64,000 nucleotides of DNA from an uncultured Alphaproteobacteria bacterium. GTDB lineage: Bacteria > Pseudomonadota > Alphaproteobacteria > Rs-D84. This document shows, piece after piece, positions 1-64,000 of this stretch. A program made the translations under genes and the position numbers. The stretch lies in the NCBI GenBank assembly GCA_944389515.1, contig CALXMQ010000001.1, forward strand, positions 71,079 to 135,078, read 5' to 3'. Position 1 is the stretch's first letter. Each line of letters starts with the position of its first letter. The notes under the pieces were generated by a model. It made no database searches and had not been told where the DNA came from. It saw only the letters and a list, made by a program, of their open reading frames with translations.

Positions 1-2
1 GT

Positions 3-131
3 GCAATGTCAAAATTACAGGCGCGTGCCGAATTGGTTCCGGCCACAGATGCAGATATGCCGATTGCCATGGAAATTGATGGTGATGCGGATGATACAAA
101 ATCTGATGATGATAAATCTGATAAAAAATAA
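3..131 (+). CDS. C-terminal end of an unidentified protein (partial)
   Basis: An open frame enters from the left edge and ends at the TAA at 129-131, giving about 42 residues. The tail is very acidic and lysine-rich (repeated Asp-Asp and Ser-Asp, ending SDKK), typical of a disordered C-terminus. An intrinsic terminator follows at once, so this closes an operon. Too little is present to name the protein. Confidence 0.55.
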   Translation, partial: AMSKLQARAELVPATDADMPIAMEIDGDADDTKSDDDKSDKK

Positions 132-162
132 AAATCGGGACATTTGTCCCGATTTTTATTTT
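132..162 (+). terminator. Intrinsic terminator after the left-edge gene
   Basis: The hairpin AATCGGGAC/GTCCCGATT is followed by a T-rich run and sits directly after the stop codon at 131. Confidence 0.85.
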
Positions 163-244
163 GTCAATGTTTTATAAATCTTGCCTTGTGACAAATTTAG
201 GGGTATGATATAGCCCGTACGAATTTTTTTAAGGGAATAAAGAA

Positions 245-3200
245 ATGGCAAATTTAATTGTAGATGGTAACTGGGCGGCGGCAGACGTCGCGTACAGATG
301 TGTTGATTTTGCGGCAATTTATCCAATTACCCCCAGCAGTACAATGGGTGAATTGGCAGACGAGTGGTCGTTTCAACATAAGAAAAATATTTGGGGTGCA
401 ATACCACAAATAATTGAAATGCAATCCGAAGGTGGCGCCGCCGGCGCAATGCATGGCGCATTACAAATGGGTTCTTTGGCAACAACGTTTACTGCGTCTC
501 AGGGATTGTTGTTGATGATACCTAATATGTATAAAATCGCAGGCGAACAGACGCCGTTTGTTATGCATGTTGCTGCACGTGCGTTGGCAACACATGCGTT
601 GTCTATATTTGGTGATCACAGTGATGTTATGTCTGTGCGGTCAACAGGATTTGCGTTGTTGTCCAGTCACAATGTTCAACAGGCACACGATTTGGCCGCT
701 GTTGCACATGCGGCAACGTTGCGTGCACGTGTACCTTTCTTGCATTTCTTTGATGGTTTTCGTACCAGTCACGAAGAATCGCGATTAGAACGTATTGATG
801 ATGAAGTATTACATCAAATGTTGCCTGATGATTTAATTTTGGCAAATCGTGCGCGTGGTATGACACCAGATAATCCGACGATTCGTGGAACAGCACAAAA
901 TCCAGATGTGTTTTTCCAGGGACGCGAAGCGGCAAATCCGCTGTATGCGAACACACCAGAAATTGTTCAACAATGCATGGATGAATTTGCGCAACTGACC
1001 GGACGTGCGTATCATTTGGTGGATTATGTCGGTGACCCAAATGCAGAAAATGTTATTGTCGCGATGGGCAGTGCGTGTGAAACAATCGAAGAAACAATGT
1101 CGCATTTGCCAGCAGGTTTGGGATTGGTTAAGGTACATTTATTCCGGCCATTTCCACGTGATGCATTTTTAGCGGCATTGCCAAAGTCTGTGAAACGTAT
1201 CGCTGTTTTGGACAGATGCAAAGAACCCGGCAGTTTGGGCGAACCATTGTATCAAGATGTCAAGACTGTTGTTGGTGATACGGCGGCGGTATTTGGCGGT
1301 CGTTATGGGTTGGGATCAAAAGAATTCAAGCCACGCGATGTCAAGGCTGTGTATGAAAACCTGATGCGTGGAACATTACATCATAACTTTACTGTTGGTA
1401 TCGAAGATGATTTAACAGGATTATCGTTGAAAACAGATGCGGCGTTTTCTGTTCAAGATGATAATTTCAAAACGGCAATTTTGTATGGTATCGGTTCTGA
1501 TGGTACGGTTGGCGCGGTTAAAAATATTGTAAAGATTGTTGGTGAAAATTCTGATTTGTATCCGCAATCGTACGCGGTGTATGATTCTAAAAAATCTGGT
1601 GGTTTGACTGCGTCGCATATCAGATTTTCTGACAAGCCGATTAAAAGCCAATATTTAATCGAAGTTGCAGATTTTATCAGTGTTTCAAACTTTATGATTG
1701 CGCAACGTTTTGATGTGTTCCGTGGATTGCGACCGGGTGGGACTGTTATGATAAATACGTCCATGGCGCCAGATGTGGCATTTGCAAATTTGCCACGTGA
1801 AACCCAAGAACATTTAATGCGAATTCGGGCGCGTGTGTTCTTTTTGAACGCCAATGCCGCAGCGGCAGAATTAGGTCTGGGGAACAGAATCAATACATTT
1901 ATAATGTTGAATTTCTTTAATTTAACACATGTTATTGATCCAGATGTCGCAGCGCAAAGTGCCAAAGTTGCAATAGAAAAAACATATAAAAAGAAGGGTA
2001 TGGATATTGTCCAGGCCAACTGGGCTGCGGTGGACAAGGCGGCTGATTATTTACACGAATACGTATTGCCGTCTTCGGTATCAAATTTTGCACCTGATTT
2101 TGTGCCGGCCATGACGTCAGCGGCCCCATCAGAAATTGCCGGGACATTGGGTGAAATGGCGGCACAACGTGGTGACGAAATTCCTGTGTCGCGTTTCCGT
2201 GTTGATGGCAAATTCGGTGCAGGTCAATATCCTGTTGGTACGGCAAAATATGAAAAACGCGCAATTTCAGAACGTGTTGCAACGGTTGATTTAGAAAAAT
2301 GTATTCAATGTGGAAAATGTTCAGCACTGTGTCCGCATGCGGCGATTCGTATCAAGGCAATGACTGCGGATGAAGCAGAACGCGCACGGGCAAATGGGGT
2401 TATTGTTGTACCAATGAAAACGCCTGAATTGGGGCCAGATATGTATTTCACATTAAATATTTCCCCAGCAGATTGCACAGGGTGCAATGTTTGTGTGAAA
2501 AATTGTCCGGTACATGCGTTGTCTATGATGGCATTGGCGGATTCTGGGGAACAACAAAAACGTTTTGATGCAGCACAAAAAATCCCAGATATTCCGCGCG
2601 AAAAATTAAACCTGAATATTCCAAAACATGTGGAATTATTGCCGCATTATTTCGAATTCCCAGGTGCGTGTGCAGGTTGTGGTGAAACACCGTATATCAA
2701 AATGATGTCGCATTTATTTGGTGACCGTATGATTGTCGCAAATGCAACAGGTTGTTCATCAATATATGGTGGAAATTTGCCAACAACGCCATGGACCGCA
2801 GATGCAAATGGTCGTGGGCCGGCGTGGTCTAATTCTTTATTCGAGGATAATGCGGAATATGGTTTGGGTATGCGTATCGCGTTAAACCAGAAACGTGAAA
2901 CGTTAAAAGGCTTGTTATTCGAATTGAATATTCCAAATGTCGAAGAAATGTTTGCAGAACGCGACCCAGATAAACAGCGCGAAATTGAAACGAAATTACG
3001 TGCGGTGTTGGAAAAAATCGATTCGCCACGTGCAGCGTTGGCGCGCAGTTTAGTTGGTGAAATCGTTGACAAATCTGTATGGATTGTTGGTGGTGATGGT
3101 TGGGCATATGACATCGGATATGGTGGATTGGATCATGTGTTGCACAGTGGCGAAAATGTGAACATTTTGGTTCTGGATACCGAAGGGTATTCAAACACTG

Positions 3201-3751
3201 GTGGGCAACAGTCCAAAGCCACGCCGTTTGGCGCCAGTATGAAATTTGCCATCGGTGGTAAAGAACATGCCAAAAAAGATTTAGGTATGATTGCCATGAT
3301 GTCTGGGGCATATGTTGCGCAAATTGCGTTGGGTGCAAATCAGGCCCAGGCAATACGTGCATTTCGTGAAGCGGCGGCGTTCCCAGGACCATCAATTATA
3401 TTGGCGTATGCGCCATGTATTGCGCATGGGTTCCAATTACAAAATGGTCCAGAACACCAGACCCAGTTGGTATCTACAGGCGCATGGCCGTTATATCGAT
3501 TTGATCCATCGTTGATTTTGGATGGGCACAGTCCGTTGACAATGGATTCAAATGCAGATGAAACCACGCCTTTGGAAGATTTCTTGAAAACAGAAAGTCG
3601 TTTTGGTGCGGCACGTGCGGCAAATCCGCATTTTGACCGATTGGTTGCCGAAGCCAAGGAAAACAATCATTATCGCAGCGAATTGAAAAAATATATTGCG
3701 CATTTTGCGATGATGAATTCGCCACAGGTTAAAGAAAACGGAGAAGGATAA
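245..3751 (+). CDS. nifJ: Pyruvate:ferredoxin (flavodoxin) oxidoreductase
   Basis: Oxidatively decarboxylates pyruvate with CoA to acetyl-CoA and CO2 and passes electrons to ferredoxin or flavodoxin in the cytoplasm, the usual route in anaerobes. The 1168-residue length matches the one-piece homodimeric family. Domain order is visible: the N-terminal pyruvate-binding motif YPITPSSTMGE (26-36), two [4Fe-4S] clusters (CIQCGKCSALCP near 685 and CTGCNVCVKNCP near 743), the proximal cluster CAGCGE near 808, and the thiamine diphosphate site GDGWAYDIGYGG near 950 followed by EGYSNTGGQ. The gene is monocistronic, with its own terminator after the stop. It implies anaerobic, fermentative metabolism. 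Confidence 0.97.
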   Translation: MANLIVDGNWAAADVAYRCVDFAAIYPITPSSTMGELADEWSFQHKKNIWGAIPQIIEMQSEGGAAGAMHGALQMGSLATTFTASQGLLLMIPNMYKIAGEQTPFVMHVAARALATHALSIFGDHSDVMSVRSTGFALLSSHNVQQAHDLAAVAHAATLRARVPFLHFFDGFRTSHEESRLERIDDEVLHQMLPDDLILANRARGMTPDNPTIRGTAQNPDVFFQGREAANPLYANTPEIVQQCMDEFAQLTGRAYHLVDYVGDPNAENVIVAMGSACETIEETMSHLPAGLGLVKVHLFRPFPRDAFLAALPKSVKRIAVLDRCKEPGSLGEPLYQDVKTVVGDTAAVFGGRYGLGSKEFKPRDVKAVYENLMRGTLHHNFTVGIEDDLTGLSLKTDAAFSVQDDNFKTAILYGIGSDGTVGAVKNIVKIVGENSDLYPQSYAVYDSKKSGGLTASHIRFSDKPIKSQYLIEVADFISVSNFMIAQRFDVFRGLRPGGTVMINTSMAPDVAFANLPRETQEHLMRIRARVFFLNANAAAAELGLGNRINTFIMLNFFNLTHVIDPDVAAQSAKVAIEKTYKKKGMDIVQANWAAVDKAADYLHEYVLPSSVSNFAPDFVPAMTSAAPSEIAGTLGEMAAQRGDEIPVSRFRVDGKFGAGQYPVGTAKYEKRAISERVATVDLEKCIQCGKCSALCPHAAIRIKAMTADEAERARANGVIVVPMKTPELGPDMYFTLNISPADCTGCNVCVKNCPVHALSMMALADSGEQQKRFDAAQKIPDIPREKLNLNIPKHVELLPHYFEFPGACAGCGETPYIKMMSHLFGDRMIVANATGCSSIYGGNLPTTPWTADANGRGPAWSNSLFEDNAEYGLGMRIALNQKRETLKGLLFELNIPNVEEMFAERDPDKQREIETKLRAVLEKIDSPRAALARSLVGEIVDKSVWIVGGDGWAYDIGYGGLDHVLHSGENVNILVLDTEGYSNTGGQQSKATPFGASMKFAIGGKEHAKKDLGMIAMMSGAYVAQIALGANQAQAIRAFREAAAFPGPSIILAYAPCIAHGFQLQNGPEHQTQLVSTGAWPLYRFDPSLILDGHSPLTMDSNADETTPLEDFLKTESRFGAARAANPHFDRLVAEAKENNHYRSELKKYIAHFAMMNSPQVKENGEG

Positions 3752-3777
3752 AAACGGGGCGTGTGCCCCGTTTTGAT
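3751..3777 (+). terminator. Intrinsic terminator of nifJ
   Basis: The stem AAAACGGGGC/GCCCCGTTTT immediately follows the nifJ stop and ends in a T run. Confidence 0.9.
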
Positions 3778-3854
3778 TTAATACCATTAGTGTGTATAAG
3801 TAATAATTTACTTTTTTGTTGCTTATGTTGTGATGTTTATTGTACATTTGGGGT

Positions 3855-4283
3855 ATGAAAAAATTATTTCTGATTTTGTTGATTTCTTTGACGGCGTGTA
3901 CTTTTCAAACCAAGCATCGTGGATATGTTTTTCCGCCTGATTTGGATGCAACGGTGGCGAATATCAAAACAACAACCCAGTTGACAAATGAAATCGGTTC
4001 GCCCCAGGTGAAAACTATATATGGCGACACGGTTTGGATTTATTATGGCGCAGATGAAAATTATCGTGGGCCGTTGCCGTTGAAGTATGATAATCAAACT
4101 GTTTTATTGGCGTGGGTTGATGGTAATCGGGTTACTGATATTAAAATTTTATATGACGATGATTTACCAGATATTATTATTTCCGAAGATGAAACAGAAA
4201 TCCCAGCGGCGATTGAATTAAACGCGTTACAAGAATTGTTTAATAATGTTGGGCGCTTTTCACCTGCGGGGTTGGGGCAATAG
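3855..4283 (+). CDS. bamE: Outer-membrane assembly lipoprotein BamE (SmpA/OmlA)
   Basis: A 142-residue lipoprotein of the beta-barrel assembly (BAM) complex, anchored in the outer membrane from the periplasmic side. The ATG at 3855 begins a proper signal peptide; the frame can be extended to a TTG at 3840, which looks less likely. The lipobox LTAC puts the acylated Cys at residue 15. The mature part has the family hallmarks: an RGY...PPDLD start, a GSPQ turn, DTVWIYYG, and the alphaproteobacterial C-terminal pattern LQELFNNVGRF. BamD, another BAM lipoprotein, lies at 56.5-57.3 kb. Confidence 0.88.
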   Translation: MKKLFLILLISLTACTFQTKHRGYVFPPDLDATVANIKTTTQLTNEIGSPQVKTIYGDTVWIYYGADENYRGPLPLKYDNQTVLLAWVDGNRVTDIKILYDDDLPDIIISEDETEIPAAIELNALQELFNNVGRFSPAGLGQ

Positions 4284-4345
4284 TAAAAAGGTATTTGCAA
4301 AGATTGTCAAAAACGTGTAAAATAAAAACAAAAGAGAATTAGGAA

Positions 4346-4897
4346 ATGAAACGAATTTTATTTTCTTTGTTTGTTGTAAATTTTGCGTTTTTTGGTGCGG
4401 CAATGGCGGCGGATAAATTTACGTCTTGTGGGCCGGGGTATGTATTGGTGGAACACAGTGATATTGACGGCATTGATGCAGCAGAATGTCAAAAACTGTG
4501 GTGCCGTGATTTAGAAACGGGTAAAACAATGGGCAGTGGCGACCGTGCCAATAATGGGTATAAAACAACGTCTTATCCGATGGAATTATGCGATGCAGAT
4601 GGTAACTGTGTCGAATGTTTTGGCGATCGTAAATGGTGCAGTGGCCAACCCGAAGGATATTGGAACCCAGAATATGGTGCATATACGTATGGTGGGGATG
4701 ATAATGCCACATATACGTCGTATCAACGTGGCAGTTGTTTTGCATGGAATTTAGAAAAACCTGATTGTCCGGATGGTCAAACCGCGATTTTGCAAGATGG
4801 GCAATGGACTTGTGCGGTGTCAACAGGAACCACAACAGGCAGTCGTGAATCCAGTATTCGCAGAACGTCTGGTTCATTACGACGCCCAATTCGTTAA
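4346..4897 (+). CDS. Exported cysteine-rich protein, unknown function
   Basis: 183 residues with a clear Sec signal peptide (MKRILF, hydrophobic core, AAMA cleavage near residue 21). The mature part has many Cys and Trp residues (CGPGY, LWCRDLE, CVECFG, WCSGQ, CFAW) and a basic, Ser/Arg-rich tail, and is probably stabilised by disulfides in the periplasm or on the surface. A plausible promoter (TTGCAA, TAAAAT) lies at about 4291-4322 and an AGGA-type ribosome site precedes the ATG. Unlike several similar genes in the window it has no terminator-like hairpin in its leader. Its family is not recognised. Confidence 0.75.
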   Translation: MKRILFSLFVVNFAFFGAAMAADKFTSCGPGYVLVEHSDIDGIDAAECQKLWCRDLETGKTMGSGDRANNGYKTTSYPMELCDADGNCVECFGDRKWCSGQPEGYWNPEYGAYTYGGDDNATYTSYQRGSCFAWNLEKPDCPDGQTAILQDGQWTCAVSTGTTTGSRESSIRRTSGSLRRPIR

Positions 4898-4903
4898 ATG
4901 GAT

Positions 4904-4935
4904 TATATGCCCCAAATGGGGCATATTTATTTTTT
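4904..4935 (+). terminator. Intrinsic terminator
   Basis: The hairpin TATGCCCC AAA TGGGGCATA is followed by a T-rich stretch after the exported-protein gene. Confidence 0.85.
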
Positions 4936-4946
4936 GCGTCAATAAT

Positions 4947-4974
4947 TTGTTTTTCACGTTTTTTGTGCTATAAT
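4947..4974 (+). promoter_or_regulatory. Sigma-70 type promoter of carD
   Basis: TTGTTT at 4947-4952, a 16-nt spacer, then a perfect TATAAT at 4969-4974. Transcription would start near 4981. Confidence 0.6.
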
Positions 4975-4990
4975 ATATGGGACTGAGAGA

Positions 4991-5581
4991 ATGGCAACTG
5001 TAAAAGGTATCCAGATTATGCCAAGTAAAAAATTAGATTTTAAGACAGGACAATATGTTGTCTATCCAACCCAGGGTGTGGGAAAACTTGTTCGGGTAGA
5101 AGAGCAGGTTATTGGTGGACAAAAAATTAAAATGTTGGTTATTGATTTTGAACGTAATCATATGACGTTACGTGTGCCGGTTGAACGTGCAGAAATTTCA
5201 GGTCTGCGGCCATTGACATCAATTAAAAAGATGGACGAAGCAATCGCATCTGCCAAGGGCAAGGCCGGCGCGAAACGTATGATTTGGGCGCGTCGTGCCG
5301 CACAATACGAAGATAATATAAATTCAGGCGATCCGATGAAATTGGCCGAAGTTGTGCGTGATTTGCAACGACGCAATCCAACAGATACAATGACTTTTTC
5401 TGCGCGTCAATTATATTTGCGGGCATTGGAACGTATGGCCCAAGAATTTGCGGTGTTGCATAAAATTGATATTGATGCCGCGTCTGAAAAGATAGAAGAT
5501 ATATTGGGCGTACCAAAGGAAATTGATTTGAACGCCGTTGATATAGATGACGACGATGAAGAACCAGATGATGAAGAATAA
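4991..5581 (+). CDS. carD: CarD/CdnL-family RNA polymerase-binding transcription regulator
   Basis: Binds the RNA polymerase beta subunit and stabilises open complexes at rRNA and housekeeping promoters. The N-terminal CarD_CdnL domain is plain (FKTGQYVVYPTQGVGKL, then VPVERAEISGLRPL), followed by the helical DNA-contacting half (MIWARRAAQYEDNI, MTFSARQLYLRALERMAQEF) and a long acidic tail of Asp/Glu. The frame allows ATG at 4991. The ATG at 5018, giving MPSKKLDF, fits the usual family N-terminus, has an AAAGG 10 nt upstream, and leaves a more normal 5' leader given the promoter at 4947-4974. The true start may therefore be 5018. A terminator follows the stop. Confidence 0.92.
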   Translation: MATVKGIQIMPSKKLDFKTGQYVVYPTQGVGKLVRVEEQVIGGQKIKMLVIDFERNHMTLRVPVERAEISGLRPLTSIKKMDEAIASAKGKAGAKRMIWARRAAQYEDNINSGDPMKLAEVVRDLQRRNPTDTMTFSARQLYLRALERMAQEFAVLHKIDIDAASEKIEDILGVPKEIDLNAVDIDDDDEEPDDEE

Positions 5582-5608
5582 AAAAATCCCACAATCGTGG
5601 GATTTTTA
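5580..5608. terminator. Bidirectional intrinsic terminator between carD and a convergent gene
   Basis: AAAAATCCCAC AATC GTGGGATTTTT is symmetrical, with A and T runs on both sides. It can end carD and the minus-strand gene whose stop lies at 5606. Confidence 0.85.
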
Positions 5609-6562
5609 ATAATTGCAATCTTCTTCGAAAACAAATTCACCTTCGGGAATTTCGATAGTTCTGTTGTAAACGATATAGCATCCAGACAGTGTTGGATTGT
5701 CATATTCGCATTTGACGGTGTATTCACCTGCATTAAGTGAACCTGTATAGTTTGGACATTTGTTACAACTGATTGGATATTTGTTCTTGTCAAGCATGCC
5801 GTTGTAATATCCCTGGTCTGTGTCACATCTGTTTTTTCTGATGCATTCGCCTTCTACGCATGCAATTTGTTGCTTTAATCCGGGTTTGCCGGGAACATCG
5901 GTTCCGGTACCTGTTTGAAAGCCCGGACAATCGCGGTGTGTACTGCATGAATTATCAAAATTACAGACACCCACACTGAAACTGTTTCTGCATCCGCGTA
6001 CAGAAACTGTTTCATATTCCAGGGTATATCCACTGGCACATAGTTCACAGCTGTCCACTTCGTCCATTATCCCGTAGACATCGGAATGTATACGCCATGT
6101 GGAACCACGGGCGCAACCGTTTCTGTTTGTAAAACTGACATCCGGATAGCCCGTATCGTAACATTGGACGGTTGCCATACTGCTGGGGGTACATGCATAA
6201 TAATTCAATGCATTTGAACAATTGGCATCAATAAATGTTCCTGCGATTGTACGTTTATATCCCCATGCGCATTGTGCGCATTCGCGGTATGCAATCACCG
6301 GATTGTTCGCGGTTGGACCATAGCATGTCTTGCTGACCTGGGGTACTACAGATGTTCCAGATACTGTTTTTGCACAATTTTCTGGTACTGTTGGGCCATT
6401 GACATTACCGGAATAATTGGTGCATCCGGGTTGGATTGTGCAATATGAACTGGATGCGCCCAGTGTCGGGGCAGTTGGTAAAAAGATTAAATATGCAATT
6501 ATGGTGCATAAAGACCCCAGTTGTGTTATTTTTGAGTATGTAAAAAAAGCTGATTTCTGCAT
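5606..6562 (-). CDS. Exported cysteine-rich protein (paralogue of the gene at 6664)
   Basis: 318 residues from the ATG at 6562; the frame runs further up, but the signal peptide begins here (MQKSAFF, hydrophobic segment, LPTAPTLGA cleavage, then SSSYC). The mature part has more than 25 Cys in EGF-like spacings: CAQCAWGYK, CELCASGYTLEY, CDTDQGYYNGM, CNKCPNY, ending GCYIVYNRTI...GEFVFEEDCNY. It is closely related in Cys spacing and sequence to the divergently transcribed protein at 6664-7656. It is probably periplasmic or surface exposed; no known family is recognised. A terminator-like hairpin sits in its leader at 6604-6629. Confidence 0.8.
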   Translation of the reverse strand: MQKSAFFTYSKITQLGSLCTIIAYLIFLPTAPTLGASSSYCTIQPGCTNYSGNVNGPTVPENCAKTVSGTSVVPQVSKTCYGPTANNPVIAYRECAQCAWGYKRTIAGTFIDANCSNALNYYACTPSSMATVQCYDTGYPDVSFTNRNGCARGSTWRIHSDVYGIMDEVDSCELCASGYTLEYETVSVRGCRNSFSVGVCNFDNSCSTHRDCPGFQTGTGTDVPGKPGLKQQIACVEGECIRKNRCDTDQGYYNGMLDKNKYPISCNKCPNYTGSLNAGEYTVKCEYDNPTLSGCYIVYNRTIEIPEGEFVFEEDCNY

Positions 6563-6603
6563 GTTTTTGTCCCTACGTTTTGCCGAAGATAAACGGTCGG
6601 TAA

Positions 6604-6629
6604 AAAACGTCAAAAATGATATTGACGTG
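6604..6629 (-). terminator. Terminator-like hairpin in the leader of the 5606-6562 gene (possible attenuator)
   Basis: Read on the minus strand, ACGTCAA and TTGACGT pair around a short loop and are followed by TTTTTT. The hairpin lies about 40 nt upstream of the ATG at 6562, inside the presumed 5' UTR, so it could attenuate the gene. The same bases contribute the TTGACG -35 element of the opposite gene. Confidence 0.5.
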
Positions 6630-6651
6630 TGGGCGGATTTTGGGGTAAAAT
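6622..6651 (+). promoter_or_regulatory. Promoter for the 6664 gene
   Basis: TTGACG at 6622-6627, an 18-nt spacer, TAAAAT at 6646-6651. It predicts a transcript starting near 6658, just before the leader element at 6664. Confidence 0.5.
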
Positions 6652-6663
6652 AGATATAAATAA

Positions 6664-6770
6664 ATGCCGAAAATAAACCACCGATTAAAATCGGTGTTTT
6701 TATTTTTGAAAAAATCCCTATTTTCTGCATTTTTTATTCCCTTTATTTTGCCGAAAACAAACGGTGGTTT
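6664..6770 (+). promoter_or_regulatory. Leader element type 2, copy 1
   Basis: It begins GCCGAAAATAAACCACCG and ends GCCGAAAACAAACGGTGG. The arm AAACCACCG (6675-6683) can pair with the adjacent TCGGTG plus T run to make a terminator, or with the distant CGGTGGTTT (6762-6770), a perfect 9-bp match. AAAAATCCC lies in the middle. The order and conserved blocks are shared with the copies at 23503 and 26413. Confidence 0.55.
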
Positions 6771-7656
6771 AATACTGTGTGGTGTATATGGTAATAATGC
6801 ATTCGGAGATTGCACAGGACCAACCAGTTGCGCACTTTTTACTGGTGGTACAGCGGACGGAAATACGGAGAATTGTGCGCTGCGAACGAATTCATCAGAA
6901 ACAGCATTGGTTAGTGAAGTTGGAGAAGTATGTTATGGAAATAATACTTCCACGCCAGTTTTAAAAATTGAAGAATGTATCCGTTGTACATGGGGATATG
7001 AAAAACAGGATTCTGGGCAAATAATAAGCACAAAATGTGGACTTTTTAATGTTCAGGCATGTGTAAAAAAACAAATGGCCGAAGTGCAATGTGACTTTGT
7101 TTACACATATGCTGAATCTTTTTCTAATCAAAACGGTTGTGCCGATGGGGACTTTGAGTACTTTTACACGGAAGAGCATGGTTATTTGGGACCGGTGGAA
7201 CATTGTCGGACATGTCAATCTGGGTATAAAAAAAAGACGATATCTGTAGACGTAGAAGGGTGCAGCAATGGGCCGTATGAGATTGATGTATGCACAGAAG
7301 AATGCAGTAGGGCATCAGATTGTCCAGGATATGTGACAGCCCAAGGAACACCTGTTACAGGTAAGCCAGGATTATTAAAGCAAATACTATGCAAAGATAT
7401 CAATGAAGATGGCGCCAAAGAGTGTACATGGAAGTATAGATGCGATTCAGAGGAAGGATATTATAATGGTATGATAACTACAAATTATGGACCAACAAGT
7501 TGTAATAAATGTCCATTGTATCAGGGAAAATATGGCGAGGGGTTTATTAGACGAAGTAGCCAGGATGAAACCATAAATGGGTGTTTTATTTCAAGTAATG
7601 CAACCATATCGGCAACAGAAGGAACGATTGAATTTGATCAGCATTGCTATTATTAA
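6664..7656 (+). CDS. Exported cysteine-rich protein (paralogue of the gene at 5606)
   Basis: 330 codons from the ATG at 6664. The start is uncertain because the first 35 codons coincide with the repeated leader element; a TTG at 6706 (giving KKSLFSAFF) is an alternative. The mature protein starts around NAFGDCTG and parallels the minus-strand neighbour: CIRCTWGYEK, CRTCQSGYKKK, the GKPGLLKQI block, CDSEEGYYNGM, CNKCP, ending GCFISSNATI...IEFDQHCYY. It is presumably a disulfide-rich periplasmic or surface protein. The divergent pair probably arose by inverted duplication. A terminator follows. Confidence 0.72.
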   Translation: MPKINHRLKSVFLFLKKSLFSAFFIPFILPKTNGGLILCGVYGNNAFGDCTGPTSCALFTGGTADGNTENCALRTNSSETALVSEVGEVCYGNNTSTPVLKIEECIRCTWGYEKQDSGQIISTKCGLFNVQACVKKQMAEVQCDFVYTYAESFSNQNGCADGDFEYFYTEEHGYLGPVEHCRTCQSGYKKKTISVDVEGCSNGPYEIDVCTEECSRASDCPGYVTAQGTPVTGKPGLLKQILCKDINEDGAKECTWKYRCDSEEGYYNGMITTNYGPTSCNKCPLYQGKYGEGFIRRSSQDETINGCFISSNATISATEGTIEFDQHCYY

Positions 7657-7657
7657 A

Positions 7658-7686
7658 ATAAAAATCCCACGATTGTGGGATTTTTA
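7658..7686. terminator. Bidirectional intrinsic terminator
   Basis: AAAAATCCCAC GATT GTGGGATTTTT lies between the convergent exported-protein gene and lptB. Confidence 0.85.
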
Positions 7687-8412
7687 CATTACAAAATCTT
7701 CACCCAGATATACTTTTTTTACCATTTCATCTTGGACAATTTCTGGGGTTGTGCCGTGTTTCAAGATTTTCCCGTCATGTAAAACGTAACTGCGGTCAGT
7801 GATGCCCAATGTTTCACGTACATTGTGGTCGGTTATTATAACGCCCAAACCACGATTTTTTAATTGTGACACCAAATCACGTATTTCATTTACAGCAATC
7901 GGGTCAATCCCGGCAAAAGGTTCGTCCAATAAAATAAATTTAGGGTCGTTTGCCAATGCGCGTGCAATTTCAACACGGCGGCGTTCGCCACCTGATAACG
8001 CGGTTGCAGGACTGCGGCGCAGGGCGGTGATAGAAAATTCATCTAATAATGCGTCTAATTTTTTCTGGCGTTTTTTCTTGCTGGGTTCGACAACTTCTAA
8101 GATTGCCATTATATTTTGTTCAACCGTCAGACCGCGAAAAACACTGTTTTCTTGGGGCAAATAACCAATGTGCAGACGCGCACGTTGGTAAAATGGTAAA
8201 TGAGTGATATCTTGGGAATTCAGGAATATTTGACCGGCGGTCGCACTAAGTTGTCCGGTTATGCAATAAAACGCAGTTGTTTTTCCGGCACCGTTTGGCC
8301 CCAACAGACCGACCGATTCGCCCTGGTGCGCTTCCATCGATATGTCACGGATAACCATACGTTTGCCGTATGATTTAGACAAGTGTTCAACACGTAATAC
8401 AGATTGCTTCAT
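7684..8412 (-). CDS. lptB: LPS export ABC transporter ATP-binding protein LptB
   Basis: The cytoplasmic ATPase that powers lipopolysaccharide extraction from the inner membrane by LptB2FG. The 242 residues carry a full ABC set: Walker A GPNGAGKT (38-45), Q-loop LPQEN (85-89), signature LSGGE (139-143), Walker B FILLDEP (159-165), and H-loop His196 in ITDHN. The long linker between Q-loop and signature and the C-terminal VYLGEDF are typical of LptB. It overlaps lptC by 4 nt, so the two are translationally coupled. lptA, lptF and lptG are not in the window. Confidence 0.96.
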   Translation of the reverse strand: MKQSVLRVEHLSKSYGKRMVIRDISMEAHQGESVGLLGPNGAGKTTAFYCITGQLSATAGQIFLNSQDITHLPFYQRARLHIGYLPQENSVFRGLTVEQNIMAILEVVEPSKKKRQKKLDALLDEFSITALRRSPATALSGGERRRVEIARALANDPKFILLDEPFAGIDPIAVNEIRDLVSQLKNRGLGVIITDHNVRETLGITDRSYVLHDGKILKHGTTPEIVQDEMVKKVYLGEDFVM

Positions 8413-8924
8413 AATTTTATCACCAATTCATCTGTTCTGATTTTGTCGCCATTACTGGAATCAACGTGGACGTTGTCCAATAATGTTATTGTTTTACTGA
8501 TGCGGTCATAACGACCAGCGTTCGCAGTTATATTATCTGTGACAGGTATGCCGTTTTTATCGCGTGTTATGGTTCCGGATACATCGTCCAATAAAATTAT
8601 TGTTGGTTCATCGTATTCTTGGCGGCCACTGCGCGCATGAATTTGAAATGGGGCGCCGTTTTCATCGGTGCCAGAAAATGACGCGTTGGACATTTTGAAT
8701 TGGTTGCTGACAATATCTGTCATGTTGATTGCAGATATTGGTGTCCATAATAACTGGCGCGTGAACAGTGAACCAGCAATCAACGCCGCAACCATAACCA
8801 ATCCCCAACCTGTAAAGAAAAATTGCCACAGACGTTTCAAGCGTCTGTGTTTAGAAAATATAATAAAACTGCGTTTGTCACCTTGCACGGTGTACAGTGT
8901 AGCGCGAAGAGAATCAAAAAGCAA
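8409..8924 (-). CDS. lptC: LPS export periplasmic bridge protein LptC
   Basis: 171 residues with one N-terminal transmembrane segment (about 36-57, WQFFFTGWGLVMVAALIAG) preceded by a basic cytoplasmic tail, then a periplasmic beta-jellyroll of the LptC/OstA type (repeated strands such as FQIHARSGRQEY, ITANAGRYDRISKTITLLDNVHV). LptC hands LPS from LptB2FG to LptA. Its neighbour lptB and the family layout support the call. Confidence 0.88.
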   Translation of the reverse strand: MLFDSLRATLYTVQGDKRSFIIFSKHRRLKRLWQFFFTGWGLVMVAALIAGSLFTRQLLWTPISAINMTDIVSNQFKMSNASFSGTDENGAPFQIHARSGRQEYDEPTIILLDDVSGTITRDKNGIPVTDNITANAGRYDRISKTITLLDNVHVDSSNGDKIRTDELVIKL

Positions 8925-8955
8925 TTTTTATATTTATTCCGATATTTTTTTATGC

Positions 8956-8961
8956 TATAAT
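8956..8961 (+). promoter_or_regulatory. -10 element upstream of the 8976 gene
   Basis: A TATAAT, preceded by TG two bases upstream, lies 14 nt before the start codon. Transcription would begin only a few bases before the GAGAG ribosome site. Confidence 0.4.
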
Positions 8962-8975
8962 TCATCCCAAGAGAG

Positions 8976-9782
8976 ATGAAAAAATTTTTACTGTTTTTTA
9001 TCGGTGGTGTATTCTGTCTGGCCAATGGCGGGGCAGGTGCGGTGACTATCAATAAAGCGGCGCCCGTCGCGGCGGTTGAATCGTCGGCATCGTCAACAGC
9101 AACCAGTTTGGTTCCAACAGTGTTGGGAATTATTAGTAATGTACAACAGTTGAGTGCACGGCAAAAACAACTGACGGCGGAATGTGTCCCCAGTTCCCAA
9201 GAAATAACATTTGTAAATAATATTGTTAAAGAGTGGGCAAAAACCGGCGCAATGAGTGCAGATGAAGTGCAAACAAGATTGGGGCGGCAACGTTGTGATA
9301 CACCAACAGGTGGGTACAGCAGTTCGGTGGAAATTGCCGCTGGGACAGATATGGATGAAATGATTTGTTATGATTATTTCGCTGGTGATGGAAATACAGG
9401 CATGGTATGGGAAAATTTCCCAATGGTCGGTGTGGCAACGTATTGTTCTGATGGTTCGCCGGCGTCAATGTGTTCTGATAAAAACAGGGTTACAGTTTCT
9501 AATATATATGATGTTTTTAATTTGGTCGATTTTACAGAGGCGGATTATTCTGCGTCTGAATTGACAATGGCGGCAAAATTGATGTCTAAGATTGAATCTT
9601 GTTCTTATTCCAGACTAAGTGCGAAAAAACGCGAAATGTGGGGCGAATTTTTAACGGATACAATAAATTCATTGGGTGAACCAACAAATACGGGTGCAAT
9701 TATGCAATCTGTGGGCAGTTTAACCAGTGGTGGCGGTTTGGGAACTATTGGTTCGTTGGCTGCACAATTTATAGGCGGATAA
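8976..9782 (+). CDS. Exported protein, unknown function
   Basis: 268 residues with a Sec signal peptide (MKKFLLFFIGGVFCLANGGAGA, cleavage near 22). The mature part has a Thr/Ser-rich start, seven or eight Cys (ECVPSS, RCDTPTGG, ICYDYFAG, YCSDGSPASMCSD, SCSYSRL) and a Gly/Ser-rich hydrophobic tail. It is divergent from lptC. No family is recognised. It precedes the OmpA-family lipoprotein by about 75 bp, but that gene has its own promoter. Confidence 0.75.
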   Translation: MKKFLLFFIGGVFCLANGGAGAVTINKAAPVAAVESSASSTATSLVPTVLGIISNVQQLSARQKQLTAECVPSSQEITFVNNIVKEWAKTGAMSADEVQTRLGRQRCDTPTGGYSSSVEIAAGTDMDEMICYDYFAGDGNTGMVWENFPMVGVATYCSDGSPASMCSDKNRVTVSNIYDVFNLVDFTEADYSASELTMAAKLMSKIESCSYSRLSAKKREMWGEFLTDTINSLGEPTNTGAIMQSVGSLTSGGGLGTIGSLAAQFIGG

Positions 9783-9801
9783 AATACGGGGACTTTTTCG
9801 C

Positions 9802-9830
9802 TTTACTCATATGGTAAAAAATCGTATAAT
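9802..9830 (+). promoter_or_regulatory. Promoter of the OmpA-family lipoprotein gene
   Basis: TTTACT at 9802-9807, a 17-nt spacer and TATAAT at 9825-9830. Confidence 0.5.
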
Positions 9831-9857
9831 GTAATGGATTATAAAAAGGGATTTTTT

Positions 9858-11432
9858 ATGAAAAATAAATCTTTACCGTCCATGTTTGTTATTAGTCGTG
9901 TATTGGCGTTGGCGTCTGTGGTCGCGTTGGCGGCATGCGCAGGCAGTGGTAATAACGATGAATATGCCACCGCTGCAACACCGACGGTTGATTATGTGGA
10001 AAGTTTGGATGTTTATTCTGCACCACACCAAGATTCCTTTTTGAATCAGTTGGCGATGAATTATCGTTCTTATGCGATTTATAATGCGCGTACCAGTGGA
10101 TATCCAGATATGGGTGAATATTTTGCACAAAAGGCTGTGGCCGCATTCAGTGGTGAATTGCCGTTCCCAGAAACACTGGAAAATTGGCCAGTCGCAGGTG
10201 AACAAGAATCTTTTGAATTGTATACTGCATATAACGAATTGTTAGACCAGTTGAAAAATGATGCCAGTATGACAAATCCAGAATTAGCAGCCGAAGCCCA
10301 GGCAAAATATGATTGCTGGGTGTCTGCGGCCGCCAGTGGCCAGGTGGGAACCGCAAATGAATGTCGTGACAGATATTATAAAACAATGACGGCATTGCGT
10401 GATTGTGCCGGTGGTAAAATTGTTAAAACCAGTGTAACCGAAACGACACAAACAACGGTTACAACCAATGGTGACACAATGGTTGCTGTTGAACGCAGTT
10501 CTGGTACATCGGCGCCACAGCAAAAATATTATCCGGATACACGTAATATGTCTGCGATGAACGGTACAGGCAAGGCACGCGAAGGTGTTATTATTGTAAA
10601 TAATGTCAACGTGCCAGAACATTTGATAAATCCGGTACCTGTTCAGCCGATGGTATTTAATCAAAATATTTATGGTGGTGATAAAACCATCAGTGACAGC
10701 AATAATGTAAACGACAGCAGTGTTCGCGAATGTTCACATGATGGTGATGTAAATTGTGTGCCTGCGGATAATCAGGCTGCGCCTGTGGCAAATCAAGAAA
10801 TTCCACAAATCAGTGATGAATTGGTTACACGTGAAGAATTTATCAATATGATGATGGCAATGCGTGCGGAATTGGCGGCAATCAATGCGCGTCTGGATAA
10901 AATTCAGGCCACGCCATCCACAGAAAAAACATATGAAAAAACATTTATAAAGGTTCAGCAAATTCCATTGGAACCAAAACAACATGTTATGGAAGAAGTC
11001 TTTGAAATCATGTTCGATTTTGACAAGGCTACAATTAAACCAGAATACGAGGCTGTTATTAAACAGTTGGCCACAGCAACCCAAGATAGCAAGAATATCA
11101 AGGTTTCTGTTATCGGACATACGGATACAATGGGAACAAATGATTATAATTATGCATTGGGTGGGCGTCGTGCCGAAGCCGTTCAAAAAATGCTGATTAA
11201 ATATGGTATACCGGCCAGCCAGATTGTCGCTGTTTCTGCGGGTGAAGAAGATTTGGCGGTTCAAACGGGCGATGGTGTTGCAAATGCTGCAAATCGTCGT
11301 GTTCAGGTAATTAAAGAAGTACATTATACCGAAGAACCGGGCAAGCAAGTCCAAGTTCCGATTGCCGTGGTTGAAGAATATGTAACGCCTGAACAGGCCG
11401 GGGTATGTGGGATGTATGGTTGCGCCCAGTAA
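9858..11432 (+). CDS. OmpA-family peptidoglycan-binding lipoprotein
   Basis: 524 residues from the ATG at 9858, which has AAGGGA in front; the in-frame ATG at 9834 is closer to the promoter and lacks a site. The signal ends in a lipobox (VALAAC), so the protein should be outer-membrane anchored. A long middle region contains a Thr-rich segment and a short coiled coil (LVTREEFINMMMAMRAELAAINARLDKI). The C-terminal 120 residues form an OmpA domain (FDFDKATIKPEYEAVI, VIGHTDTMGTNDYNYALGGRRA, NRRVQV) with the diaminopimelate-binding Asp/Arg pattern. It probably tethers the outer membrane to the wall. Confidence 0.88.
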   Translation: MKNKSLPSMFVISRVLALASVVALAACAGSGNNDEYATAATPTVDYVESLDVYSAPHQDSFLNQLAMNYRSYAIYNARTSGYPDMGEYFAQKAVAAFSGELPFPETLENWPVAGEQESFELYTAYNELLDQLKNDASMTNPELAAEAQAKYDCWVSAAASGQVGTANECRDRYYKTMTALRDCAGGKIVKTSVTETTQTTVTTNGDTMVAVERSSGTSAPQQKYYPDTRNMSAMNGTGKAREGVIIVNNVNVPEHLINPVPVQPMVFNQNIYGGDKTISDSNNVNDSSVRECSHDGDVNCVPADNQAAPVANQEIPQISDELVTREEFINMMMAMRAELAAINARLDKIQATPSTEKTYEKTFIKVQQIPLEPKQHVMEEVFEIMFDFDKATIKPEYEAVIKQLATATQDSKNIKVSVIGHTDTMGTNDYNYALGGRRAEAVQKMLIKYGIPASQIVAVSAGEEDLAVQTGDGVANAANRRVQVIKEVHYTEEPGKQVQVPIAVVEEYVTPEQAGVCGMYGCAQ

Positions 11433-11460
11433 AAATTAAATTAGTTGATATATAAAATAC

Positions 11461-11489
11461 TTGACAAAAAACAAATATTAGTATATATT
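11461..11489 (+). promoter_or_regulatory. Strong sigma-70 promoter of a 47-codon gene
   Basis: A perfect TTGACA (11461-11466), an exact 17-nt spacer and TATATT (11484-11489): the best match to consensus in the window. Confidence 0.75.
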
Positions 11490-11527
11490 GACTTTCGTCA
11501 GAGAGATGTTGTAAAGAGGCATTGAAA

Positions 11528-11671
11528 ATGACAGATAATACAAATAAGTTTGGTAAAGGCGCCAAAAAGTTAGAATTGAAAAAAGGAACCGCACATATAT
11601 TTGATTTGGCGGCGGCATTGGGGGCGCGCGGTGTTGGTGTTGTTCATAATGCAGAACAAAATCAAAAATAA
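11528..11671 (+). CDS. Small conserved-looking protein of 47 residues
   Basis: Starts MTDNTNKFGKGAKKLELKKG and continues through an alanine/glycine-rich hydrophobic stretch (FDLAAALGARGVGVVHN) to a Gln/Asn/Lys tail. No signal peptide. Real-gene evidence is its setting: a near-consensus promoter at 11461, a 38-nt leader, and a very strong terminator right after the stop. It may be a small DNA- or RNA-binding or membrane-touching protein; nothing in it identifies a family. Confidence 0.55.
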   Translation: MTDNTNKFGKGAKKLELKKGTAHIFDLAAALGARGVGVVHNAEQNQK

Positions 11672-11688
11672 AATTATAAAAACGTTTG

Positions 11689-11723
11689 AATTCCGGGGGA
11701 TTGATTGTCCCCCGGAATTTTTT
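11689..11723 (+). terminator. Strong intrinsic terminator
   Basis: AATTCCGGGGGA and TCCCCCGGAATT form a 12-bp stem followed by TTTTT. Confidence 0.9.
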
Positions 11724-11735
11724 ATTGTTACGCCG

Positions 11736-11764
11736 TAATGCCCCGGGCGTAAGCCCCAGGAATT
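11736..11764. repeat. REP-like palindrome, copy 1
   Basis: TAATGCCCC, GGGCGTAAGCCC, then CAGGAATT: an imperfect palindrome around GGGCgtaaGCCC. Similar 28-29 nt palindromes occur at 12076 and 21316. The first two flank a TnpA relic. Confidence 0.4.
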
Positions 11765-11780
11765 CAGACAACCCAAATCC

Positions 11781-11900
11781 AGTACTAAACAATAATAACA
11801 ATGCTGTTATTATTCGCACTGCTTGGTTATATTCACCAAACGGGAACAATTTTGTAAAAACAATGTTACGATTGGGCGCGGAACGTGAATCAATAAATGT
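11781..11900 (+). pseudogene. 120-bp exact copy of an internal piece of rfbD
   Basis: These 120 bases are identical, with no mismatch, to the reverse complement of 48194-48313 inside rfbD. The copy encodes the rfbD stretch from VLNNNNNAV to ERESINV and has no start or any other part of the gene. The lack of any difference means a recent duplication or conversion. It lies between a REP-like palindrome and a TnpA relic. Confidence 0.9.
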
Positions 11901-11935
11901 TTTGTTCTAAGATAAATGTACGCATTTTTTGAAAA

Positions 11936-12060
11936 AACATATTTTAGACACGACTGTATTTGGGCTGATGGATATTTTGTATCAACGGCAGTGATAGATG
12001 AAATGATAATCAAAAAAATATATTGAACAACAGGGGCAAAAAGATTTTGGACGACAGAAC
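11936..12060 (+). mobile_element. Relic of an IS200/RAYT-type (Y1) transposase C-terminus
   Basis: In frame from 11936 the translation contains IWADGYFVSTAVIDEMIIKK, which resembles the conserved IS200-family TnpA block (WAEGYYVST...I..YI..Q) that carries the helix with the catalytic Tyr. One frameshift near 12026 is needed to continue as KYIEQQGQKDFG. Only the last 40 or so codons remain, so it is inactive. Palindromes at 11736 and 12076 could be its ends or associated REP sequences. Confidence 0.55.
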
Positions 12061-12075
12061 GTCGTGTGGCAGCCA

Positions 12076-12103
12076 ATACCCCATGCGTAAGCCACATGTA
12101 TTA
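12076..12103. repeat. REP-like palindrome, copy 2
   Basis: AATACCCCATG, CGTAAGCC, ACATGTATT, just after the TnpA relic. It aligns with the copy at 21316 at both ends and in the centre. Confidence 0.4.
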
Positions 12104-12375
12104 TTTATTTTGTGGACATAATATATCGTGAATTTTTGTATATGAAAAATTTTTTCTGGTTGATATGCCAATGAAATTTTTGGGATTGGTGCATTTGTGT
12201 TTTTTTTGTATATAATTTTTTGGATTTTCACCGGGGGGTACGGATAATAATTTATATGGTATTGGGGTAATCGCAATCAGTACAATTATTAAAATGCCAT
12301 ATTTGCTGAACATTGGTTTTATTGCTGTTTCAATCAATTCTGGATTTGTATCAGCTTGTTCTGTTTTTAACCCTT
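12101..12375 (-). pseudogene. Relic of a VTT-domain (YqaA/DedA-like) membrane protein
   Basis: The minus-strand frame reads KYGILIIVLIAITPIPYKLL followed by SVPPG, matching the re-entrant loop signature of VTT/SNARE-associated membrane proteins (usually xTPIPYKxxTIxxG). The preceding ELIETAIKPMFS fits the helix before it. No N-terminal membrane part is present and the frame after the motif is not family-like (IQKKHKCTNPKNF), so this is a decayed fragment. Confidence 0.4.
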
Positions 12376-12433
12376 GCATTATATCGTATGGCGCGCTAAC
12401 ATAAAAAATGTCAGTGGGTGTTCCACTGATGGG
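12364..12433 (+). repeat. 70-bp repeat upstream of leader RNA copy A
   Basis: 68 of 70 bases match 13512-13581. It contains TTGCAT and TAACAT 17 nt apart, which could be a conserved weak promoter, and a hairpin AGTGG gtgtt CCACT whose only change in the other copy keeps a G-T pair. Both copies lie upstream of the same structured leader, so it is probably the first part of that leader or its promoter. Confidence 0.65.
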
Positions 12434-12476
12434 CTTAAGAACCCTTTGATCGCGTCTGTAAGGACGTAAAACAAGT

Positions 12477-12583
12477 CCAACCTGTTGTATGGTTGGAGTG
12501 TGGTGAATATATTGAATAAGCCACGCAATTCGATCAATTGTTCTTAAACTCCAACCACCTGAATATTCCGGTGGTTTTCTTTT
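12477..12583 (+). ncRNA. Structured leader RNA type 1, copy A
   Basis: Strand a CCAACC (12477), strand b GGTTGGAG (12491-12498), hairpin P2 GTGG/CCAC with loop TGAATATATTGAATAAG (12500-12524), hairpin P3 AATT cgatc AATT (12527-12539), the joining segment GTTCTTAAA, strand c CTCCAACC (12549-12556), then a terminator hairpin ACCACC/GGTGGT with a T-rich tail (12554-12582). Strand b can pair with a or c, and c shares ACC with the terminator arm. The gene at 12615 follows by 32 nt. Covariation with copies B and C supports the fold. Confidence 0.75.
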
Positions 12584-12614
12584 ATTCAAAAACAAAAGAA
12601 AAGGAGATAAGAAT

Positions 12615-13076
12615 ATGAAAAAATATTTAATAATCGCCGGTGTCACAATCGGGGGGATGGCAGCAATTCCGGCATATGCAGTCACAAAATGTGTGCCGTT
12701 GGGTGGTGAAATAAAATATGGGGCATGTGAAAATCATACCATGATTAGTTTTGGCACAGCAGGCAGCGCAGATTGGTCTGCAACATGCGAGATAGGAACA
12801 GAAACAGTTGATTTATCAGGCGTTGCTGTGTGTGCCCAAGATAAGGGTGGCTTAAACGGTACGGCGCTGGACACGATTAGTGTATCTACAACAGAAACAG
12901 ATAACAAATATTGTTGGTGCAAAATGACAAGTCCGGCGGTGTCACAATGGATCAATGTTGCGTATGGATCTACGTTGAGTAGTACTGGGTGTACACGTGG
13001 CTGTGCCGTAAATTGTGCTGATTTTTTGACCAATTCATCTGTATATACAGCAATGTTTTCAAACCTTTCTGATTGA
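12615..13076 (+). CDS. Exported cysteine-rich protein, WCWCKM family (cassette 1, first gene)
   Basis: 153 residues. A strong AAGGAG site precedes the ATG, then a signal peptide (MKKYLIIAGVTIGG...IPAYA). The mature part begins VTKCV, has WSATCEIGTETVDLSGVAVC, the hallmark YCWCKMTSPAVSQW, then CTRGCAVNCADFL and an MFSNLSD end. Paralogues with the same order lie at 13792, 26413, 54862 and as the C-terminal half of 26967. Conserved Cys suggest disulfides in the periplasm or outside. The function is unknown. It overlaps the region of the next gene's ribosome site, so the two are co-transcribed. Confidence 0.82.
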   Translation: MKKYLIIAGVTIGGMAAIPAYAVTKCVPLGGEIKYGACENHTMISFGTAGSADWSATCEIGTETVDLSGVAVCAQDKGGLNGTALDTISVSTTETDNKYCWCKMTSPAVSQWINVAYGSTLSSTGCTRGCAVNCADFLTNSSVYTAMFSNLSD

Positions 13077-13087
13077 TGGAGATTATA

Positions 13088-13459
13088 ATGAAAAGAATAT
13101 TGATTTTGTTTACGTTATGTTTTCCTGGGGTGGCGATGGCGTTGGATAGTGGCGTTGTTGTTGTACCACCGATACAAATAATGAAAACACCGTCTACATC
13201 TTGTCCGGATAATTATATCGCAATAGAAGAAGAATATATGACAATATCAAATGGGACTGTATGTTCGACAGGATATGTGTCCGCCGGGGTGGCGGTAAGT
13301 TGTCTGATTAGTGACCCAGGTGGTTCATGCATAATGTATGCGCCGGCAAATGTTACGTATACTGATAAAACAGGTTCGTATGTGTATACCGAGGCATGTC
13401 CAATGACGGATTCGGGTCTGGTTGTTGTTCCAGGTCGTCCCGTGCGGCCAATAGAATAG
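13088..13459 (+). CDS. Exported CIMYAP-family protein (cassette 1, second gene)
   Basis: 123 residues from the ATG at 13088 with GGAG 7 nt upstream; in-frame TTG and ATG codons at 13073-13076 lack a proper signal. The signal peptide ends FPGVAMA. The mature part reads STSCPDNYIAIEEEYMTI, CSTGYVSAGVAVSC, GGSCIMYAPANVTYTDKTG, SYVYTEACPM. The partner families at 14284 and 55323 share the SCP..Y.AI start and the C..YAP...GSYV.TE.C end. It is always paired with a WCWCKM protein, so the two may act together. The function is unknown. Confidence 0.8.
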   Translation: MKRILILFTLCFPGVAMALDSGVVVVPPIQIMKTPSTSCPDNYIAIEEEYMTISNGTVCSTGYVSAGVAVSCLISDPGGSCIMYAPANVTYTDKTGSYVYTEACPMTDSGLVVVPGRPVRPIE

Positions 13460-13492
13460 TTTTTATGTATTTATTGTTTTGTGTTGATTATA

Positions 13493-13517
13493 AAATCCCC
13501 CTATGTGGGGATTTTTA
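13493..13517 (+). terminator. Intrinsic terminator of cassette 1
   Basis: AAATCCCCC TAT GTGGGGATTTTT immediately upstream of the second 70-bp repeat. Confidence 0.85.
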
Positions 13518-13581
13518 ACCCTTGCATTATATTGTATGGCGCGCTAACATAAAAAATGTCGGTGGGTGTTCCACTGATGGG
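13512..13581 (+). repeat. 70-bp repeat upstream of leader RNA copy B
   Basis: 68/70 identical to 12364-12433. Beyond the repeat both copies continue into GGG...ACCC and GCGTC... hairpins that keep pairing while the sequence changes, before the three-stem core. Copy B has an expanded GCGTCG/CGACGG-type arm (13602-13650). Confidence 0.65.
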
Positions 13582-13659
13582 GTGTCGAAACCCTGATACC
13601 AGCGTCGTTATAAGATATGGCGCATAAATGCGCTGTTTTTGTTGCGACGGTAAATAAAA

Positions 13660-13764
13660 CTCCTGATTTATTTGGTCAGGAGGGTCACGAATATCAAATA
13701 AGTGACACAATTCTGGTAATTGTTTCGAACCTCCTGACCACCAAAGAATTTGGTGGTTTCTTTT
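13660..13764 (+). ncRNA. Structured leader RNA type 1, copy B
   Basis: Strand a CTCCTGA (13660-13666), b GGTCAGGAGG (13674-13683), P2 GTCAC/GTGAC around GAATATCAAATAA (13684-13706), P3 AATT ctggt AATT (13709-13721), joining GTTTCGAA, c CCTCCTGACC (13730-13739), terminator GACCACC/GGTGGT plus TTTCTTTT (13736-13764). Relative to copy A the outer stem changes from GGTTGGAG to GGTCAGGAGG with matching changes in both a and c. The P2 stem also changes on both sides while its loop is kept. Confidence 0.78.
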
Positions 13765-13791
13765 AACCAAGAAATAAACAGGAGTTTTGAT

Positions 13792-14268
13792 ATGAGAAAA
13801 CATTTAATAATCGCCGGTATAATTTGTTCTGTGACAATGCCATCGGCATATGCAATATCTGTGACGCCAGTTGGGGGGACTGGGGTTACAAAGTGTGTGA
13901 AATTAAATACATCAACCAGTTGTACTTCACTAAGTACGAATAATAATAGCAGTAATTGGAAGGCAACGTGCAAAACTGGGACAACGGCTGTTCCTGTCCA
14001 GGGTGTTGCGGTTTGCGCCAGTACCAGTGCTGCACAATTTTCAACGCAAACAGAATTGACTGTGTCCAATACAGATTCACAAAATAAACAATGTTGGTGC
14101 AAAATGACAAGTCCGGCGGTGTCAGATTGGGTTAAACCAGGTGGTCCTAATGGATTTACAACTGCATTAGATTGTCGGTATGCGTGTTCTAACTCTTGTG
14201 CAGGTGCGATAGAGAATTCATCCGGTGATAAATTTATTATCGCAATGTTTGGAACGTTGTCGGATTAA
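13792..14268 (+). CDS. Exported cysteine-rich protein, WCWCKM family (cassette 2, first gene)
   Basis: 158 residues from the ATG at 13792, which follows a CAGGAG site; the longer frame from 13750 runs through the leader RNA and is not expected to be translated. The signal peptide is MRKHLIIAGIICSVTMPSAYA. The mature protein contains VTKCVKLNTSTSC, WKATCKTGTTAVPVQGVAVC, the core QCWCKMTSPAVSDW, then CRYACSNSCAGAIE. It shares about half its residues with the 12615 protein across the core. It probably folds with three or four disulfides. The role is unknown. Confidence 0.82.
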   Translation: MRKHLIIAGIICSVTMPSAYAISVTPVGGTGVTKCVKLNTSTSCTSLSTNNNSSNWKATCKTGTTAVPVQGVAVCASTSAAQFSTQTELTVSNTDSQNKQCWCKMTSPAVSDWVKPGGPNGFTTALDCRYACSNSCAGAIENSSGDKFIIAMFGTLSD

Positions 14269-14283
14269 AAAAGGGGGGCGCAG

Positions 14284-14586
14284 ATGAAAAAATGTATATT
14301 TTTTATTTGCTTTTTAATGCCAATCGGTGCATTTGCGTCGACATTGTCAACGTCATGTCCGTCGGGGTATGTTGCAATCAAGGAAGCATATTTGTCCATT
14401 ACATCGGGGGATTGTCCGTCAGGCAGCACAGCAGCAGGTGAAACAGATTCTTGTTTGCTGGCATCCCCAGGTGGGTCGTGTATAATGTATGCACCGGTAA
14501 ATGTTACGTATACTGATGACACAGGTTCATATGTTTTTACAGAACCATGTCCGATGACCGATATAGGGGTTGTCCCAGTTCAATAA
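14284..14586 (+). CDS. Exported CIMYAP-family protein (cassette 2, second gene)
   Basis: 100 residues: signal MKKCIFFICFLMPIGAFA, then STLSTSCPSGYVAIKEAYLSI, CPSGSTAAGETDSCLL, GGSCIMYAPVNVTYTDDTG, SYVFTEPCPM. It is closely similar to the 13088 protein, so cassettes 1 and 2 are tandem duplicates that include the leader RNA. It lies 15 nt after its partner gene, with a G-rich ribosome site. Confidence 0.8.
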   Translation: MKKCIFFICFLMPIGAFASTLSTSCPSGYVAIKEAYLSITSGDCPSGSTAAGETDSCLLASPGGSCIMYAPVNVTYTDDTGSYVFTEPCPMTDIGVVPVQ

Positions 14587-14612
14587 AAATCCCCCATGTG
14601 GGGGATTTTTAT
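14587..14612. terminator. Bidirectional intrinsic terminator
   Basis: AAAAATCCCCC ATGT GGGGGATTTTT serves cassette 2 and the minus-strand relic that ends at 14609. Confidence 0.88.
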
Positions 14613-14823
14613 TTTTTGGCAGACCAAAATAACGACCACAACCATCCAATACCAGTCCAACCGAAAATCCAACTGGCCAGACGAACAAGAATCATATCTT
14701 GTTTGTTTTTGCCGGTTTGGCGTGCCAGCCATGCCGGCGTCAAAATGATTGTAAAAACAATCATGATGGCGACAGCGTATTTAATGACTAAATGACTAAT
14801 AAAATATCAGTTGGTGTAATCAT
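14609..14823 (-). pseudogene. Frameshifted small membrane protein, superinfection-immunity-like
   Basis: From the ATG at 14823 the frame reads MITPTDILLVI and then stops. Directly there the 8-bp unit TAGTCATT occurs twice in tandem. Removing one unit restores a 68-codon frame that continues KYAVAIMIVFTIILTPAW, then LARQTGKNKQDMILVRLASW and IFGWTGIGWLWSLFWSAKK. The two membrane helices and the R..N...I...N-like spacing with GWTxIGWxxxLxW resemble the superinfection-immunity domain (PF14373), a tentative match. A shorter product from the internal ATG could still be made. It could be a slip-strand switch or simple decay. Confidence 0.5.
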
Positions 14824-14835
14824 TATTTATGTTCT

Positions 14836-16116
<1,281 letters not shown>

Positions 16117-16212
16117 CTAAAAATATAATTATTTTATGCACTTCCGTCTTGTGTTAAATGACGAATTGTGTAATAATATAATCATAAAATTGGTTGGAAA
16201 GAAACAGAAAAT

Positions 16213-19200
16213 ATGATGAAAAAGACAATATTTTTTATGTTGTGCCTGGCGCCGTTGGGTGTGCAGGCCGCGGTTTTTACTGGTGGCGAAGTGGAACCAA
16301 GCGGTGGAACATTTGTTGATGGAATAAATGTTAGCGACATCGTCGTTGGTGAAACAGTAAATTCAGGTGCGCCGAATTACAGCACGACGTTATGGCGTGG
16401 ACCAGATGCCTCAGATAAATTTTCTTTGATGCTGGGGAACGATATAACTGTGTCGGATACGGTTTATATTGTCGATGGATATCATTTGGGTCTGGGGCTG
16501 TCAAGTGTGCCGGGGACCCCCGTCAATATGAGTTTTGGTAAAATACGCGCGGATGGTAATTTTTCTGTTGAAAAGGCGGATGCTTTTTCTGTGACAGATA
16601 CGTTTACTGTGGCAAATGGTGTTAGTATTTTGGCAAATTCTATGACATCAGGTGCAATGACGGTTTCTGGGGGCGATGCTGTTTTAGATATCGCAACAAC
16701 ATTAAAGGTTGCAGAATTTCATAATATTGGTGGCGGTAATACAAATATTGCAGCGGATACATCTGTGTATATTACGGGCGGCGATTTGGAAAATACAGAC
16801 GGTGCCGGTGATATGACAATCACCACTGGTGGTGAATTAGATGTCGCAGGTAATGTTTATAATTCCAGCAATAAAATGAGTATTGATGCCGGGAATATTG
16901 TCGTTGATGGCACAATTAAAAATGATTCTAATGACAGTACAATTATAATTGAATCAAGTGGTGATTTTACTGTTTCTGGGGGCAATACTAATGAAGCGTC
17001 ATTTGTAAATTCGGGCAATTTGAAAATTGTTGTTGATGGCACGACAACCTTGGAATATGGATTGGATTTAAGTGCCATGGGGGTTGACAATACATTTGAA
17101 TTGGAAACTGGCAGTTTGGTATTCGGTGAATATGCGAATACAGATCGTTGGTTAAATGCATTTTCAAATAAGTTGAGTCAATTTACATTAAATATCACAG
17201 ATATGGATTTGTTTGAGATAAAAAGTGATATTTATAATGGATTGATAAATTCTGATAATAATGAATATAACGCCAATGCGAATATGACCATAACAGCCCA
17301 GGCGTTGACGGCAGATTCTGTGACGAATCGGGGTAATTCGTTGACGTTGGATGCGCAAAATTCTGCCGCCGGGGCAGGGGGCATCGTTATCGCAGGTGTT
17401 GTCGAAGGGTATGAAAATACCACTACGTTGATAAAATCCGCAGCAAAGTTGGATGTTGGTGGCGATGTTACTAATCGGGGTAACATGACATTAAATGGTA
17501 TGGATGTTACTTTGACAGATATCGCAAACAGTGGCGTGTTAAAAATAACGTCGCCGACCAGTGAATTGGGCAGTATCGCTGTTTCTGGTGATGTGGCAAA
17601 CGAATCGGGCGAATTGACCATAAATGGTAAAGAAATTGAAATTGCAGGTACATTGACCAATCGTGATGGCACAACAAATATTGTTGGTTCTAATAAGACA
17701 GGTGATAATACAAATTTACAAATCGGCGCGATTGATGTCAGTGGGGGTGTGCTGGATTTAACTGCGTTGGCTGGGGGATTGGATGTGACCAATGGTGTCA
17801 CGGTTTCTGGGGGTAAAATGAACCTGGATAAGACTGTGCATCGTTTAACCGCAGGCCAAACAATCGATATTGATGGTGATTTAACGATTGGTGGAATAAT
17901 GGCAACAAATGCCGGTGACGTGAATATCGGTGCGTATGGTAATACGGCGTTTGTAATGACATCTGAAAATGGAAATATCAATATTGATGGAAACATCAAT
18001 GCGAATTTTAATGGGGCACATACTGTAAATTTTGATGGTAACATAATTACAGTTGGTAAAAATGTTACGGCAACAGGTACTGATAATAAGTTGGTATTCG
18101 GCGGCAGTGCGGATAATCAGTTGACTGTCAAGGGGTCTGTTGTTGCAGATACGGGGGCAACAATAGAAATTGTTGCCGATGACGCAAATGTTGGATTGTT
18201 GAATATCGATTCAACCAGTAATTTAATTGTGCATGGTACACAAATTACTGCAACAGATGGCGCGATTGATATTGGTGGCGGATTATATTTTGCAGGGTCG
18301 AATCCACAACCGGAATCTGGGTTGATTGTTGCAGGGACTGAAAATAATTTAACATTAAAGTCAGATAAAGCCCAGGTTGAAATTGGGGGTACATTAGATA
18401 TCGGTAATGAAAAAACATTGAATTTGTCCGCAGAACAATCAATGATTGCGGTTGGTGGTGCGGTTTCTAATGCGGGGACGTTAAATGCAAATGCCCAAAC
18501 AATCAATATGGGAAATATCACAAATTCTGGGACGATAACATTGGATGCATCAGAAAATGTGGCATTGGGTGATGTTTTTGTTACTGGTGGTACTGTCAAT
18601 ATATATGCAGATGCAGAAAATGAAACTAATATTGAAATGGGCGGCATGAATATTGCCAATGGCGCCATTGTAAATATTGATTCAAATGCAACTGCGGATA
18701 TTATGGCCAATGGTGCGGTGATTGTATCGGGGGATGTTGCCCAGGGTAATGCGCAAAATGGCGCGTTGAATTTGATTGCAAATGATACAGTATTCGCGGC
18801 TCAGTCTTTGGCGATTACTGGCAATTATGTTGCAGATGCCGGCAGTGCAATATTTAATATTGATGATGGTGTCAGTATCACAGGTGATATATCTGTGGAT
18901 GATGCCGCAGGATTGACAATCAATGGCGCGACAATCGCATTACAGAATATTGAAAATTCTGGCCAGTTGGCGTTGCACAGTGATAAAGATTTACGTTTAG
19001 AACTGATTACAAATACGGGTGATTTGACATTAGATTCTGGGGCTGGAATTGCAACTGTGAATACATTTGCTGTTGCAGATACAGGTACAATCACGTTGAT
19101 GGGTGGTGGATTGACCACAGATGGTGTGTTTACTACATCTAATACAATACTGTATCAAAATTATACGGGTGATTTGACGGCCGGCGAAGTGAATATTGAA

Positions 19201-21195
19201 TCTGATAAATATGCAATTTCTGCGTCTAAATTTGATGTGGCTGGTGTAAATCAGTTTTCTGGTTATTTGCAGGTAAATTCAAATGATATCAATGTGGCTG
19301 GTGATATCGAAGCGTATGATTTGCGTTTCGCAAAATCAGCCGATGCAAATGCATGGATTGACGCAACTGTTGGTGGTAACGTTTCTGGGGGTGTTGATTT
19401 CTGGGGACTGAAACGCTTGGATGTTGGTGGTTATTATACATTTAATAATAACAGTGATTTATGGGCGGCAATAATGCCATATGATGCATCTGGGGCTGGC
19501 AATACCACGTCGCAGAATTATTGGTCAACGGTTGTTGCAACTGGGGATAACAATGTTGGCGAAATTACCAATGCAGAAGAAAATGCCGGGGCACTGATTA
19601 CCGTTGGAAAACAATTTATATCTGAAATGTCTGGGGTTGCGTTGGGAACTGCTGATGACCAGCCGCAGATTGGTATTACTTTGTTTGATACGGTTGATAC
19701 TGGGACGGCCATTTGGTTGCTGCACGCAGAAGAAGGTATAAATGTTGCCGATGGATTTGATAAATTGCGCAATTTGGATGTGAAATTCTGTAATGGTGAC
19801 GGGTCTATTTGCATTGATTATGCGGATACTTTGAAACCGTCAAATCCATTAAATGGCACAGATTCTGATTTGCCAATATATATTTCTGAACGTGATACAA
19901 ATGGTGATGGTGTCGCAGACAGTTTGTATATTGTTTTTGATCCTGCGTTTGGTGGGCCGGTTGAAGTATTCAAAATTCAGCCAATCGTTGCCGAAGTGGC
20001 GGATCATACACGGGGTGAATATGTATCTGCTGGGGCATTGGATAACTTGATTGCTGGTCAGTTGTTAAATACACAATTCTATAATGATACACCAATAGAA
20101 GTTATTCCGGAAATATTCAAAGGTACAAATTTTGGTGTGATGGCCCAAGAATTGTATGATCGTATGGAATATTACAATATGACTGGTGAACGTGATCCGT
20201 TGGCACGGTTCAGTCGGTTGTTCCAGGCGCGTGAATTAGAACAAATTGCAGGCGCGATATCTTTGAACGAACATACTAATTTCCGTGATTTCGAAGACCG
20301 TATGTTGGATGAATTCATTTGGAATCGTAATCGCAGTTTGAAAAAAGCATGGTTGGATGTTGATTATGGATTTACCAGCCAGGATGTTTCAGACGGAAAA
20401 CGTGTCAAAGGTGACAGATTCAGTGTTGCTGGTGGATTTGATTGGCAAGAATCAGAAACAATGATATTAGGGTTGACGGCACGTATATCTAATTCGTCCA
20501 GTGATAATTCTGATGCAGTTGAATTGGGATATTTGCCGAATCAGTCTGTGCGTGGAACTGTTGATATGACTGTTGACGATTTGAATATCGGATTTGGCGG
20601 ATATTTGATGAAGATATTGGGCGAAAAGACACGCTTGTATGGAAATGCGTTCTTGGATGTTCATATGTTTGATATTGCACGTAACCAAACGTTTATGGAT
20701 CGTATCGATGGCAGTGGTACCGCGTTCAGTTTAATCAGCGAGTGGGGTTTAATGCATGATTGGCTGAATCAATATATCGTTGGTAATGCGTATGCGCGTG
20801 TTGGATATAACTTTGGTTTTGATATCACAGAACATGCCGCAGGCCAAGATTATATGGATATGCAATCTGATGGGTATCTGATTTTGACACCTGGGTATTC
20901 TTTGATTGCACAAAAGCGTATTTACCCGTCGGCGTGGTTCCAGATTCGTCCATATGCGTCAATCGGTGTTGAATACGATGTGTTGGGGGCGCCAGATTTT
21001 GTAAAATATAAATTTGCGCCGGCACATACATATACCAAATATGATATTGATATTGATCCGTTGTGGGCAAATATTGGTGGTGGTGTTGAATTCTTGTCTG
21101 CGATGGGATTGCAGTTTGGAATTGATTATCGTTATCAATACAACGATGCAATCCAATTACATAATATCAAGGTTACCGGTTCATATCGGTTCTAA
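16213..21195 (+). CDS. Large autotransporter (type Va-like) with beta-helical passenger
   Basis: 1660 residues. The signal peptide (MMKKTIFFMLCLAPLGVQA, cleaved before AVFTGG) is followed by about 1300 residues of degenerate short repeats rich in Gly, Asn, Asp, Thr and Val (patterns such as SGGxxNI, GDVTNRGNMTLNG, NSGTITLDA), typical of a right-handed beta-helix passenger. A helical linker (around 1330-1380) leads to a C-terminal barrel of about 280 residues that ends ...VTGSYRF with the terminal aromatic residue needed for BAM. The passenger should be exposed on the surface and may mediate adhesion. No protease catalytic triad is evident. Confidence 0.9.
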   Translation: MMKKTIFFMLCLAPLGVQAAVFTGGEVEPSGGTFVDGINVSDIVVGETVNSGAPNYSTTLWRGPDASDKFSLMLGNDITVSDTVYIVDGYHLGLGLSSVPGTPVNMSFGKIRADGNFSVEKADAFSVTDTFTVANGVSILANSMTSGAMTVSGGDAVLDIATTLKVAEFHNIGGGNTNIAADTSVYITGGDLENTDGAGDMTITTGGELDVAGNVYNSSNKMSIDAGNIVVDGTIKNDSNDSTIIIESSGDFTVSGGNTNEASFVNSGNLKIVVDGTTTLEYGLDLSAMGVDNTFELETGSLVFGEYANTDRWLNAFSNKLSQFTLNITDMDLFEIKSDIYNGLINSDNNEYNANANMTITAQALTADSVTNRGNSLTLDAQNSAAGAGGIVIAGVVEGYENTTTLIKSAAKLDVGGDVTNRGNMTLNGMDVTLTDIANSGVLKITSPTSELGSIAVSGDVANESGELTINGKEIEIAGTLTNRDGTTNIVGSNKTGDNTNLQIGAIDVSGGVLDLTALAGGLDVTNGVTVSGGKMNLDKTVHRLTAGQTIDIDGDLTIGGIMATNAGDVNIGAYGNTAFVMTSENGNINIDGNINANFNGAHTVNFDGNIITVGKNVTATGTDNKLVFGGSADNQLTVKGSVVADTGATIEIVADDANVGLLNIDSTSNLIVHGTQITATDGAIDIGGGLYFAGSNPQPESGLIVAGTENNLTLKSDKAQVEIGGTLDIGNEKTLNLSAEQSMIAVGGAVSNAGTLNANAQTINMGNITNSGTITLDASENVALGDVFVTGGTVNIYADAENETNIEMGGMNIANGAIVNIDSNATADIMANGAVIVSGDVAQGNAQNGALNLIANDTVFAAQSLAITGNYVADAGSAIFNIDDGVSITGDISVDDAAGLTINGATIALQNIENSGQLALHSDKDLRLELITNTGDLTLDSGAGIATVNTFAVADTGTITLMGGGLTTDGVFTTSNTILYQNYTGDLTAGEVNIESDKYAISASKFDVAGVNQFSGYLQVNSNDINVAGDIEAYDLRFAKSADANAWIDATVGGNVSGGVDFWGLKRLDVGGYYTFNNNSDLWAAIMPYDASGAGNTTSQNYWSTVVATGDNNVGEITNAEENAGALITVGKQFISEMSGVALGTADDQPQIGITLFDTVDTGTAIWLLHAEEGINVADGFDKLRNLDVKFCNGDGSICIDYADTLKPSNPLNGTDSDLPIYISERDTNGDGVADSLYIVFDPAFGGPVEVFKIQPIVAEVADHTRGEYVSAGALDNLIAGQLLNTQFYNDTPIEVIPEIFKGTNFGVMAQELYDRMEYYNMTGERDPLARFSRLFQARELEQIAGAISLNEHTNFRDFEDRMLDEFIWNRNRSLKKAWLDVDYGFTSQDVSDGKRVKGDRFSVAGGFDWQESETMILGLTARISNSSSDNSDAVELGYLPNQSVRGTVDMTVDDLNIGFGGYLMKILGEKTRLYGNAFLDVHMFDIARNQTFMDRIDGSGTAFSLISEWGLMHDWLNQYIVGNAYARVGYNFGFDITEHAAGQDYMDMQSDGYLILTPGYSLIAQKRIYPSAWFQIRPYASIGVEYDVLGAPDFVKYKFAPAHTYTKYDIDIDPLWANIGGGVEFLSAMGLQFGIDYRYQYNDAIQLHNIKVTGSYRF

Positions 21196-21196
21196 A

Positions 21197-21224
21197 TAAA
21201 AACGGGGGATAGCCCCGTTTTTAT
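21197..21224 (+). terminator. Intrinsic terminator of the autotransporter gene
   Basis: AAAACGGGG GATA GCCCCGTTTTT directly after the stop. Confidence 0.88.
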
Positions 21225-21315
21225 ATTCATGATTTTTTTTGCGTGGTCATTTGTGTGGTAAAAATTATGCGCTGAATAAAAATCCGTTGTTGGTGGATTT
21301 TTATTGTTCCGATGT

Positions 21316-21343
21316 AATACCCCGGGATTACGCCCGGGGTATT
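21316..21343. repeat. REP-like palindrome, copy 3
   Basis: AATACCCCGGG, ATTA, CGCCCGGGGTATT: near-perfect 12-bp arms, in a 289-bp intergenic stretch that otherwise shows no gene. It matches the 12076 copy at the ends (AATACCCC...GTATTATTTATT). Confidence 0.45.
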
Positions 21344-21484
21344 ATTTATTAAAACGAATTATTTTATTAAAATGAAATATTGTTCGGATACGTTGCAATC
21401 TGCATGTATAATCGACAGTTATTCAAACTGCGTTGATGACTGTTTCCATATACTTGGATTCATCACTGTGGTGACGCCATTACA

Positions 21485-21949
21485 TTAAAATGGGATGTCG
21501 TCGCCAATATCTGCAACAGATATTTCTTCGCGTGGTTGTGTTGGTTGGGATACTGGTTGACCATAATCACCGCCAGATGATGCGCCATCTAAACTTTTGG
21601 CGCCAGCCAATATAACCATTTGACCTGCGAATTGGTTTAATACAACTTCGGTTGTATAAACATCGACACCTTGTTGATTTTGCCATTTGCGTGTACGCAG
21701 GGAACCTTCGAGATATAATTTAGTACCTTTTTGCAGCATACGTTCGGCAACTTCGACCAAATTTGGGTTAAATATAACAACGCGGTGCCATTCTGTTTGT
21801 TCTTTTTGTTCGCCGGTTTGTCTGTCGCGCCAACGATCCGATGTTGCTAATGAAAAACTGACCACTTTTTGTCCACTTTGCATTGTGCGTACCTGGGGAT
21901 CTTGGCCAACGTTGCCAACCAATATTACTTTATTTATGCTGCCTGCCAT
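21485..21949 (-). CDS. ssb: Single-stranded DNA-binding protein
   Basis: 154 residues. The N-terminal OB fold has the usual motifs (INKVILVGNVGQDPQVR, FSLATSDRW, TEWHRVVIFNP, GTKLYLEGSLRTRKWQ), a Gly/Gln/Pro-rich linker follows, and the acidic tip ends DDIPF, which binds replication and repair partners. It acts in replication, recombination and repair. It is divergent from rho. Confidence 0.97.
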   Translation of the reverse strand: MAGSINKVILVGNVGQDPQVRTMQSGQKVVSFSLATSDRWRDRQTGEQKEQTEWHRVVIFNPNLVEVAERMLQKGTKLYLEGSLRTRKWQNQQGVDVYTTEVVLNQFAGQMVILAGAKSLDGASSGGDYGQPVSQPTQPREEISVADIGDDIPF

Positions 21950-22041
21950 AATCGCTTCCTTTTTTATTATTTTATATAAGTTATTTGAGCAATAAAATAT
22001 GGAAAAATCAAGTAAAAATCGTGGGAAAATCTGGGGTGGAC

Positions 22042-22070
22042 TTGACTTTTTGTCAAAAAAAGTATATAAT
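22042..22070 (+). promoter_or_regulatory. Promoter of rho
   Basis: TTGACT at 22042-22047, a 17-nt spacer and TATAAT at 22065-22070. A leader of about 50 nt follows. Confidence 0.65.
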
Positions 22071-22127
22071 AATATTATTCAATAACAGAACGCGGTCGCG
22101 TTTCTAACTTCCACAAAAGGATTATTT

Positions 22128-23396
22128 ATGCATATAAATGAATTAAAGGCTAAATCGCCACAGCAATTATTGAAAATGGCCGAAGATATGGGCATTGAAA
22201 ACCCAGCGCAATTAAATGTGCAACAGTTGCGTTTTGCGGTTATGCGTGTGTTCGCGGCGGATAAAAAGATTACGTTGATTGGTGACGGGGTTTTAGAACG
22301 CATGCAGGATGGATTTGGATTTCTTCGTGCACCAGAAAGCAATTATCTGGCTGGGCCAGATGATTTGTACGTGTCGCCGGCGTTGATAAAAAAATATGGT
22401 TTGAAAACCGGTGATTATATCGAAGGGCAAATCCAGGCACCACAAAATGAATCGGAACGCTATTTTGCATTGGAAACGATTGAACGGGTAAATGGTGGTG
22501 AACCTGAAAAATTGCGTCATCGCGTTTCGTTTGATGATATGACCCCGTTGTATCCAGATGAAATGCTGAAAATGGAAGTTGTTGATGATAAAGACAAAGG
22601 ACGCAGTTTGTCTGCGCGTGTTATTGATTTAATTGCGCCAACTGGGCGGGGGCAGCGCAGTTTGATTGTTGCGCCGCCGCGTACAGGTAAAACAGTTATG
22701 TTGCAAAATATTGCGCACAGTATCGCAACAAATTATCCAGATGTAAAATTGATTGTTTTGCTGATTGATGAACGCCCCGAAGAAGTTACAGATATGCAAC
22801 GCAGCGTCAAAGGCGAGGTTATTTCATCTACATTTGATGAACCAGCGGCACGCCATATCCAGGTGGCAGAAATGGTTATTGAAAAGGCCAAGCGATTGGT
22901 AGAGGCCGGCCAGGATGTTGTTATTCTGTTGGATTCTATTACTCGTTTGGGACGCGCGTATAACACGGTTGTTCCATCCAGTGGCAAAGTTTTAACTGGT
23001 GGTGTTGATGCGTATGCATTGCAACGTCCAAAACGATTCTTTGGTGCGGCCCGTAATATCGAAGGTGGTGGTTCTTTGACCATCATTGCGACTGCGTTGG
23101 TTGATACGGGGTCAAAAATGGACGAAGTTATTTTTGAAGAATTCAAAGGTACCGGCAACAGTGAAATTATTTTGGACAGAAAATTGTCTGATAAACGTGT
23201 GTATCCGGCGATTGATATTACCAAATCTGGTACACGCAAAGAAGATTTATTGGTTGGCAAAGACACATTGTCCAAGATGTATGTGTTGCGCCGCATAATC
23301 AATCCGATGGGAACATTGGAAGCGATGGAATTCTTGTTGGATAAATTGCGCGTAACCAAGACAAATGCTGATTTCTTTGCATCAATGAATCAGTAA
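22128..23396 (+). CDS. rho: Transcription termination factor Rho
   Basis: A hexameric RNA helicase that ends transcription of untranslated RNA. The 422 residues are standard. The N-terminal Rho-N segment ([20 protein letters not shown]), the RNA-binding cold-shock fold ([16 protein letters not shown]) and the ATPase follow in order: Walker [22 protein letters not shown], the Q-loop-containing block [18 protein letters not shown], Walker [17 protein letters not shown], and the R-loop segment [14 protein letters not shown]. It has its own promoter and a terminator. Confidence 0.98.
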
Positions 23397-23419
23397 AAGT
23401 CCATAATATTTGTTGGACT

Positions 23420-23446
23420 AAATCCCGTCATTGACGGGATTTTTAA
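23420..23446 (+). terminator. Intrinsic terminator of rho
   Basis: AATCCCGTCA TTGACGGGATTTTTA after the rho stop. Confidence 0.88.
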
Positions 23447-23502
23447 TAGACATAAAATGTATTTTATGATAAAATACATGGGTACAGGGACGTTGATAAT
23501 AT

Positions 23503-23610
23503 GCTGAATTAAAACCTACGTTTATTTTCAGTATATTTTTTTGTGCAAAAATCCCGGAAAGACGCATCAAACCCTCCTTTATATATGTGCCGAATTAAAA
23601 CGTAGGTTTT
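23503..23610 (+). promoter_or_regulatory. Leader element type 2, copy 2
   Basis: It begins GCTGAATTAAAACC and ends GCCGAATTAAAACGTAGG. The arms AAAACCTACGTTT (23511-23523) and AAACGTAGGTTTT (23598-23610) are a perfect 13-bp inverted repeat and the second arm runs into a T tract. A local alternative, CTGAA/TTCAG followed by TATATTTTTTT (23504-23538), would terminate early. GCAAAAATCCC lies in the middle, as in the other copies. The arm sequence differs from copies 1 and 3 yet stays complementary. Confidence 0.55.
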
Positions 23611-25944
23611 TTGTTGTTTGGCGTTTTTATGTTGTATGGCAGTACCGCATTGGCCGAGGTAATAGATATATTTCCAACGGGTACAGGATGGCAAATACAA
23701 CGTGCAAATGGTGAAATATTGGGTAATGTAACATCGCAACAAGCAGCACAACGGGCCGCTGATATTTATACCAGAAGGGGAAATACAGTAAATTGGCGAA
23801 GTGCGACACCAGCAACGACCAGGTCTAATTTACCAGCAACAACCGGGTCTAATTTACCGGCAACAACATCGCAACCCGGGCAAAATGTGCCCGCGACCAC
23901 AGGTGGCGGATCTGGTGGTAATACCGGTGGTGCGGCTGCTGCGTCACGCGTAAATGTTGGTGGTGCCGCGTTGGGTATTTTGGGTATGGTCAGCGGTGGT
24001 GTTGGATTGTATGAAAGTACTGCTGGAACTGATAAGGCAACATGGGGTGATGTGGCTACTGGTGCGGCCAGTGGAGCTACGTTTGCCGCTGGTACGGCGG
24101 CTCTTGTAAACGCAATACCAGTTGGTGGTCAGATTATGTATGGCGCATCAATCGCGGTTGGCACGGTTGTTGGTGCCCTGGGGGCAGGCGCAGAAATGTT
24201 TTCTGAAACCGATTGTGAAATGGATCCTGTGTTGGGGATTTATGCGTGTTGTAATATTTCGAATTTAAGTAATATTGATGCATATCGCGCTGAAATTGGT
24301 GACAGGATGTTTACAGATACTTTCCCATATGTACGTTATTGTGTCCAAGGCAAGAAGGAATTCAAAGAAGAACAACCGTGGTTAAAGGGACGTTTTTTGG
24401 ATGACCATTGGTCTGCAAATGCTGAGATTGGTTTATGCCCGGGATATGATATGCCGGTAAATCAAGAAGGTATGAATATACAATTATATGCCGCTAATGA
24501 TGCAAATGTTGGATATTGTTGGGCATGGGAATGTGCTGATCCGGGGCGCGTGCGCAGTGGTGGAACGTGCGTCGGCAGTGATGTTGATGATGCCAGTATG
24601 ATGGGGACTGTTTTACCCGATGGGTTTGAACGCGTAACGCCGAATACAGTTGGTGCAGATTGTGCATCTGATGATTTACCACAATATGCCACGGCTGGGA
24701 CGTATATTGATAACGGCGTTGATGTTGTATGTGCTGCAACAGCGTGTCAAAGTGGGACTTATTTGGTTATGAATTCGGCCGGCCTGTCCCAGGGTTGGTG
24801 TGTTGCGTCAACGTATTGTACCGATACAAATACACATTTGAACATTATTGATGGAACAAAAACTGATTTGCAGTGTGTGGCGAATAATACAAATGTTGAA
24901 ATCCAGGCCAATAATGATGAAACCCAGGTAAATGACGAAGAACAGTTGTTTGGTAATAATTCTGATGATAATACCGATACGCGTAATGAGTGTGAACGTG
25001 GTGTTACAGGATATATTATGTTTGAAGGTGTGTGTATGCCGACGGCGCAAATGCAACAAATTTTATCGCAACGTGCCGCGCAATCTGCACAACAATTAGC
25101 AAAGCAACAGGCGGCGGCGGAAATCGCAAATTTGCAATCGCAAATTGATAGATATGCCGGCAAAATTCAGGACATAGAAGATGCGCATGCAGATGACAAG
25201 GTTTCTGTATGGAAAAATGAAGAGGGAAAATTTAATACTTCGCGTTTGTTGTCTGATTCTATTGCTGGGGTTGCGCTGGGGACTGTTGGTGGTTTGGTTG
25301 TGAACAAGGTTGTAAAAGATAAACATGTAGAAACAGGATTCGAAGAATTAGGTTGTGCCATAGATGGCGTCAAAATTGCTGATTTTGATGACGATTTCTT
25401 TATTTCGGGCGCGGTTGATAAAGAAGACTGTTTGGCCAATAACATGGGGCATGGAAATGTCTATGTCTGGGCATCGCGTTTTTCAAATGGGACTGATTAT
25501 GCGCGTATGATAGAAGATGTATCAAATCCGGACAATAATACGTGTTGGGTTCGTGTGGATATTAAATCTGATAACCCAAAAATCAGTGTGTCTGATGTTG
25601 CGCCACGTTGGTTTGTTGTTGGACAACAGGTAACATGCGGTGATTGGACAAATCGTGATACATTGCGCCAGCGTGCGTTAAATGCACGCAAAAGCGCCCG
25701 TACATGGGCCACAGTTGGTGGTGCTGTGGGTGGTGCCGGATTGGGGGTTGGTATTATGGAATTGTTTGGTAATCGTTTGATTGGCGGCAAAGTTATGGGA
25801 CAGAAATCGTTAGATGAAATGGAATTATTATATTCACAAATGTCTGAAACAGAACGGCGTGAATATACGGAATCCATGGAAAAATTATCTGATTTATGTG
25901 ACGAATTGTATCAAAAGGGTGGGACAAGTCCATGGTGCAAATAA
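23611..25944 (+). CDS. Large exported protein with glycine-zipper segments, unknown function
   Basis: 777 codons from a TTG at 23611 (ATG at 23629 is the alternative); the signal peptide reads FGVFMLYGSTALA and cleavage before EVID is likely. In order: a Pro/Thr repeat (LPATTGSN) and Gly-rich linker near 60-110; a glycine-zipper hydrophobic region (AALGILGMVSGGVGLYE, GAASGATFAAGTAALV, 115-200); a Cys-rich middle; a coiled coil around 475-530 (QRAAQSAQQLAKQQAAAEIA); and a second glycine-zipper (WATVGGAVGGAGLGVGIMEL) near 700. It may be a membrane-active or surface protein. The start lies inside the distal arm of a leader element. No family is recognised. Confidence 0.75.
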   Translation: MLFGVFMLYGSTALAEVIDIFPTGTGWQIQRANGEILGNVTSQQAAQRAADIYTRRGNTVNWRSATPATTRSNLPATTGSNLPATTSQPGQNVPATTGGGSGGNTGGAAAASRVNVGGAALGILGMVSGGVGLYESTAGTDKATWGDVATGAASGATFAAGTAALVNAIPVGGQIMYGASIAVGTVVGALGAGAEMFSETDCEMDPVLGIYACCNISNLSNIDAYRAEIGDRMFTDTFPYVRYCVQGKKEFKEEQPWLKGRFLDDHWSANAEIGLCPGYDMPVNQEGMNIQLYAANDANVGYCWAWECADPGRVRSGGTCVGSDVDDASMMGTVLPDGFERVTPNTVGADCASDDLPQYATAGTYIDNGVDVVCAATACQSGTYLVMNSAGLSQGWCVASTYCTDTNTHLNIIDGTKTDLQCVANNTNVEIQANNDETQVNDEEQLFGNNSDDNTDTRNECERGVTGYIMFEGVCMPTAQMQQILSQRAAQSAQQLAKQQAAAEIANLQSQIDRYAGKIQDIEDAHADDKVSVWKNEEGKFNTSRLLSDSIAGVALGTVGGLVVNKVVKDKHVETGFEELGCAIDGVKIADFDDDFFISGAVDKEDCLANNMGHGNVYVWASRFSNGTDYARMIEDVSNPDNNTCWVRVDIKSDNPKISVSDVAPRWFVVGQQVTCGDWTNRDTLRQRALNARKSARTWATVGGAVGGAGLGVGIMELFGNRLIGGKVMGQKSLDEMELLYSQMSETERREYTESMEKLSDLCDELYQKGGTSPWCK

Positions 25945-25962
25945 ATTATATTGTATGTTTAT

Positions 25963-25992
25963 ACGTGGGGCGTTTGCCCCATGTTTTTATAT
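25963..25992 (+). terminator. Intrinsic terminator
   Basis: TGGGGCG TTT GCCCCA followed by TGTTTTTA, between the large exported-protein gene and the spanin-like pair. Confidence 0.75.
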
Positions 25993-26002
25993 AGGGTAAA
26001 AA

Positions 26003-26233
26003 ATGAAAAAATATTTATTTTGGTTCTTTGTGGGTATGGGGATTGTTTTGTTTGCTTATTGGGCCGGTGGCCAGGTGGCGTGGCAAAAATGTAATGCCCA
26101 GATTCAAGAATCTGGCGTGGTGCACCAGCGTATAATTACTGAACAAATAGGAAGGGTAAATGAAAAAACTTTTAATACTGGGGTGCGCGATATTCGTCGC
26201 GTCTTGTGCGAAAAATACACCATTGCAGAATAA
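26003..26233 (+). CDS. Small inner-membrane protein, i-spanin (Rz)-like
   Basis: 76 residues: one N-terminal transmembrane anchor (YLFWFFVGMGIVLFAYWAGG) and a short charged periplasmic helix (CNAQIQESGVVHQRIITEQI, then VNEKTFNTGVRDIRRVLCEK). Its last 74 bases overlap, in another reading frame, the start of a lipoprotein gene. A membrane-anchored helical protein with an embedded out-of-frame lipoprotein is the classic arrangement of phage spanin pairs. No other phage lysis gene is adjacent, so the function is inferred from architecture only. Confidence 0.6.
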   Translation: MKKYLFWFFVGMGIVLFAYWAGGQVAWQKCNAQIQESGVVHQRIITEQIGRVNEKTFNTGVRDIRRVLCEKYTIAE

Positions 26234-26351
26234 TATTTGTGCGCCATGTATTCCAATATATGGACGGGCATCAGATTGGGGAATTATCAGTGATGATTTG
26301 GCACGTAATATTTATCGACATAATTTGTTGTGTGATGAAATAAACGGGTGA
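26160..26351 (+). CDS. Small lipoprotein embedded in the previous gene, o-spanin (Rz1)-like
   Basis: 63 residues with a well-formed signal and lipobox (MKKLLILGCAIFVASC, acylated Cys at 16). The mature 48 residues carry three more Cys (NNICAPCIP, LLCDEING) and a conserved-looking DWGIISDDLARNIYRHN helix. A strong GGAAGGG site 4-10 nt before the ATG shows that the start is used. It overlaps the 26003 gene in the +1 frame. As an outer-membrane lipoprotein it could link to the inner-membrane partner. Confidence 0.62.
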   Translation: MKKLLILGCAIFVASCAKNTPLQNNICAPCIPIYGRASDWGIISDDLARNIYRHNLLCDEING

Positions 26352-26369
26352 TGGGTGTTTATAAAATAC

Positions 26370-26398
26370 TTGTTTTATATGTGGTAAATATGTATAAT
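26370..26398 (+). promoter_or_regulatory. Promoter upstream of the third type 2 leader
   Basis: TTGTTT at 26370-26375, a 17-nt spacer, TATAAT at 26393-26398. The predicted start near 26405 places the GCCGAAAA block at the 5' end of the RNA, as at 6664. Confidence 0.6.
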
Positions 26399-26412
26399 AT
26401 ATGCATAAACAA

Positions 26413-26516
26413 ATGCCGAAAACAAACCACCGATTAGTATCGGTGTTTTTATTTTTGAAAAAATCCCAGATTTCTGCATGTTTTTATTCCCCCATTTTGC
26501 CGAAAATAAACGGTGG
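26413..26516 (+). promoter_or_regulatory. Leader element type 2, copy 3
   Basis: Very similar to copy 1: GCCGAAAACAAACCACCG, the terminator-like hairpin CACCGATTAGTATCGGTG plus T run (26428-26456), AAAAAATCCC, then GCCGAAAATAAACGGTGG ending at 26516. The CACCG arm can pair with either the near CGGTG or the distal CGGTGG. Confidence 0.55.
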
Positions 26517-26952
26517 ATTGTTGATGGTGGCGTGTGGTCAATTTGGAATTGCACGTGCAACTGTATATGATGGACCAAATGTTTTTTTTGGACCGTATTT
26601 ACCGTTTAATGAAGATTCTGAGTGTACAAATGGCAGCAGTGGTGGAAATTCAGGAGTTGTTGATTGGTTGCCGACGATAAAATGTAATGGAATTGAAGTA
26701 CAAGGTATCGGCGTTATGGGATTACCAACCAGTGGTTCCAGCACCAGTTTTGGTACGGTACAAGACACAATAGAATATAACAGCGATGGGTCTGGCGTGT
26801 GTTGGTGTAAAATGTTGGTGCCGGTTGTTACAAAATGGGTTTCTATTCGAATAACTACTGTGTCAACTTGTGCTGGATTGTGTGCCTATAATTTTATGGA
26901 AAACACTAATGGATTACGCGGTATTTTATTAGAAAATATTATATCTGACTAA
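26413..26952 (+). CDS. Exported cysteine-rich protein, divergent WCWCKM family
   Basis: About 179 residues if read from the ATG at 26413; the true start is uncertain because the first 35 codons coincide with the leader element. The exported core starts after GLLMVACGQFGIARA, a signal-like end. It keeps the family layout: VDWLPTIKCNGIEVQGIGVMG, the core VCWCKMLVPVVTKW, then CAGLCAYNFMENTNG and a C-terminal LENIISD. It is followed 14 nt later by the fused two-domain relative. Confidence 0.7.
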   Translation: MPKTNHRLVSVFLFLKKSQISACFYSPILPKINGGLLMVACGQFGIARATVYDGPNVFFGPYLPFNEDSECTNGSSGGNSGVVDWLPTIKCNGIEVQGIGVMGLPTSGSSTSFGTVQDTIEYNSDGSGVCWCKMLVPVVTKWVSIRITTVSTCAGLCAYNFMENTNGLRGILLENIISD

Positions 26953-26966
26953 TTATAGGATAAAAA

Positions 26967-27674
26967 ATGAAAAAAATTACGATTTTTATATTTGTATGTG
27001 TATTGATAAATCCTGGATTTACATTTGGTGCATCACCAACAGCAGTTTGTCCAACAGGTTTTAAAGAAATAATCGAAGATGGATTATTTTTTTCTAGTGG
27101 TCAATCATACTTAGGAACAAGGCCAACAAATATTGATGTTAGTATGTGTTATACTGGTGGTGGGTTTGCGACGCCATGTTATGTATCAACAAACACAACA
27201 GGCAGTTTTTCTGATTCTTATGGTACATATTCTTATACTACGCCATGCCCATATACAACTGGAACGACGCCGGTTTTGCCGGGTGTGTCTGGGACGGAAA
27301 CAGGAATAAAAAAATGTATCAGACTGACCAACACAACATCATGTACCAAGAATTCAACTGGCACTTTGGATGTAGAGTGGCATGCAACATGTACATCATC
27401 TGTTCCTATATCTGGGGTTGGTGTATGCGGTTCAAATACTGGTTCTATTGGTAATGCGCGAACATCAATAAATGTCAGTCCGACTGTGACCAATAATTAT
27501 AACTGTTGGTGTCGTATGATAATACCGGCTGTGTCCAGATGGATATATATGTATAATTTTGGTGGTGATAACGAAGCTTGTCAGAACAGTTGCGCAGATT
27601 ATTGTGCCTCGCATTTAGGCCAATCAGGTTATGTCAGCAGATTTAATACACCGATGTTTTCGGTGCTTGAATAA
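26967..27674 (+). CDS. Exported fusion of a CIMYAP-type and a WCWCRM-type domain
   Basis: 235 residues with signal MKKITIFIFVCVLINPGFTFGA. Residues 25-95 match the CIMYAP family (AVCPTGFKEIIEDGLFF, TPCYVSTNTTGSFSDSYG, TYSYTTPCPY). Residues 110-235 match the WCWCKM family (IKKCIRLTNTTSC, VEWHATCTSSVPISGVGVC, NCWCRMIIPAVSRW, CQNSCADYCASHL). Elsewhere these are separate adjacent genes in the opposite order, so this fusion argues that the two products interact or work in one place. A terminator follows. Confidence 0.82.
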   Translation: MKKITIFIFVCVLINPGFTFGASPTAVCPTGFKEIIEDGLFFSSGQSYLGTRPTNIDVSMCYTGGGFATPCYVSTNTTGSFSDSYGTYSYTTPCPYTTGTTPVLPGVSGTETGIKKCIRLTNTTSCTKNSTGTLDVEWHATCTSSVPISGVGVCGSNTGSIGNARTSINVSPTVTNNYNCWCRMIIPAVSRWIYMYNFGGDNEACQNSCADYCASHLGQSGYVSRFNTPMFSVLE

Positions 27675-27703
27675 AAATCCCACAAATGTGGGATTTTTAT
27701 TCA
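27673..27703. terminator. Bidirectional intrinsic terminator
   Basis: AAAAATCCCAC AAAT GTGGGATTTTTA lies between convergent genes. Confidence 0.85.
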
Positions 27704-28542
27704 ATATCCATTGCGATGCCGACCAATTTTTTTACTATTTCTGCGCTGGGGACATCGCCAGATGGCGCGTATTCTACGAATTCAAAACTGTGCGCGTCAG
27801 GTGCAAATGTGCGAACCAGATATTCTGCGGTATGGGCACTGATGCCATTGGGCTCTGGTACCAATACATCACGAAAAACATTTGGGTCAATCGCGTCAAA
27901 GTCAAAAGATACAATATATTGACGTGTGCCGATTTTGCGTTTGATTTCATCAATAACACGTGATAAATCATCAGGATTTTGTAATTCGTCAGGCGTACGG
28001 ATGTAAATGTTTTTGCTGCGTGCAAAATCTATTTCAGATGGTTCGTATGAACGCGTGCCTAAATAAAATATATTTTCTGGGCGTAAAGCAGGGCGTTTGG
28101 TTTGTAATGATAACCAACGCGAATCGCCATCGCCCAGTAATGCACGAACATTTGTGCCGTGTGGGGCACCAGATGCCTCTGATTTTGATGATTCGGGTGT
28201 GTGTATATCTAAATGGGCATCAATATATATTAAACATAAATCTTCGTTTGGTAACCTGTCTGCCAATGCGGCAAAATGGCCAAAGTTTACAGAATGGTCG
28301 CCACCAATCATAACGTGGCGTTCAAATGGAGTGGCCGCATAAATTTTCTTTTGAATTTGAAAGCAATCGCCAAATCTGTCGGTGGCGCATAAATCTGGGT
28401 TATATGGGTCGGCAACAACGGTTGTCCAATCAAAATCAGGATACATTTGCTTTACCATCGCTGGTGCCAATGCTGGCCCACCATCAGTCACAACAACGGC
28501 CGTTGCAGCACGGCCGTATTCAATCCCCATCATGTATTTCAT
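27697..28542 (-). CDS. Ureohydrolase (arginase/agmatinase/formiminoglutamase family)
   Basis: 281 residues. The binuclear Mn site of the family is intact: GGDHS (His83), DAHLDIH (Asp108, His110, Asp112), and SFDFDAIDP (Asp214, Asp216). The fold length fits. The enzyme hydrolyses a guanidino or formimino group from a substrate such as arginine, agmatine or formiminoglutamate. The substrate cannot be decided here; the absence of his or spe neighbours gives no help. It is immediately downstream of, and probably co-transcribed with, the exported-protein gene that ends at 28544. Confidence 0.85.
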   Translation of the reverse strand: MKYMMGIEYGRAATAVVVTDGGPALAPAMVKQMYPDFDWTTVVADPYNPDLCATDRFGDCFQIQKKIYAATPFERHVMIGGDHSVNFGHFAALADRLPNEDLCLIYIDAHLDIHTPESSKSEASGAPHGTNVRALLGDGDSRWLSLQTKRPALRPENIFYLGTRSYEPSEIDFARSKNIYIRTPDELQNPDDLSRVIDEIKRKIGTRQYIVSFDFDAIDPNVFRDVLVPEPNGISAHTAEYLVRTFAPDAHSFEFVEYAPSGDVPSAEIVKKLVGIAMDIE

Positions 28543-28543
28543 G

Positions 28544-29590
28544 TTATTTATATGCCTCCACTATACTTTCTGCTGCGTTTTTTAATTGCTGTAACGAAGT
28601 TTCATATGCAGCGCAATCACGGGTTATTTCTGAACGATACGCGTCACGCATGTTGGTTTGCATGTATGAACATCCTTGTAAATGTTGAACACAATACTGA
28701 TGTCCCATGGCAAATGCCTGTTGTCCACGCACGGTGCTTTCTGTGCCAGCCCAGTCGATATTTAGTGCATTTTCCAGATTTTCCCATGAATTTCCGCCAG
28801 TATATTTACCGATTGTTTCCATCCAATATTCGTTCATTTCTGCATCTGTCCAATAATTTTCATTTTGAACAGTCAATATTTCTTTTATCAATCGGTCTAT
28901 CTCTGGTTGGTACATTGCATCAATTTGTGCCAATTTAGAACTGCAATAGCAACGATTGTATTCTGAATCTGCGCGTTCACAATAATTGTCCATGCATTCG
29001 GTATAATCTGCCATACAGCGTGCAGATGACATAGGGTCTGTTTCTGTCGTATATGTCGCGGTGGATGTAGATTGGCGTACTGTTGAAACATTGCCGTCAC
29101 CACGGGTTGTGCGCATGGCAGATTGCATGGCGGATGTTGTCCCAGTCGCACTGCGTGCCACAACGCGGCGCGCTGTGTTTTGGGTATTATTTCGTGCCGG
29201 TGTTGCCGCGCGCGCAGATGAAGTGCCAGTGTTTGTGGCACGACGGGCAGATACCGAACGGGTTGATGCACGTGGTGCGGATGATGTGGTGGCACTGCGT
29301 GCAGATGTTGTGCCAGATGTGTTCCGGGCAGAACGTGCAACAACACGGCGTGTTGATGTTCCATTTGCCGGGGTTGTGCGCGTTAAAACATTTATTTGTG
29401 CGTTTGATTGTGATGGATTGACGCCTGGGTTCAAATTTGTGCGCATTGTGTTATTCATATATGGATACAGGTTATTATATGTATTCGCACTGACATAATC
29501 AGATGCCCGTGACGTTGCACCCATGGCCGCGGTATAGTAAAAAGTGGCCGTAAAAACAAAAGCGGACAAGATGATAAACAGCTTTTTCAT
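28544..29590 (-). CDS. Exported protein with a low-complexity Ser/Arg/Thr/Ala region
   Basis: 348 residues. The signal peptide (MKKLFIILSAFVFTATFYYTAAMGA) is followed by a short ordered part (YVSANTYNNLYPYMNN), about 120 residues of repeats built from TSARSA, RRVVARSA and RASTRSVSARRA, then a Cys-containing helical half (ARCMADYTECMDNYCERADS, CYCSSKL, QLQGC-like, ITRDCAAYETSLQQLKNAAE). The basic region could bind peptidoglycan, LPS or nucleic acid. Seven or more Cys suggest disulfides. The family is unknown. Confidence 0.75.
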   Translation of the reverse strand: MKKLFIILSAFVFTATFYYTAAMGATSRASDYVSANTYNNLYPYMNNTMRTNLNPGVNPSQSNAQINVLTRTTPANGTSTRRVVARSARNTSGTTSARSATTSSAPRASTRSVSARRATNTGTSSARAATPARNNTQNTARRVVARSATGTTSAMQSAMRTTRGDGNVSTVRQSTSTATYTTETDPMSSARCMADYTECMDNYCERADSEYNRCYCSSKLAQIDAMYQPEIDRLIKEILTVQNENYWTDAEMNEYWMETIGKYTGGNSWENLENALNIDWAGTESTVRGQQAFAMGHQYCVQHLQGCSYMQTNMRDAYRSEITRDCAAYETSLQQLKNAAESIVEAYK

Positions 29591-29691
29591 ATGTTTTTTA
29601 TTATTGTAAAAATTTTTGTGATATCAAACAAGCATAAAATGTGTATAAAAATTTGCATTTGTGTAAAAAGCTGTTATAATGGCTGTCGTTT

Positions 29692-29768
29692 CGGGGCGTA
29701 GCTCAGTCTGGTAGAGTGCTTGCTTTGGGAGCAAGATGTCGAAGGTTCGAATCCTTTCGCCCCGACCA
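29692..29768 (+). tRNA. tRNA-Pro (anticodon TGG)
   Basis: 77 nt with encoded CCA: acceptor CGGGGCG/CGCCCCG, D arm GCTCAGTCTGGTAGAGT, anticodon loop CTTTGGGAG reading TGG, T arm AGGTTCGAATCCT. A TATAAT lies upstream at about 29675 with TTGCAT 16 nt before it. The gene borders the accessory island, a common integration point. Confidence 0.96.
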
Positions 29769-29778
29769 GTAATTAGAA

Positions 29779-29805
29779 AGGTCGCACAGAGTTGCGACTT
29801 TTTTC
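29779..29805 (+). terminator. Terminator after tRNA-Pro
   Basis: GTCGCA CAGAGT TGCGAC followed by TTTTTT. The next 190 bases (29806-29991) hold no gene I can support and form the left flank of the island. Confidence 0.75.
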
Positions 29806-29991
29806 GTACATCCGCCGCTACCTGCGGGCCTGATAGCTAGGAATCGACTCCGGTATTCCGACAATATACGCAAATCCACCCATAACATACCGAAACATAT
29901 ACAATGTCCATTTTGGCGGAGTCAATTGGGGTTGAAAAAACATGACTGGATACCTAAATATATATGGATAAAATAATTAATGGAGTATCAA

Positions 29992-31890
29992 ATGAAATTA
30001 ACCGAAGTATGTATAGAAAATTATAAATCCATCGACAAATTGTCTTTCCCAATTAAGAAGTACGGCACCGGAAAAAACGCCAGTTTTTTGACGGTGTTTC
30101 TTGGTAAAAATGAGACAGGAAAAAGCAACGTCTTAGATGCATTAGGATTGCTGGAAAACCCAGAAAAGGAATATGATTTTTTAGGGCTAAGAAATCAAAA
30201 TATTGATGATGCCGATACCATTTCAGTATTTTATACCGGAAATCCAGAGAATCAGGATGAATATAAAAAATATTTGGCTTCCGTTATTGATATTCCAGAT
30301 GATATTTTACAGAAAATATTTATTGAAAAAGCAACATTGGAACTTTGGCTTCAAAATGGGAATAAAACTTTCGGGAAGGAGTGGTCTTTTGTGTTAAAGA
30401 AATTTTCTGTCGAAGGGTTAGTTTTCAACCACACAGAGAACGCTAAACTGAAAATTGTACATAAAAAAGACTTACCAGATGAAGACCATGATAAATTTAA
30501 ACAATTAAATTGGAATGATTTTGTTGAAATGCTGTCCGGCCAACTGGACGATTATTTTTCAAAAAACGAATTGCCAAAAGTGTCAGTATGGAAACCTTCG
30601 GACGTCTACTTGGTCAAAGACGAAATTTCTTTAACAGAATTTGCGGACAACCCAGAAATTAATAAACCTTTGCGCAACATATTTTTCTTATCTGGTTGTA
30701 ACGACAAAGATGCGATACAGAAAAAAATTAATGACGCGAAAAGTAGTCTTAATTATAGACATAGATTGGAAACAGAGTTATCCAGTGCTGCAACTGATTA
30801 TTTGAACACAAAATGGGCGGAACACGCAATATCAATATCTGTCAGCATCACCAGTGATTTAAAAATTAGTGTATCTGTAAAAGACAACGGGAATAATTTT
30901 GCATATTTTAGCATGGCAGATCGTAGCCAAGGTTTTAAACAATTTGTTTCATTATTGTTAAGCATCTCCGCATTAAATGAAACAGGCCGGTTAAAAAATC
31001 ACCTAATTTTGATAGACGAACCTGAAATTCATTTGCATCCGTCTGGTGTTAGGTGGTTGTTGAAGAATTTGATTGAAATCGGCGCTAATAACTACCTGTT
31101 TGTATCAACACATTCGAATTTTATGTTGGACGAAACGACCCATGATAGGCATTATTTGTTATCCAAAGAAAAAAACTCTTCAACTTCTTTTAAACACGTC
31201 GAATCTGATGATGATATTTTTGGTGATGAATTGCTGATGGAAGCTTTTGGTATAAACATTTTAAATGATTTTCTGTCTCCATATAGATTACTGGTTGAAG
31301 GCGCCTCAGATCGTCAATTATTGACCAAAACATTTAGTCTGTTTGATGATGGTAAAAACATCAGGATCAGCAACGGTAAAGGCGGTCAACTTCCGGGTAT
31401 CGCTTCAATAATGAACTATCGCCACGTTTGCCCGCTGATTGTTGTGGACGACGATGAAGAAGGCCGAAAAATGAAAACTGAAATAATAAATAAAGTAAAA
31501 GGTGGTTTCTCCGATAAAAATGTATTTACCATACGCGATATTAATGGCAACATCATTAAGGACGGGACCATTGAAGATTGTTTGGCTAAAGATTTTGTTG
31601 AATCTAACGCAAATCAAATAATTCGCAATTTTAGACTTGAAACAATTAGTCTTAATCTTGAGACCCCATTTTGTATTCAGATACAAAAACATCTTTTAGA
31701 CAATATTCAAGAAGCTGATGTCCCGGACGAATTTGGCAAAAATCGGAAGGGGCGTAAAACATATCTGGACAATATTATGCAAATAATCAAAACAGAAATC
31801 GCGAATAATTTTGATCCTAAGAACTGTGAGGCAGAAGCTCCAAAACTTTTTGAATTGGCAAAGAACTTGATTCAGAAAATCATAGAATAA
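29992..31890 (+). CDS. OLD-family AAA ATPase/TOPRIM nuclease (probable phage defence)
   Basis: 632 residues from the ATG at 29992, which has GGAG 9 nt upstream inside the longer frame from 29980. N-terminal ABC-type ATPase: Walker A GKNETGKS (38-45), a QGFKQF-type signature (DRSQGFKQFVSLLLS), Walker B LILIDEPEIHLHPSG (about 338). C-terminal TOPRIM: LLVEGASDRQLL (about 433) and VVDDDEEGR (about 485). This is the class 1 OLD layout, with ATPase and nickase in one chain. No GajB-like helicase or partner lies next to it, so it is a stand-alone OLD nuclease at the island entry. Confidence 0.85.
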   Translation: MKLTEVCIENYKSIDKLSFPIKKYGTGKNASFLTVFLGKNETGKSNVLDALGLLENPEKEYDFLGLRNQNIDDADTISVFYTGNPENQDEYKKYLASVIDIPDDILQKIFIEKATLELWLQNGNKTFGKEWSFVLKKFSVEGLVFNHTENAKLKIVHKKDLPDEDHDKFKQLNWNDFVEMLSGQLDDYFSKNELPKVSVWKPSDVYLVKDEISLTEFADNPEINKPLRNIFFLSGCNDKDAIQKKINDAKSSLNYRHRLETELSSAATDYLNTKWAEHAISISVSITSDLKISVSVKDNGNNFAYFSMADRSQGFKQFVSLLLSISALNETGRLKNHLILIDEPEIHLHPSGVRWLLKNLIEIGANNYLFVSTHSNFMLDETTHDRHYLLSKEKNSSTSFKHVESDDDIFGDELLMEAFGINILNDFLSPYRLLVEGASDRQLLTKTFSLFDDGKNIRISNGKGGQLPGIASIMNYRHVCPLIVVDDDEEGRKMKTEIINKVKGGFSDKNVFTIRDINGNIIKDGTIEDCLAKDFVESNANQIIRNFRLETISLNLETPFCIQIQKHLLDNIQEADVPDEFGKNRKGRKTYLDNIMQIIKTEIANNFDPKNCEAEAPKLFELAKNLIQKIIE

Positions 31891-31914
31891 CTGTTGATTA
31901 TCATCAGGACAGGT

Positions 31915-33543
31915 TTATTCATAAAATGCCTGTTCTTGATCTTGGAATTCATCGTATTTGCTGGCTAGTCGGATTAGTTTCTGCAGGTTGATGTGGGGTG
32001 GAATTTTGCTGTCCATGATGTCGTTGATAATACATGGCGACAGATATGCCAGGTTCAAGTATTTATAAATCGTGCGTTGGTCGCGGTTTTCTGTGGCGGC
32101 AAGTGCTTTGACACCGATGCCATTTTCATAGGCCTTCTTGTATTTCCAGCCATATGCCAGGGCTTTGATTAGCATGGTTGCATTCTCTGTTTTTGTTAAT
32201 AAATCCCGACTACATCCAGCGTTTCTGTGATTTATGCATGTATGGCTTGACAGGTAGACAACCTGTTCAATAATAACCTGCTTGCCATCTGGGCTCTGGC
32301 AATATTCCATTGGGATGGCGTTTGTGTTTATATATCCATCTTTTCTGAATGCGGCCAATTTATCCAGGACCGTAATATTTATAAAAAAGGTTAGTTTGTG
32401 TTCATGGTACACAATCCGGTCAATTAGCCTGCGGGCCAATTCATCGCTGTATTCCAGTTGTTTTAATGATAGCCGCGTTGTATCTGGCAACGCCCCCATA
32501 TCAGAGTTTAAAAAGTCCCGAACATTATTACAAATGATTGTGTCAAAATCCCCAGCCGGTAAAGATATTGTGCCGCATTTGTAATATTTATATTGCCGTA
32601 ATCCCTTGTTCCCAGTTTTATTTTTGAACACTGCACCATCGGCGGTATATATCATATTGTGGAATAGCAGCCTGCCGCGACAATAACTGGTGCGCCCTTT
32701 ATGATTATTATTGTCGGTCAGTTTTTGCTGTACGGCGTCAAACAGTTCCTGGGTAATAATTGCGGGATGTTGGCCATCAAAAACTTCCCCGGTTGATTTA
32801 TTGGGCAATTTGCCCAGATAAATTTGATTTTTCAAAATCCGTTCAATGATATTTGCGGTCATTTCCCGGCCGCCACGTGTTTCGCCTTTCTTGGTCGTCC
32901 ATTGCTTGCCATGAATCCCAAGGACCGCAATGCGATCCCGGCAATCTAATAAACTATGACTGGCCAGGTATGTATTGAATATCTTATTTACAGTTTCACG
33001 TTCCGTTTCGTTTACAATCAGTTTCCCAAATTGTATGTCATAGCCCAATGGCGGCACGCCACCGACCCATAGTCCTTTGGACTTGGTCGCACGCATTTTG
33101 TCGCGGACGCGTTCACTGGCAACCTCGCGTTCAAACTCTGCAAACGACAGCAGCATGTTCAGCGTCAATTTACCCATTGCAGTACTGGTGTCAAAGCTTT
33201 GGGTGATGGACACCAAATCGCATTTATGTGGTTCAAAATCCTTTTTCATCATACTTTTGAAGTCGTAAATGCTGCGCGACAAGCGGTCAATTTTATAGAC
33301 CAGCACAACCTGAACTTTGCCATTACGAACATCGGTTAGCAGCGCTTGCAATCCGGGGCGCGCCATTGTCCCGCCGGAAATACCGCCATCGCTGTACGTC
33401 TTGAAGTATTCCCAGCCCTGAAATGCCTGTGATGCGATGTACGATTTGCAGGCCAGTTCCTGGTTGTCCAGACTGTTGAATTCTTGGTCAAGACCGCGGT
33501 CAGACGATTTACGAACATATACAGCACATTGTATTTTCTGCAT
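31915..33543 (-). CDS. Large serine recombinase (site-specific integrase)
   Basis: 542 residues. The N-terminal resolvase domain has YVRKSSDRG with the nucleophilic Ser at 13 or 14, SLDNQ, DGGISGGTMARPGLQ, VYKIDRLSRS and the ERVRDKM hinge helix. The recombinase domain (about 165-290) reads GVPPLGYD...NETERETVNKIF, and a zinc-ribbon-like segment lacks some Cys. Such enzymes integrate or excise phages and islands without a host factor. It is divergent from a DUF2924 gene, a pairing common in alphaproteobacterial prophages and islands. A decayed homologue of its C-terminus lies at 39040. Confidence 0.92.
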   Translation of the reverse strand: MQKIQCAVYVRKSSDRGLDQEFNSLDNQELACKSYIASQAFQGWEYFKTYSDGGISGGTMARPGLQALLTDVRNGKVQVVLVYKIDRLSRSIYDFKSMMKKDFEPHKCDLVSITQSFDTSTAMGKLTLNMLLSFAEFEREVASERVRDKMRATKSKGLWVGGVPPLGYDIQFGKLIVNETERETVNKIFNTYLASHSLLDCRDRIAVLGIHGKQWTTKKGETRGGREMTANIIERILKNQIYLGKLPNKSTGEVFDGQHPAIITQELFDAVQQKLTDNNNHKGRTSYCRGRLLFHNMIYTADGAVFKNKTGNKGLRQYKYYKCGTISLPAGDFDTIICNNVRDFLNSDMGALPDTTRLSLKQLEYSDELARRLIDRIVYHEHKLTFFINITVLDKLAAFRKDGYINTNAIPMEYCQSPDGKQVIIEQVVYLSSHTCINHRNAGCSRDLLTKTENATMLIKALAYGWKYKKAYENGIGVKALAATENRDQRTIYKYLNLAYLSPCIINDIMDSKIPPHINLQKLIRLASKYDEFQDQEQAFYE

Positions 33544-33660
33544 AATTTTACCTCTTTGCTTATGGGTATTTGTGCTTACAAATCATCAAAAGTCCAGTGG
33601 TTTATTGGACTTGACTTGTGTGGTTTTGTGAGTGGTAATTGCAACAAAAAAGGATGTAAA

Positions 33661-34068
33661 ATGAACGAATTAAAACAAATGTCGCCCGAACGCCTGCGGG
33701 AACTTTGGCGGCGGCATTTTCAAAATGATGCCCGGCCACAATTGCGCCCACTGTGTTATAAAATACAATGTGCGCGCACCGGGCAAAAAGTTGGACAACG
33801 GCATTTAACACGATTGAATAAGTATGCCGCGTCGCCGGAATTATGCGCATCGCGGGCAAATCAGACAAAATATCGAATAAAGCCCGGCACGCGTCTGATA
33901 AAGAAATACAAAGGGCGCGAACATATCATTGAAGCGCTGGGCAATGACACGTTTCGATATAATAGTGCGATTTATAAAACATTATCTGCCATTGCAATGG
34001 TCATCACAGGTCATAAGGTATCGGGCTATGATTTCTTTGGTCTTTATACAAAAAGGAGCAAAGAATGA
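33661..34068 (+). CDS. DUF2924 protein
   Basis: 135 residues starting at ATG 33661 behind AAAGGATG. The N-terminal helix (MSPERLRELWRRHF) and C-terminal block (GTRLIKKYKGREHIIEALGN, then FRYNSAIYKTLSAIAMVITG, HKVSGYDFFGL) match DUF2924, a small protein typically encoded beside large serine recombinases in alphaproteobacteria. A role in recombination, for example directionality or DNA binding, is suspected but not known. Confidence 0.85.
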   Translation: MNELKQMSPERLRELWRRHFQNDARPQLRPLCYKIQCARTGQKVGQRHLTRLNKYAASPELCASRANQTKYRIKPGTRLIKKYKGREHIIEALGNDTFRYNSAIYKTLSAIAMVITGHKVSGYDFFGLYTKRSKE

Positions 34069-34156
34069 TATATGACATAGCTTATCAGGCTAGTATAAAA
34101 CACCTTGATTTACACCGGACTTTTTTTCTACAATTACACTTAAGAAAGGATGAGGA

Positions 34157-35089
34157 TTGATTGCAATACTTGCACGATTGCCGGAATATTCAGATTGCAA
34201 GCCCGTGTTAAAGTGGGCCGGTGGCAAGGGGCAATTGCTGGACCAAATCGAGCAAAAATTGCCATTAAAACTGAAAATGGGCGGTATAAAACGCTATATA
34301 GAACCATTTGTTGGTGGTGGCGCGGTATTCTTTGATATTTATAACAACTATCAAATCCAAGAAGCATTTCTGTTTGATATAAACCCGGAACTGGTCATTC
34401 TGTATAACGTTATCAAGCGCGATGTTGAAAGTCTGATACTGGAACTAAACAAGATTCAGACAGAATATCGTTTGACCGAAGACGCCAAGGCTTATTATTA
34501 CGCCAGACGCGATGAATATAACTCCCTGGATAAAAACATCAATGCCAACACTTATCGGACATCATTTGTTCGTCGTGCGGCGCTGACTATATTCTTAAAC
34601 CGCACCTGCTTTAATGGCTTATTCCGTGTAAACAGCAAGAATCAATTTAATGTGCCGATGGGCAAATACACAAATCCGCGTATTTTAGACGAAGATAACC
34701 TACGCAAAGTTTCTGATGCACTGCAGATTGCGACCATTATGCAATGTGATTTTGCACGTGCGGCCGATTTTGTAACGCCGGACACGTTTATATATTATGA
34801 CCCACCATATCGCCCAATTCGTGAAACATCTTCATTTAATTCATATGCGATTGGCGATTTTGATGATAACGAGCAAGTGCGTCTGAAAAACATATTTGAT
34901 AAATGCCATAATGCCGGCGCTTTGCAGATGCTAAGCAATTCAGACCCAACAAATTATGCTGACGATCCGTTCTTTGATGATTTGTACCAGGACTATAACA
35001 TAAATCGCATCTTGGCCAAGCGTATGATAAATGCCAAGGCGGACGGCCGCGGCGAGATTCACGAGTTGTTGATTACGAATTATGACTAA
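34157..35089 (+). CDS. dpnM: Adenine-specific DNA methyltransferase, M1.DpnII-type (GATC)
   Basis: 310 residues from a TTG start; AAAGGA lies 6 nt upstream, and the ATG at 34150 is out of frame. This is a D12-class (alpha) N6-adenine methylase with the SAM motif VLKWAGGKGQLL near 18, EPFVGGGAVFFD near 50 and the catalytic DPPY at 215-218, in Dam/DpnM order. With the next two genes it makes the three-gene DpnII layout, so GATC is the expected target. The stop overlaps the next gene by 8 nt. Confidence 0.92.
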   Translation: MIAILARLPEYSDCKPVLKWAGGKGQLLDQIEQKLPLKLKMGGIKRYIEPFVGGGAVFFDIYNNYQIQEAFLFDINPELVILYNVIKRDVESLILELNKIQTEYRLTEDAKAYYYARRDEYNSLDKNINANTYRTSFVRRAALTIFLNRTCFNGLFRVNSKNQFNVPMGKYTNPRILDEDNLRKVSDALQIATIMQCDFARAADFVTPDTFIYYDPPYRPIRETSSFNSYAIGDFDDNEQVRLKNIFDKCHNAGALQMLSNSDPTNYADDPFFDDLYQDYNINRILAKRMINAKADGRGEIHELLITNYD

Positions 35090-35867
35090 AAAGCAATATC
35101 GTCTTTATTGTGCCGATTGCCTAGAAAAGTTGGCAGAAATTCCAGAAAATACATTTGATATGATTTTTGCAGACCCACCGTACTTGCTGTCTAATGGCGG
35201 CATTACCTGTCAAAACGGGTGCGTTGTTTCTGTAAATAAAGGCGACTGGGACAAATCGCATGGCCTAAGCGAGGATTTTGAATTTCATAAGAAATGGTTG
35301 TGTGCCTGTCATCGTGTATTGAAGCCAAATGGAACATTATGGGTCAGTGGTACATACCACAGCATATATTCATGTGGCTTTGCAATGCAGTTGCTGGGCT
35401 TTCATATATTGAACGACATTGCTTGGTTCAAGCCGAATGCCAGCCCGAATATGTCATGCCGCTATTTTACAGCTAGCCACGAAACAATGCTGTGGGCACG
35501 CAAGTCTAAAAACGCCAAACACACGTTCAATTATGAAGCGATGAAGAATGGCTCTTTCCCAAAGGATTTTATTAAAAAGCCTGATTGTCAGATGCGTAGC
35601 GTCTGGGCAATCGGAACGCCGACCAAGTCAGAAAAGATATATGGCAAGCACCCGACCCAGAAACCTGTTGAATTATTGGAACGCATTGTCCTCGCATCCA
35701 CGAATCCCGGCGATTTGATTTTGGATCCTTTTATGGGCAGTGGCACAACCGGTGTTGCCGCGCTTAAACACGGACGACGCTTTGTTGGCATAGACATGGA
35801 ATCACAATTTGTTGAATTGGCTGAAAAAAGATTATATGATGCATCTGAAAAGAAGGATAAAAAATGA
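35082..35867 (+). CDS. dpnA: Second DNA adenine methyltransferase, M2.DpnII (DpnA)-type
   Basis: 261 residues of the beta class: catalytic DPPYLLSNGG near 31 comes first, SAM motif DPFMGSGTTG near 215 last, with KHPTQKPVELLE between. In DpnII systems this enzyme methylates GATC including single-stranded DNA, protecting incoming transformed DNA. It overlaps both neighbours, so the operon is tightly coupled. Confidence 0.92.
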   Translation: MTKKQYRLYCADCLEKLAEIPENTFDMIFADPPYLLSNGGITCQNGCVVSVNKGDWDKSHGLSEDFEFHKKWLCACHRVLKPNGTLWVSGTYHSIYSCGFAMQLLGFHILNDIAWFKPNASPNMSCRYFTASHETMLWARKSKNAKHTFNYEAMKNGSFPKDFIKKPDCQMRSVWAIGTPTKSEKIYGKHPTQKPVELLERIVLASTNPGDLILDPFMGSGTTGVAALKHGRRFVGIDMESQFVELAEKRLYDASEKKDKK

Positions 35868-36760
35868 AATATAGTCAGATGTTTAATACTTTGCTGGGGT
35901 GTAAGAATGAAGACGAAGTATTTGAATATTTAGTCGGGCATTTGAAAGAAACCATCAAGTCATGGGATTATTTTGTTAACTGGTCCAAGGTTATCAAAAA
36001 CTACCACAATGTAGAGATTTCTTTGAATTTGTTAAATACTCTGATTGGCAAACCCGATATAGAAAAGGCCGCAGAACACCTGCTGACCGAATATCCTAAT
36101 GTTATTAAGATTGTGCCTGCTTTATTGGCCTGTCGTGACAAGAATATTTGTTTGCTGACGGATTTTGGCAATTTTGACCTGACTCGCTTTGATTTTTCTA
36201 AACCAATGTCGCCAGGCGCTGGCGCTAGGTTTATGAAAGAAAGCGGATTTTTGGATTTGATATCAGATCGTACAATTAAATCTATTCCGGATTATTTCAT
36301 CGGTGTTGAAGTTGGCCTGGATTCAAATGGGCGCAAAAACCGCAGCGGCACATCTATGGAAACACTGGCCGAGTTTTTCATCAAAGACATATGCCAACGC
36401 AATGGTTATGAATACATCGCCCAAGCAACGGCGGACAAAATCTATAAGAAATGGGGCAAGAAAATCACGGTAAATAAGTCTTCCAAACGGATTGATTTTG
36501 CTATAAATACGCCACACAAACTATATTTGATAGAAACCAATTTTTATGGTGGCGGCGGCTCCAAGTTAAAATCAACCGCTGGGGAATATGCGGACATCTA
36601 CCACCAATGGACTAATGACGGCCATCAGTTTATCTGGATTACAGACGGTTTCGGCTGGCTGACGACCAAACGTCCGCTGCGCGACACATTTAACACCACC
36701 GACTATATCCTTAACATAGATATGATTCAGAAAGGGGTGCTGGAAAGTTTATTAAAATAA
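35864..36760 (+). CDS. dpnB: Type II restriction endonuclease, DpnII-type (GATC)
   Basis: 298 residues, starting 4 nt inside the methylase stop (ATGA overlap). The sequence fits DpnII/MboI enzymes: KPMSPGAGARFMKE, SGTSMETLAEFFI, and a PD-(D/E)XK-like core in RIDFAINTPHKLYLIETNFY followed by GGGGSKLKSTAGEY. It cuts unmethylated GATC, so the host genome must be GATC-methylated by the two upstream enzymes. Confidence 0.92.
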   Translation: MKYSQMFNTLLGCKNEDEVFEYLVGHLKETIKSWDYFVNWSKVIKNYHNVEISLNLLNTLIGKPDIEKAAEHLLTEYPNVIKIVPALLACRDKNICLLTDFGNFDLTRFDFSKPMSPGAGARFMKESGFLDLISDRTIKSIPDYFIGVEVGLDSNGRKNRSGTSMETLAEFFIKDICQRNGYEYIAQATADKIYKKWGKKITVNKSSKRIDFAINTPHKLYLIETNFYGGGGSKLKSTAGEYADIYHQWTNDGHQFIWITDGFGWLTTKRPLRDTFNTTDYILNIDMIQKGVLESLLK

Positions 36761-36799
36761 TTAATAAAACACAAATGACCAGGATACATTATAACCCAG

Positions 36800-37030
36800 T
36801 TGGAACCAGGGCTGTTCAAAAAGGTGACGGGGCTGGATGTGAAAGACTTTGAATTGCTGGTCAGTCTGGGCGTGTTTAATGATGCGCTGATGAATGACGC
36901 GGTGTATAAGTTCAAACGTTATGAGGACGCAAGTTTAGAATATGCCGGAATAAACATGCACAGCGGCGAAAAAATTGGCTTGTTCAGCACATCCGTCACC
37001 CGCGAAGACGCTATGATAATGGGGATGTGA
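36800..37030 (+). CDS. Short ORF, probably a truncated gene
   Basis: 76 codons from a TTG (LEPGLFKKVTGLDVKDFELL, then VSLGVFNDALMNDAVYKF, ASLEYAGINMHSGEKIGL). The peptide looks like a real, ordered protein segment and not a shadow, but it has no good ribosome site and reads like the C-terminal part of a longer protein. The in-frame stop just upstream (36776-36778) removes the rest. No family is assigned. Confidence 0.45.
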   Translation: MEPGLFKKVTGLDVKDFELLVSLGVFNDALMNDAVYKFKRYEDASLEYAGINMHSGEKIGLFSTSVTREDAMIMGM

Positions 37031-37093
37031 TAAAAGACTAGTAAAATCAAAATGTTTTTTGTTATACTGCCCAGTATAAGGAGCTGCTGGACA

Positions 37094-38716
37094 ATGGACG
37101 AAAAATATAATGAAGTTTTTACTGAAGGCAAACCGGATAAATTAAATATAGGTTCATATGTTGTGGACTTTGCTCATGTTATTGAACAGAGTTCAAGAGA
37201 GTCAAAGGTCTATGCGATATCTGCACCGTTTGGCATTGGCAAGACGTTTTTCTGTGAAAAATTGAAAGGTGTATTAGAAGCAGATTCAGCACCAGTGGCT
37301 ATTATGAATATTTGGGAAATGGATTTTTATGGACATCCATTGATCCCTATTTTATTGAAACTTAAAGAATTTTATGGGGAAATCGTCGGAGAAAAAGCAC
37401 AGTCTTTCCCTGCAACTCCCAACTTATTACGGTGGATAAAGTCTGGAATTGCTGGTCTGCGTGTCTCCGTGCCATTACCAAATGGAGCAATAATAGAAGC
37501 TGATGGTAAAAATATCGTTGATACAAATGAGGCATTAAAAGAGAAAACAAATAGCGAAATCGATATTTATACAGAATATATTGATATAAAATCAGAAATT
37601 GAGAACATAAAGGCATTTTTGAAATCTTGGGCAGAATCGTTTAAAGACAAACCTGTAGTTGTTATCATAGATGAACTTGATCGCTGTCGTCCAGACTATG
37701 CGGTTAAAACACTGGAAGTGTTGAAACATTTTTTTGACATTCCTGGCTTTGTGTTTATTTTAGCCATTGATGAAGAACAATTGAAGAGTTCCGTCGAGAC
37801 ATTGTTTGGCACAAAAAACTTTGATGGCTATAAACGCAAATTTATAAATAATTCGTTTCAGCTTCCGCCACCAGACAAGGTGAGTTTTTCCAATTTTCTA
37901 TACGAAAAATCTGGACTATCAGCCATAGTGCAACAAATTGAAGAACGTAATAAAGATTTAATATTTAAAATCAGACGAGATGGTTATCAGGATTATATTA
38001 ACCGTAACTTTTTTGGCGCAGATAATGTCAAAGAAATAGCAAACTGCAAAAACTTTAATGAACTACAAACCACAGAATCTATAATTAAGAGATATTTCGC
38101 TGCATACAGCATTTGGTTCAAATTTACCTTACGCCATATGGAACAAATTTTTGACAGATTAACGCTATTTTCAAAAGAACTGTTAGGAAGTAATACTTTA
38201 TTTTCGCCCGATTTAGCTGTCTTACTTGTATGTCTACACGAATTCGACTTAAAATTGTATTCTGAACTTAGGAAAAGAGGAACTATAGGGTATTCAGATC
38301 ATTTGTTTTCTTTGCTTATAGGCACTAACTCCTCTATGGCATTTAAATTATATGAAAAAGATTCTTTTGACATGATTGACAAGCTTGATCGGAAACTTAT
38401 TCCACAATGCCCACATATTCCAGATTTTTCTACGCTAAATGGTTCCAACCAAACCAGAGTAATCATTAACGATAATGTGGAACGCTTTTTTGTACAAGAT
38501 CCGGACAATCCACAAAAATGGCTATTAGACGCCGTAGTAGAACATCAAAAAAATCCAATTGATAACAAATGTCGCATAGGCATTGTTGTGCACCCGAAAT
38601 CAAACGCTATGTGGGAAAATGTCGAACCAGATATAGACACAGCTACGCAATTCAACCTTGAACAATTCAGGAAGAATTATTTTGATAAGATGGATTTTGT
38701 ATCTAATTTCAAATAG
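37094..38716 (+). CDS. KAP-family P-loop NTPase (probable defence protein)
   Basis: 540 residues from ATG 37094, with AAGGAG 9 nt upstream; the longer frame from 37052 has no site. Walker A APFGIGKT (44-51), the KAP-type Walker B VVVIIDELDRCRPDYA near 188, and the following helix LEVLKHFFDIPGFVFILAID are diagnostic of KAP NTPases. Transmembrane insertions seen in some members are not obvious here. Family members are common in defence islands and act in phage exclusion, but the target of this one is unknown. Confidence 0.85.
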   Translation: MDEKYNEVFTEGKPDKLNIGSYVVDFAHVIEQSSRESKVYAISAPFGIGKTFFCEKLKGVLEADSAPVAIMNIWEMDFYGHPLIPILLKLKEFYGEIVGEKAQSFPATPNLLRWIKSGIAGLRVSVPLPNGAIIEADGKNIVDTNEALKEKTNSEIDIYTEYIDIKSEIENIKAFLKSWAESFKDKPVVVIIDELDRCRPDYAVKTLEVLKHFFDIPGFVFILAIDEEQLKSSVETLFGTKNFDGYKRKFINNSFQLPPPDKVSFSNFLYEKSGLSAIVQQIEERNKDLIFKIRRDGYQDYINRNFFGADNVKEIANCKNFNELQTTESIIKRYFAAYSIWFKFTLRHMEQIFDRLTLFSKELLGSNTLFSPDLAVLLVCLHEFDLKLYSELRKRGTIGYSDHLFSLLIGTNSSMAFKLYEKDSFDMIDKLDRKLIPQCPHIPDFSTLNGSNQTRVIINDNVERFFVQDPDNPQKWLLDAVVEHQKNPIDNKCRIGIVVHPKSNAMWENVEPDIDTATQFNLEQFRKNYFDKMDFVSNFK

Positions 38717-38995
38717 GTAGTCTGTCCAAAGGTACTTATTTTTCTGCATTCGCTGCAAATATGTTGTATGTAGAGTATGTTTCCCTGATATGCCTCAATA
38801 AATTCCCTGTTATTTTACGGGAATTTGGCGTGGAGTGCGCGGAAATCTGGTGTTTATGTGCAATAGACAGGGCAAAATTCGCTGTAGATTCCCTGTTAAT
38901 CCCTGAAAATGGGTATTCTGGTATCGGATTTTGGGTAATTAAATACCGACCGACCAGGAATAAGAAAAGCCGTGGTTATCCACGGCTTTAATCGT
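38717..38995. other. Non-coding island segment with TTCCCTG repeats
   Basis: About 280 bases between the KAP gene and the recombinase relic. ATTCCCTGTTA occurs at 38802-38812 and 38888-38898, with another TTCCCTG at 38781. A short frame exists but its translation is not protein-like. The stretch ends in a terminator hairpin (AAAGCCGTGG/CCACGGCTTT, 38968-38991). It may be an old integration junction. Confidence 0.4.
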
Positions 38996-39039
38996 GTGTG
39001 GCAATGGGTTAAATTATGTTGGATGATTTTTAGTGATTA

Positions 39040-39273
39040 CTTAATTAAAAAATATTTTTTCCTGTTCGTCGAACTTTTCGTATTTTTCTGAGATAAGGAA
39101 CAGGTCTTGTATGATTGGGTAATTCTTTGTTCAGAACGTCGTTTATTATTTTGTGTGATAAGTAAAGCCAGGTTCAGATGTTTATAAAATGTTTGCTGGT
39201 GGCGCTTTTCGTTTTTGGCTAGTTTCTTAATTCCCATTATAATTTTATATATTTCCCATCTGGTGTAAAGCAT
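39040..39273 (-). pseudogene. Relic of a second large serine recombinase (C-terminus)
   Basis: Reading the minus strand and allowing two frameshifts gives IKKLAKNEKRHQQTFYKHLN, then LSHKIINDVLNKELPN, then DLFLISEKYEKFDEQEKIFF. This lines up with the last 75 residues of the intact recombinase at 31915 (VKALAATENRDQRTIYKYLN, LSPCIINDIMDSKIPP, KLIRLASKYDEFQDQEQAFY). The remainder of the gene is gone. It marks a second, older integration between the KAP and DUF262 genes. Confidence 0.75.
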
Positions 39274-39357
39274 TGGATTTTTGTAAAAAAATTAAATACA
39301 ATTTGATGTGCTGGGTAAAAAATAAGACACGATGTTAAACATAGGAAAGAACTAATA

Positions 39358-41094
39358 ATGACAGAAATTAGAACGCTTATTGATGAAATTAAATCGAATA
39401 GAATGCGGCTTCCAGAAATGCAACGCGCTTATATATGGAAGTCTACACAAGTGAGAGATTTGCTAGATTCTTTATATAGAAAATATCCAACAGGTACTAT
39501 TTTGAGATGGGAAACAACACAAAAAGTTCCGACGCGTGCTTTTGCTGTTTCGCAGGATGAAACAAAATATGAATCTTATTATCTTTTGTTGGATGGACAA
39601 CAACGTTTAACATCGTTAAAGGCTCTTCTTTGCGGCGAGACTGTAACAGTACGTGGCAGAAAAAGAGCAATAGATATTTACTTTAATTTGGATCATCCGG
39701 ATAAATTAGAAAATACAAAAGTTGCGACGGATGATGATAATGAAACAGAATTTGATGAGGAGAGTGACATAAAGCTTACATCAGATGAAATAGAAAATAG
39801 GAATCGGATTAAAGAATTGAATCGTCGTGCTTTTGTTGTAGAAAATCCATTGGTAAAAAATCAAAATAATTGGATTTCTGTGGCTGGTGTATTTTCTGGA
39901 AAAATAACCCATAATGAAATTATAGAAAGGGTTGGAGATATTAAAACCAATGAAAATAAGCAACGGTTAGCAAAGTATTTGGACCGCTTTAATGCCTTAA
40001 AAAATATTGAAAATTATGATTTTCCAGTTAAAACATTGCCTGTTGATATGTCTTATGAGGAAGTGACAGAAATTTTTGTCAGAGTTAATTCTGCAGGAAC
40101 AAAACTAAAAGGTTCTGATTTGGCGTTGGCTCAGATTACAGCAAAGTGGCCAACTGTTGAAACCAATGAAGGTACTAATGATGGAGCTTTGGTTAAACTT
40201 GATAAGGAGGTGGAATATTGCGAAAGCCATGGGTGGAATATAAGTATAGGTATTATTGTAAGAACTCTTGTGGCAATTATTACATCGCAATCAAAATTTA
40301 GGGTTGTACAATCACTGACAAAAGAGGATTTGGAAAATGCTTGGCCAAAGGCAAAAAAAGCATTAGAACACACGTTAGACGAGTTAAAAAATACATTTGG
40401 ATTGGAAACAGACGCCGTGCTTTCATCGCCGTATTTTATTGTTGCTTTAGCATTTTTGTACCATACAAAGAATAATGTTTTGACGGATGGCGAGGCTAAA
40501 ATAATAAAAAAATGGTTCATTATAGCCAATGCGAAAGGGCGATATTCTCGTGGTTCTTCTGAAACTATTTTGGATCAAGATTTAAGTGCGATAAAGAATA
40601 ATAATTTACAAGGTTTATTGGAAAATCTGAAAATGCAATTTGGCAGACTGGATTTCCAGACGACAGATTTTGAAAACAAAAACACAGCTAGTGGTATTTT
40701 CAAGACTATGTTTATAGTAATGCGACATTATGGGGCATTGGATTGGGGCACCCAACAGGTTATAAGTATGAATAATGTTGCCAATCGCAATAAAATTGAG
40801 TTTCATCATATATTTCCCCAAGATATTCTTAAAGGTAAGTATGAAAAAGATGAAATAAATGATATCGCAAATCAAACGTTTATTGTAAAACGCACCAATG
40901 TGCTAATAAAAAATGAAAAACCGGCACTATATCTTTCAGAGATTCTTAAAGAGAAGGGTGATGAAAATTTCAAAAAGCACTGTATCCCAACCAATACAGA
41001 CCTGTGGAATATAGATAAATATCCAGAGTTTATTGTGAAACGTCGTCAGCTTTTGACAGATATGATGAATAATTACTTAAAGGAATTTGATTAA
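39358..41094 (+). CDS. DUF262/HNH (GmrSD-like) protein, probable defence nuclease
   Basis: 578 residues. The N-terminal DUF262 domain has the ParB-like nucleotide-binding motif LLLDGQQRLTSL near 79, preceded by RLPEMQRAYIW and RKYPTGTILRW. The C-terminal part has EFHHIFPQ near 481, the His-rich core of the DUF1524/HNH nuclease. Proteins of this layout include GmrSD-type modification-dependent nucleases and BrxU. It lies directly upstream of the tracrRNA and Cas9. A terminator (CAGCAC/GTGCTG, 41101-41123) follows. Confidence 0.85.
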   Translation: MTEIRTLIDEIKSNRMRLPEMQRAYIWKSTQVRDLLDSLYRKYPTGTILRWETTQKVPTRAFAVSQDETKYESYYLLLDGQQRLTSLKALLCGETVTVRGRKRAIDIYFNLDHPDKLENTKVATDDDNETEFDEESDIKLTSDEIENRNRIKELNRRAFVVENPLVKNQNNWISVAGVFSGKITHNEIIERVGDIKTNENKQRLAKYLDRFNALKNIENYDFPVKTLPVDMSYEEVTEIFVRVNSAGTKLKGSDLALAQITAKWPTVETNEGTNDGALVKLDKEVEYCESHGWNISIGIIVRTLVAIITSQSKFRVVQSLTKEDLENAWPKAKKALEHTLDELKNTFGLETDAVLSSPYFIVALAFLYHTKNNVLTDGEAKIIKKWFIIANAKGRYSRGSSETILDQDLSAIKNNNLQGLLENLKMQFGRLDFQTTDFENKNTASGIFKTMFIVMRHYGALDWGTQQVISMNNVANRNKIEFHHIFPQDILKGKYEKDEINDIANQTFIVKRTNVLIKNEKPALYLSEILKEKGDENFKKHCIPTNTDLWNIDKYPEFIVKRRQLLTDMMNNYLKEFD

Positions 41095-41185
41095 AAATAC
41101 AGCACGATTTTGAGTGCTGTACATGCACATTGATAATGCTGCTGCGATTAAAAGTTGAAAATATTGGGGTAAGAAGTTAAAAGTA

Positions 41186-41297
41186 AAAAAGGGGCTTTAC
41201 GCCCCAGGGGATACTTGATCGGTTTACCCCACAGAAAATATTCTTTATTATATAAACGGTTGCTTCTCAAATCGTCCGTTGAATAAAGATTTCTATG
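41186..41297 (-). ncRNA. tracrRNA of the type II-C system
   Basis: The anti-repeat is at 41258-41276, where 19 bases on the plus strand are identical to the crRNA-sense repeat core (GGTTGCTTCTCAAATCGTC), so the minus-strand RNA can pair with crRNA. Downstream on the minus strand come the GGGG...CCCC hairpin (about 41207-41230) and the terminator GGGGC gtaaa GCCCC TTTTTT (41185-41205). A promoter TTGAGT-17-TAATAT at 41304-41332 predicts the start near 41297, an RNA of about 110 nt. It is divergent from cas9. Confidence 0.85.
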
Positions 41298-41303
41298 TGA
41301 AAT

Positions 41304-41332
41304 ATATTACATCAATTTTATTTATAACTCAA
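41304..41332 (-). promoter_or_regulatory. Promoter of the tracrRNA
   Basis: On the minus strand: TTGAGT, a 17-nt spacer, TAATAT, placed 7 nt before the predicted RNA start. Confidence 0.5.
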
Positions 41333-41393
41333 GTTTTTTATTGATTTTTTATGACTTTTTTCTACCATATAAAAAACGCGCACGGAGTTAAAA

Positions 41394-44324
41394 ATGTCAA
41401 AAATTTTTGGATTAGATTTAGGTGTTGCTAGTATTGGTTGGGCGGTTATAGAATTATCTGATGTTCCAGAACATGTTGTTTTGGATGAAAATAATGGATT
41501 TGAAGGTAAAATTTTAGGTGCAGGGGTACGTTGTTTTGATGCGGCACTAAATGGACAAGACCGCAGAAATGCAAGGTCAATGCGTCGTAGAATAAGACAT
41601 CGTGCACAAAGAATGCGTGAAATTCGTGCCTTGTTACGAGATGCTGGTTTAATAGATATTCCGGAACCTAAATATAATGGGCATAATAATTTTTACTTAA
41701 ATAAAGAAACAGATGAAAATATTTGGAAATTGCGTGCGGTTTCTGCGTTTGAACGTCCTTTGAATAAAAGGGAATTTGGACGTATTTTATATCATTTGGC
41801 AAAACATCGCGGTTATGATGATATTACTTATCCTGTAACATCAAGTAAAATTAAAGAATCAGATACAGAAAATGATTCTGATGAATTAAAAGTAACTGGG
41901 GCTATCAAAGATAATTTTTCGTTGTTATATCAAGATGGCAATTCTAATAAAACGATGTGTCAGGTCTTATATGCTAAAAATCCCAGCAACATGCGTAATC
42001 AAAAGAAGATTGTCGCAAAAAAGAATAAAAATGGCGAAATAAAATATTTGGAAGAATCAACATATACAAATTCTATTCCACGTTCAGAAATAAAACGTGA
42101 AGCTGAAATGATTTTACGGGCGCAAAAAGATTTTGGTAATGATTTCTCAGATGTGTTTGAAAAATGGGAAAAAATAGCTTTCCGTCAGCGTAAATTTAAT
42201 GAATCTGGATCGCCAATGGCAAAGTCTATTGATGAAATGCGTGGGCGGTGTATATTTACAAATGAACCTGTTGCACCCAAAGAAGCGCCAACAGCACAAC
42301 TGTTTGTTGCACTTAGTAAATGCAATCAAAATGGTTTTAGTGCAGAACAAATTAAAAAGGTTATCGAAGCATTGTATAAGAAAAAAACAGGTTTGTCTTA
42401 TGCAGATGTAAGAAAATTGTTAGAGTATGATATACCATTTGCAACATTGAATTATAATCGTGAATATGATAAAGAAACTAAAACATGGATAGAACCAGAT
42501 ATAAAAAAGATAGAAAAAGAAAAATTTGCAAATTTTACTGGTTATCATAAATTATGCGAGTTTACTGATAGTTTATCCGATATGGACGAAATATTTGAAA
42601 TTATTGCTACGCAGAAAACACCAAAAAATATAGAAAAAGCTGTTTCAAAAATTTGTCCGGAATATGCAAAACAAATTTCAGAAATCACTACATCAAAATT
42701 CTTGAATTTGTCTCTAACTGCTTTGCGTGCGCTTGTGCCAGAAATGGAGCAAGGTAGATCATATAGCCAAGCATGTGAAGCGAACGGATGGGAGCCCAGG
42801 GGTACACATGGATGTTTTATTGATACAAGCGATAAAGTTAAACAGGGGTATTTGCGTCGTATAAATTGGGCAAAATTAGGAAAGCGTATCACTTCGCCCG
42901 TTGTAAGACGTACGCTTTCGCAAATGCATAAAGTGTATAATGCGATGGTTTATCGTTATGGTTGTCCTGACAGAGTGCATTTAGAAATTGGCAGGGAATT
43001 AAAAAAATCTCCAGATGATATTGCACGTATAAAGAGAGAGATTGAAAAGAATAAAAAGGCTAATGAAGAGGCTTACAAAGAATACGGTAAGCATTTTAAT
43101 AAATACAAGTTGTATATGGAACAAAGTGGTCAGTGTATCTATTGTGGAAAAAAGTTAGAGGCGGGGCTTTGGGACGCGTATGAAATAGACCATATTTTGC
43201 CATATTCACGATCGCTGGATAATTCACAGTCTAATAAAGTTTTGGTTTGTCGCGATTGTAATCAACGTAAAGGAAATAAAACACCATATGAGTTTATGTC
43301 CAATCAAGAATTTTTTGAAATGACTGTGCGAGCACGTTCATTGAATAATGTGAAGAAGTTCAAAAAATTAACTAATACAAATTTACCATCTGCTTATGAT
43401 GAAAAAAATGATTTTATTGCAAGAAACGCAAATGATAATGCCACAATTTCTAGTTTTGCCAGTCAGTATTTAGAGCAAGGGATTGATTGGAAAAATGGCA
43501 ATAAAAAACATGTATTGGTACGAACTGGTGCGTTGACAGATTATTTGCGACATCAGTGGGGATTGGAAAAATTACGTGATGAATCAGATAAGCATCATGC
43601 CCAAGATGCTATCGTTATTGCATGTGCAACACAGAATATGGTTAGATATTTAGCAACATTGTCCGCAAGATTTGAAAATAAATGGGCTTTGATTGGTAAA
43701 AATGGGGAAGCATGGTATAAAAAATTAAAGAAATCTATATCAGAACCATGGTCTAATTTTAGGGCAGATGTTTTATCTTGCTTGGATTCGGTATTCGTTT
43801 CGCGTCCACCGCGTTGTAATGCAACAGGGCAAGCACACAATGAAACAATTTGTGGAAGAAAGAATTCTTATAATACTAAGAAAAATAAAAACATAGAAAA
43901 GAATCGTGGTGGTGGAACGTTGAAAGTTCGTTTTGGGGCGTCAGATCGTGGAAAAATGTTCCGATTCGATATATGGAAACAGAAAAATGGGAAATATAAC
44001 TGTGTACCCGTATACGTTTCTGATTTGGTCGAAAAAAACGATGCACGTTTTATGGTCGCAGATGCTGAATTTGTATGTACTTTGCATAAGGATGATTATG
44101 TAAAATTGACAACACGCAAAGGGGAAGTGTTTGAAGGCTATATAACAAAAATGGATCATGGTAAAAATTTTATGTTATATAAACATGATAATAGTCGTAT
44201 GTTAGTCATAACAAAATCGGTCGGGGAATGCGAAAAAATTGAAAAATATTCTGTGACATTGTTGGGAAATAAAAAATTAGTCAAATTACCAGAAAAAAGA
44301 CAACCTGTTGTAAAAAAACAATAG
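41394..44324 (+). CDS. cas9: CRISPR-associated endonuclease Cas9, type II-C, compact (976 aa)
   Basis: RNA-guided double-strand DNA nuclease. All catalytic elements are visible: RuvC-I FGLDLGVASIGWAV with Asp8; the Arg-rich bridge helix RNARSMRRRIRHRAQRMREI near 60-80; RuvC-II HLEIGREL with Glu531; the HNH domain CIYCGKK...EIDHILPYS with Asp599, His600 and Asn623, plus paired CxxC motifs; RuvC-III KHHAQDAI with His735 and Asp738. The C-terminal 200 residues form the PAM-reading region. At 976 residues it is in the size class of the C. jejuni enzyme. With only cas1 and cas2 following it is type II-C. It should be active. Confidence 0.97.
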   Translation: MSKIFGLDLGVASIGWAVIELSDVPEHVVLDENNGFEGKILGAGVRCFDAALNGQDRRNARSMRRRIRHRAQRMREIRALLRDAGLIDIPEPKYNGHNNFYLNKETDENIWKLRAVSAFERPLNKREFGRILYHLAKHRGYDDITYPVTSSKIKESDTENDSDELKVTGAIKDNFSLLYQDGNSNKTMCQVLYAKNPSNMRNQKKIVAKKNKNGEIKYLEESTYTNSIPRSEIKREAEMILRAQKDFGNDFSDVFEKWEKIAFRQRKFNESGSPMAKSIDEMRGRCIFTNEPVAPKEAPTAQLFVALSKCNQNGFSAEQIKKVIEALYKKKTGLSYADVRKLLEYDIPFATLNYNREYDKETKTWIEPDIKKIEKEKFANFTGYHKLCEFTDSLSDMDEIFEIIATQKTPKNIEKAVSKICPEYAKQISEITTSKFLNLSLTALRALVPEMEQGRSYSQACEANGWEPRGTHGCFIDTSDKVKQGYLRRINWAKLGKRITSPVVRRTLSQMHKVYNAMVYRYGCPDRVHLEIGRELKKSPDDIARIKREIEKNKKANEEAYKEYGKHFNKYKLYMEQSGQCIYCGKKLEAGLWDAYEIDHILPYSRSLDNSQSNKVLVCRDCNQRKGNKTPYEFMSNQEFFEMTVRARSLNNVKKFKKLTNTNLPSAYDEKNDFIARNANDNATISSFASQYLEQGIDWKNGNKKHVLVRTGALTDYLRHQWGLEKLRDESDKHHAQDAIVIACATQNMVRYLATLSARFENKWALIGKNGEAWYKKLKKSISEPWSNFRADVLSCLDSVFVSRPPRCNATGQAHNETICGRKNSYNTKKNKNIEKNRGGGTLKVRFGASDRGKMFRFDIWKQKNGKYNCVPVYVSDLVEKNDARFMVADAEFVCTLHKDDYVKLTTRKGEVFEGYITKMDHGKNFMLYKHDNSRMLVITKSVGECEKIEKYSVTLLGNKKLVKLPEKRQPVVKKQ

Positions 44325-44382
44325 TTTACTATATATATAAGTATAAGATTGGTGGGAAAGGATACAAATAAAGGCGTTTTAT

Positions 44383-45297
44383 ATGTCTTGGCGTATTCTT
44401 ACCTTGACTAATCCTGGCAAGGTTTGTGTTAAACACAGGCAGTTGCATTGGTCAGATGAAGCAGGAAATATTCAAAACATACCAATAGAGGATATTTCTG
44501 TATTGATTATAGAAAATCCATATATACAAATTTCGTCGGCTGTGCTGGCGGATTTAATGGAAAGTGGTGCGGTTGTTTTTACTTGTGATGCGTCGCATTT
44601 ACCAAATGGTGCAATGTTTCCGTTTCATAATAATTCTAGGTATACAGAAATAGCTTTTTCACAAATAGAATCTTCTTTGCCATTTCGTAAGCGGATGTGG
44701 CAAGAAATAGTAATTCAGAAAATAAAAAATCAATCAGCAATTTTACGTTTAACTGGGTCAGGGTTATATAAAAATTTGGATATATTGGCCAGCAGTGTTC
44801 AGTCTGGGGACTGTCAAAACATAGAAGGAATTGCGGCGCGTGTATATTGGGGCGCTTTGTGGCAAAATTTTAATAGAAATGATATTTCAAATATAAAAAA
44901 TCATGCACTGAATTATGCTTATGCGGTTTTGCGTGGTTGCGTTGCACGTTGTGTGGTTGGGGCAGGGCTGTTGCCGTTTTATGGTGTCCATCATTGTAAC
45001 AAGTTGGATAATTTTTGTTTGGTTGATGATTTGATAGAACCATGGCGTCCGTTTGCGGATTTTGTTGTGAATAAAATTGACTGGGGCACAAATGATGCTT
45101 TGACGCCACAAATAAAACAATGTTTAGTTTCGGTATTATTGCATAGTTGTAATTTTCATGGCAAACAGCATTCTATATTAAATGCGATGTCTTTGTACGC
45201 CGAATCTGTTGCAAGTTGTTTTAAGAATAAAACGTTAAAAAATTTGAAATTGCCGAGTATTAAATCAGAACCACAAATAATAAATACACAAAATTGA
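44383..45297 (+). CDS. cas1: CRISPR adaptation integrase Cas1 (type II)
   Basis: 304 residues. Together with Cas2 it inserts new spacers. The type II Cas1 features are present: an N-terminal beta domain (WRILTLTNPGKVCVKHRQL, IPIEDISVLIIENP), the metal ligand Glu148 in IEGIAARVYWGALW, the His pair at 203-204 in YGVHHCN, and the acidic cluster in LVDDLIEPWRPF. The stop overlaps the first possible cas2 codons (ATGA), so translation is coupled. Confidence 0.95.
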   Translation: MSWRILTLTNPGKVCVKHRQLHWSDEAGNIQNIPIEDISVLIIENPYIQISSAVLADLMESGAVVFTCDASHLPNGAMFPFHNNSRYTEIAFSQIESSLPFRKRMWQEIVIQKIKNQSAILRLTGSGLYKNLDILASSVQSGDCQNIEGIAARVYWGALWQNFNRNDISNIKNHALNYAYAVLRGCVARCVVGAGLLPFYGVHHCNKLDNFCLVDDLIEPWRPFADFVVNKIDWGTNDALTPQIKQCLVSVLLHSCNFHGKQHSILNAMSLYAESVASCFKNKTLKNLKLPSIKSEPQIINTQN

Positions 45298-45632
45298 TGA
45301 TGAGATATAAATACCAGGAAAAGTTTATGCGAATAATAGTGTTTTTTGATTTACCTGTCAGTACCAAAAAAGACCGGTATTATGCGACACGTTTTAGAAA
45401 CGATTTGCTAAATGATGGTTATTATATGATGCAATTTTCTGTTTATTCGCGGATGGTAAAGGGACAGGCGGATGCAGAAAAACATATTCAAAGGTTGCAT
45501 TATTTGACGCCTCCATCAGGTTCTGTCCGTGTTTTAACGGTTACAGAAAAGCAATTTGCAGATATGTTTTTCTTGGTTGGTCAACCGCCACAAGCAGAAA
45601 AAATCGGAACACAGCAATTATTAATGTTTTAA
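45294..45632 (+). CDS. cas2: CRISPR adaptation protein Cas2
   Basis: 112 codons from 45294; a later ATG at 45327 with AGGAAAAG in front is the better-served start and gives about 101 residues. The ferredoxin-like core is typical: MRIIVFFDLPVSTKKDR, FRNDLLNDGYYMMQFSVYSR, GSVRVLTVTEKQF, FLVGQPP. It forms the structural dimer at the centre of the Cas1-Cas2 integrase. Confidence 0.93.
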   Translation: MMMRYKYQEKFMRIIVFFDLPVSTKKDRYYATRFRNDLLNDGYYMMQFSVYSRMVKGQADAEKHIQRLHYLTPPSGSVRVLTVTEKQFADMFFLVGQPPQAEKIGTQQLLMF

Positions 45633-45689
45633 AAAAGCAGTTAGTTTATTAAAAAAATGGGCAAAAGTTATAAAAATATTTGTGGAAAA

Positions 45690-45720
45690 AGCAACAAAAA
45701 CCCACAAAAATCTGTGGGTT
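45690..45720 (-). terminator. Terminator for CRISPR transcription on the minus strand
   Basis: Read on the minus strand: AACCCACA gattt TGTGGGTT followed by TTTGTT. In the plus direction there is no T run. It sits between the array and cas2 and fits an array transcribed towards cas2. Confidence 0.6.
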
Positions 45721-45731
45721 ATTGCTTGTCT

Positions 45732-47152
45732 ATTATATCAAAGACGATTTGAGAAGCAACCTATAACTGGATATTGAACCGGCAGATGCAGAACCTGATT
45801 ATATCAAAGACGATTTGAGAAGCAACCTATAACGATGTCGCGAATGCCGTTTTTAATGGCCTGATTATATCAAAGACGATTTGAGAAGCAACCTATAACT
45901 GTACGATTGTCGGTTGTGCCGGTTGATATATTATATCAAAGACGATTTGAGAAGCAACCTATAACCTTCTGGTACATTTGTCGCCGTTCCGACCTATTAT
46001 ATCAAAGACGATTTGAGAAGCAACCTATAACTGGGTATTGCAACTTGTAACTCTGGCAAAGATTATATCAAAGACGATTTGAGAAGCAACCTATAACTTA
46101 TCTTTTTCCGGTAATGTATGTCTTAATTATTATATCAAAGACGATTTGAGAAGCAACCTATAACCAATCAAGATGATGATCACGACCGCAAAAGATTATA
46201 TCAAAGACGATTTGAGAAGCAACCTATAACTTTTGTTCACACGCGTATTTATCACATAAATATTATATCAAAGACGATTTGAGAAGCAACCTATAACTAG
46301 ATATTATGTCCTGTTCGTCGCATTTATTATATCAAAGACGATTTGAGAAGCAACCTATAACCTTTTTGCTAACGTCAGCAATATGGTTTCCATTATATCA
46401 AAGACGATTTGAGAAGCAACCTATAACACATAGTTGCACTGGAACCTGCCGGCGTACATTATATCAAAGACGATTTGAGAAGCAACCTATAACGCGTAAC
46501 ATTGCAAGCAAACGGGGGAACTGATTATATCAAAGACGATTTGAGAAGCAACCTATAACATCCGATGTACCCTTCATGACATTATTAGTATTATATCAAA
46601 GACGATTTGAGAAGCAACCTATAACAAGTTCGCCTTAGTAGCACCAGCAACACCAATTATATCAAAGACGATTTGAGAAGCAACCTATAACTTCAGGTAA
46701 ACGTCCGCCGTATGGTCGTAATTATATCAAAGACGATTTGAGAAGCAACCTATAACTGATATTATGGAGGTTTTTCCAGGTGATAGATTATATCAAAGAC
46801 GATTTGAGAAGCAACCTATAACCATTTGTTTTACGTTCAGCACATTGCATAAATTATATCAAAGACGATTTGAGAAGCAACCTATAACACGGCCAAAGCG
46901 ACACAAAAAAGGCGATACATTATATCAAAGACGATTTGAGAAGCAACCTATAACTTTATGCCTCAAGTTGCGCCGACAACGTCTATTATATCAAAGACGA
47001 TTTGAGAAGCAACCTATAACGCGCGTGCGCGTGTAGTGTATATATAATATATTATATCAAAGACGATTTGAGAAGCAACCTATAACATTGACCGTACCAG
47101 TCACATTATGTGACAAATTATATCAAAGACGATTTGAGAAGCAACCTATAAC
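45732..47152 (-). CRISPR. CRISPR array, 22 repeats of 36 bp and 21 spacers
   Basis: All 22 repeats are identical by eye. Starts are at 66-bp steps (45732, 45798, 45864 ... 47051, 47117) with small shifts, because spacers are 30 nt except for single cases of 28, 29 and 31 nt. In crRNA sense (minus strand) the repeat begins GTTATAGGTTGCTTC and ends GTCTTTGATATAAT. It contains TTGCTT, 16 nt, then an extended -10 (TGaTATAAT), so each repeat can start its own transcript, as in Neisseria type II-C. Orientation is supported by the tracrRNA pairing and by the minus-strand terminator at 45690. All spacers look unrelated to each other, so none is a duplication. Confidence 0.98.
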
Positions 47153-47798
47153 AAATGAAAACGGCGAATTTGTTGATGCAAACGGCAATGTGTTGTTTCA
47201 AAGTGCAATGTACCGGAACAAGCGCACAGACATTAAAGAATTTACACAATTCGTTTTAGATAATCCGAATAATAAACAATCATATCAAATATTTGATAAA
47301 GGCGGGGTACAATATACATTAGCCGCGAACGCCATAAAGCATGTAAAAAATGGGCATAATTTATCACCCGAAGATTGGGAAAGCGTTATAAATAGTTTTG
47401 AAAACATTGTTGCGGCGTATCCCAGTTATCGGAAAACAGGTTTTGGTGATAACAATGTGGTATTAGTATCGGAATTAAACGGTCAAAAATTTGGGGCCGT
47501 AATTACAATGAACGGTGGCCGTAATTACATAACAACCGCATTCAAGGGAACCGAAAAAAGTCTGAAACATTGGTTGGAAAGAAACGCTAGGCTGCTCTCG
47601 CCGGATTTGGGGAATTCGAGCTCGCCAGGACTAACCTTGGACACCGGCTCCATGCCTAGTCGTAACCAAATTATAAATCTATTAAAAACAAATGTCAAAG
47701 CAATACCGGACAAAAATACAGATAGTGCCGGAAAGGTTTATCATCAAGATGGGAAATTGGACATACGGGGTTATTTTTATTGGTCAAACAATAAGTAA
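47153..47798 (+). pseudogene. Truncated phage-type protein (C-terminal toxin-like domain) abutting the array
   Basis: The reading frame is open from the last CRISPR repeat into 214 codons of protein-like sequence: ENGEFVDANGNVLFQSA, then YTLAANAIKHVKNGHNLSP, GFGDNNVVLVSELNGQKFGA, VITMNGGRNYITTAFKGTE, and a tail typical of phage polyvalent or MuF-type proteins (LTLDTGSMPSRNQIINLL). The H..N.H core followed by a beta-rich part resembles phage BECR-fold toxin domains; that assignment is tentative. There is no start codon or ribosome site of its own: the N-terminus has been replaced by the CRISPR array. Confidence 0.65.
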
Positions 47799-47862
47799 TT
47801 TATATATAAACACACCGTATTAAATTACGGTGTGGTTTATGGCTTGGGTGGGGCTATGTTTT

Positions 47863-48690
47863 TTATTCTGGCATATTGGACAGGCAGCGGCGCAGGGCGT
47901 CGTGCCAATGTGGGATATTTATATTAAACGTTTTTATAATTTTTGTTTTGTCCAAAACGCTATAAAACGGGCGCGTGGCGGCTGTTGGGTATTCTGATGT
48001 TGGTATTGCATTGACGCGGCATTTACGGCCGCCCAGTTCCATAATTGCAGTTGCAAAGTCGTACCAAGAACATACACCCATGTTGGTATAATGATATACG
48101 CCAGTGTTTTCAGTGTTTATTTGTGGCAATATTTGTACTATTGCATCGGCCAAATCGCCTGCGTATGTAGGGGAGCCAATTTGGTCGCATACTACATTTA
48201 TTGATTCACGTTCCGCGCCCAATCGTAACATTGTTTTTACAAAATTGTTCCCGTTTGGTGAATATAACCAAGCAGTGCGAATAATAACAGCATTGTTATT
48301 ATTGTTTAGTACTGCATTTTCACCGGCCAGTTTAGTTTTGCCATATACAGATATTGGATTAGTTGAATCAGTTGTTTTATAAGGTGTATGGCCAGTACCA
48401 TCAAATACATAATCTGTGGAAATATGTACCAGTTTACATCCTGTTTTTGCCAGGTTTTCTGGGCCAGTTACGTTTATACGTGTTGCCAATTCAATATCTG
48501 ATTCAGCGCGATCAACCGCCGTATATGCAGCACAGTTGATAATTGTATCAATATTATGTTCTCGTACAAATTTTTGAACGGCGTCAAAATCGGTTATATC
48601 CAACGTATCTGCATCGGTTGCGATTGCGTTTGGTATGCGCGCCGTCAGTTCGCGCCCCAGTTGACCATTACTTCCTGTAATCAGGTACAT
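47863..48690 (-). CDS. rfbD: dTDP-4-dehydrorhamnose reductase
   Basis: 275 residues. Last step of dTDP-L-rhamnose synthesis for surface polysaccharide. Short-chain dehydrogenase signatures: the N-terminal ITGSNGQLGREL, NCAAYTAVD, HISTDYVFDG, and the catalytic YGKTKLAGE. It overlaps rfbC by 23 nt. An internal 120-bp piece (48194-48313) is present as an exact copy at 11781-11900. rfbA and rfbB are not in the window. Confidence 0.95.
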   Translation of the reverse strand: MYLITGSNGQLGRELTARIPNAIATDADTLDITDFDAVQKFVREHNIDTIINCAAYTAVDRAESDIELATRINVTGPENLAKTGCKLVHISTDYVFDGTGHTPYKTTDSTNPISVYGKTKLAGENAVLNNNNNAVIIRTAWLYSPNGNNFVKTMLRLGAERESINVVCDQIGSPTYAGDLADAIVQILPQINTENTGVYHYTNMGVCSWYDFATAIMELGGRKCRVNAIPTSEYPTAATRPFYSVLDKTKIIKTFNINIPHWHDALRRCLSNMPE

Positions 48691-49219
48691 CTTGTAATCC
48701 TTTTGCTATTCTGTCTTTGTCTGATGTTATGATTTTATCTGATGGTATGCGCCAATCGATACCAATTTCTGGGTCATCATATCTGATGCCGAATTCGGAT
48801 TCTGGGTGATAAAAATTATCACATTTGTATGCGAAAATCGCGGTGTCACTGAGTACTGAAAAACCATGCAGAAATCCACGTGGAATAAATAATTGACGCT
48901 GGTTTTCGGCGGACAGTTCAACCGCAACATGCCGACCAAATGTTAGAGAGTCAGGTCTGATATCAACCGCAACGTCCAGGACAGTGCCTTGTAATACACG
49001 AACTAACTTTGCCTGGGCGTGTTCCCCCAACTGGCAATGCAGACCACGAATTACGCCATATGATGATTTTGATTGGTTGTCTTGGACGAATTCATTAGGA
49101 ATACCATTTTTTATGAATTCATCGCGATTATAACTTTCAAAAAAATATCCGCGCGCATCATTGAATATACGCGGTTCAACAATAATAACGCCATCAATAT
49201 CTGTTTTGATAAAGTTCAT
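48668..49219 (-). CDS. rfbC: dTDP-4-dehydrorhamnose 3,5-epimerase
   Basis: 183 residues from the ATG at 49219; the frame could start at 49267 but MNFIKTDIDGVIIVEP is the family N-terminus. The cupin shows FVQDNQSKSSYGVIRGLHCQ with the catalytic His, VDIRPDSLTFG, IPRGFLHGFSVLSDTAIFAY and DPEIGIDW. It precedes rfbD in the pathway and overlaps it, so the genes form one operon. Confidence 0.95.
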   Translation of the reverse strand: MNFIKTDIDGVIIVEPRIFNDARGYFFESYNRDEFIKNGIPNEFVQDNQSKSSYGVIRGLHCQLGEHAQAKLVRVLQGTVLDVAVDIRPDSLTFGRHVAVELSAENQRQLFIPRGFLHGFSVLSDTAIFAYKCDNFYHPESEFGIRYDDPEIGIDWRIPSDKIITSDKDRIAKGLQDVPDYRK

Positions 49220-49352
49220 TTTCCGTCCTTTGTGTAATCGTCGCAAATCATATAAACACATTTGCAATGTTTGTTCAAGGCGGAAAAAAGTTTTATTGAA
49301 TTTTTATTGGGGTGTACTATAATATATTTATAATGCAGAAGGGAGAATTCAA

Positions 49353-49991
49353 ATGCCAAAATCAAAAACTGAGAAATCCAGAACAGTAAAATCTAAACGT
49401 GCAACGCGTGGGGAAAATTATAATCCGATTGCCGCATCTGTTAAACGTTTATATAATAAAAGTGCGCCATTATTGATATGCGAGGCATTATTGTTCGGTG
49501 TCGTTGCGATATTGATGGTTGTTAAACCGGTTGCTATTTTAACAGCATTGACGTTCGTGATTGGTATTGCATTGGTATTGTTTGGATTGTACAGAACGAT
49601 TGCTGGATTTGTGGTATCGCGTGATATGGGTGGCGGATGGTTTGATGTTGTGTTTGGATTGCTGACAGTGGTGTTGGGTGTGTTGTTCTGTATTTATCCT
49701 GTTGGTTCAATCGCCGCAATGGTTTACATCTTTGTGATATTGTTTATGTTGCGTGCGTTGTTATCACTTATCTTTTCTATCAATATGATTCGTGCGAAGT
49801 TCGGACATTATTGGTTCGATTTGATTGTTTCAATTCTGTTGATAGGGTTGGCGATATTCTTGATGTTTTACCCAATGGCTGGGGCGGTTGTGATGGTGTA
49901 TTATCTGGCAATAGCATTATTGCTGTATGCCGCCGCAGACGTATATATGTATATTGAAATATTACGGTTAAAGCGTTTAGTAAATGATTAA
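49353..49991 (+). CDS. HdeD-like (DUF308) integral membrane protein
   Basis: 212 residues: a basic N-terminal tail (KSKTEKSRTVKSKRATRG) then six predicted helices in DUF308 style (ALLFGVVAILMVVKPVAILT, LTFVIGIALVLFGLYRTI, WFDVVFGLLTVVLGVLFCIY, then a second half with the same WFDLIVSILLIGLAIFLMFY pattern). Members such as HdeD are linked to acid or stress resistance; the role here is unknown. A terminator follows at 49990-50018. Confidence 0.75.
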   Translation: MPKSKTEKSRTVKSKRATRGENYNPIAASVKRLYNKSAPLLICEALLFGVVAILMVVKPVAILTALTFVIGIALVLFGLYRTIAGFVVSRDMGGGWFDVVFGLLTVVLGVLFCIYPVGSIAAMVYIFVILFMLRALLSLIFSINMIRAKFGHYWFDLIVSILLIGLAIFLMFYPMAGAVVMVYYLAIALLLYAAADVYMYIEILRLKRLVND

Positions 49992-50018
49992 AAATCGCCC
50001 ATAAGGGCGATTTTTATT
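49990..50018 (+). terminator. Intrinsic terminator
   Basis: AAATCGCCC ATAA GGGCGATTTTTATT after the HdeD-like gene. Confidence 0.85.
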
Positions 50019-50132
50019 TGGAAATTATTTTTATAGATATGCATATCCGCTTAGATGTCGAAACATGGGGTGGGGCAAGTCCTGGGGGAAATTGCACAAA
50101 AATAAAACCGCCATTTCTGGCGGTTAAATTCC

Positions 50133-50209
50133 TGGCGCGCCCAGAAGGATTCGAACCCTCAACCTTCTGATCCGTAGTCAGATGCTCTATCCAATTGAGC
50201 CATGGGCGC
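50133..50209 (-). tRNA. tRNA-Arg (anticodon ACG)
   Basis: 77 nt on the minus strand: acceptor GCGCCCA/TGGGCGC, D arm GCTCAATTGGATAGAGC, anticodon loop CTACGGA, T arm GGGTTCGAATCCT, encoded CCA. Confidence 0.95.
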
Positions 50210-50264
50210 AACGTTCGTATATTTTATATGATTTTATCACGATTGCAAGAAAAAAAGATTATTT

Positions 50265-50855
50265 TTATCTGCCATTGTGACCGTAGTGGCCAATGCCGTG
50301 ATACAGCATGTTGAAATGCTGGCGACATACGGATTTATAATTACTGTCACCAACGGCAATTTGCGCGCCAGCCTTGATAACGTTACCAGCCGAATCATAT
50401 CGCAAATGATGTGTTGCCAAGTGCATGCATCCGGGAATTTGACATGTAGATTCCATGCGATGTAATTTTGCCCCGACTTCTATCAATCGACGTGATGCAG
50501 GAAATATATGTTCGTTACTGTCAATCATCAGGCCATAGCACATTATTATGACGGGTCGTGAATCGGCAATTTGTACCAGTATATCGATATCTGATGGGGT
50601 GAAAAATTGAATTTCATCAATTAAAACCATTTTTGTATCTGGGGCAGGTGACCATCCATTTAATGTTTTTAATACTGTCGCGTCGGCAGATATGCCGATA
50701 CGTGAATTGATTTTATTTATGCTGAAACGGTTGTCGACAGCAGGTTTTATAATTTCTGTTTTGTTACCATTTTTGCTTTGGTTATATGCGTTTATAACCA
50801 GTTGCGCGGATTTAGAACATCCCATTGTGCCATAATGAAAGTGCAAATTTGCCAT
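50265..50855 (-). CDS. tdk: Thymidine kinase
   Basis: 196 residues. Salvages thymidine to dTMP with ATP. P-loop GTMGCSKS at 9-16, Walker B-like VLIDEIQFF near 78-86, the lasso and zinc site (CQIPGC, then CRQH) and a C-terminal GDSNYKSVCRQHF with substrate-binding Tyr. The family length is normal. The gene is upstream in position but downstream in transcription of htpX, with 25 bp between them. Confidence 0.95.
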   Translation of the reverse strand: MANLHFHYGTMGCSKSAQLVINAYNQSKNGNKTEIIKPAVDNRFSINKINSRIGISADATVLKTLNGWSPAPDTKMVLIDEIQFFTPSDIDILVQIADSRPVIIMCYGLMIDSNEHIFPASRRLIEVGAKLHRMESTCQIPGCMHLATHHLRYDSAGNVIKAGAQIAVGDSNYKSVCRQHFNMLYHGIGHYGHNGR

Positions 50856-50880
50856 TTGTAAAATTCCATTGTTATAAAAG

Positions 50881-51816
50881 TTATGATGCCATTGATTCTA
50901 AACGTTCTATGCGTTTTTCAACCGGTGGGTGGGTGGCCATCAATGAACTGATAAATTCACGGGGACCCCCAGGGTTTGCAATACATACCGCAGCCATAGA
51001 TTTTACTTTATCCAGGCATTCTATGCGTGAATCTGTGGTGATTTTGCGTAATGCGTTTGCCAATGCCATTGGATTGTGGGTGATTTGTGCACCTGTGGCA
51101 TCGGCGGCATATTCGCGGTTTCTGGAAATTGCCATGCGCAAAATAGGTGTGATTATCCAATTAAATACCATGAATGCCAGCCATACCATCAGTAATATTG
51201 CAGCGCCATTGTTTTTATTGTCATCACGTCCGCCGCCACTGAAAATAGCCATGCGCAGTATCATATCTGCTGCAAATACGGTGACACCAACACCAGTTAT
51301 CAGCAGCATATCTAGTCTGATATCGCGGTTGCCAATGTGCGCCATTTCGTGTGCAATTACACCCTGTAATTCCAGATTGTCTAATTTTTTTATCAATCCG
51401 CGAGTCAATGCAACAGATGCGTCGCGTGGACTGCGGCCGGTGGCAAATGCGTTCATAGAATCGTCGTCAATTATATACACACGGGGACGGGGCAGACCGG
51501 CGGCAATCGCGACATTTTCAACCGCACGAAATATTTCACGGTTTTTGACATCGGTGTCAAAAATTTCATGTGCATGTGCAGAATTTAACATCATAGAATC
51601 ACCAAATGCCCACGATATCAACAGCCATACACCACATGCGATAAATGTTGGAATTGCAACGCGGATGGTTGTTTCTAGTGCCTGGTCAATGGGGGCAACA
51701 ATCCAAGTAAATAAAAATATTATCGCAATAAATATCAATGGAAAACAGATGACCAGCAACAATGTTTTTATATTATTACTGCGTATATGGTCATAAACGG
51801 TTTTGATGTTTTTCAT
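50881..51816 (-). CDS. htpX: Membrane metalloprotease HtpX (M48)
   Basis: 311 residues. Inner-membrane zinc protease for misfolded membrane proteins, induced by envelope stress. Two N-terminal helices (LLLVICFPLIFIAIIFLFTW; TFIACGVWLLISWAFG), the zinc motif HEMAH at 156-160, two further helices, and the third ligand in SRNREYAADATGA. The C-terminal THPPVEKRIERLE is typical. Confidence 0.96.
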   Translation of the reverse strand: MKNIKTVYDHIRSNNIKTLLLVICFPLIFIAIIFLFTWIVAPIDQALETTIRVAIPTFIACGVWLLISWAFGDSMMLNSAHAHEIFDTDVKNREIFRAVENVAIAAGLPRPRVYIIDDDSMNAFATGRSPRDASVALTRGLIKKLDNLELQGVIAHEMAHIGNRDIRLDMLLITGVGVTVFAADMILRMAIFSGGGRDDNKNNGAAILLMVWLAFMVFNWIITPILRMAISRNREYAADATGAQITHNPMALANALRKITTDSRIECLDKVKSMAAVCIANPGGPREFISSLMATHPPVEKRIERLESMAS

Positions 51817-51884
51817 AGTAAATCTTTCCTGTTAAAAAACTGTTGTTTCGTTCTTATTATAAACAAAAAACAGGGCGCGTCATC

Positions 51885-53048
51885 ATGAAAAAAATTATCA
51901 GATTATGTATATTTTTATTTTGTTGTAATTCTGTGGCATATGCAGCAAATGTTCCGTCAAATCTATTTTCTGGTATGCCGCATTATTTGTCAGGTGTTGC
52001 AAATGCATGGAACGGGATATTTTCTGAATTTGGGGTCAGTGGTCATGTCGCTGCGTATATCCAAGATGTGCGTGTTGATAATATTGCACAATATTTAGAT
52101 ACAATATCAATATTAGGTTTTAATAATACTGCGATGGCGTTGTTTGAAACAGGCCACCATATTGGGCAATCTTTTGGTTTATTGGATGTACCAATGTTGG
52201 CGCGTCGTGGTGCGTGTCCAAATAACTTTATAAATTGCAAAAATCAGTCCAAAAATATCGTTGTTGATGGGCGTGTCTTTGGAAGTTTTGCAGATTATTC
52301 AGCAGGTGAAAATGGCGATTTTAATACCCGTAATACAGGTTTTGTTATAAACGCACATGGTTATGTCGCTGATGGTTGGACGTTGGGGGTAGAATACACA
52401 CGAACAATGACAGATACGCGTGATAACAAGGTTTATTCAGACGCCATCAGTAACAGTATCGCAGTGTTTAGTAAATATTTATCGCGTCATGGATTGTTTG
52501 TGAATATTGGGGCAAATATGGGTGCCACTGGTTGGGATATAGATAAATCTGTGGCTGGGATTTCTGATGATGGGGTATATGATACGGATTTTTATGCCGC
52601 CCAGATAAATATGGGGGCGCGTATGTTACGTGGGCGGATGGCGATAACCCCGTCGGTTGCAGTGCGGTATATGCGTGTGTATGCAGACAAGTATATTGAT
52701 GACGTATTACAGTCTTTCAGTGATTGGTGGTATAATGCGTTGACTGTTTCTGGTGGGGTTGAATTTTCTTTTGATTTTATTGGTGATGATTTTATTGTAC
52801 GACCAAATATACGTGTTGGTGGTGGATATGATGCAATCAGTAATGGTACAGATAAAATGCATGTGCGATTGGTTGACAGACAATCTTATGATATTCCGAT
52901 TGAAAAACCACATCGGGCAATGTTCAATGGTGATATTGGTATTATGTTTATGACAGATTATTTTGATGCGGCATTGATGTATGAATTAGACGCACGTTCA
53001 GATTATATGTCACATACAATTATGGCCAATGTCAAAATTGCATTTTAA
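51885..53048 (+). CDS. Outer-membrane beta-barrel (autotransporter-domain) protein
   Basis: 387 residues from ATG 51885; the longer frame from 51843 puts extra charged residues before the signal and lacks support. The signal peptide is KKIIRLCIFLFCCNSVAYA. A short N-terminal part of about 120 residues precedes a barrel of about 265 residues with alternating amphipathic strands (HGYVADGWTLGVEYTRTM, GLFVNIGANMGATGW, NMGARMLRGRMAITPSVAVR) and the final IAF. There is no long passenger, so it may be a stand-alone barrel or a minimal autotransporter. Confidence 0.8.
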   Translation: MKKIIRLCIFLFCCNSVAYAANVPSNLFSGMPHYLSGVANAWNGIFSEFGVSGHVAAYIQDVRVDNIAQYLDTISILGFNNTAMALFETGHHIGQSFGLLDVPMLARRGACPNNFINCKNQSKNIVVDGRVFGSFADYSAGENGDFNTRNTGFVINAHGYVADGWTLGVEYTRTMTDTRDNKVYSDAISNSIAVFSKYLSRHGLFVNIGANMGATGWDIDKSVAGISDDGVYDTDFYAAQINMGARMLRGRMAITPSVAVRYMRVYADKYIDDVLQSFSDWWYNALTVSGGVEFSFDFIGDDFIVRPNIRVGGGYDAISNGTDKMHVRLVDRQSYDIPIEKPHRAMFNGDIGIMFMTDYFDAALMYELDARSDYMSHTIMANVKIAF

Positions 53049-53440
53049 TGTTGTTGATTGCCGTCTGATTTTTTGCGATTGCGACGGAATTTGACAGAAA
53101 AACTGCCATTATTTATTGGGGTGTATGAAATAATATGTGGGGTCAGGATACTGTTACCAGCCCATTGGGGAAATTTTTGGTGCAAAATGCCACTGGCACC
53201 GGTTATGATTGTTGCACTGGTGGCGCCAGATGTTGCCAAGTTCATAATTGCGTCCCAGGCTTCTTCTTCGGTTTTATGATGTAAATCCAGAATTGCGTGT
53301 TCTGGAATTGGTTTTGGTTCGATTGGTATGCGTTGTGACAGTTTTAATTCAGCACGCACACGCCGGCGTGTTTTATCGTCGTCAGGTGTGAATTTTATAT
53401 CAGCCATTTTTGCAATATCTGAATCAGTTAAATGTTTCAT
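53045..53440 (-). CDS. Smr-domain protein (DNA/RNA endonuclease-like)
   Basis: 131 residues. A single C-terminal Smr (small MutS-related) domain: the N-terminal LDLHHKTEEEAWDAI with the LDLH motif, then ATIITGASGILHQKFPQW, corresponding to the TGxG block. Stand-alone Smr proteins of this size are common in alphaproteobacteria and may nick or cleave nucleic acid. It overlaps the convergent barrel gene by 4 nt at the stop. Confidence 0.85.
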   Translation of the reverse strand: MKHLTDSDIAKMADIKFTPDDDKTRRRVRAELKLSQRIPIEPKPIPEHAILDLHHKTEEEAWDAIMNLATSGATSATIITGASGILHQKFPQWAGNSILTPHIISYTPINNGSFSVKFRRNRKKSDGNQQH

Positions 53441-53487
53441 AATAATTAGATTATACTAAATTTTTTTCTATGTTTTACAAAAAAATA

Positions 53488-53594
53488 CCGCCGAAAAAAA
53501 TCGGTGGTTTGTTTTATTCCTTTTACCCAAATTATTTTAACTTAAAAACTGGTTATCAGTCAATAGAAAATTTGCCGAAAACAAACCACCGATT
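53488..53594 (+). promoter_or_regulatory. Leader switch ahead of the 53606 operon (type 2 related)
   Basis: A terminator-like hairpin CCGCCGA/TCGGTGG plus TTTGTTTT (53488-53515) is followed 62 nt later by GCCGAAAACAAACCACCG. The segment 53499-53515 and the segment 53578-53594 are perfect 17-bp complements. The second ends 11 nt before the ATG at 53606. Pairing of the two would open the terminator and occupy the ribosome-binding region. Confidence 0.6.
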
Positions 53595-53605
53595 GGGTTC
53601 GTCAA

Positions 53606-54862
53606 ATGAATAAATATCGAAACATGTTTTTTGTTTTATGTACACATTGCATGGCATTAAACGGGATGTTTACGGTATATACACCAGATGCGTTGGCGGT
53701 TCCGCAAAATGTTGATAATGCATGGGGTACACCGCAAGTTATTGAAAACGCGTTTCAACCAAGCTTGGCAACAGATCAGAGTTTTTGGTTGCATAATAAG
53801 CACAAGCCCAAAAATGACACGTCTGAGGCGGTGGTTATGGTATATCTGGCCAGAATTATCGTTGAAAATGGTGGTTATTTTTGTCCAATCCAGGTGCGTG
53901 CACGTCGTGCCAGCAAGGCCACGCGATATCCAGATTCTTGGACGGCATACCAGATGCCAAGTGGTGATTGGACCAAAAAATGTTATTGGTTGTGCGAACC
54001 TGGTCACAGTGGTGAAAATTGCGCAGATACCAAGGTTACAACAACAGACCAATGTAATTATACCAGGTTGTCCAAAGATACGTTGATGGACGGTATTTCA
54101 TATAATGAAGGTGGTGGGTTGGAATCAAGGGATGGTTCTTCCATAGAACCTGAAATGACGTCAAATGATTATCAGGGATTTTTTCGTTTTGGTCATCGGT
54201 GTGATTCTGACAGGTGTGAAAAAGATGTTATTTTGGCCGCACAAAGTTACTTAGAAAATGGTCATGGGATAATTGCATCGCCGGCAACGGTTATCGCGTC
54301 GGGGGAATATGGTTTTTGGGACGAAGGTGATTTTAACAACATATGGGACGAAACGCACAAAGGTGGAAATGCGTCTGTAAATATATCGATTACTGCAAAT
54401 ACTGGGAATTATAAAACGAAAACGTTATGTATGCCGGGATTTGATGGGTCGGGGTGCACAACCAGTGTGTGTCGTGATTGCGAAGACCCATTGACACAGT
54501 TTAATTCAACAACCGGCATGTGCAGTGATTGTATTGATAACTACGTTCATAACGACAGTGGCGCATGTGTTAAATGCGAAGAAGGGACATATAAAAGTGT
54601 ATCCCAAGATAAATGCATAAAATGTGAAAAAACAGAATATTTCAAAGATGATACATGTGTACCACGAAAACAAATATCCAAAGACACTATGTACAGTTGT
54701 TATCCAAACAAAAACACTGCTGATTTTTATGCATGCGTTCGTGATGTTTGTGACGACGATAAAAAAGTTGATTGTGTAACTGCGGATGGTGATTTGGGTA
54801 CCAAGGTGTGCGCGGATGGTAAATGGGGGGCATGCAGTAAACAAAGCAGGGGGGAAAAATAA
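53606..54862 (+). CDS. Exported cysteine-rich EGF-like protein (first gene of a four-gene operon)
   Basis: 418 residues. A signal (MNKYRNMFFVLCTHCMALNG... ALA cleavage near 31) and then a mature protein with some 30 Cys. It includes CYWLCEPGHSGENCADT, CMPGFDGSGCTTSVCRDCED, CSDCIDNYVHNDSGACVKCE and CIKCEKTEYFKDDTCV, spacing like EGF or furin-type repeats, and a positively charged end. It is surface or periplasmic. No obvious ribosome site precedes the ATG; the region just upstream is the distal arm of the leader switch. The stop overlaps the next ATG (TAATG). Confidence 0.8.
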   Translation: MNKYRNMFFVLCTHCMALNGMFTVYTPDALAVPQNVDNAWGTPQVIENAFQPSLATDQSFWLHNKHKPKNDTSEAVVMVYLARIIVENGGYFCPIQVRARRASKATRYPDSWTAYQMPSGDWTKKCYWLCEPGHSGENCADTKVTTTDQCNYTRLSKDTLMDGISYNEGGGLESRDGSSIEPEMTSNDYQGFFRFGHRCDSDRCEKDVILAAQSYLENGHGIIASPATVIASGEYGFWDEGDFNNIWDETHKGGNASVNISITANTGNYKTKTLCMPGFDGSGCTTSVCRDCEDPLTQFNSTTGMCSDCIDNYVHNDSGACVKCEEGTYKSVSQDKCIKCEKTEYFKDDTCVPRKQISKDTMYSCYPNKNTADFYACVRDVCDDDKKVDCVTADGDLGTKVCADGKWGACSKQSRGEK

Positions 54863-55293
54863 TGCGGATTATAAATACAGTCTTGTTTTGTGGGTGTGTG
54901 TTGCTGGTCAGTTTGCCGTCGTATGGCGTTACAAAATGTGTGGCGTTGAATTCATCAACAACATGCAGTTCGTCAACCCAAACAGGTGTTTTAGATTGGT
55001 CGTCAACATGCACAACCAATGGGGTCAGAACAACGATACGTGGTGTGTCTGGGTGCGTGTCCCAATCGGGTGGTTCTAATGAATTACGCGACAGTATCAA
55101 CACCAGTGGTTATGGTGATGATAACAAGCATTGTTGGTGCCGTATGATAAGTCCGGCGGTATCAAAATGGATATTTTCATATTCGTATGGTTCTGGTGGT
55201 GAATGTGACGCGAATTGTGGTGCAAATTGCGCTGGGACTGTTCAAGAGTATGACGGATTTCGTTCAACAATGATGTCTAATTTATCTAATTAG
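54862..55293 (+). CDS. Exported cysteine-rich protein, WCWCRM family (cassette 3, first gene)
   Basis: 143 residues. Signal MRIINTVLFCGCVLLVSLPSYG, then VTKCVALNSSTTCSSST, LDWSSTCTTNGVRTTIRGVSGC, the core HCWCRMISPAVSKW, CDANCGANCAGTVQ and MMSNLSN. It is the same family and order as 12615 and 13792, but inside a larger operon. Translation is coupled to the upstream gene by the TAATG overlap. Confidence 0.83.
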   Translation: MRIINTVLFCGCVLLVSLPSYGVTKCVALNSSTTCSSSTQTGVLDWSSTCTTNGVRTTIRGVSGCVSQSGGSNELRDSINTSGYGDDNKHCWCRMISPAVSKWIFSYSYGSGGECDANCGANCAGTVQEYDGFRSTMMSNLSN

Positions 55294-55322
55294 TTCAGGG
55301 GGGAGAGAGAAAAAGGCAAAAC

Positions 55323-55607
55323 ATGAAAACACTGGTCGTTATCTTTTTATTGTTATGTCCGTGCATTGCAATCGGGGCAGAACCGTCAACATCGTGTCCG
55401 GTGGGGTATGTCGCGATTGACGCGCCAGACATAACAATATCGGATGCGTCGTGTCCGAACGGATATATATCAGTTGGTACCGCAGACAGTTGTTTGGTGT
55501 CAACGCCGTCTGGGTCATGTGTAATGTATGCGCCCACTGGTACAGAATATACAGATACAAATGCACCACATAAATATGAATTTGTGTCTGTATGTCCAAT
55601 GGAATAA
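55323..55607 (+). CDS. Exported CIMYAP-family protein (cassette 3, second gene)
   Basis: 94 residues: signal MKTLVVIFLLLCPCIAIGA, then EPSTSCPVGYVAIDAPDITI, CPNGYISVGTADSCLV, GSCVMYAPTGTEYTDTNA, FVSVCPME. The family-specific Cys positions are conserved relative to 13088 and 14284. It follows its WCWCRM partner by 29 bp. Confidence 0.8.
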   Translation: MKTLVVIFLLLCPCIAIGAEPSTSCPVGYVAIDAPDITISDASCPNGYISVGTADSCLVSTPSGSCVMYAPTGTEYTDTNAPHKYEFVSVCPME

Positions 55608-55630
55608 GCAAAACATCCAAGGGTGAAAAT

Positions 55631-56407
55631 ATGAAAAAATATATAATTATACTTTTATCGTGTTTTATAACCACGGCGTATGCAGATAACTGGGTGTGTG
55701 GATATACAATTACGATTACTGCTAATTACACTAATGATGAAGACGCATCTACTAGCGACGATAAGAATATTGATTCTGCTGGTAGGGGGGCAAATGGTTT
55801 TGCAGCTTTTGTAAATAACAATGTCAAATTTTTCACCACGTTTGTACAGAACGGTGGAGTCAGACAGGTATGGCCAGGTGGTTCTATACAACGTTGTGGT
55901 GGGGTATCAAACTCATACGTAGCTAATTGTAATGCTGCAACTAATGTTCCGCCAAGTTATTGGAACGATTGCCCAAATTATTCCAATAGCAACCATGGTT
56001 TTGTTTGCGAGAAATGCCCATCGCTTGATGATGTGGCTGGAACAAACGGTGAAAATTTGGCCACAGTAGTTGCTATCTTAAATGGTGGTATAGGATGCTT
56101 AAATTATGAAAATGCAGATATAAAAAAATTAGTTGATGGTACAGTAAATAAATTATATTCAGATATGTGTGGAAGTATTGGGGGACAGGCGCCAAAATAT
56201 GTGACCTATGACTCGTCCAATAAACAGTTGGATTCAACGAATTTTCCAAATATGGGTAATGGATGTTCTTATAACTCAATAACCATCACAAAAAATACGG
56301 TAAATAAATTTGACACAATAGATGGGTGTTATATTCCAAAAGATAACGAAATTCATGATGTCAGTGGTACGTATGTGTTTACTGAAAATTGCCATTGGAA
56401 ACGATAG
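55631..56407 (+). CDS. Exported cysteine-containing protein (last gene of the operon)
   Basis: 258 residues from ATG 55631, where MKKYIIILLSCFITTAYA is the signal peptide; the longer frame from 55592 overlaps the previous stop. The mature part has spaced Cys (WVCGYTITI, RCGGVSNSYVANC, WNDCPNYSNS, VCEKCPSLDDV) and ends GCYIPKDNEI...SGTYVFTENCHWKR. That closing module is shared in outline with the CIMYAP family and the 5606/6664 pair. The function is unknown. Confidence 0.75.
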   Translation: MKKYIIILLSCFITTAYADNWVCGYTITITANYTNDEDASTSDDKNIDSAGRGANGFAAFVNNNVKFFTTFVQNGGVRQVWPGGSIQRCGGVSNSYVANCNAATNVPPSYWNDCPNYSNSNHGFVCEKCPSLDDVAGTNGENLATVVAILNGGIGCLNYENADIKKLVDGTVNKLYSDMCGSIGGQAPKYVTYDSSNKQLDSTNFPNMGNGCSYNSITITKNTVNKFDTIDGCYIPKDNEIHDVSGTYVFTENCHWKR

Positions 56408-56474
56408 TTTTTATTATGGGCGGGCATACTTGCTGTCAGATCTCTACTATAATGCCCGCCCCACCCGATATAAA

Positions 56475-56503
56475 AAAAATCCCACAATCGTGGGATTTTT
56501 ATT
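56475..56503. terminator. Bidirectional terminator between the operon and bamD
   Basis: AAAATCCCAC AATC GTGGGATTTTTATT. A second long hairpin, GGGCGGGCAT/ATGCCCGCCC, lies just upstream at 56418-56462. Confidence 0.85.
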
Positions 56504-57266
56504 TTGTGTCAGTGCCAGATTCAAAATCAGTGGGCTTTTTATCCAGTTTTTTTGTCCAATCGTTATCTGGGAAATTCAGTCGTAACATTTCGGAATATCC
56601 GTATGCCTGGTCTGGCAATCCAATCGCAGTATAACATTCGGTCAGACGGTATAATGCCTCTGGCGTCATGACGGTTTCTTGGGCTGTTTGCACAACAGAT
56701 TGCAATCGTGAAATTGCGCTGGGCCAATTTTTGCGTGCCATATCTGTGCGTGCAGAATACATCGCTTTGCCAGCGATATAGTTTTTCAGAATATTTATTT
56801 TGTTTTGTGCGTTTTTGGCATATTCAGATTTTGGAAATCTGTCAACCAGTTGTTGAAATTGTTGTAATGCATATGCCGACATGCCGGGTTCGCGGCGGAC
56901 GTCGCTGACCTGGCGATAATAACACATGCCGCGCAGATACAGCATGTATGGCACGTCGCGGTGACCAGGATGGAATCGCATAAAACGATCGATTGTCATA
57001 ATTGCGCCGGCAAAATCATCATCCAAATATTGCGAATATGCCGCCATAACCAATGCATCGGCCGCCCATTGGCTGGATGGATATTGGGTTTCTGCATGTA
57101 AAAATTCAGTTGCCGCCGTTTCATAATGTTCATCATTTAATTCTGCGTATGCAGATTCATATATTTCTGGTAATGTGCGGTCGGTCATTAAATCGGTATC
57201 TGAGCCAGCGCATGCGGTCAATATGCCGGCCAATCCAATCAACATAAATATTTTATTTGTGTGCAT
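56499..57266 (-). CDS. bamD: Outer-membrane assembly lipoprotein BamD
   Basis: 255 residues. Essential BAM-complex lipoprotein. The signal ends ILTAC with acylated Cys at 19. The remainder is five TPR-like repeats (YESAYAELNDEHYETAATEF, YPSSQWAADALVMAAYSQYL, FMRFHPGHRDVPYMLYLRG, PKSEYAKNAQNKI, ALYRLTECYTAIGL) with the family landmarks RFHPGHRDVPYMLYLRG. bamE is at 3.9 kb. Confidence 0.94.
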   Translation of the reverse strand: MHTNKIFMLIGLAGILTACAGSDTDLMTDRTLPEIYESAYAELNDEHYETAATEFLHAETQYPSSQWAADALVMAAYSQYLDDDFAGAIMTIDRFMRFHPGHRDVPYMLYLRGMCYYRQVSDVRREPGMSAYALQQFQQLVDRFPKSEYAKNAQNKINILKNYIAGKAMYSARTDMARKNWPSAISRLQSVVQTAQETVMTPEALYRLTECYTAIGLPDQAYGYSEMLRLNFPDNDWTKKLDKKPTDFESGTDTK

Positions 57267-57312
57267 ATTCCTGCCTTGATTTTATTTTATATTCAGCAGT
57301 ATAATCTAAACC

Positions 57313-58773
57313 ATGAAACTAGGCAAACATATTTTCGGGGTCAGTGTTATGACAGGAATCAGTCGTGTTTTTGGATTCCTGCGCGATTTGTTGATTGCAC
57401 ATGTATTTGGTGCAGGGCGGTTGTCAGACGTGTTCTTGGCGGCGTTTAAGTTACCAAATTTATTTCGCGATTTACTGGGCGAAGGGGCGTTGTCGTCAAT
57501 ATTTATCCCAATGTATACAGGGAAAAACAAAGATGAAAACTTTGCGAAAAACGTGTTTTCATGGCTGATGATGATATTGTTGGGTATAACGCTGTTGTTT
57601 GAAATTTTTATGCCATTAGTGGTATGGATTTTGGCACCTGGGTTTTCAGACGACCCTGGTAAAATGCAACTGACGGTCGTTATTTCCAGAATTATGTTCT
57701 GGTATGTTGTGTTTATTTGCGCGTCTGCGTTTTTGTCGGCAATATTAAATGCTTTTTCAAAATTTTTGTTGGTTGCGTTTATGCCTGTATTGCTGAACGT
57801 GATGTTGATTGGGGCGTTGTTATTGGCGGCCTGGTTTGCCCCAGAAACAGTACTGTATATAATGGCGTTTACGGTTGTATTGTCTGGGATTATTCAATTT
57901 GCTGTATTATGGGGGCGTATACGGCATCACCATTTTGGATTGCGATTGATACGGCCACGTTGGACGCCGGCGATTAAAAGTATGTTCAAACGATTGGGTA
58001 TCAGTATTATTGGAAATGGCTTTTATCAGATTACAATTATTGTTGGTACATTGGTGGCCAGTTTCCAAAGTGGGGCTGTGTCATGGCTGTATTATTCTGA
58101 CCGTATGATTCAGTTGCCGTTCGCACTGATTGGATTGGCGGTTGGTACTGTGCTGATATCATCAATGTCAAACGCCATGGCTGAAAAAAATATGCGCAGT
58201 GTATATTTACAACAAAATTCATCTATGCGGCAATCGATGATGCTGATAATGCCGTGTGTTGTTGGGTTGTTTGTGTTGGCAGAACCAATTATAAAATACT
58301 TATTTGAATATGGTGCGTGGACCCCAGAATCAACGCATGCGGTGGCAATGGCAATAATGATTCAGGTGTTGGTGTTGCCAGCGATGATGATAAGTCAAAT
58401 TTACAGCAAAACATTGTATGCGTCCCAGGATGTTCGCACACCTGTGAAAACCAGCATTACATCTTTGGTGGCGGCGGCGATTATATATGTTACGGCGTTC
58501 CCATTGGTTGGGTATTTGGCAATACCGATTGGAATTGTTATCAGTGGGTATCTGAAAAACTGGTTATTGCGGCGTGCGTGTATGCGGCGAAATTTGATAC
58601 ACACAGAATCACGTACGCGATATGCCATTTTGGCATTTACAATCGTGGCGGTAATAATGGGGGCAGGGTTGTGGTTCGTGCCAATTCCGAATATATGGAT
58701 ATTGTTTGTCGCAATCGGTGGATATGCTGTTTTATATTTGCCAATCGCGTATCTGATTGATAAAAAAATATAG
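57313..58773 (+). CDS. murJ: Lipid II flippase MurJ
   Basis: 486 residues, polytopic with about 13-14 helices; flips lipid II across the inner membrane for wall synthesis. The N-terminal signature is GVSVMTGISRVFGFLRDLLIAHVFGAGRLSDVFLAAFKLPNLFRDLLGEGALSSIFIPMY in outline (positions 9-70), with the conserved Arg and charged cavity residues. It is divergent from bamD with 46 bp between the starts. Confidence 0.94.
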   Translation: MKLGKHIFGVSVMTGISRVFGFLRDLLIAHVFGAGRLSDVFLAAFKLPNLFRDLLGEGALSSIFIPMYTGKNKDENFAKNVFSWLMMILLGITLLFEIFMPLVVWILAPGFSDDPGKMQLTVVISRIMFWYVVFICASAFLSAILNAFSKFLLVAFMPVLLNVMLIGALLLAAWFAPETVLYIMAFTVVLSGIIQFAVLWGRIRHHHFGLRLIRPRWTPAIKSMFKRLGISIIGNGFYQITIIVGTLVASFQSGAVSWLYYSDRMIQLPFALIGLAVGTVLISSMSNAMAEKNMRSVYLQQNSSMRQSMMLIMPCVVGLFVLAEPIIKYLFEYGAWTPESTHAVAMAIMIQVLVLPAMMISQIYSKTLYASQDVRTPVKTSITSLVAAAIIYVTAFPLVGYLAIPIGIVISGYLKNWLLRRACMRRNLIHTESRTRYAILAFTIVAVIMGAGLWFVPIPNIWILFVAIGGYAVLYLPIAYLIDKKI

Positions 58774-58845
58774 TCAAAATAAAGTTGAAAGCGGACTTTT
58801 TATATGATAAAATTTAATCATAAAAGAATGTAAGGAGTCCCAATA

Positions 58846-59760
58846 ATGAAAAAAATAATACCTTTGGCGGTGCTGACGGCGGTGTTGGCCGGCTGCACGG
58901 ATTTAAGCACCACGGACACCAGTTCAGTAAATGGGTACGCGGCGGATGGTTTTGGCGAAGAAACATTGGTTACAACTGATGAATCTTTGAATAATACGTA
59001 TTTGTTGGCGCCTGCACCAAAATATTATGTGGGCAGTGCGTATAAGGTCGAAGATGTACAATATATCCCAGTCGAAGATTTGACATATAATCAAACTGGT
59101 ATCGCAGGTATTATACCGGCGGAGTTAAACGGTACAAAAACCAGCAATGGCGAAGTTTTTGATATGAATCAAATGGTCGCAACCAGTAAAACTTTGCCGT
59201 TGCCGACAATCGCACGTGTAACAAATTTGGATAATGGGCAATCTGTGGTGGTGCGTGTAAATAATCGTGGCCCGTTTGTAAATACACGTATTATGGATTT
59301 GTCGCCGGCCGCGGCCCAGAAAATTGGCATGACCGGTCAAACCAAGGTTCAGGTCCAAGTGATGGCCGATGAATCTGTGGCGGTGAAAAATGCGACGGTT
59401 GGTGCAACAACACCTGGGACACCAACCCAGACAGTGGTACAACCACAACCTGTTGAAACAACAACTGTGGTGACAACAACAACGGCACCGGGTGCAACCG
59501 TTACAGCGCCGGCAACGTCTGGGGAATACAGTGTCCAAGTGGCGGCGTTTTATGCCCAAGACAGCGCGGATTCTTTGGCGGCACGTATGGCACAATATGG
59601 TAATGCCACCGTTGTCCAAGAAGGCGATATGTACAAGGTTCGTATTGTAAACTTGGATGCAGCCCAGGCGCGCAGTGTGATTGATGCATTGCGTAATAAT
59701 GAAGGTATGGCGCCAGGATTACTGCGTAATGGTCGGTGGATAAATGCTGACAGTATTTAA
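58846..59760 (+). CDS. rlpA: RlpA-like lipoprotein with SPOR domain
   Basis: 304 residues. Lipobox LAGC with acylated Cys at 17. The double-psi beta-barrel (about 85-170) has LNGTKTSNGEVFDMNQMVA, ARVTNLDNGQSVVVRVNNRGPF and RIMDLSPAAAQKIGM; a Thr/Pro linker follows; the SPOR domain (about 225-300) reads YSVQVAAFYAQDSADSLAARM. It binds denuded septal glycan and may cleave it. The catalytic Asp and His pattern is partly present (NGEVFDMN), so activity is not certain. A TATGAT-like -10 lies upstream near 58803. Confidence 0.9.
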   Translation: MKKIIPLAVLTAVLAGCTDLSTTDTSSVNGYAADGFGEETLVTTDESLNNTYLLAPAPKYYVGSAYKVEDVQYIPVEDLTYNQTGIAGIIPAELNGTKTSNGEVFDMNQMVATSKTLPLPTIARVTNLDNGQSVVVRVNNRGPFVNTRIMDLSPAAAQKIGMTGQTKVQVQVMADESVAVKNATVGATTPGTPTQTVVQPQPVETTTVVTTTTAPGATVTAPATSGEYSVQVAAFYAQDSADSLAARMAQYGNATVVQEGDMYKVRIVNLDAAQARSVIDALRNNEGMAPGLLRNGRWINADSI

Positions 59761-59762
59761 TA

Positions 59763-59790
59763 ATAAAAACGGGGCAACGCCCCGTTTTTT
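59763..59790 (+). terminator. Intrinsic terminator of rlpA
   Basis: AAAACGGGGC AAC GCCCCGTTTTTTTT. Confidence 0.88.
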
Positions 59791-59810
59791 TTGATTTGTT
59801 ATATACATTG

Positions 59811-60062
59811 TTATTCATCATTTTTACCCCGAATTGGGCGATATTTGTTGTAATTACGCGCCAATAACATCATAAATCCATTTTGAAATATTCTCTCTAA
59901 TACCTGTGCCGGTATCAGCATTTTTCCACTTTCGTATTTACCAATATATTTTGTTGTTGTACCCAACATACGTGCCGCATCACGACGATTTATTCGTGCA
60001 TTTTGTCGTGCGTGTGACAATGCGTCACCAAAGTATGCAGAATCTACTAATACTACCTTCAT
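59811..60062 (-). CDS. Small XRE-type helix-turn-helix regulator
   Basis: 83 residues. HTH in positions 12-60: FGDALSHARQNARINRRDAA, RMLGTTTKYIGKYESGKM, then a short basic tail (NYNKYRPIRGKNDE). It is close in style to small phage-type repressors. GGGGGA precedes the ATG. The mRNA begins with leader RNA type 1 copy C, ending in a terminator 20 nt before the ribosome site, so expression should depend on attenuation. It is the only type 1 target here that is not an exported protein. Confidence 0.8.
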   Translation of the reverse strand: MKVVLVDSAYFGDALSHARQNARINRRDAARMLGTTTKYIGKYESGKMLIPAQVLERIFQNGFMMLLARNYNKYRPIRGKNDE

Positions 60063-60083
60063 AATATTCCCCCATTTTTTTAT

Positions 60084-60185
60084 TAAAAAATACCGCCGTG
60101 ATGAAAGGCGGTTGGAGGTTAAGAACTATCGAAGAATAGTGCCGCTTATTCAATATATTCGCGTGCCCTCCAACCGATGTTGGAG
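60084..60185 (-). ncRNA. Structured leader RNA type 1, copy C
   Basis: Read on the minus strand: a CTCCAAC (60185-60179), b GGTTGGAGGG (60175-60166), P2 CGC/GCG with loop GAATATATTGAATAA (60143-60163), P3 ACTAT tcttcg ATAGT (60140-60125), joining TTCTTAA, c CCTCCAACC (60118-60110), then terminator CCGCC/GGCGG with TATTTTTTA (60111-60084). P3 and the terminator arm both differ from copies A and B yet pair perfectly. Strand c overlaps the terminator arm by two C. Confidence 0.78.
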
Positions 60186-60199
60186 TTTTTTGTGGGTTT

Positions 60200-60226
60200 A
60201 TTATACCCAACATTGGTAATCGTCAA
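60200..60226 (-). promoter_or_regulatory. Promoter for the leader RNA and XRE gene
   Basis: On the minus strand TTGACG (60226-60221), a 15-nt spacer and a perfect TATAAT (60205-60200). The spacer is shorter than ideal. The start near 60193 places copy C at the 5' end of the transcript. Confidence 0.5.
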
Positions 60227-60370
60227 TGCGTAATAATTATTATACACTGTTTTGTTTTTTTCAATTATATAAAGTGTGGTAATGGCGGCGAAAATATAAG
60301 TTTGATGGTTGGGGCAAATCGATTCGTTCCCATGGTATAAGTATAAGAATATATTCTTGTCTGTGATATT

Positions 60371-60688
60371 TTATGCTGTATGTTTTATATCGATGCCTTC
60401 GTCGTGCAGTAATTTTATTTTTGTTGCGATACCGCCGGGGCCAGAATATCCGCCCAATGCACCGTTACTGCGAATTACACGATGGCATGGAATCGTTGGG
60501 GGTAATGGATTTTTCCCAACCGCATTTGCAACCGCACGTATCGCATTTGCATGACCGGCCATTTCGGCCAGTTGCTTATATGTTCGCACTTCGCCACGTG
60601 GTATGCGCAGCAGTGCACGCCATACATCATGTTGAAATGATGTGCCGGGTAATTTTTCTATGTATGAATCAGTAATACGCATATTCAT
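60371..60688 (-). CDS. Methylated-DNA-protein cysteine methyltransferase (Ogt/Atl-type, short)
   Basis: 105 residues: only the C-terminal DNA-binding and active-site domain (FQHDVWRALLRIPRGEVRTYKQLAEMAG, then the acceptor motif PCHRVIRSNGALGGYSGP with Cys68). The acceptor Cys is present, so it should repair O6-alkylguanine, unlike Atl proteins where it is Trp or Ala. The N-terminal domain of Ada/Ogt proteins is missing; short forms like this exist. Confidence 0.85.
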   Translation of the reverse strand: MNMRITDSYIEKLPGTSFQHDVWRALLRIPRGEVRTYKQLAEMAGHANAIRAVANAVGKNPLPPTIPCHRVIRSNGALGGYSGPGGIATKIKLLHDEGIDIKHTA

Positions 60689-60827
60689 GTAAGAATATAA
60701 TATATCGCATGCGTTATACAGTCAATTTTTATAACACAGGAAAATCTTCCCCTTTGATTCCAGTGGCGGTTTTATCAATATATTCTTGCTTTGGTATGCA
60801 ACATGAAAAACAAAGGAGAGAGAAATA

Positions 60828-61103
60828 ATGCAAAAACAAAACTCGGCAATGTGGGACAGTATTGATTATTTGGCGCATGTGTTAAAAACGTCTTGTGCGG
60901 CGTTGGCGCAAAATGGCGGATTGAATCCAACAACATTTAATAAAAGTAAACGCATTTCTAAATATGGGCAAATGCGTTGGTTGTCAATGGAAACTATATT
61001 AAAAGTATTAAAATCATCGCATATAACGTTTTTGGAATATGCGGTGATTTTTCAAATGATGTTGGATTCAGATAATACAATCACAACGGATACGGATAAT
61101 TAG
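60828..61103 (+). CDS. HTH regulator resembling the N-terminal domain of an S24-type repressor
   Basis: 91 residues: MWDSIDYLAHVLKTSCAALA, then LNPTTFNKSKRISKYGQMRW and LSMETILKVLKSSHITFLEY, which is the pattern of the DNA-binding half of alphaproteobacterial LexA/S24-like repressors. The usual C-terminal peptidase domain is absent; the chain ends in an acidic Asp/Thr tail. AAAGGAG precedes the ATG. It overlaps the convergent gene at 61100. Confidence 0.75.
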   Translation: MQKQNSAMWDSIDYLAHVLKTSCAALAQNGGLNPTTFNKSKRISKYGQMRWLSMETILKVLKSSHITFLEYAVIFQMMLDSDNTITTDTDN

Positions 61104-61897
61104 TCCGTATCCGTATTGTCTGAAATATCACACTCTTTGACAATATCGTTATATTTGGCTTCGTTGCGTGGGTTGTTTTTGCTGAATAATATTGCGCAAT
61201 CTTTGAATACAACATTGTTTGGGCATCCATAACATTTTTTCATCGCCGCAGATGTTATGCGTGTCATTGATGTTTTGGATACGCATTTCTTGGTTTGTGT
61301 GTCAAAAAATTGTGTGTCTGGATCACATTTTATACAAAGATTAGTGTCATGGTTTATGCCTTGGTACGCCGTGGTTTCACAAGCAATGCATGTGTTCGAA
61401 GTGGTACTTTCAAATGCGGTGTTGTTTGCACATGGTGCGACGCATGCGCCGTTGCGTAATGTGGTGCCAGGATTGCATTTGTCAGGGGCGGTGCAATCGG
61501 TACTTTCGTCGCCACCACAAATATTGATACGTTTTGTATAATTGCATGTGCCGTTCCCGTTTTCCAGTTCTTTGGTTGCGGTGGTGTTTGTGGTGTACCA
61601 AGAAGAACCTTCCTTCCATACACCACGATCGGCATTGTCTGGATTACAGCAGAAAAATTTACGTCCAGAATCATATTTTGATGTAAAGCTGTCTTGGTGT
61701 TTATATGTTTTTTGTGTGTTGTGTTTATTTACGTTCTTGCCGGCGCAACTGCTTTGCGATTTGCCGCAAAAGTAAAATTTGCGTCCGTCTTTGCGTTCTA
61801 CGATGCAACTGTCGCTGGAACCAAATTTTGGCCCCCATGCGGCAATGGCATCACAGCATGTCGCAGATAAAATTATTAGAAAAATGTATTTTTTCAT
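61100..61897 (-). CDS. Exported cysteine-rich protein
   Basis: 265 residues from ATG 61897; the frame upstream to 61939 crosses a terminator hairpin and is not expected to be translated. Signal MKKYIFLIILSATCCDAIAA. The mature part has about 24 Cys: SSDSCIVE, FYFCGKSQSSC, FFCCNPDNA, a CNPGTTLRNGACVAPC block, CIACETTAYQGIN, CIKCDPDTQFF, MKKCYGCPN. The EGF-like spacings resemble 53606. Its leader contains hairpins described separately. The function is unknown. Confidence 0.78.
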   Translation of the reverse strand: MKKYIFLIILSATCCDAIAAWGPKFGSSDSCIVERKDGRKFYFCGKSQSSCAGKNVNKHNTQKTYKHQDSFTSKYDSGRKFFCCNPDNADRGVWKEGSSWYTTNTTATKELENGNGTCNYTKRINICGGDESTDCTAPDKCNPGTTLRNGACVAPCANNTAFESTTSNTCIACETTAYQGINHDTNLCIKCDPDTQFFDTQTKKCVSKTSMTRITSAAMKKCYGCPNNVVFKDCAILFSKNNPRNEAKYNDIVKECDISDNTDTD

Positions 61898-61921
61898 GTA
61901 TGCCCCCAAATTTTTTGATGT

Positions 61922-62029
61922 AAAAAAAAGACCCACCAATCAGATTTGGTGGTCGGGGGGGGTAGAAAAATCAGTTTGTCAGTGATTCCCGTTGCTTTTG
62001 GATATTATTATCCTGTTTTATAACAACGG
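61922..62029 (-). promoter_or_regulatory. Leader hairpins of the 61100-61897 gene
   Basis: On the minus strand: an outer pairing CCGTTG/CAACGG (62029-62024 with 61994-61989) enclosing GGAT/ATCC, then, about 25 nt before the ATG, the terminator-like hairpin CCACCA/TGGTGG plus TTTTTTTT (61957-61922). It has the general form of the type 1 leader (stem, inner hairpin, CCACC terminator) but not the conserved GAATAT loop. Confidence 0.5.
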
Positions 62030-62160
62030 CCCCCCGACACGATAATCGGGGACATAACGGTGCGAAAAGGCACACCGAAATATTGTTTTTTTAGATAACG
62101 ATGCTTTCGCACCGAACAAACCGGGCTTTCTACGGCCCCGAGCCAACATCCCTGTTGGTT
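62030..62160. other. Cluster of hairpins of unknown role
   Basis: On the minus strand five stems follow closely: CCAACA/TGTTGG, GGGC/GCCC, CGGTGC gaaa GCATCG, CGGTG...CACCG and CCCCGA/TCGGGG. This dense structure is unlike coding sequence. It could be an RNA, part of the leader of the downstream gene, or recombination-site debris next to a tRNA duplication. Confidence 0.45.
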
Positions 62161-62213
62161 CATATATAATGGTATAAAAAAAACATTGTTTTTTCAATCT
62201 GAAAATATGTGAT

Positions 62214-62344
62214 TGCCGTTCGCCTTTTTGCTGCGGTTCGAACTGCTTTTTCGCCGGTTCGAATCCTGGGGCGGCCTTAGATTTTAACAAACACCCCGTC
62301 AAAAGACGGGGCATTTCTTAAAATTTGGCGCGCCCTGCAGGATT
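62214..62344. repeat. 131-bp direct repeat, copy 1 (with a tRNA-Arg 3' end)
   Basis: All but one base are identical to 62388-62518, 174 bp away. The unit contains a tRNA-like T arm (GGTTCGAATCC), a terminator (CCCCGTC/GACGGGG) and, at its end, the last 19 bases of the tRNA-Arg(TCT) gene. Copy 1 therefore carries only a stump of the tRNA. Confidence 0.85.
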
Positions 62345-62387
62345 ACTTCGTCACCTTGCAAAATTTGCCTAAGGCAAAACGGCGTAC

Positions 62388-62518
62388 TGCCGTCCGCCTT
62401 TTTGCTGCGGTTCGAACTGCTTTTTCGCCGGTTCGAATCCTGGGGCGGCCTTAGATTTTAACAAACACCCCGTCAAAAGACGGGGCATTTCTTAAAATTT
62501 GGCGCGCCCTGCAGGATT
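62388..62518. repeat. 131-bp direct repeat, copy 2 (joined to intact tRNA-Arg)
   Basis: The same unit, whose end runs into the complete tRNA-Arg(TCT) gene. The terminator within it serves the tRNA on the minus strand. The geometry is what an integration/excision event or a tandem slip at a tRNA 3' end leaves behind. Confidence 0.85.
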
Positions 62519-62576
62519 CGAACCTGCGACCTGCGGATTAGAAATCCGATGCTCTATCCAGCTGGGCTAAGGGCGC
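62500..62576 (-). tRNA. tRNA-Arg (anticodon TCT)
   Basis: 77 nt on the minus strand: acceptor GCGCCCT/AGGGCGC, D arm GCCCAGCTGGATAGAGC, anticodon loop TTTCTAA, T arm AGGTTCGAATCCT, encoded CCA. Confidence 0.95.
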
Positions 62577-62719
62577 GTTAGCGCTATTTTATACTATTAT
62601 TATTGCAAATTCAAGTCTGATGGTGATTTTATCCAGGCGCGTGCGTGGGAAATCGTTCCTGGGGTATGTGGTGATGATTTGTGGTATAGTTATATTCGTA
62701 CAGAAAAAAGAGGTTTTTA

Positions 62720-63190
62720 ATGAAAAAGTTTTTATTATTTGTTTTGGCAATCGTGGTGTCTTTCTTGCCGGGCATTATTGGGATGTTGTTTTCGCCAGAC
62801 GGGGCGTCTGATTTGTGGTATAATGCGCTGAACAAGCCATGGTTGACCCCAGACGGGTGGGTGTTTGCAGTCGTTTGGCCGATATTATATTTTATATTAG
62901 GTATTGCGTTATATTTGATAATTGTTGATAAAACACGTTACAGCAAAGCGATGCCGTATGGTGCGTTCGCAGCGCATGTGGTCTTGAACGCGTTGTGGTC
63001 TTATTTGTTCTTTGGATTAAATATGATGGGCGCAGGTTTAATTGTGTTGTTGGTGTTGATTGGGGTGACAATATGGATGATGCGCGCATTTCGCCCAATC
63101 AGTCGGACTGCATATTATTTGGTGTGGCCGTATTTAGTATGGTTGTTGTTCGCGTTATATTTGAACGGTTCAATATTGTTTTTGAATTAA
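62720..63190 (+). CDS. tspO: TspO/MBR family tryptophan-rich sensory protein
   Basis: 156 residues with five helices. The signature WYNALNKPWLTPDGWVFAVVWPILY near 34-58, then LNALWSYLFFGLNMMGAGLIVL, AFRPISRTAYYLVWPYLVWLLFALYLN match TspO. Members bind porphyrins and cholesterol-like ligands and affect tetrapyrrole metabolism or stress responses. The downstream terminator is at 63189-63216. Confidence 0.93.
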   Translation: MKKFLLFVLAIVVSFLPGIIGMLFSPDGASDLWYNALNKPWLTPDGWVFAVVWPILYFILGIALYLIIVDKTRYSKAMPYGAFAAHVVLNALWSYLFFGLNMMGAGLIVLLVLIGVTIWMMRAFRPISRTAYYLVWPYLVWLLFALYLNGSILFLN

Positions 63191-63216
63191 AAAATCCGCC
63201 ATTGTGCGGATTTTTT
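63189..63216. terminator. Bidirectional terminator between tspO and the ftsB-like gene
   Basis: AAAATCCGC CATT GTGCGGATTTTTT. Confidence 0.8.
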
Positions 63217-63550
63217 ATATTTTCAAAATCTTGAAATCTGGGTCGCCAACGTTCAAATATTTCAACCCCAGTTCTTCGACATAATCAGAACTGTATCCCT
63301 GTAATAATTCAATATGGCGACGAATTGCGCGTAATTCTGATTGTTCAGATGCCAGTTGTTCTTGTTCCCCATGCAGACGCCACACGTTTATTACCAATCG
63401 TTGTACGTTTACGTCACCCCAAAACATGCGAACAAACATAAATAGTGCCAGCGCAGTCATGATGATACCCAGTTTGCCGTACATCCCGTCAGACCATGCG
63501 CGTTGCAGAAACCCAAAGAAATTTTTGATTTTTTCCTTCATCGGTGGCAT
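63215..63550 (-). CDS. ftsB: FtsB/DivIC-like septum formation protein
   Basis: 111 residues. One transmembrane helix (about 25-43, KLGIIMTALALFMFVRMFWG), then a coiled coil (VWRLHGEQEQLASEQSEL, RAIRRHIELLQG) and a short GLKYLNVGDPD segment, the topology and size of FtsB/DivIC, which links FtsQ and FtsL at the division site. The start could also be the ATG 9 nt inside. It is divergent from the dihydrouridine synthase gene by 10 bp. Confidence 0.75.
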   Translation of the reverse strand: MPPMKEKIKNFFGFLQRAWSDGMYGKLGIIMTALALFMFVRMFWGDVNVQRLVINVWRLHGEQEQLASEQSELRAIRRHIELLQGYSSDYVEELGLKYLNVGDPDFKILKI

Positions 63551-63560
63551 TATATCACAA

Positions 63561-64000
63561 ATGTTTAGTGATAATCAAATTTTTGGTGCGCCATTGGCCG
63601 GCATTACGGATAAACCGTTTCGCCGTATTATTCGTATGTTTTCCCCAAATGCGCCGTTATATACAGAAATGATTTCGTGTCATTCATTGGTTGGTGCACA
63701 TAAAAATTGTTTACGGAATTTTGACCGATATGATGATGAAGGTAATATTGGCGCACAAATTTTTGGTGCAGATGCAAAACTGATGGGGGATGCGGCCCGG
63801 ATATTACAAGATTCTGGGGCGGCATGGATTGATATAAATATGGGGTGTCCTGTGCCAAAGGTTGCCACACGCAGTGGTGCAGGGGCAAATTTAATGCGCG
63901 ACCATAAATTGGCGGAAAAAATTATGCGTGCTGTTGTTGGGGCGGTACAAATACCTGTGTCAATAAAAACAAGACTGGGGTGGGATGATGCACATCGGGA
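63561..64000 (+). CDS. dus: tRNA-dihydrouridine synthase (partial, runs off the right edge)
   Basis: 146 codons are present from ATG 63561 to the edge. The FMN-binding Dus pattern is clear: APLAGITDKPFRRI, TEMISCHSLVG, IGAQIFGAD, the INMGCPVPKV motif with catalytic Cys, GAGANLMRD, and VSIKTRLGWDD. DusB-type is most likely; the C-terminus that would decide is outside the window. Confidence 0.92.
   Translation, partial: MFSDNQIFGAPLAGITDKPFRRIIRMFSPNAPLYTEMISCHSLVGAHKNCLRNFDRYDDEGNIGAQIFGADAKLMGDAARILQDSGAAWIDINMGCPVPKVATRSGAGANLMRDHKLAEKIMRAVVGAVQIPVSIKTRLGWDDAHR

What the first reader, a model, noticed from the sequence alone, without database searches (positions are those of the whole stretch)
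12477..12583. Candidate new attenuator RNA: copy A, upstream of an exported protein gene
Seen: three alternative strands (a CCAACC, b GGTTGGAG, c CTCCAACC) enclose two hairpins, one with loop GAATATATTGAATAA, and end in an intrinsic terminator that shares ACC with strand c. The same plan occurs at 13660 and 60084. Across copies the outer stem, P2, P3 and the terminator change on both sides while the P2 loop and the joining GTTYKWAA stay conserved, which is the mark of selection on RNA structure. Known: riboswitches and protein-responsive leaders use such overlapping aptamer and terminator pairings. Inference: an unrecognised cis-regulatory RNA class, with ligand unknown.
Basis: partly seen in the sequence, partly recalled or inferred. 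Interest (0 to 1): 0.87.

Follow-up and report, generated by a model that had tools for sequence, protein, structure and literature searches.

The report
Self-addressed RNA attenuator, sRNA-Xcc1 relative
A real RNA switch sits in front of many surface-protein and small regulator genes of a gut bacterium (Candidatus Enterousia); each copy carries its own private pair of complementary 'words', and the whole is a greatly multiplied, reworked branch of an orphan small RNA (sRNA-Xcc1) that elsewhere carries words matching the start of the gene beside it.

Summary
Copies A, B and C are real, and the core (P1 = b:c, P2, P3) shows strong covariation. The full leader starts about 70 nt further upstream with its own promoter and two 7-8 nt 'words' (w1, w2), which pair long-range with the P3 loop (w2') and the joiner (w1'). 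In 227 of 256 copies the lowest-energy fold combines this long-range helix, a:b and the terminator (OFF); b:c plus P3 is the alternative that breaks the terminator (ON, inferred). The genome has about 20 copies, sister genomes up to 50 per Mb. It is not an unrecognised class: distant alphaproteobacterial copies match Rfam RF02221 (sRNA-Xcc1), one above its cut-off, and the match is reciprocal. Canonical RF02221 loci carry the same upstream words plus a third word pair at the start of the downstream gene (antirepressors, SymE), an arrangement like phage C4 antisense RNA. The Enterousia branch lost the third pair and gained a terminator. Best reading: a transcription-attenuating variant of a self-addressed antisense RNA. 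Whether words also act in trans is open.

The parts
12374..12402 (+). Copy A: promoter-like -35 (TTGCAT 12374-12379) and -10 (TAACAT 12397-12402)
   Evidence: Position; over all copies a -10 box (>=5/6 TATAAT) lies just 5' of Pa in 238/251 (shuffled 43%), 6/6 in 146/251 (shuffled 4.4%)
12411..12429 (+). Copy A: hairpin Pa at the RNA 5' end
   Evidence: Sequence; present in the MFE fold
12435..12442 (+). Copy A: word w1 (TTAAGAAC), in the loop of hairpin Pb; complementary to w1'
   Evidence: 8/8 complementary; unbiased Pb-motif test 178/239 perfect 7/7 versus 0.4% of controls with another joiner
12446..12452 (+). Copy A: word w2 (TTGATCG), complementary to the P3 loop w2'
   Evidence: >=6 nt in 166/195 copies versus 160/1934 cross-paired controls
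12453..12466 (+). Copy A: hairpin Pc
   Evidence: MFE fold
12476..12482 (+). Copy A: strand a (pairs with b)
   Evidence: a:b in the MFE of 244/256 copies
12491..12498 (+). Copy A: strand b (pairs with a or c)
   Evidence: P1 b:c 99.8% paired, 5 of 9 pairs change on both sides
12499..12525 (+). Copy A: hairpin P2 with conserved loop GAATATATTGAATAA (12505-12519)
   Evidence: P2 stem 99.4% paired, all 5 pairs change on both sides
12526..12540 (+). Copy A: hairpin P3, containing word w2' (12531-12537)
   Evidence: P3 94.7% paired, 4 of 5 pairs change on both sides
12540..12547 (+). Copy A: joiner = word w1' (GTTCTTAA)
12549..12556 (+). Copy A: strand c (pairs with b; its last 3 nt start the terminator)
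12554..12583 (+). Copy A: intrinsic terminator
   Evidence: terminator-like hairpin + T-run after the core in 250/259 copies
12615..13076 (+). Gene controlled by copy A: exported protein, 153 aa, no Pfam match
   Evidence: SD AGGAG 12602-12606
13091..13459 (+). Second gene behind copy A: small exported Cys-containing protein, no Pfam match
13559..13764 (+). Copy B: Pa 13559-13577, w1 13585-13591, w2 13596-13602, a 13660-13666, b 13676-13682, P2 13684-13706, P3 13708-13722, w1' 13722-13729, c 13731-13739, terminator 13738-13764
   Evidence: core match (G000:C1:84751-84817)
13792..14268 (+). Gene controlled by copy B: exported protein, paralogue of 12615-13076
60085..60185 (-). Copy C: a 60179-60185, b 60168-60174, P2 60141-60166, P3 60126-60139, w1' 60119-60126, c 60110-60118, terminator 60085-60111; upstream words lost (60194-60208 reads GGGTATAATAAACCC)
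59811..60062 (-). Gene controlled by copy C: small XRE-type helix-turn-helix protein, 83 aa
   Evidence: Pfam HTH_3 PF01381 E=1.2e-5

Best explanation
This is a 5' leader RNA that works as a transcription attenuator run by RNA-RNA pairing; it is a divergent, greatly expanded branch of the sRNA-Xcc1 family (RF02221). Two words near the 5' end (w1 in the loop of Pb, and w2) are complementary to two words in the 3' half (w2' in the P3 loop, and w1' in the joiner). When they pair (long-range helix), strand b is left to strand a, strand c is free and the terminator forms: gene OFF. When the 3' words are not held by the 5' words, P3 and b:c form; b:c takes the 5' end of the terminator stem: gene ON. 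Shown by sequence analysis: the pairings, their covariation, their mutual exclusivity, the terminator, the promoter, the position before the gene, and homology to RF02221. Inferred: that the two states control termination, and that the input is RNA with matching words (the leader's own 5' arm, a terminated leader, or a tandem unit with the same words) rather than a small molecule; a protein may bind the conserved P2 loop. Related canonical RF02221 loci carry a third copy of the 5' words at the start of the next gene, so there the core is predicted to block translation; the Enterousia branch replaced that output by a terminator.
For: Core covariation. Word complementarity specific to each copy: w1 7-8/8 in 184/195 versus 334/1934 controls, w2 >=6 nt in 166/195 versus 160/1934; chosen without reference to the joiner, 178/239 perfect, with all four Watson-Crick pairs at single positions. 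MFE of the full leader: long-range helix + a:b + terminator in 227/256; long-range helix and b:c together in none. Terminator after the core in 250/259; -10 box in 238/251; start codon mostly 40-60 nt after the core. RF02221 link: L322 66.2 bits (cut-off 53) and 11 more distant alphaproteobacterial loci at the core position; the Enterousia model R1 finds 11 of 22 canonical RF02221 loci at the same place. Canonical RF02221 loci: upstream words 77% (control 16%), words at the downstream gene start 77% (control 10%), terminator after core 1/22; Enterousia: 86% (15%), 12% (11%), 250/259. Canonical targets: Bro-N, KilA-N, P22_AR_N, Rha, SymE.
Against: No experiment: no transcript ends, no termination assay. 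The window copies A, B and C score below any usable RF02221 threshold, so homology rests on a chain of models. Folding predictions ignore co-transcriptional kinetics, proteins and tertiary contacts. The sequence conservation of the P2 loop is more than pure base pairing needs and could mark a ligand or protein site. About a quarter of canonical loci lack a clear third word pair. Copy C lacks the upstream words yet keeps core and terminator.
Confidence: 0.72

Rival explanations
1. A riboswitch or protein-responsive leader: the P2 loop with the P1/P2/P3 junction binds a metabolite or protein, and the words are only variable pseudoknot helices that shape the pocket or set the switching balance.
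For: The P2 loop GAATA-N-GAATAA is the most conserved unpaired part and is recognisable in distant taxa as an internal loop, even strand-swapped in L308, L309, L320 and L321. Many copies before a common type of gene (exported proteins, small HTH) look like a regulon.
Against: In canonical RF02221 loci the same words recur at the start of the next gene, which a ligand pocket does not need. Paralogues with >=80% identical proteins rarely share words within a genome (1/12) while copies in different genomes do (8/10). Target genes share no evident metabolite. L025 unit 2 has lost the P2 motif but kept words and gene.
Confidence: 0.2
2. A mobile or recombination element (transposon end, integron attC-like site, dispersed repeat) whose folded DNA matters, fortuitously next to genes.
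For: Many dispersed copies, tandem arrays with 240 bp units, and sRNA-Xcc1 is integron-encoded in Xanthomonas (PMC12444791).
Against: Constant gene-side geometry, promoter and terminator in nearly all copies; words differ between copies while complementarity is kept, unlike terminal repeats; no integron integrase over the cut-off in 30 relatives; alignment of five gene-bearing copies shows no shared insertion boundaries or target duplications by eye.
Confidence: 0.04
3. A purely trans-acting small RNA gene as annotated for sRNA-Xcc1; the nearby gene is incidental.
For: The 88-nt processed RNA is detected in X. campestris (PMC2996969); tandem Enterousia units without genes exist.
Against: The great majority of Enterousia copies sit 40-60 nt from the start codon of a gene on the same strand with an SD; the words are private to each locus and match the adjacent gene start in canonical loci.
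Confidence: 0.04

Closest known systems
sRNA-Xcc1, Rfam RF02221
   Same: Same core: P1 closing a junction with P2 (internal loop AUACAAUA / GGAAUAA, upper hairpin) and P3, then joiner. Distant alphaproteobacterial loci align to all 87 model positions. The 5' words w1/w2 are also present in canonical RF02221 loci.
   Different: Enterousia copies score far below the cut-off 53; the P2 upper hairpin is reduced to a loop; an intrinsic terminator follows the core (250/259 versus 1/22) and there is no word pair at the gene start. Genes are exported proteins and small HTH proteins instead of phage antirepressors and SymE.
C4 antisense RNA of phages P1/P7 (Rfam RF01695, c4-2 RF02944)
   Same: Works alike in outline: two short antisense words pair with two words around the start of an adjacent gene, typically an antirepressor; c4 RNA blocks translation around the ribosome binding site (PMC12197685). 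Canonical RF02221 loci show this layout.
   Different: No C4 model hit overlaps any core; sRNA-Xcc1 is not in the C4 clan (CL00128). Enterousia copies use a terminator, not the gene-start words.
Antisense-controlled attenuators (pT181 repC type; from general knowledge)
   Same: Mutually exclusive pairings decide between terminator and read-through, with antisense RNA as input.
   Different: Here the antisense words are on the same transcript as their target words rather than on the opposite DNA strand; no homology claimed.

Membership tests
sRNA-Xcc1 (RF02221) | Score above the Rfam gathering cut-off (53 bits) | tested here: not met
   Window copies: no RF02221 hit even at E<=5. One own-genome relative at G000:C4:35379-35469 scores 38.2 bits. 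Only the distant L322 passes (66.2).
sRNA-Xcc1 (RF02221) | Same consensus structure, end-to-end alignment of the core | tested here: met
   Intermediate alphaproteobacterial loci align to model positions 1-87; Enterousia model R1 hits 11/22 canonical loci at the same place, best E 1.3e-9.
sRNA-Xcc1 (RF02221) | Word pair at the start of the downstream gene (feature of canonical loci found here, not part of the Rfam definition) | tested here: not met
   12% versus 11% in controls for Enterousia; 77% versus 10% for canonical loci.
C4 antisense RNA (RF01695 / RF02944) | Match to the C4 models at the core | tested here: not met
   No overlapping match in cmscan of 60 loci and of the window stretch.
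C4 antisense RNA (RF01695 / RF02944) | Two antisense words complementary to two words at the ribosome binding site of an adjacent gene | tested here: not met
   Met by canonical RF02221 loci, absent in Enterousia copies.
Riboswitch | Ligand-dependent change of structure and gene expression | not testable with these tools
   Needs binding and probing experiments.
Transcription attenuator leader (functional kind) | Intrinsic terminator overlapping a mutually exclusive antiterminator helix upstream of a gene | tested here: met
   Terminator 250/259; b:c covariation; OFF fold in 227/256.
Integron attC site | Conserved R'/R'' core (GTTRRRY / RYYYAAC) and an integron integrase in the genome | tested here: not met
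   Joiner is GTTYYKAA-like and its inner letters vary freely; no IntI over the cut-off in 30 genomes.

The most novel reading that the evidence does not exclude
The two words are a private address code. Each genome keeps 20-50 leaders whose word pairs are mutually orthogonal, paralogues are driven to new words after duplication, and tandem gene-less units that share words with the neighbouring gene-bearing unit act on it in trans: a scalable, RNA-only, one-line-per-gene regulatory network in a 1-Mb genome, descended from a phage-type antirepressor control RNA.
Probability: 0.35. Interest if true: 0.92.

Novelty: new variant of a known kind. Interest (0 to 1): 0.8.

Why it matters
It gives an orphan Rfam family a testable mechanism: sRNA-Xcc1, discussed as a virulence-linked trans-acting sRNA, looks like a self-addressed antisense RNA whose words match the gene beside it. 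It also shows such a module turned into a transcription attenuator and multiplied to 20-50 copies in reduced gut-bacterial genomes, controlling surface proteins and small regulators. The private words offer naturally evolved orthogonal RNA switches.

Tried and rejected
(1) New class with unknown ligand: weakened once distant loci hit RF02221. (2) Conserved joiner as aptamer: rejected, it is a variable word. (3) Transposon ends, integron attC, IS110 bridge RNA and retron were considered; no fit (different arms per copy, no integron integrase, no shared boundaries). (4) Membership in C4: no model hit. (5) 'All word pairs in a genome are distinct' (107 of 107 in three genomes, 17 of 18 in the own genome): by itself weak, since random words would also rarely coincide; the informative comparison is paralogues versus copies in other genomes, with few and non-independent pairs. 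(7) The 2011 sRNA-Xcc1 paper (PMC3256417) is not held, so I cannot exclude that it already notes part of this. (8) Viral contigs L232-L234 carry copies, but at least one lies before a gene family also seen in Enterousia genomes, so they may be mis-binned host DNA.

Full report
Identity of the window. The window lies in a 947,067-base genome (G000). G100 of the same genus has exactly the length of OX097180.1, Candidatus Enterousia intestinigallinarum (1,001,484 bases), so the window comes from Candidatus Enterousia, gut alphaproteobacteria with reduced genomes (GTDB order Rs-D84; PMC12306168).

Check of the observation. Strands a, b and c, both hairpins, the GAATATATTGAATAA loop and the overlapping terminator are present in copy A (12476-12583), in copy B (13660-13764) and on the minus strand in copy C (60085-60185). 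A loop-plus-joiner pattern gave 5 hits in the genome and none in the reversed control, and matches in 25 of 99 relatives, at least two of which (L006, L023) look like chance hits. A covariance model of the core (R1, 69 positions, 19 pairs) found 19 strong copies in the genome, 24, 35 and 50 in three relatives, matches in 143 of 156 same-genus genomes and in 19 of 23 genera of the order, and weaker ones in other families of the class. Across 106 distinct sequences the three helices are 98.3% paired; 14 of 19 pairs change on both sides; none of 500 shuffles and no slid version comes near on the paired fraction, the two-sided changes or the covariation score.

The missing half. Upstream of strand a each copy has its own -10 box (238/251 with at least 5/6 matches versus 43% shuffled; 146 perfect versus 4.4%), a 5' hairpin Pa, a hairpin Pb of the form GGGG-w1-CCTC, and a second word w2. 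w1 is complementary to the joiner (w1') and w2 to the P3 loop (w2'). With w1 located by best match, 184 of 195 copies have 7-8 of 8 complementary letters versus 334 of 1,934 when joiners are swapped between copies; w2 reaches 6 nt or more in 166 of 195 versus 160 of 1,934. With w1 located only by the Pb motif, 178 of 239 are perfect over 7 letters versus 0.4% of controls with another joiner, and many of the rest look like one-base register errors of the motif; single positions use all four Watson-Crick pairs. For copy A: TTAAGAAC (12435-12442) with GTTCTTAA (12540-12547), and TTGATCG (12446-12452) with CGATCAA (12531-12537). Copy C has lost the upstream words, whereas its near-identical duplicates L069 and L070 keep them.

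Two mutually exclusive states. In the minimum-energy fold of the full leader, 227 of 256 copies combine the w1 helix, a:b and the terminator; the w1 helix and b:c never occur together. The alternative (b:c, P2, P3, Pb) uses the last letters of c, which also start the terminator. That the first state is OFF and the second ON is inferred from this geometry. A terminator-like hairpin with T-run follows the core in 250 of 259 copies. The start codon mostly follows 40-60 nt after the core. The downstream ORFs cluster into small proteins that include XRE-type HTH proteins (58 of 195 copies), a KMTSPAVS-type exported family (43), a Cys-rich exported family (29), then other exported proteins, lipoproteins and small proteins. 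In the window, A and B precede paralogous exported proteins and C an HTH protein.

Relation to sRNA-Xcc1. The window copies have no credible Rfam match. Distant alphaproteobacterial copies found with R1 do: L322 matches RF02221 sRNA-Xcc1 at 66.2 bits (cut-off 53), L314 at 51.7, and others with E from 2.5e-5 to 0.28, all at the core. Conversely R1 finds 11 of 22 canonical RF02221 loci at the same place (best E 1.3e-9). In these relatives the P2 'loop' is an internal loop GAAUA(C/U)AAUA / (G)AAUAA(G) below a small hairpin, and in L308, L309, L320 and L321 the two strands are swapped. RF02221 is present in 58 of 398 sampled Pseudomonadota genomes, including one further copy in this genome (G000:C4:35379-35469) before a PAP2 phosphatase gene, with words and terminator.

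What canonical RF02221 loci show. Their upstream region carries w1/w2 complementary to the core (77% versus 16% in controls), and a third copy of the words lies at the start of the next gene (77% versus 10%); for example L354 has CCGAAAA-GGAG-CAACAAGAC-CATG against GTCTTGTTGCGGTTTTCGG in the core. The downstream genes include Bro-N, KilA-N, P22_AR_N and Rha phage regulators and SymE. Only 1 of 22 has a terminator after the core, while 15 of 22 have a terminator-like hairpin between w2 and the core. This matches the logic of the c4 RNA of phages P1 and P7, which blocks translation around the ribosome binding site of the antirepressor mRNA (PMC12197685), but no C4 model matches the core, so it works like C4 without being shown to be C4. 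In Xanthomonas integron cassettes sRNA-Xcc1 lies upstream of symE and the authors suggest a divergent regulatory mechanism (PMC12444791); in Xylella it is treated as a possible trans-acting, vesicle-borne sRNA (PMC12189769). None of the passages I read mentions the words. Enterousia copies lack the gene-start words (12% versus 11% control) and have the terminator instead. That is the defining difference of this branch.

The word code. Paralogues with at least 80% identical proteins in one genome share either word in 1 of 12 pairs, against 8 of 10 pairs from different genomes (Fisher p = 0.0016; few and non-independent pairs). Examples: L069, L073 and L078 of this genome have 97-99% identical proteins and quite different, internally matched words; L278 and L288 of G048 have identical proteins and different words. 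In array L062, five near-identical 240-bp units carry different word combinations with both arms changed. In other tandem pairs (L097, L182, L025, L284 units 3 and 4, nearly L285) the words agree although Pa and promoter are hardly more alike than between unrelated copies. In L025 the first unit has the P2 motif and no gene, the second has the gene but no P2 motif. This suggests, but does not prove, that units communicate through words.

Uncertainties. No transcript or termination data exist for these uncultured bacteria here. The input signal is inferred. The P2 loop may bind a protein or ligand (rival 1). Homology of the window copies to RF02221 rests on intermediates. Only open-licence papers could be searched; the 2011 sRNA-Xcc1 paper was not available.

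Noticed in passing
window 12368-13460 and 13517-14586: Tandem duplication of a leader + two exported-protein genes; the exported proteins (signature KMTSPAVS) have no significant Pfam match and form a large family behind these leaders.
   Followed up: partly
L308, L309, L320, L321 (cores): The conserved P2 internal loop occurs with its two strands swapped (AAAAUAA...GAAUAU instead of GAAUAU...GAAUAA), as expected for a three-dimensional motif that can be inserted either way round.
   Followed up: no
L062, L051, L052, L053 and L284: Tandem arrays of leader units (about 200-245 bp spacing), each with its own promoter and terminator, with a small HTH-like gene only after the last unit.
   Followed up: partly
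L078:1131-1219 (-) and G000:C4:35379-35469: Further copies in the same genome closer to canonical RF02221 that the Enterousia model R1 missed, so the true number of copies is at least 20.
   Followed up: partly
window 59811-60062 and loci L069, L070, L073, L078: The small HTH gene behind copy C exists in five near-identical copies in the genome, each with its own leader; the leaders carry three different word sets, and copy C itself has lost its upstream words.
   Followed up: yes
upstream of units in L284, L286 and L097 (G048): A dispersed repeat (CATTGCGAGGGAGCG...CGACCGCGGCAATCC) precedes several leader arrays in G048.
   Followed up: no
canonical RF02221 loci L329, L338, L340, L343, L354: The hairpin between w2 and the core has a recurring loop CACCCGNYAG, partly complementary to strand b of P1 (CGGG); it may be the canonical counterpart of strand a.
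   Followed up: no
L232, L233, L234: Three viral-collection contigs carry a copy; at least one lies before a gene family also seen in Enterousia genomes, so prophage or mis-binned host DNA is possible.
   Followed up: no
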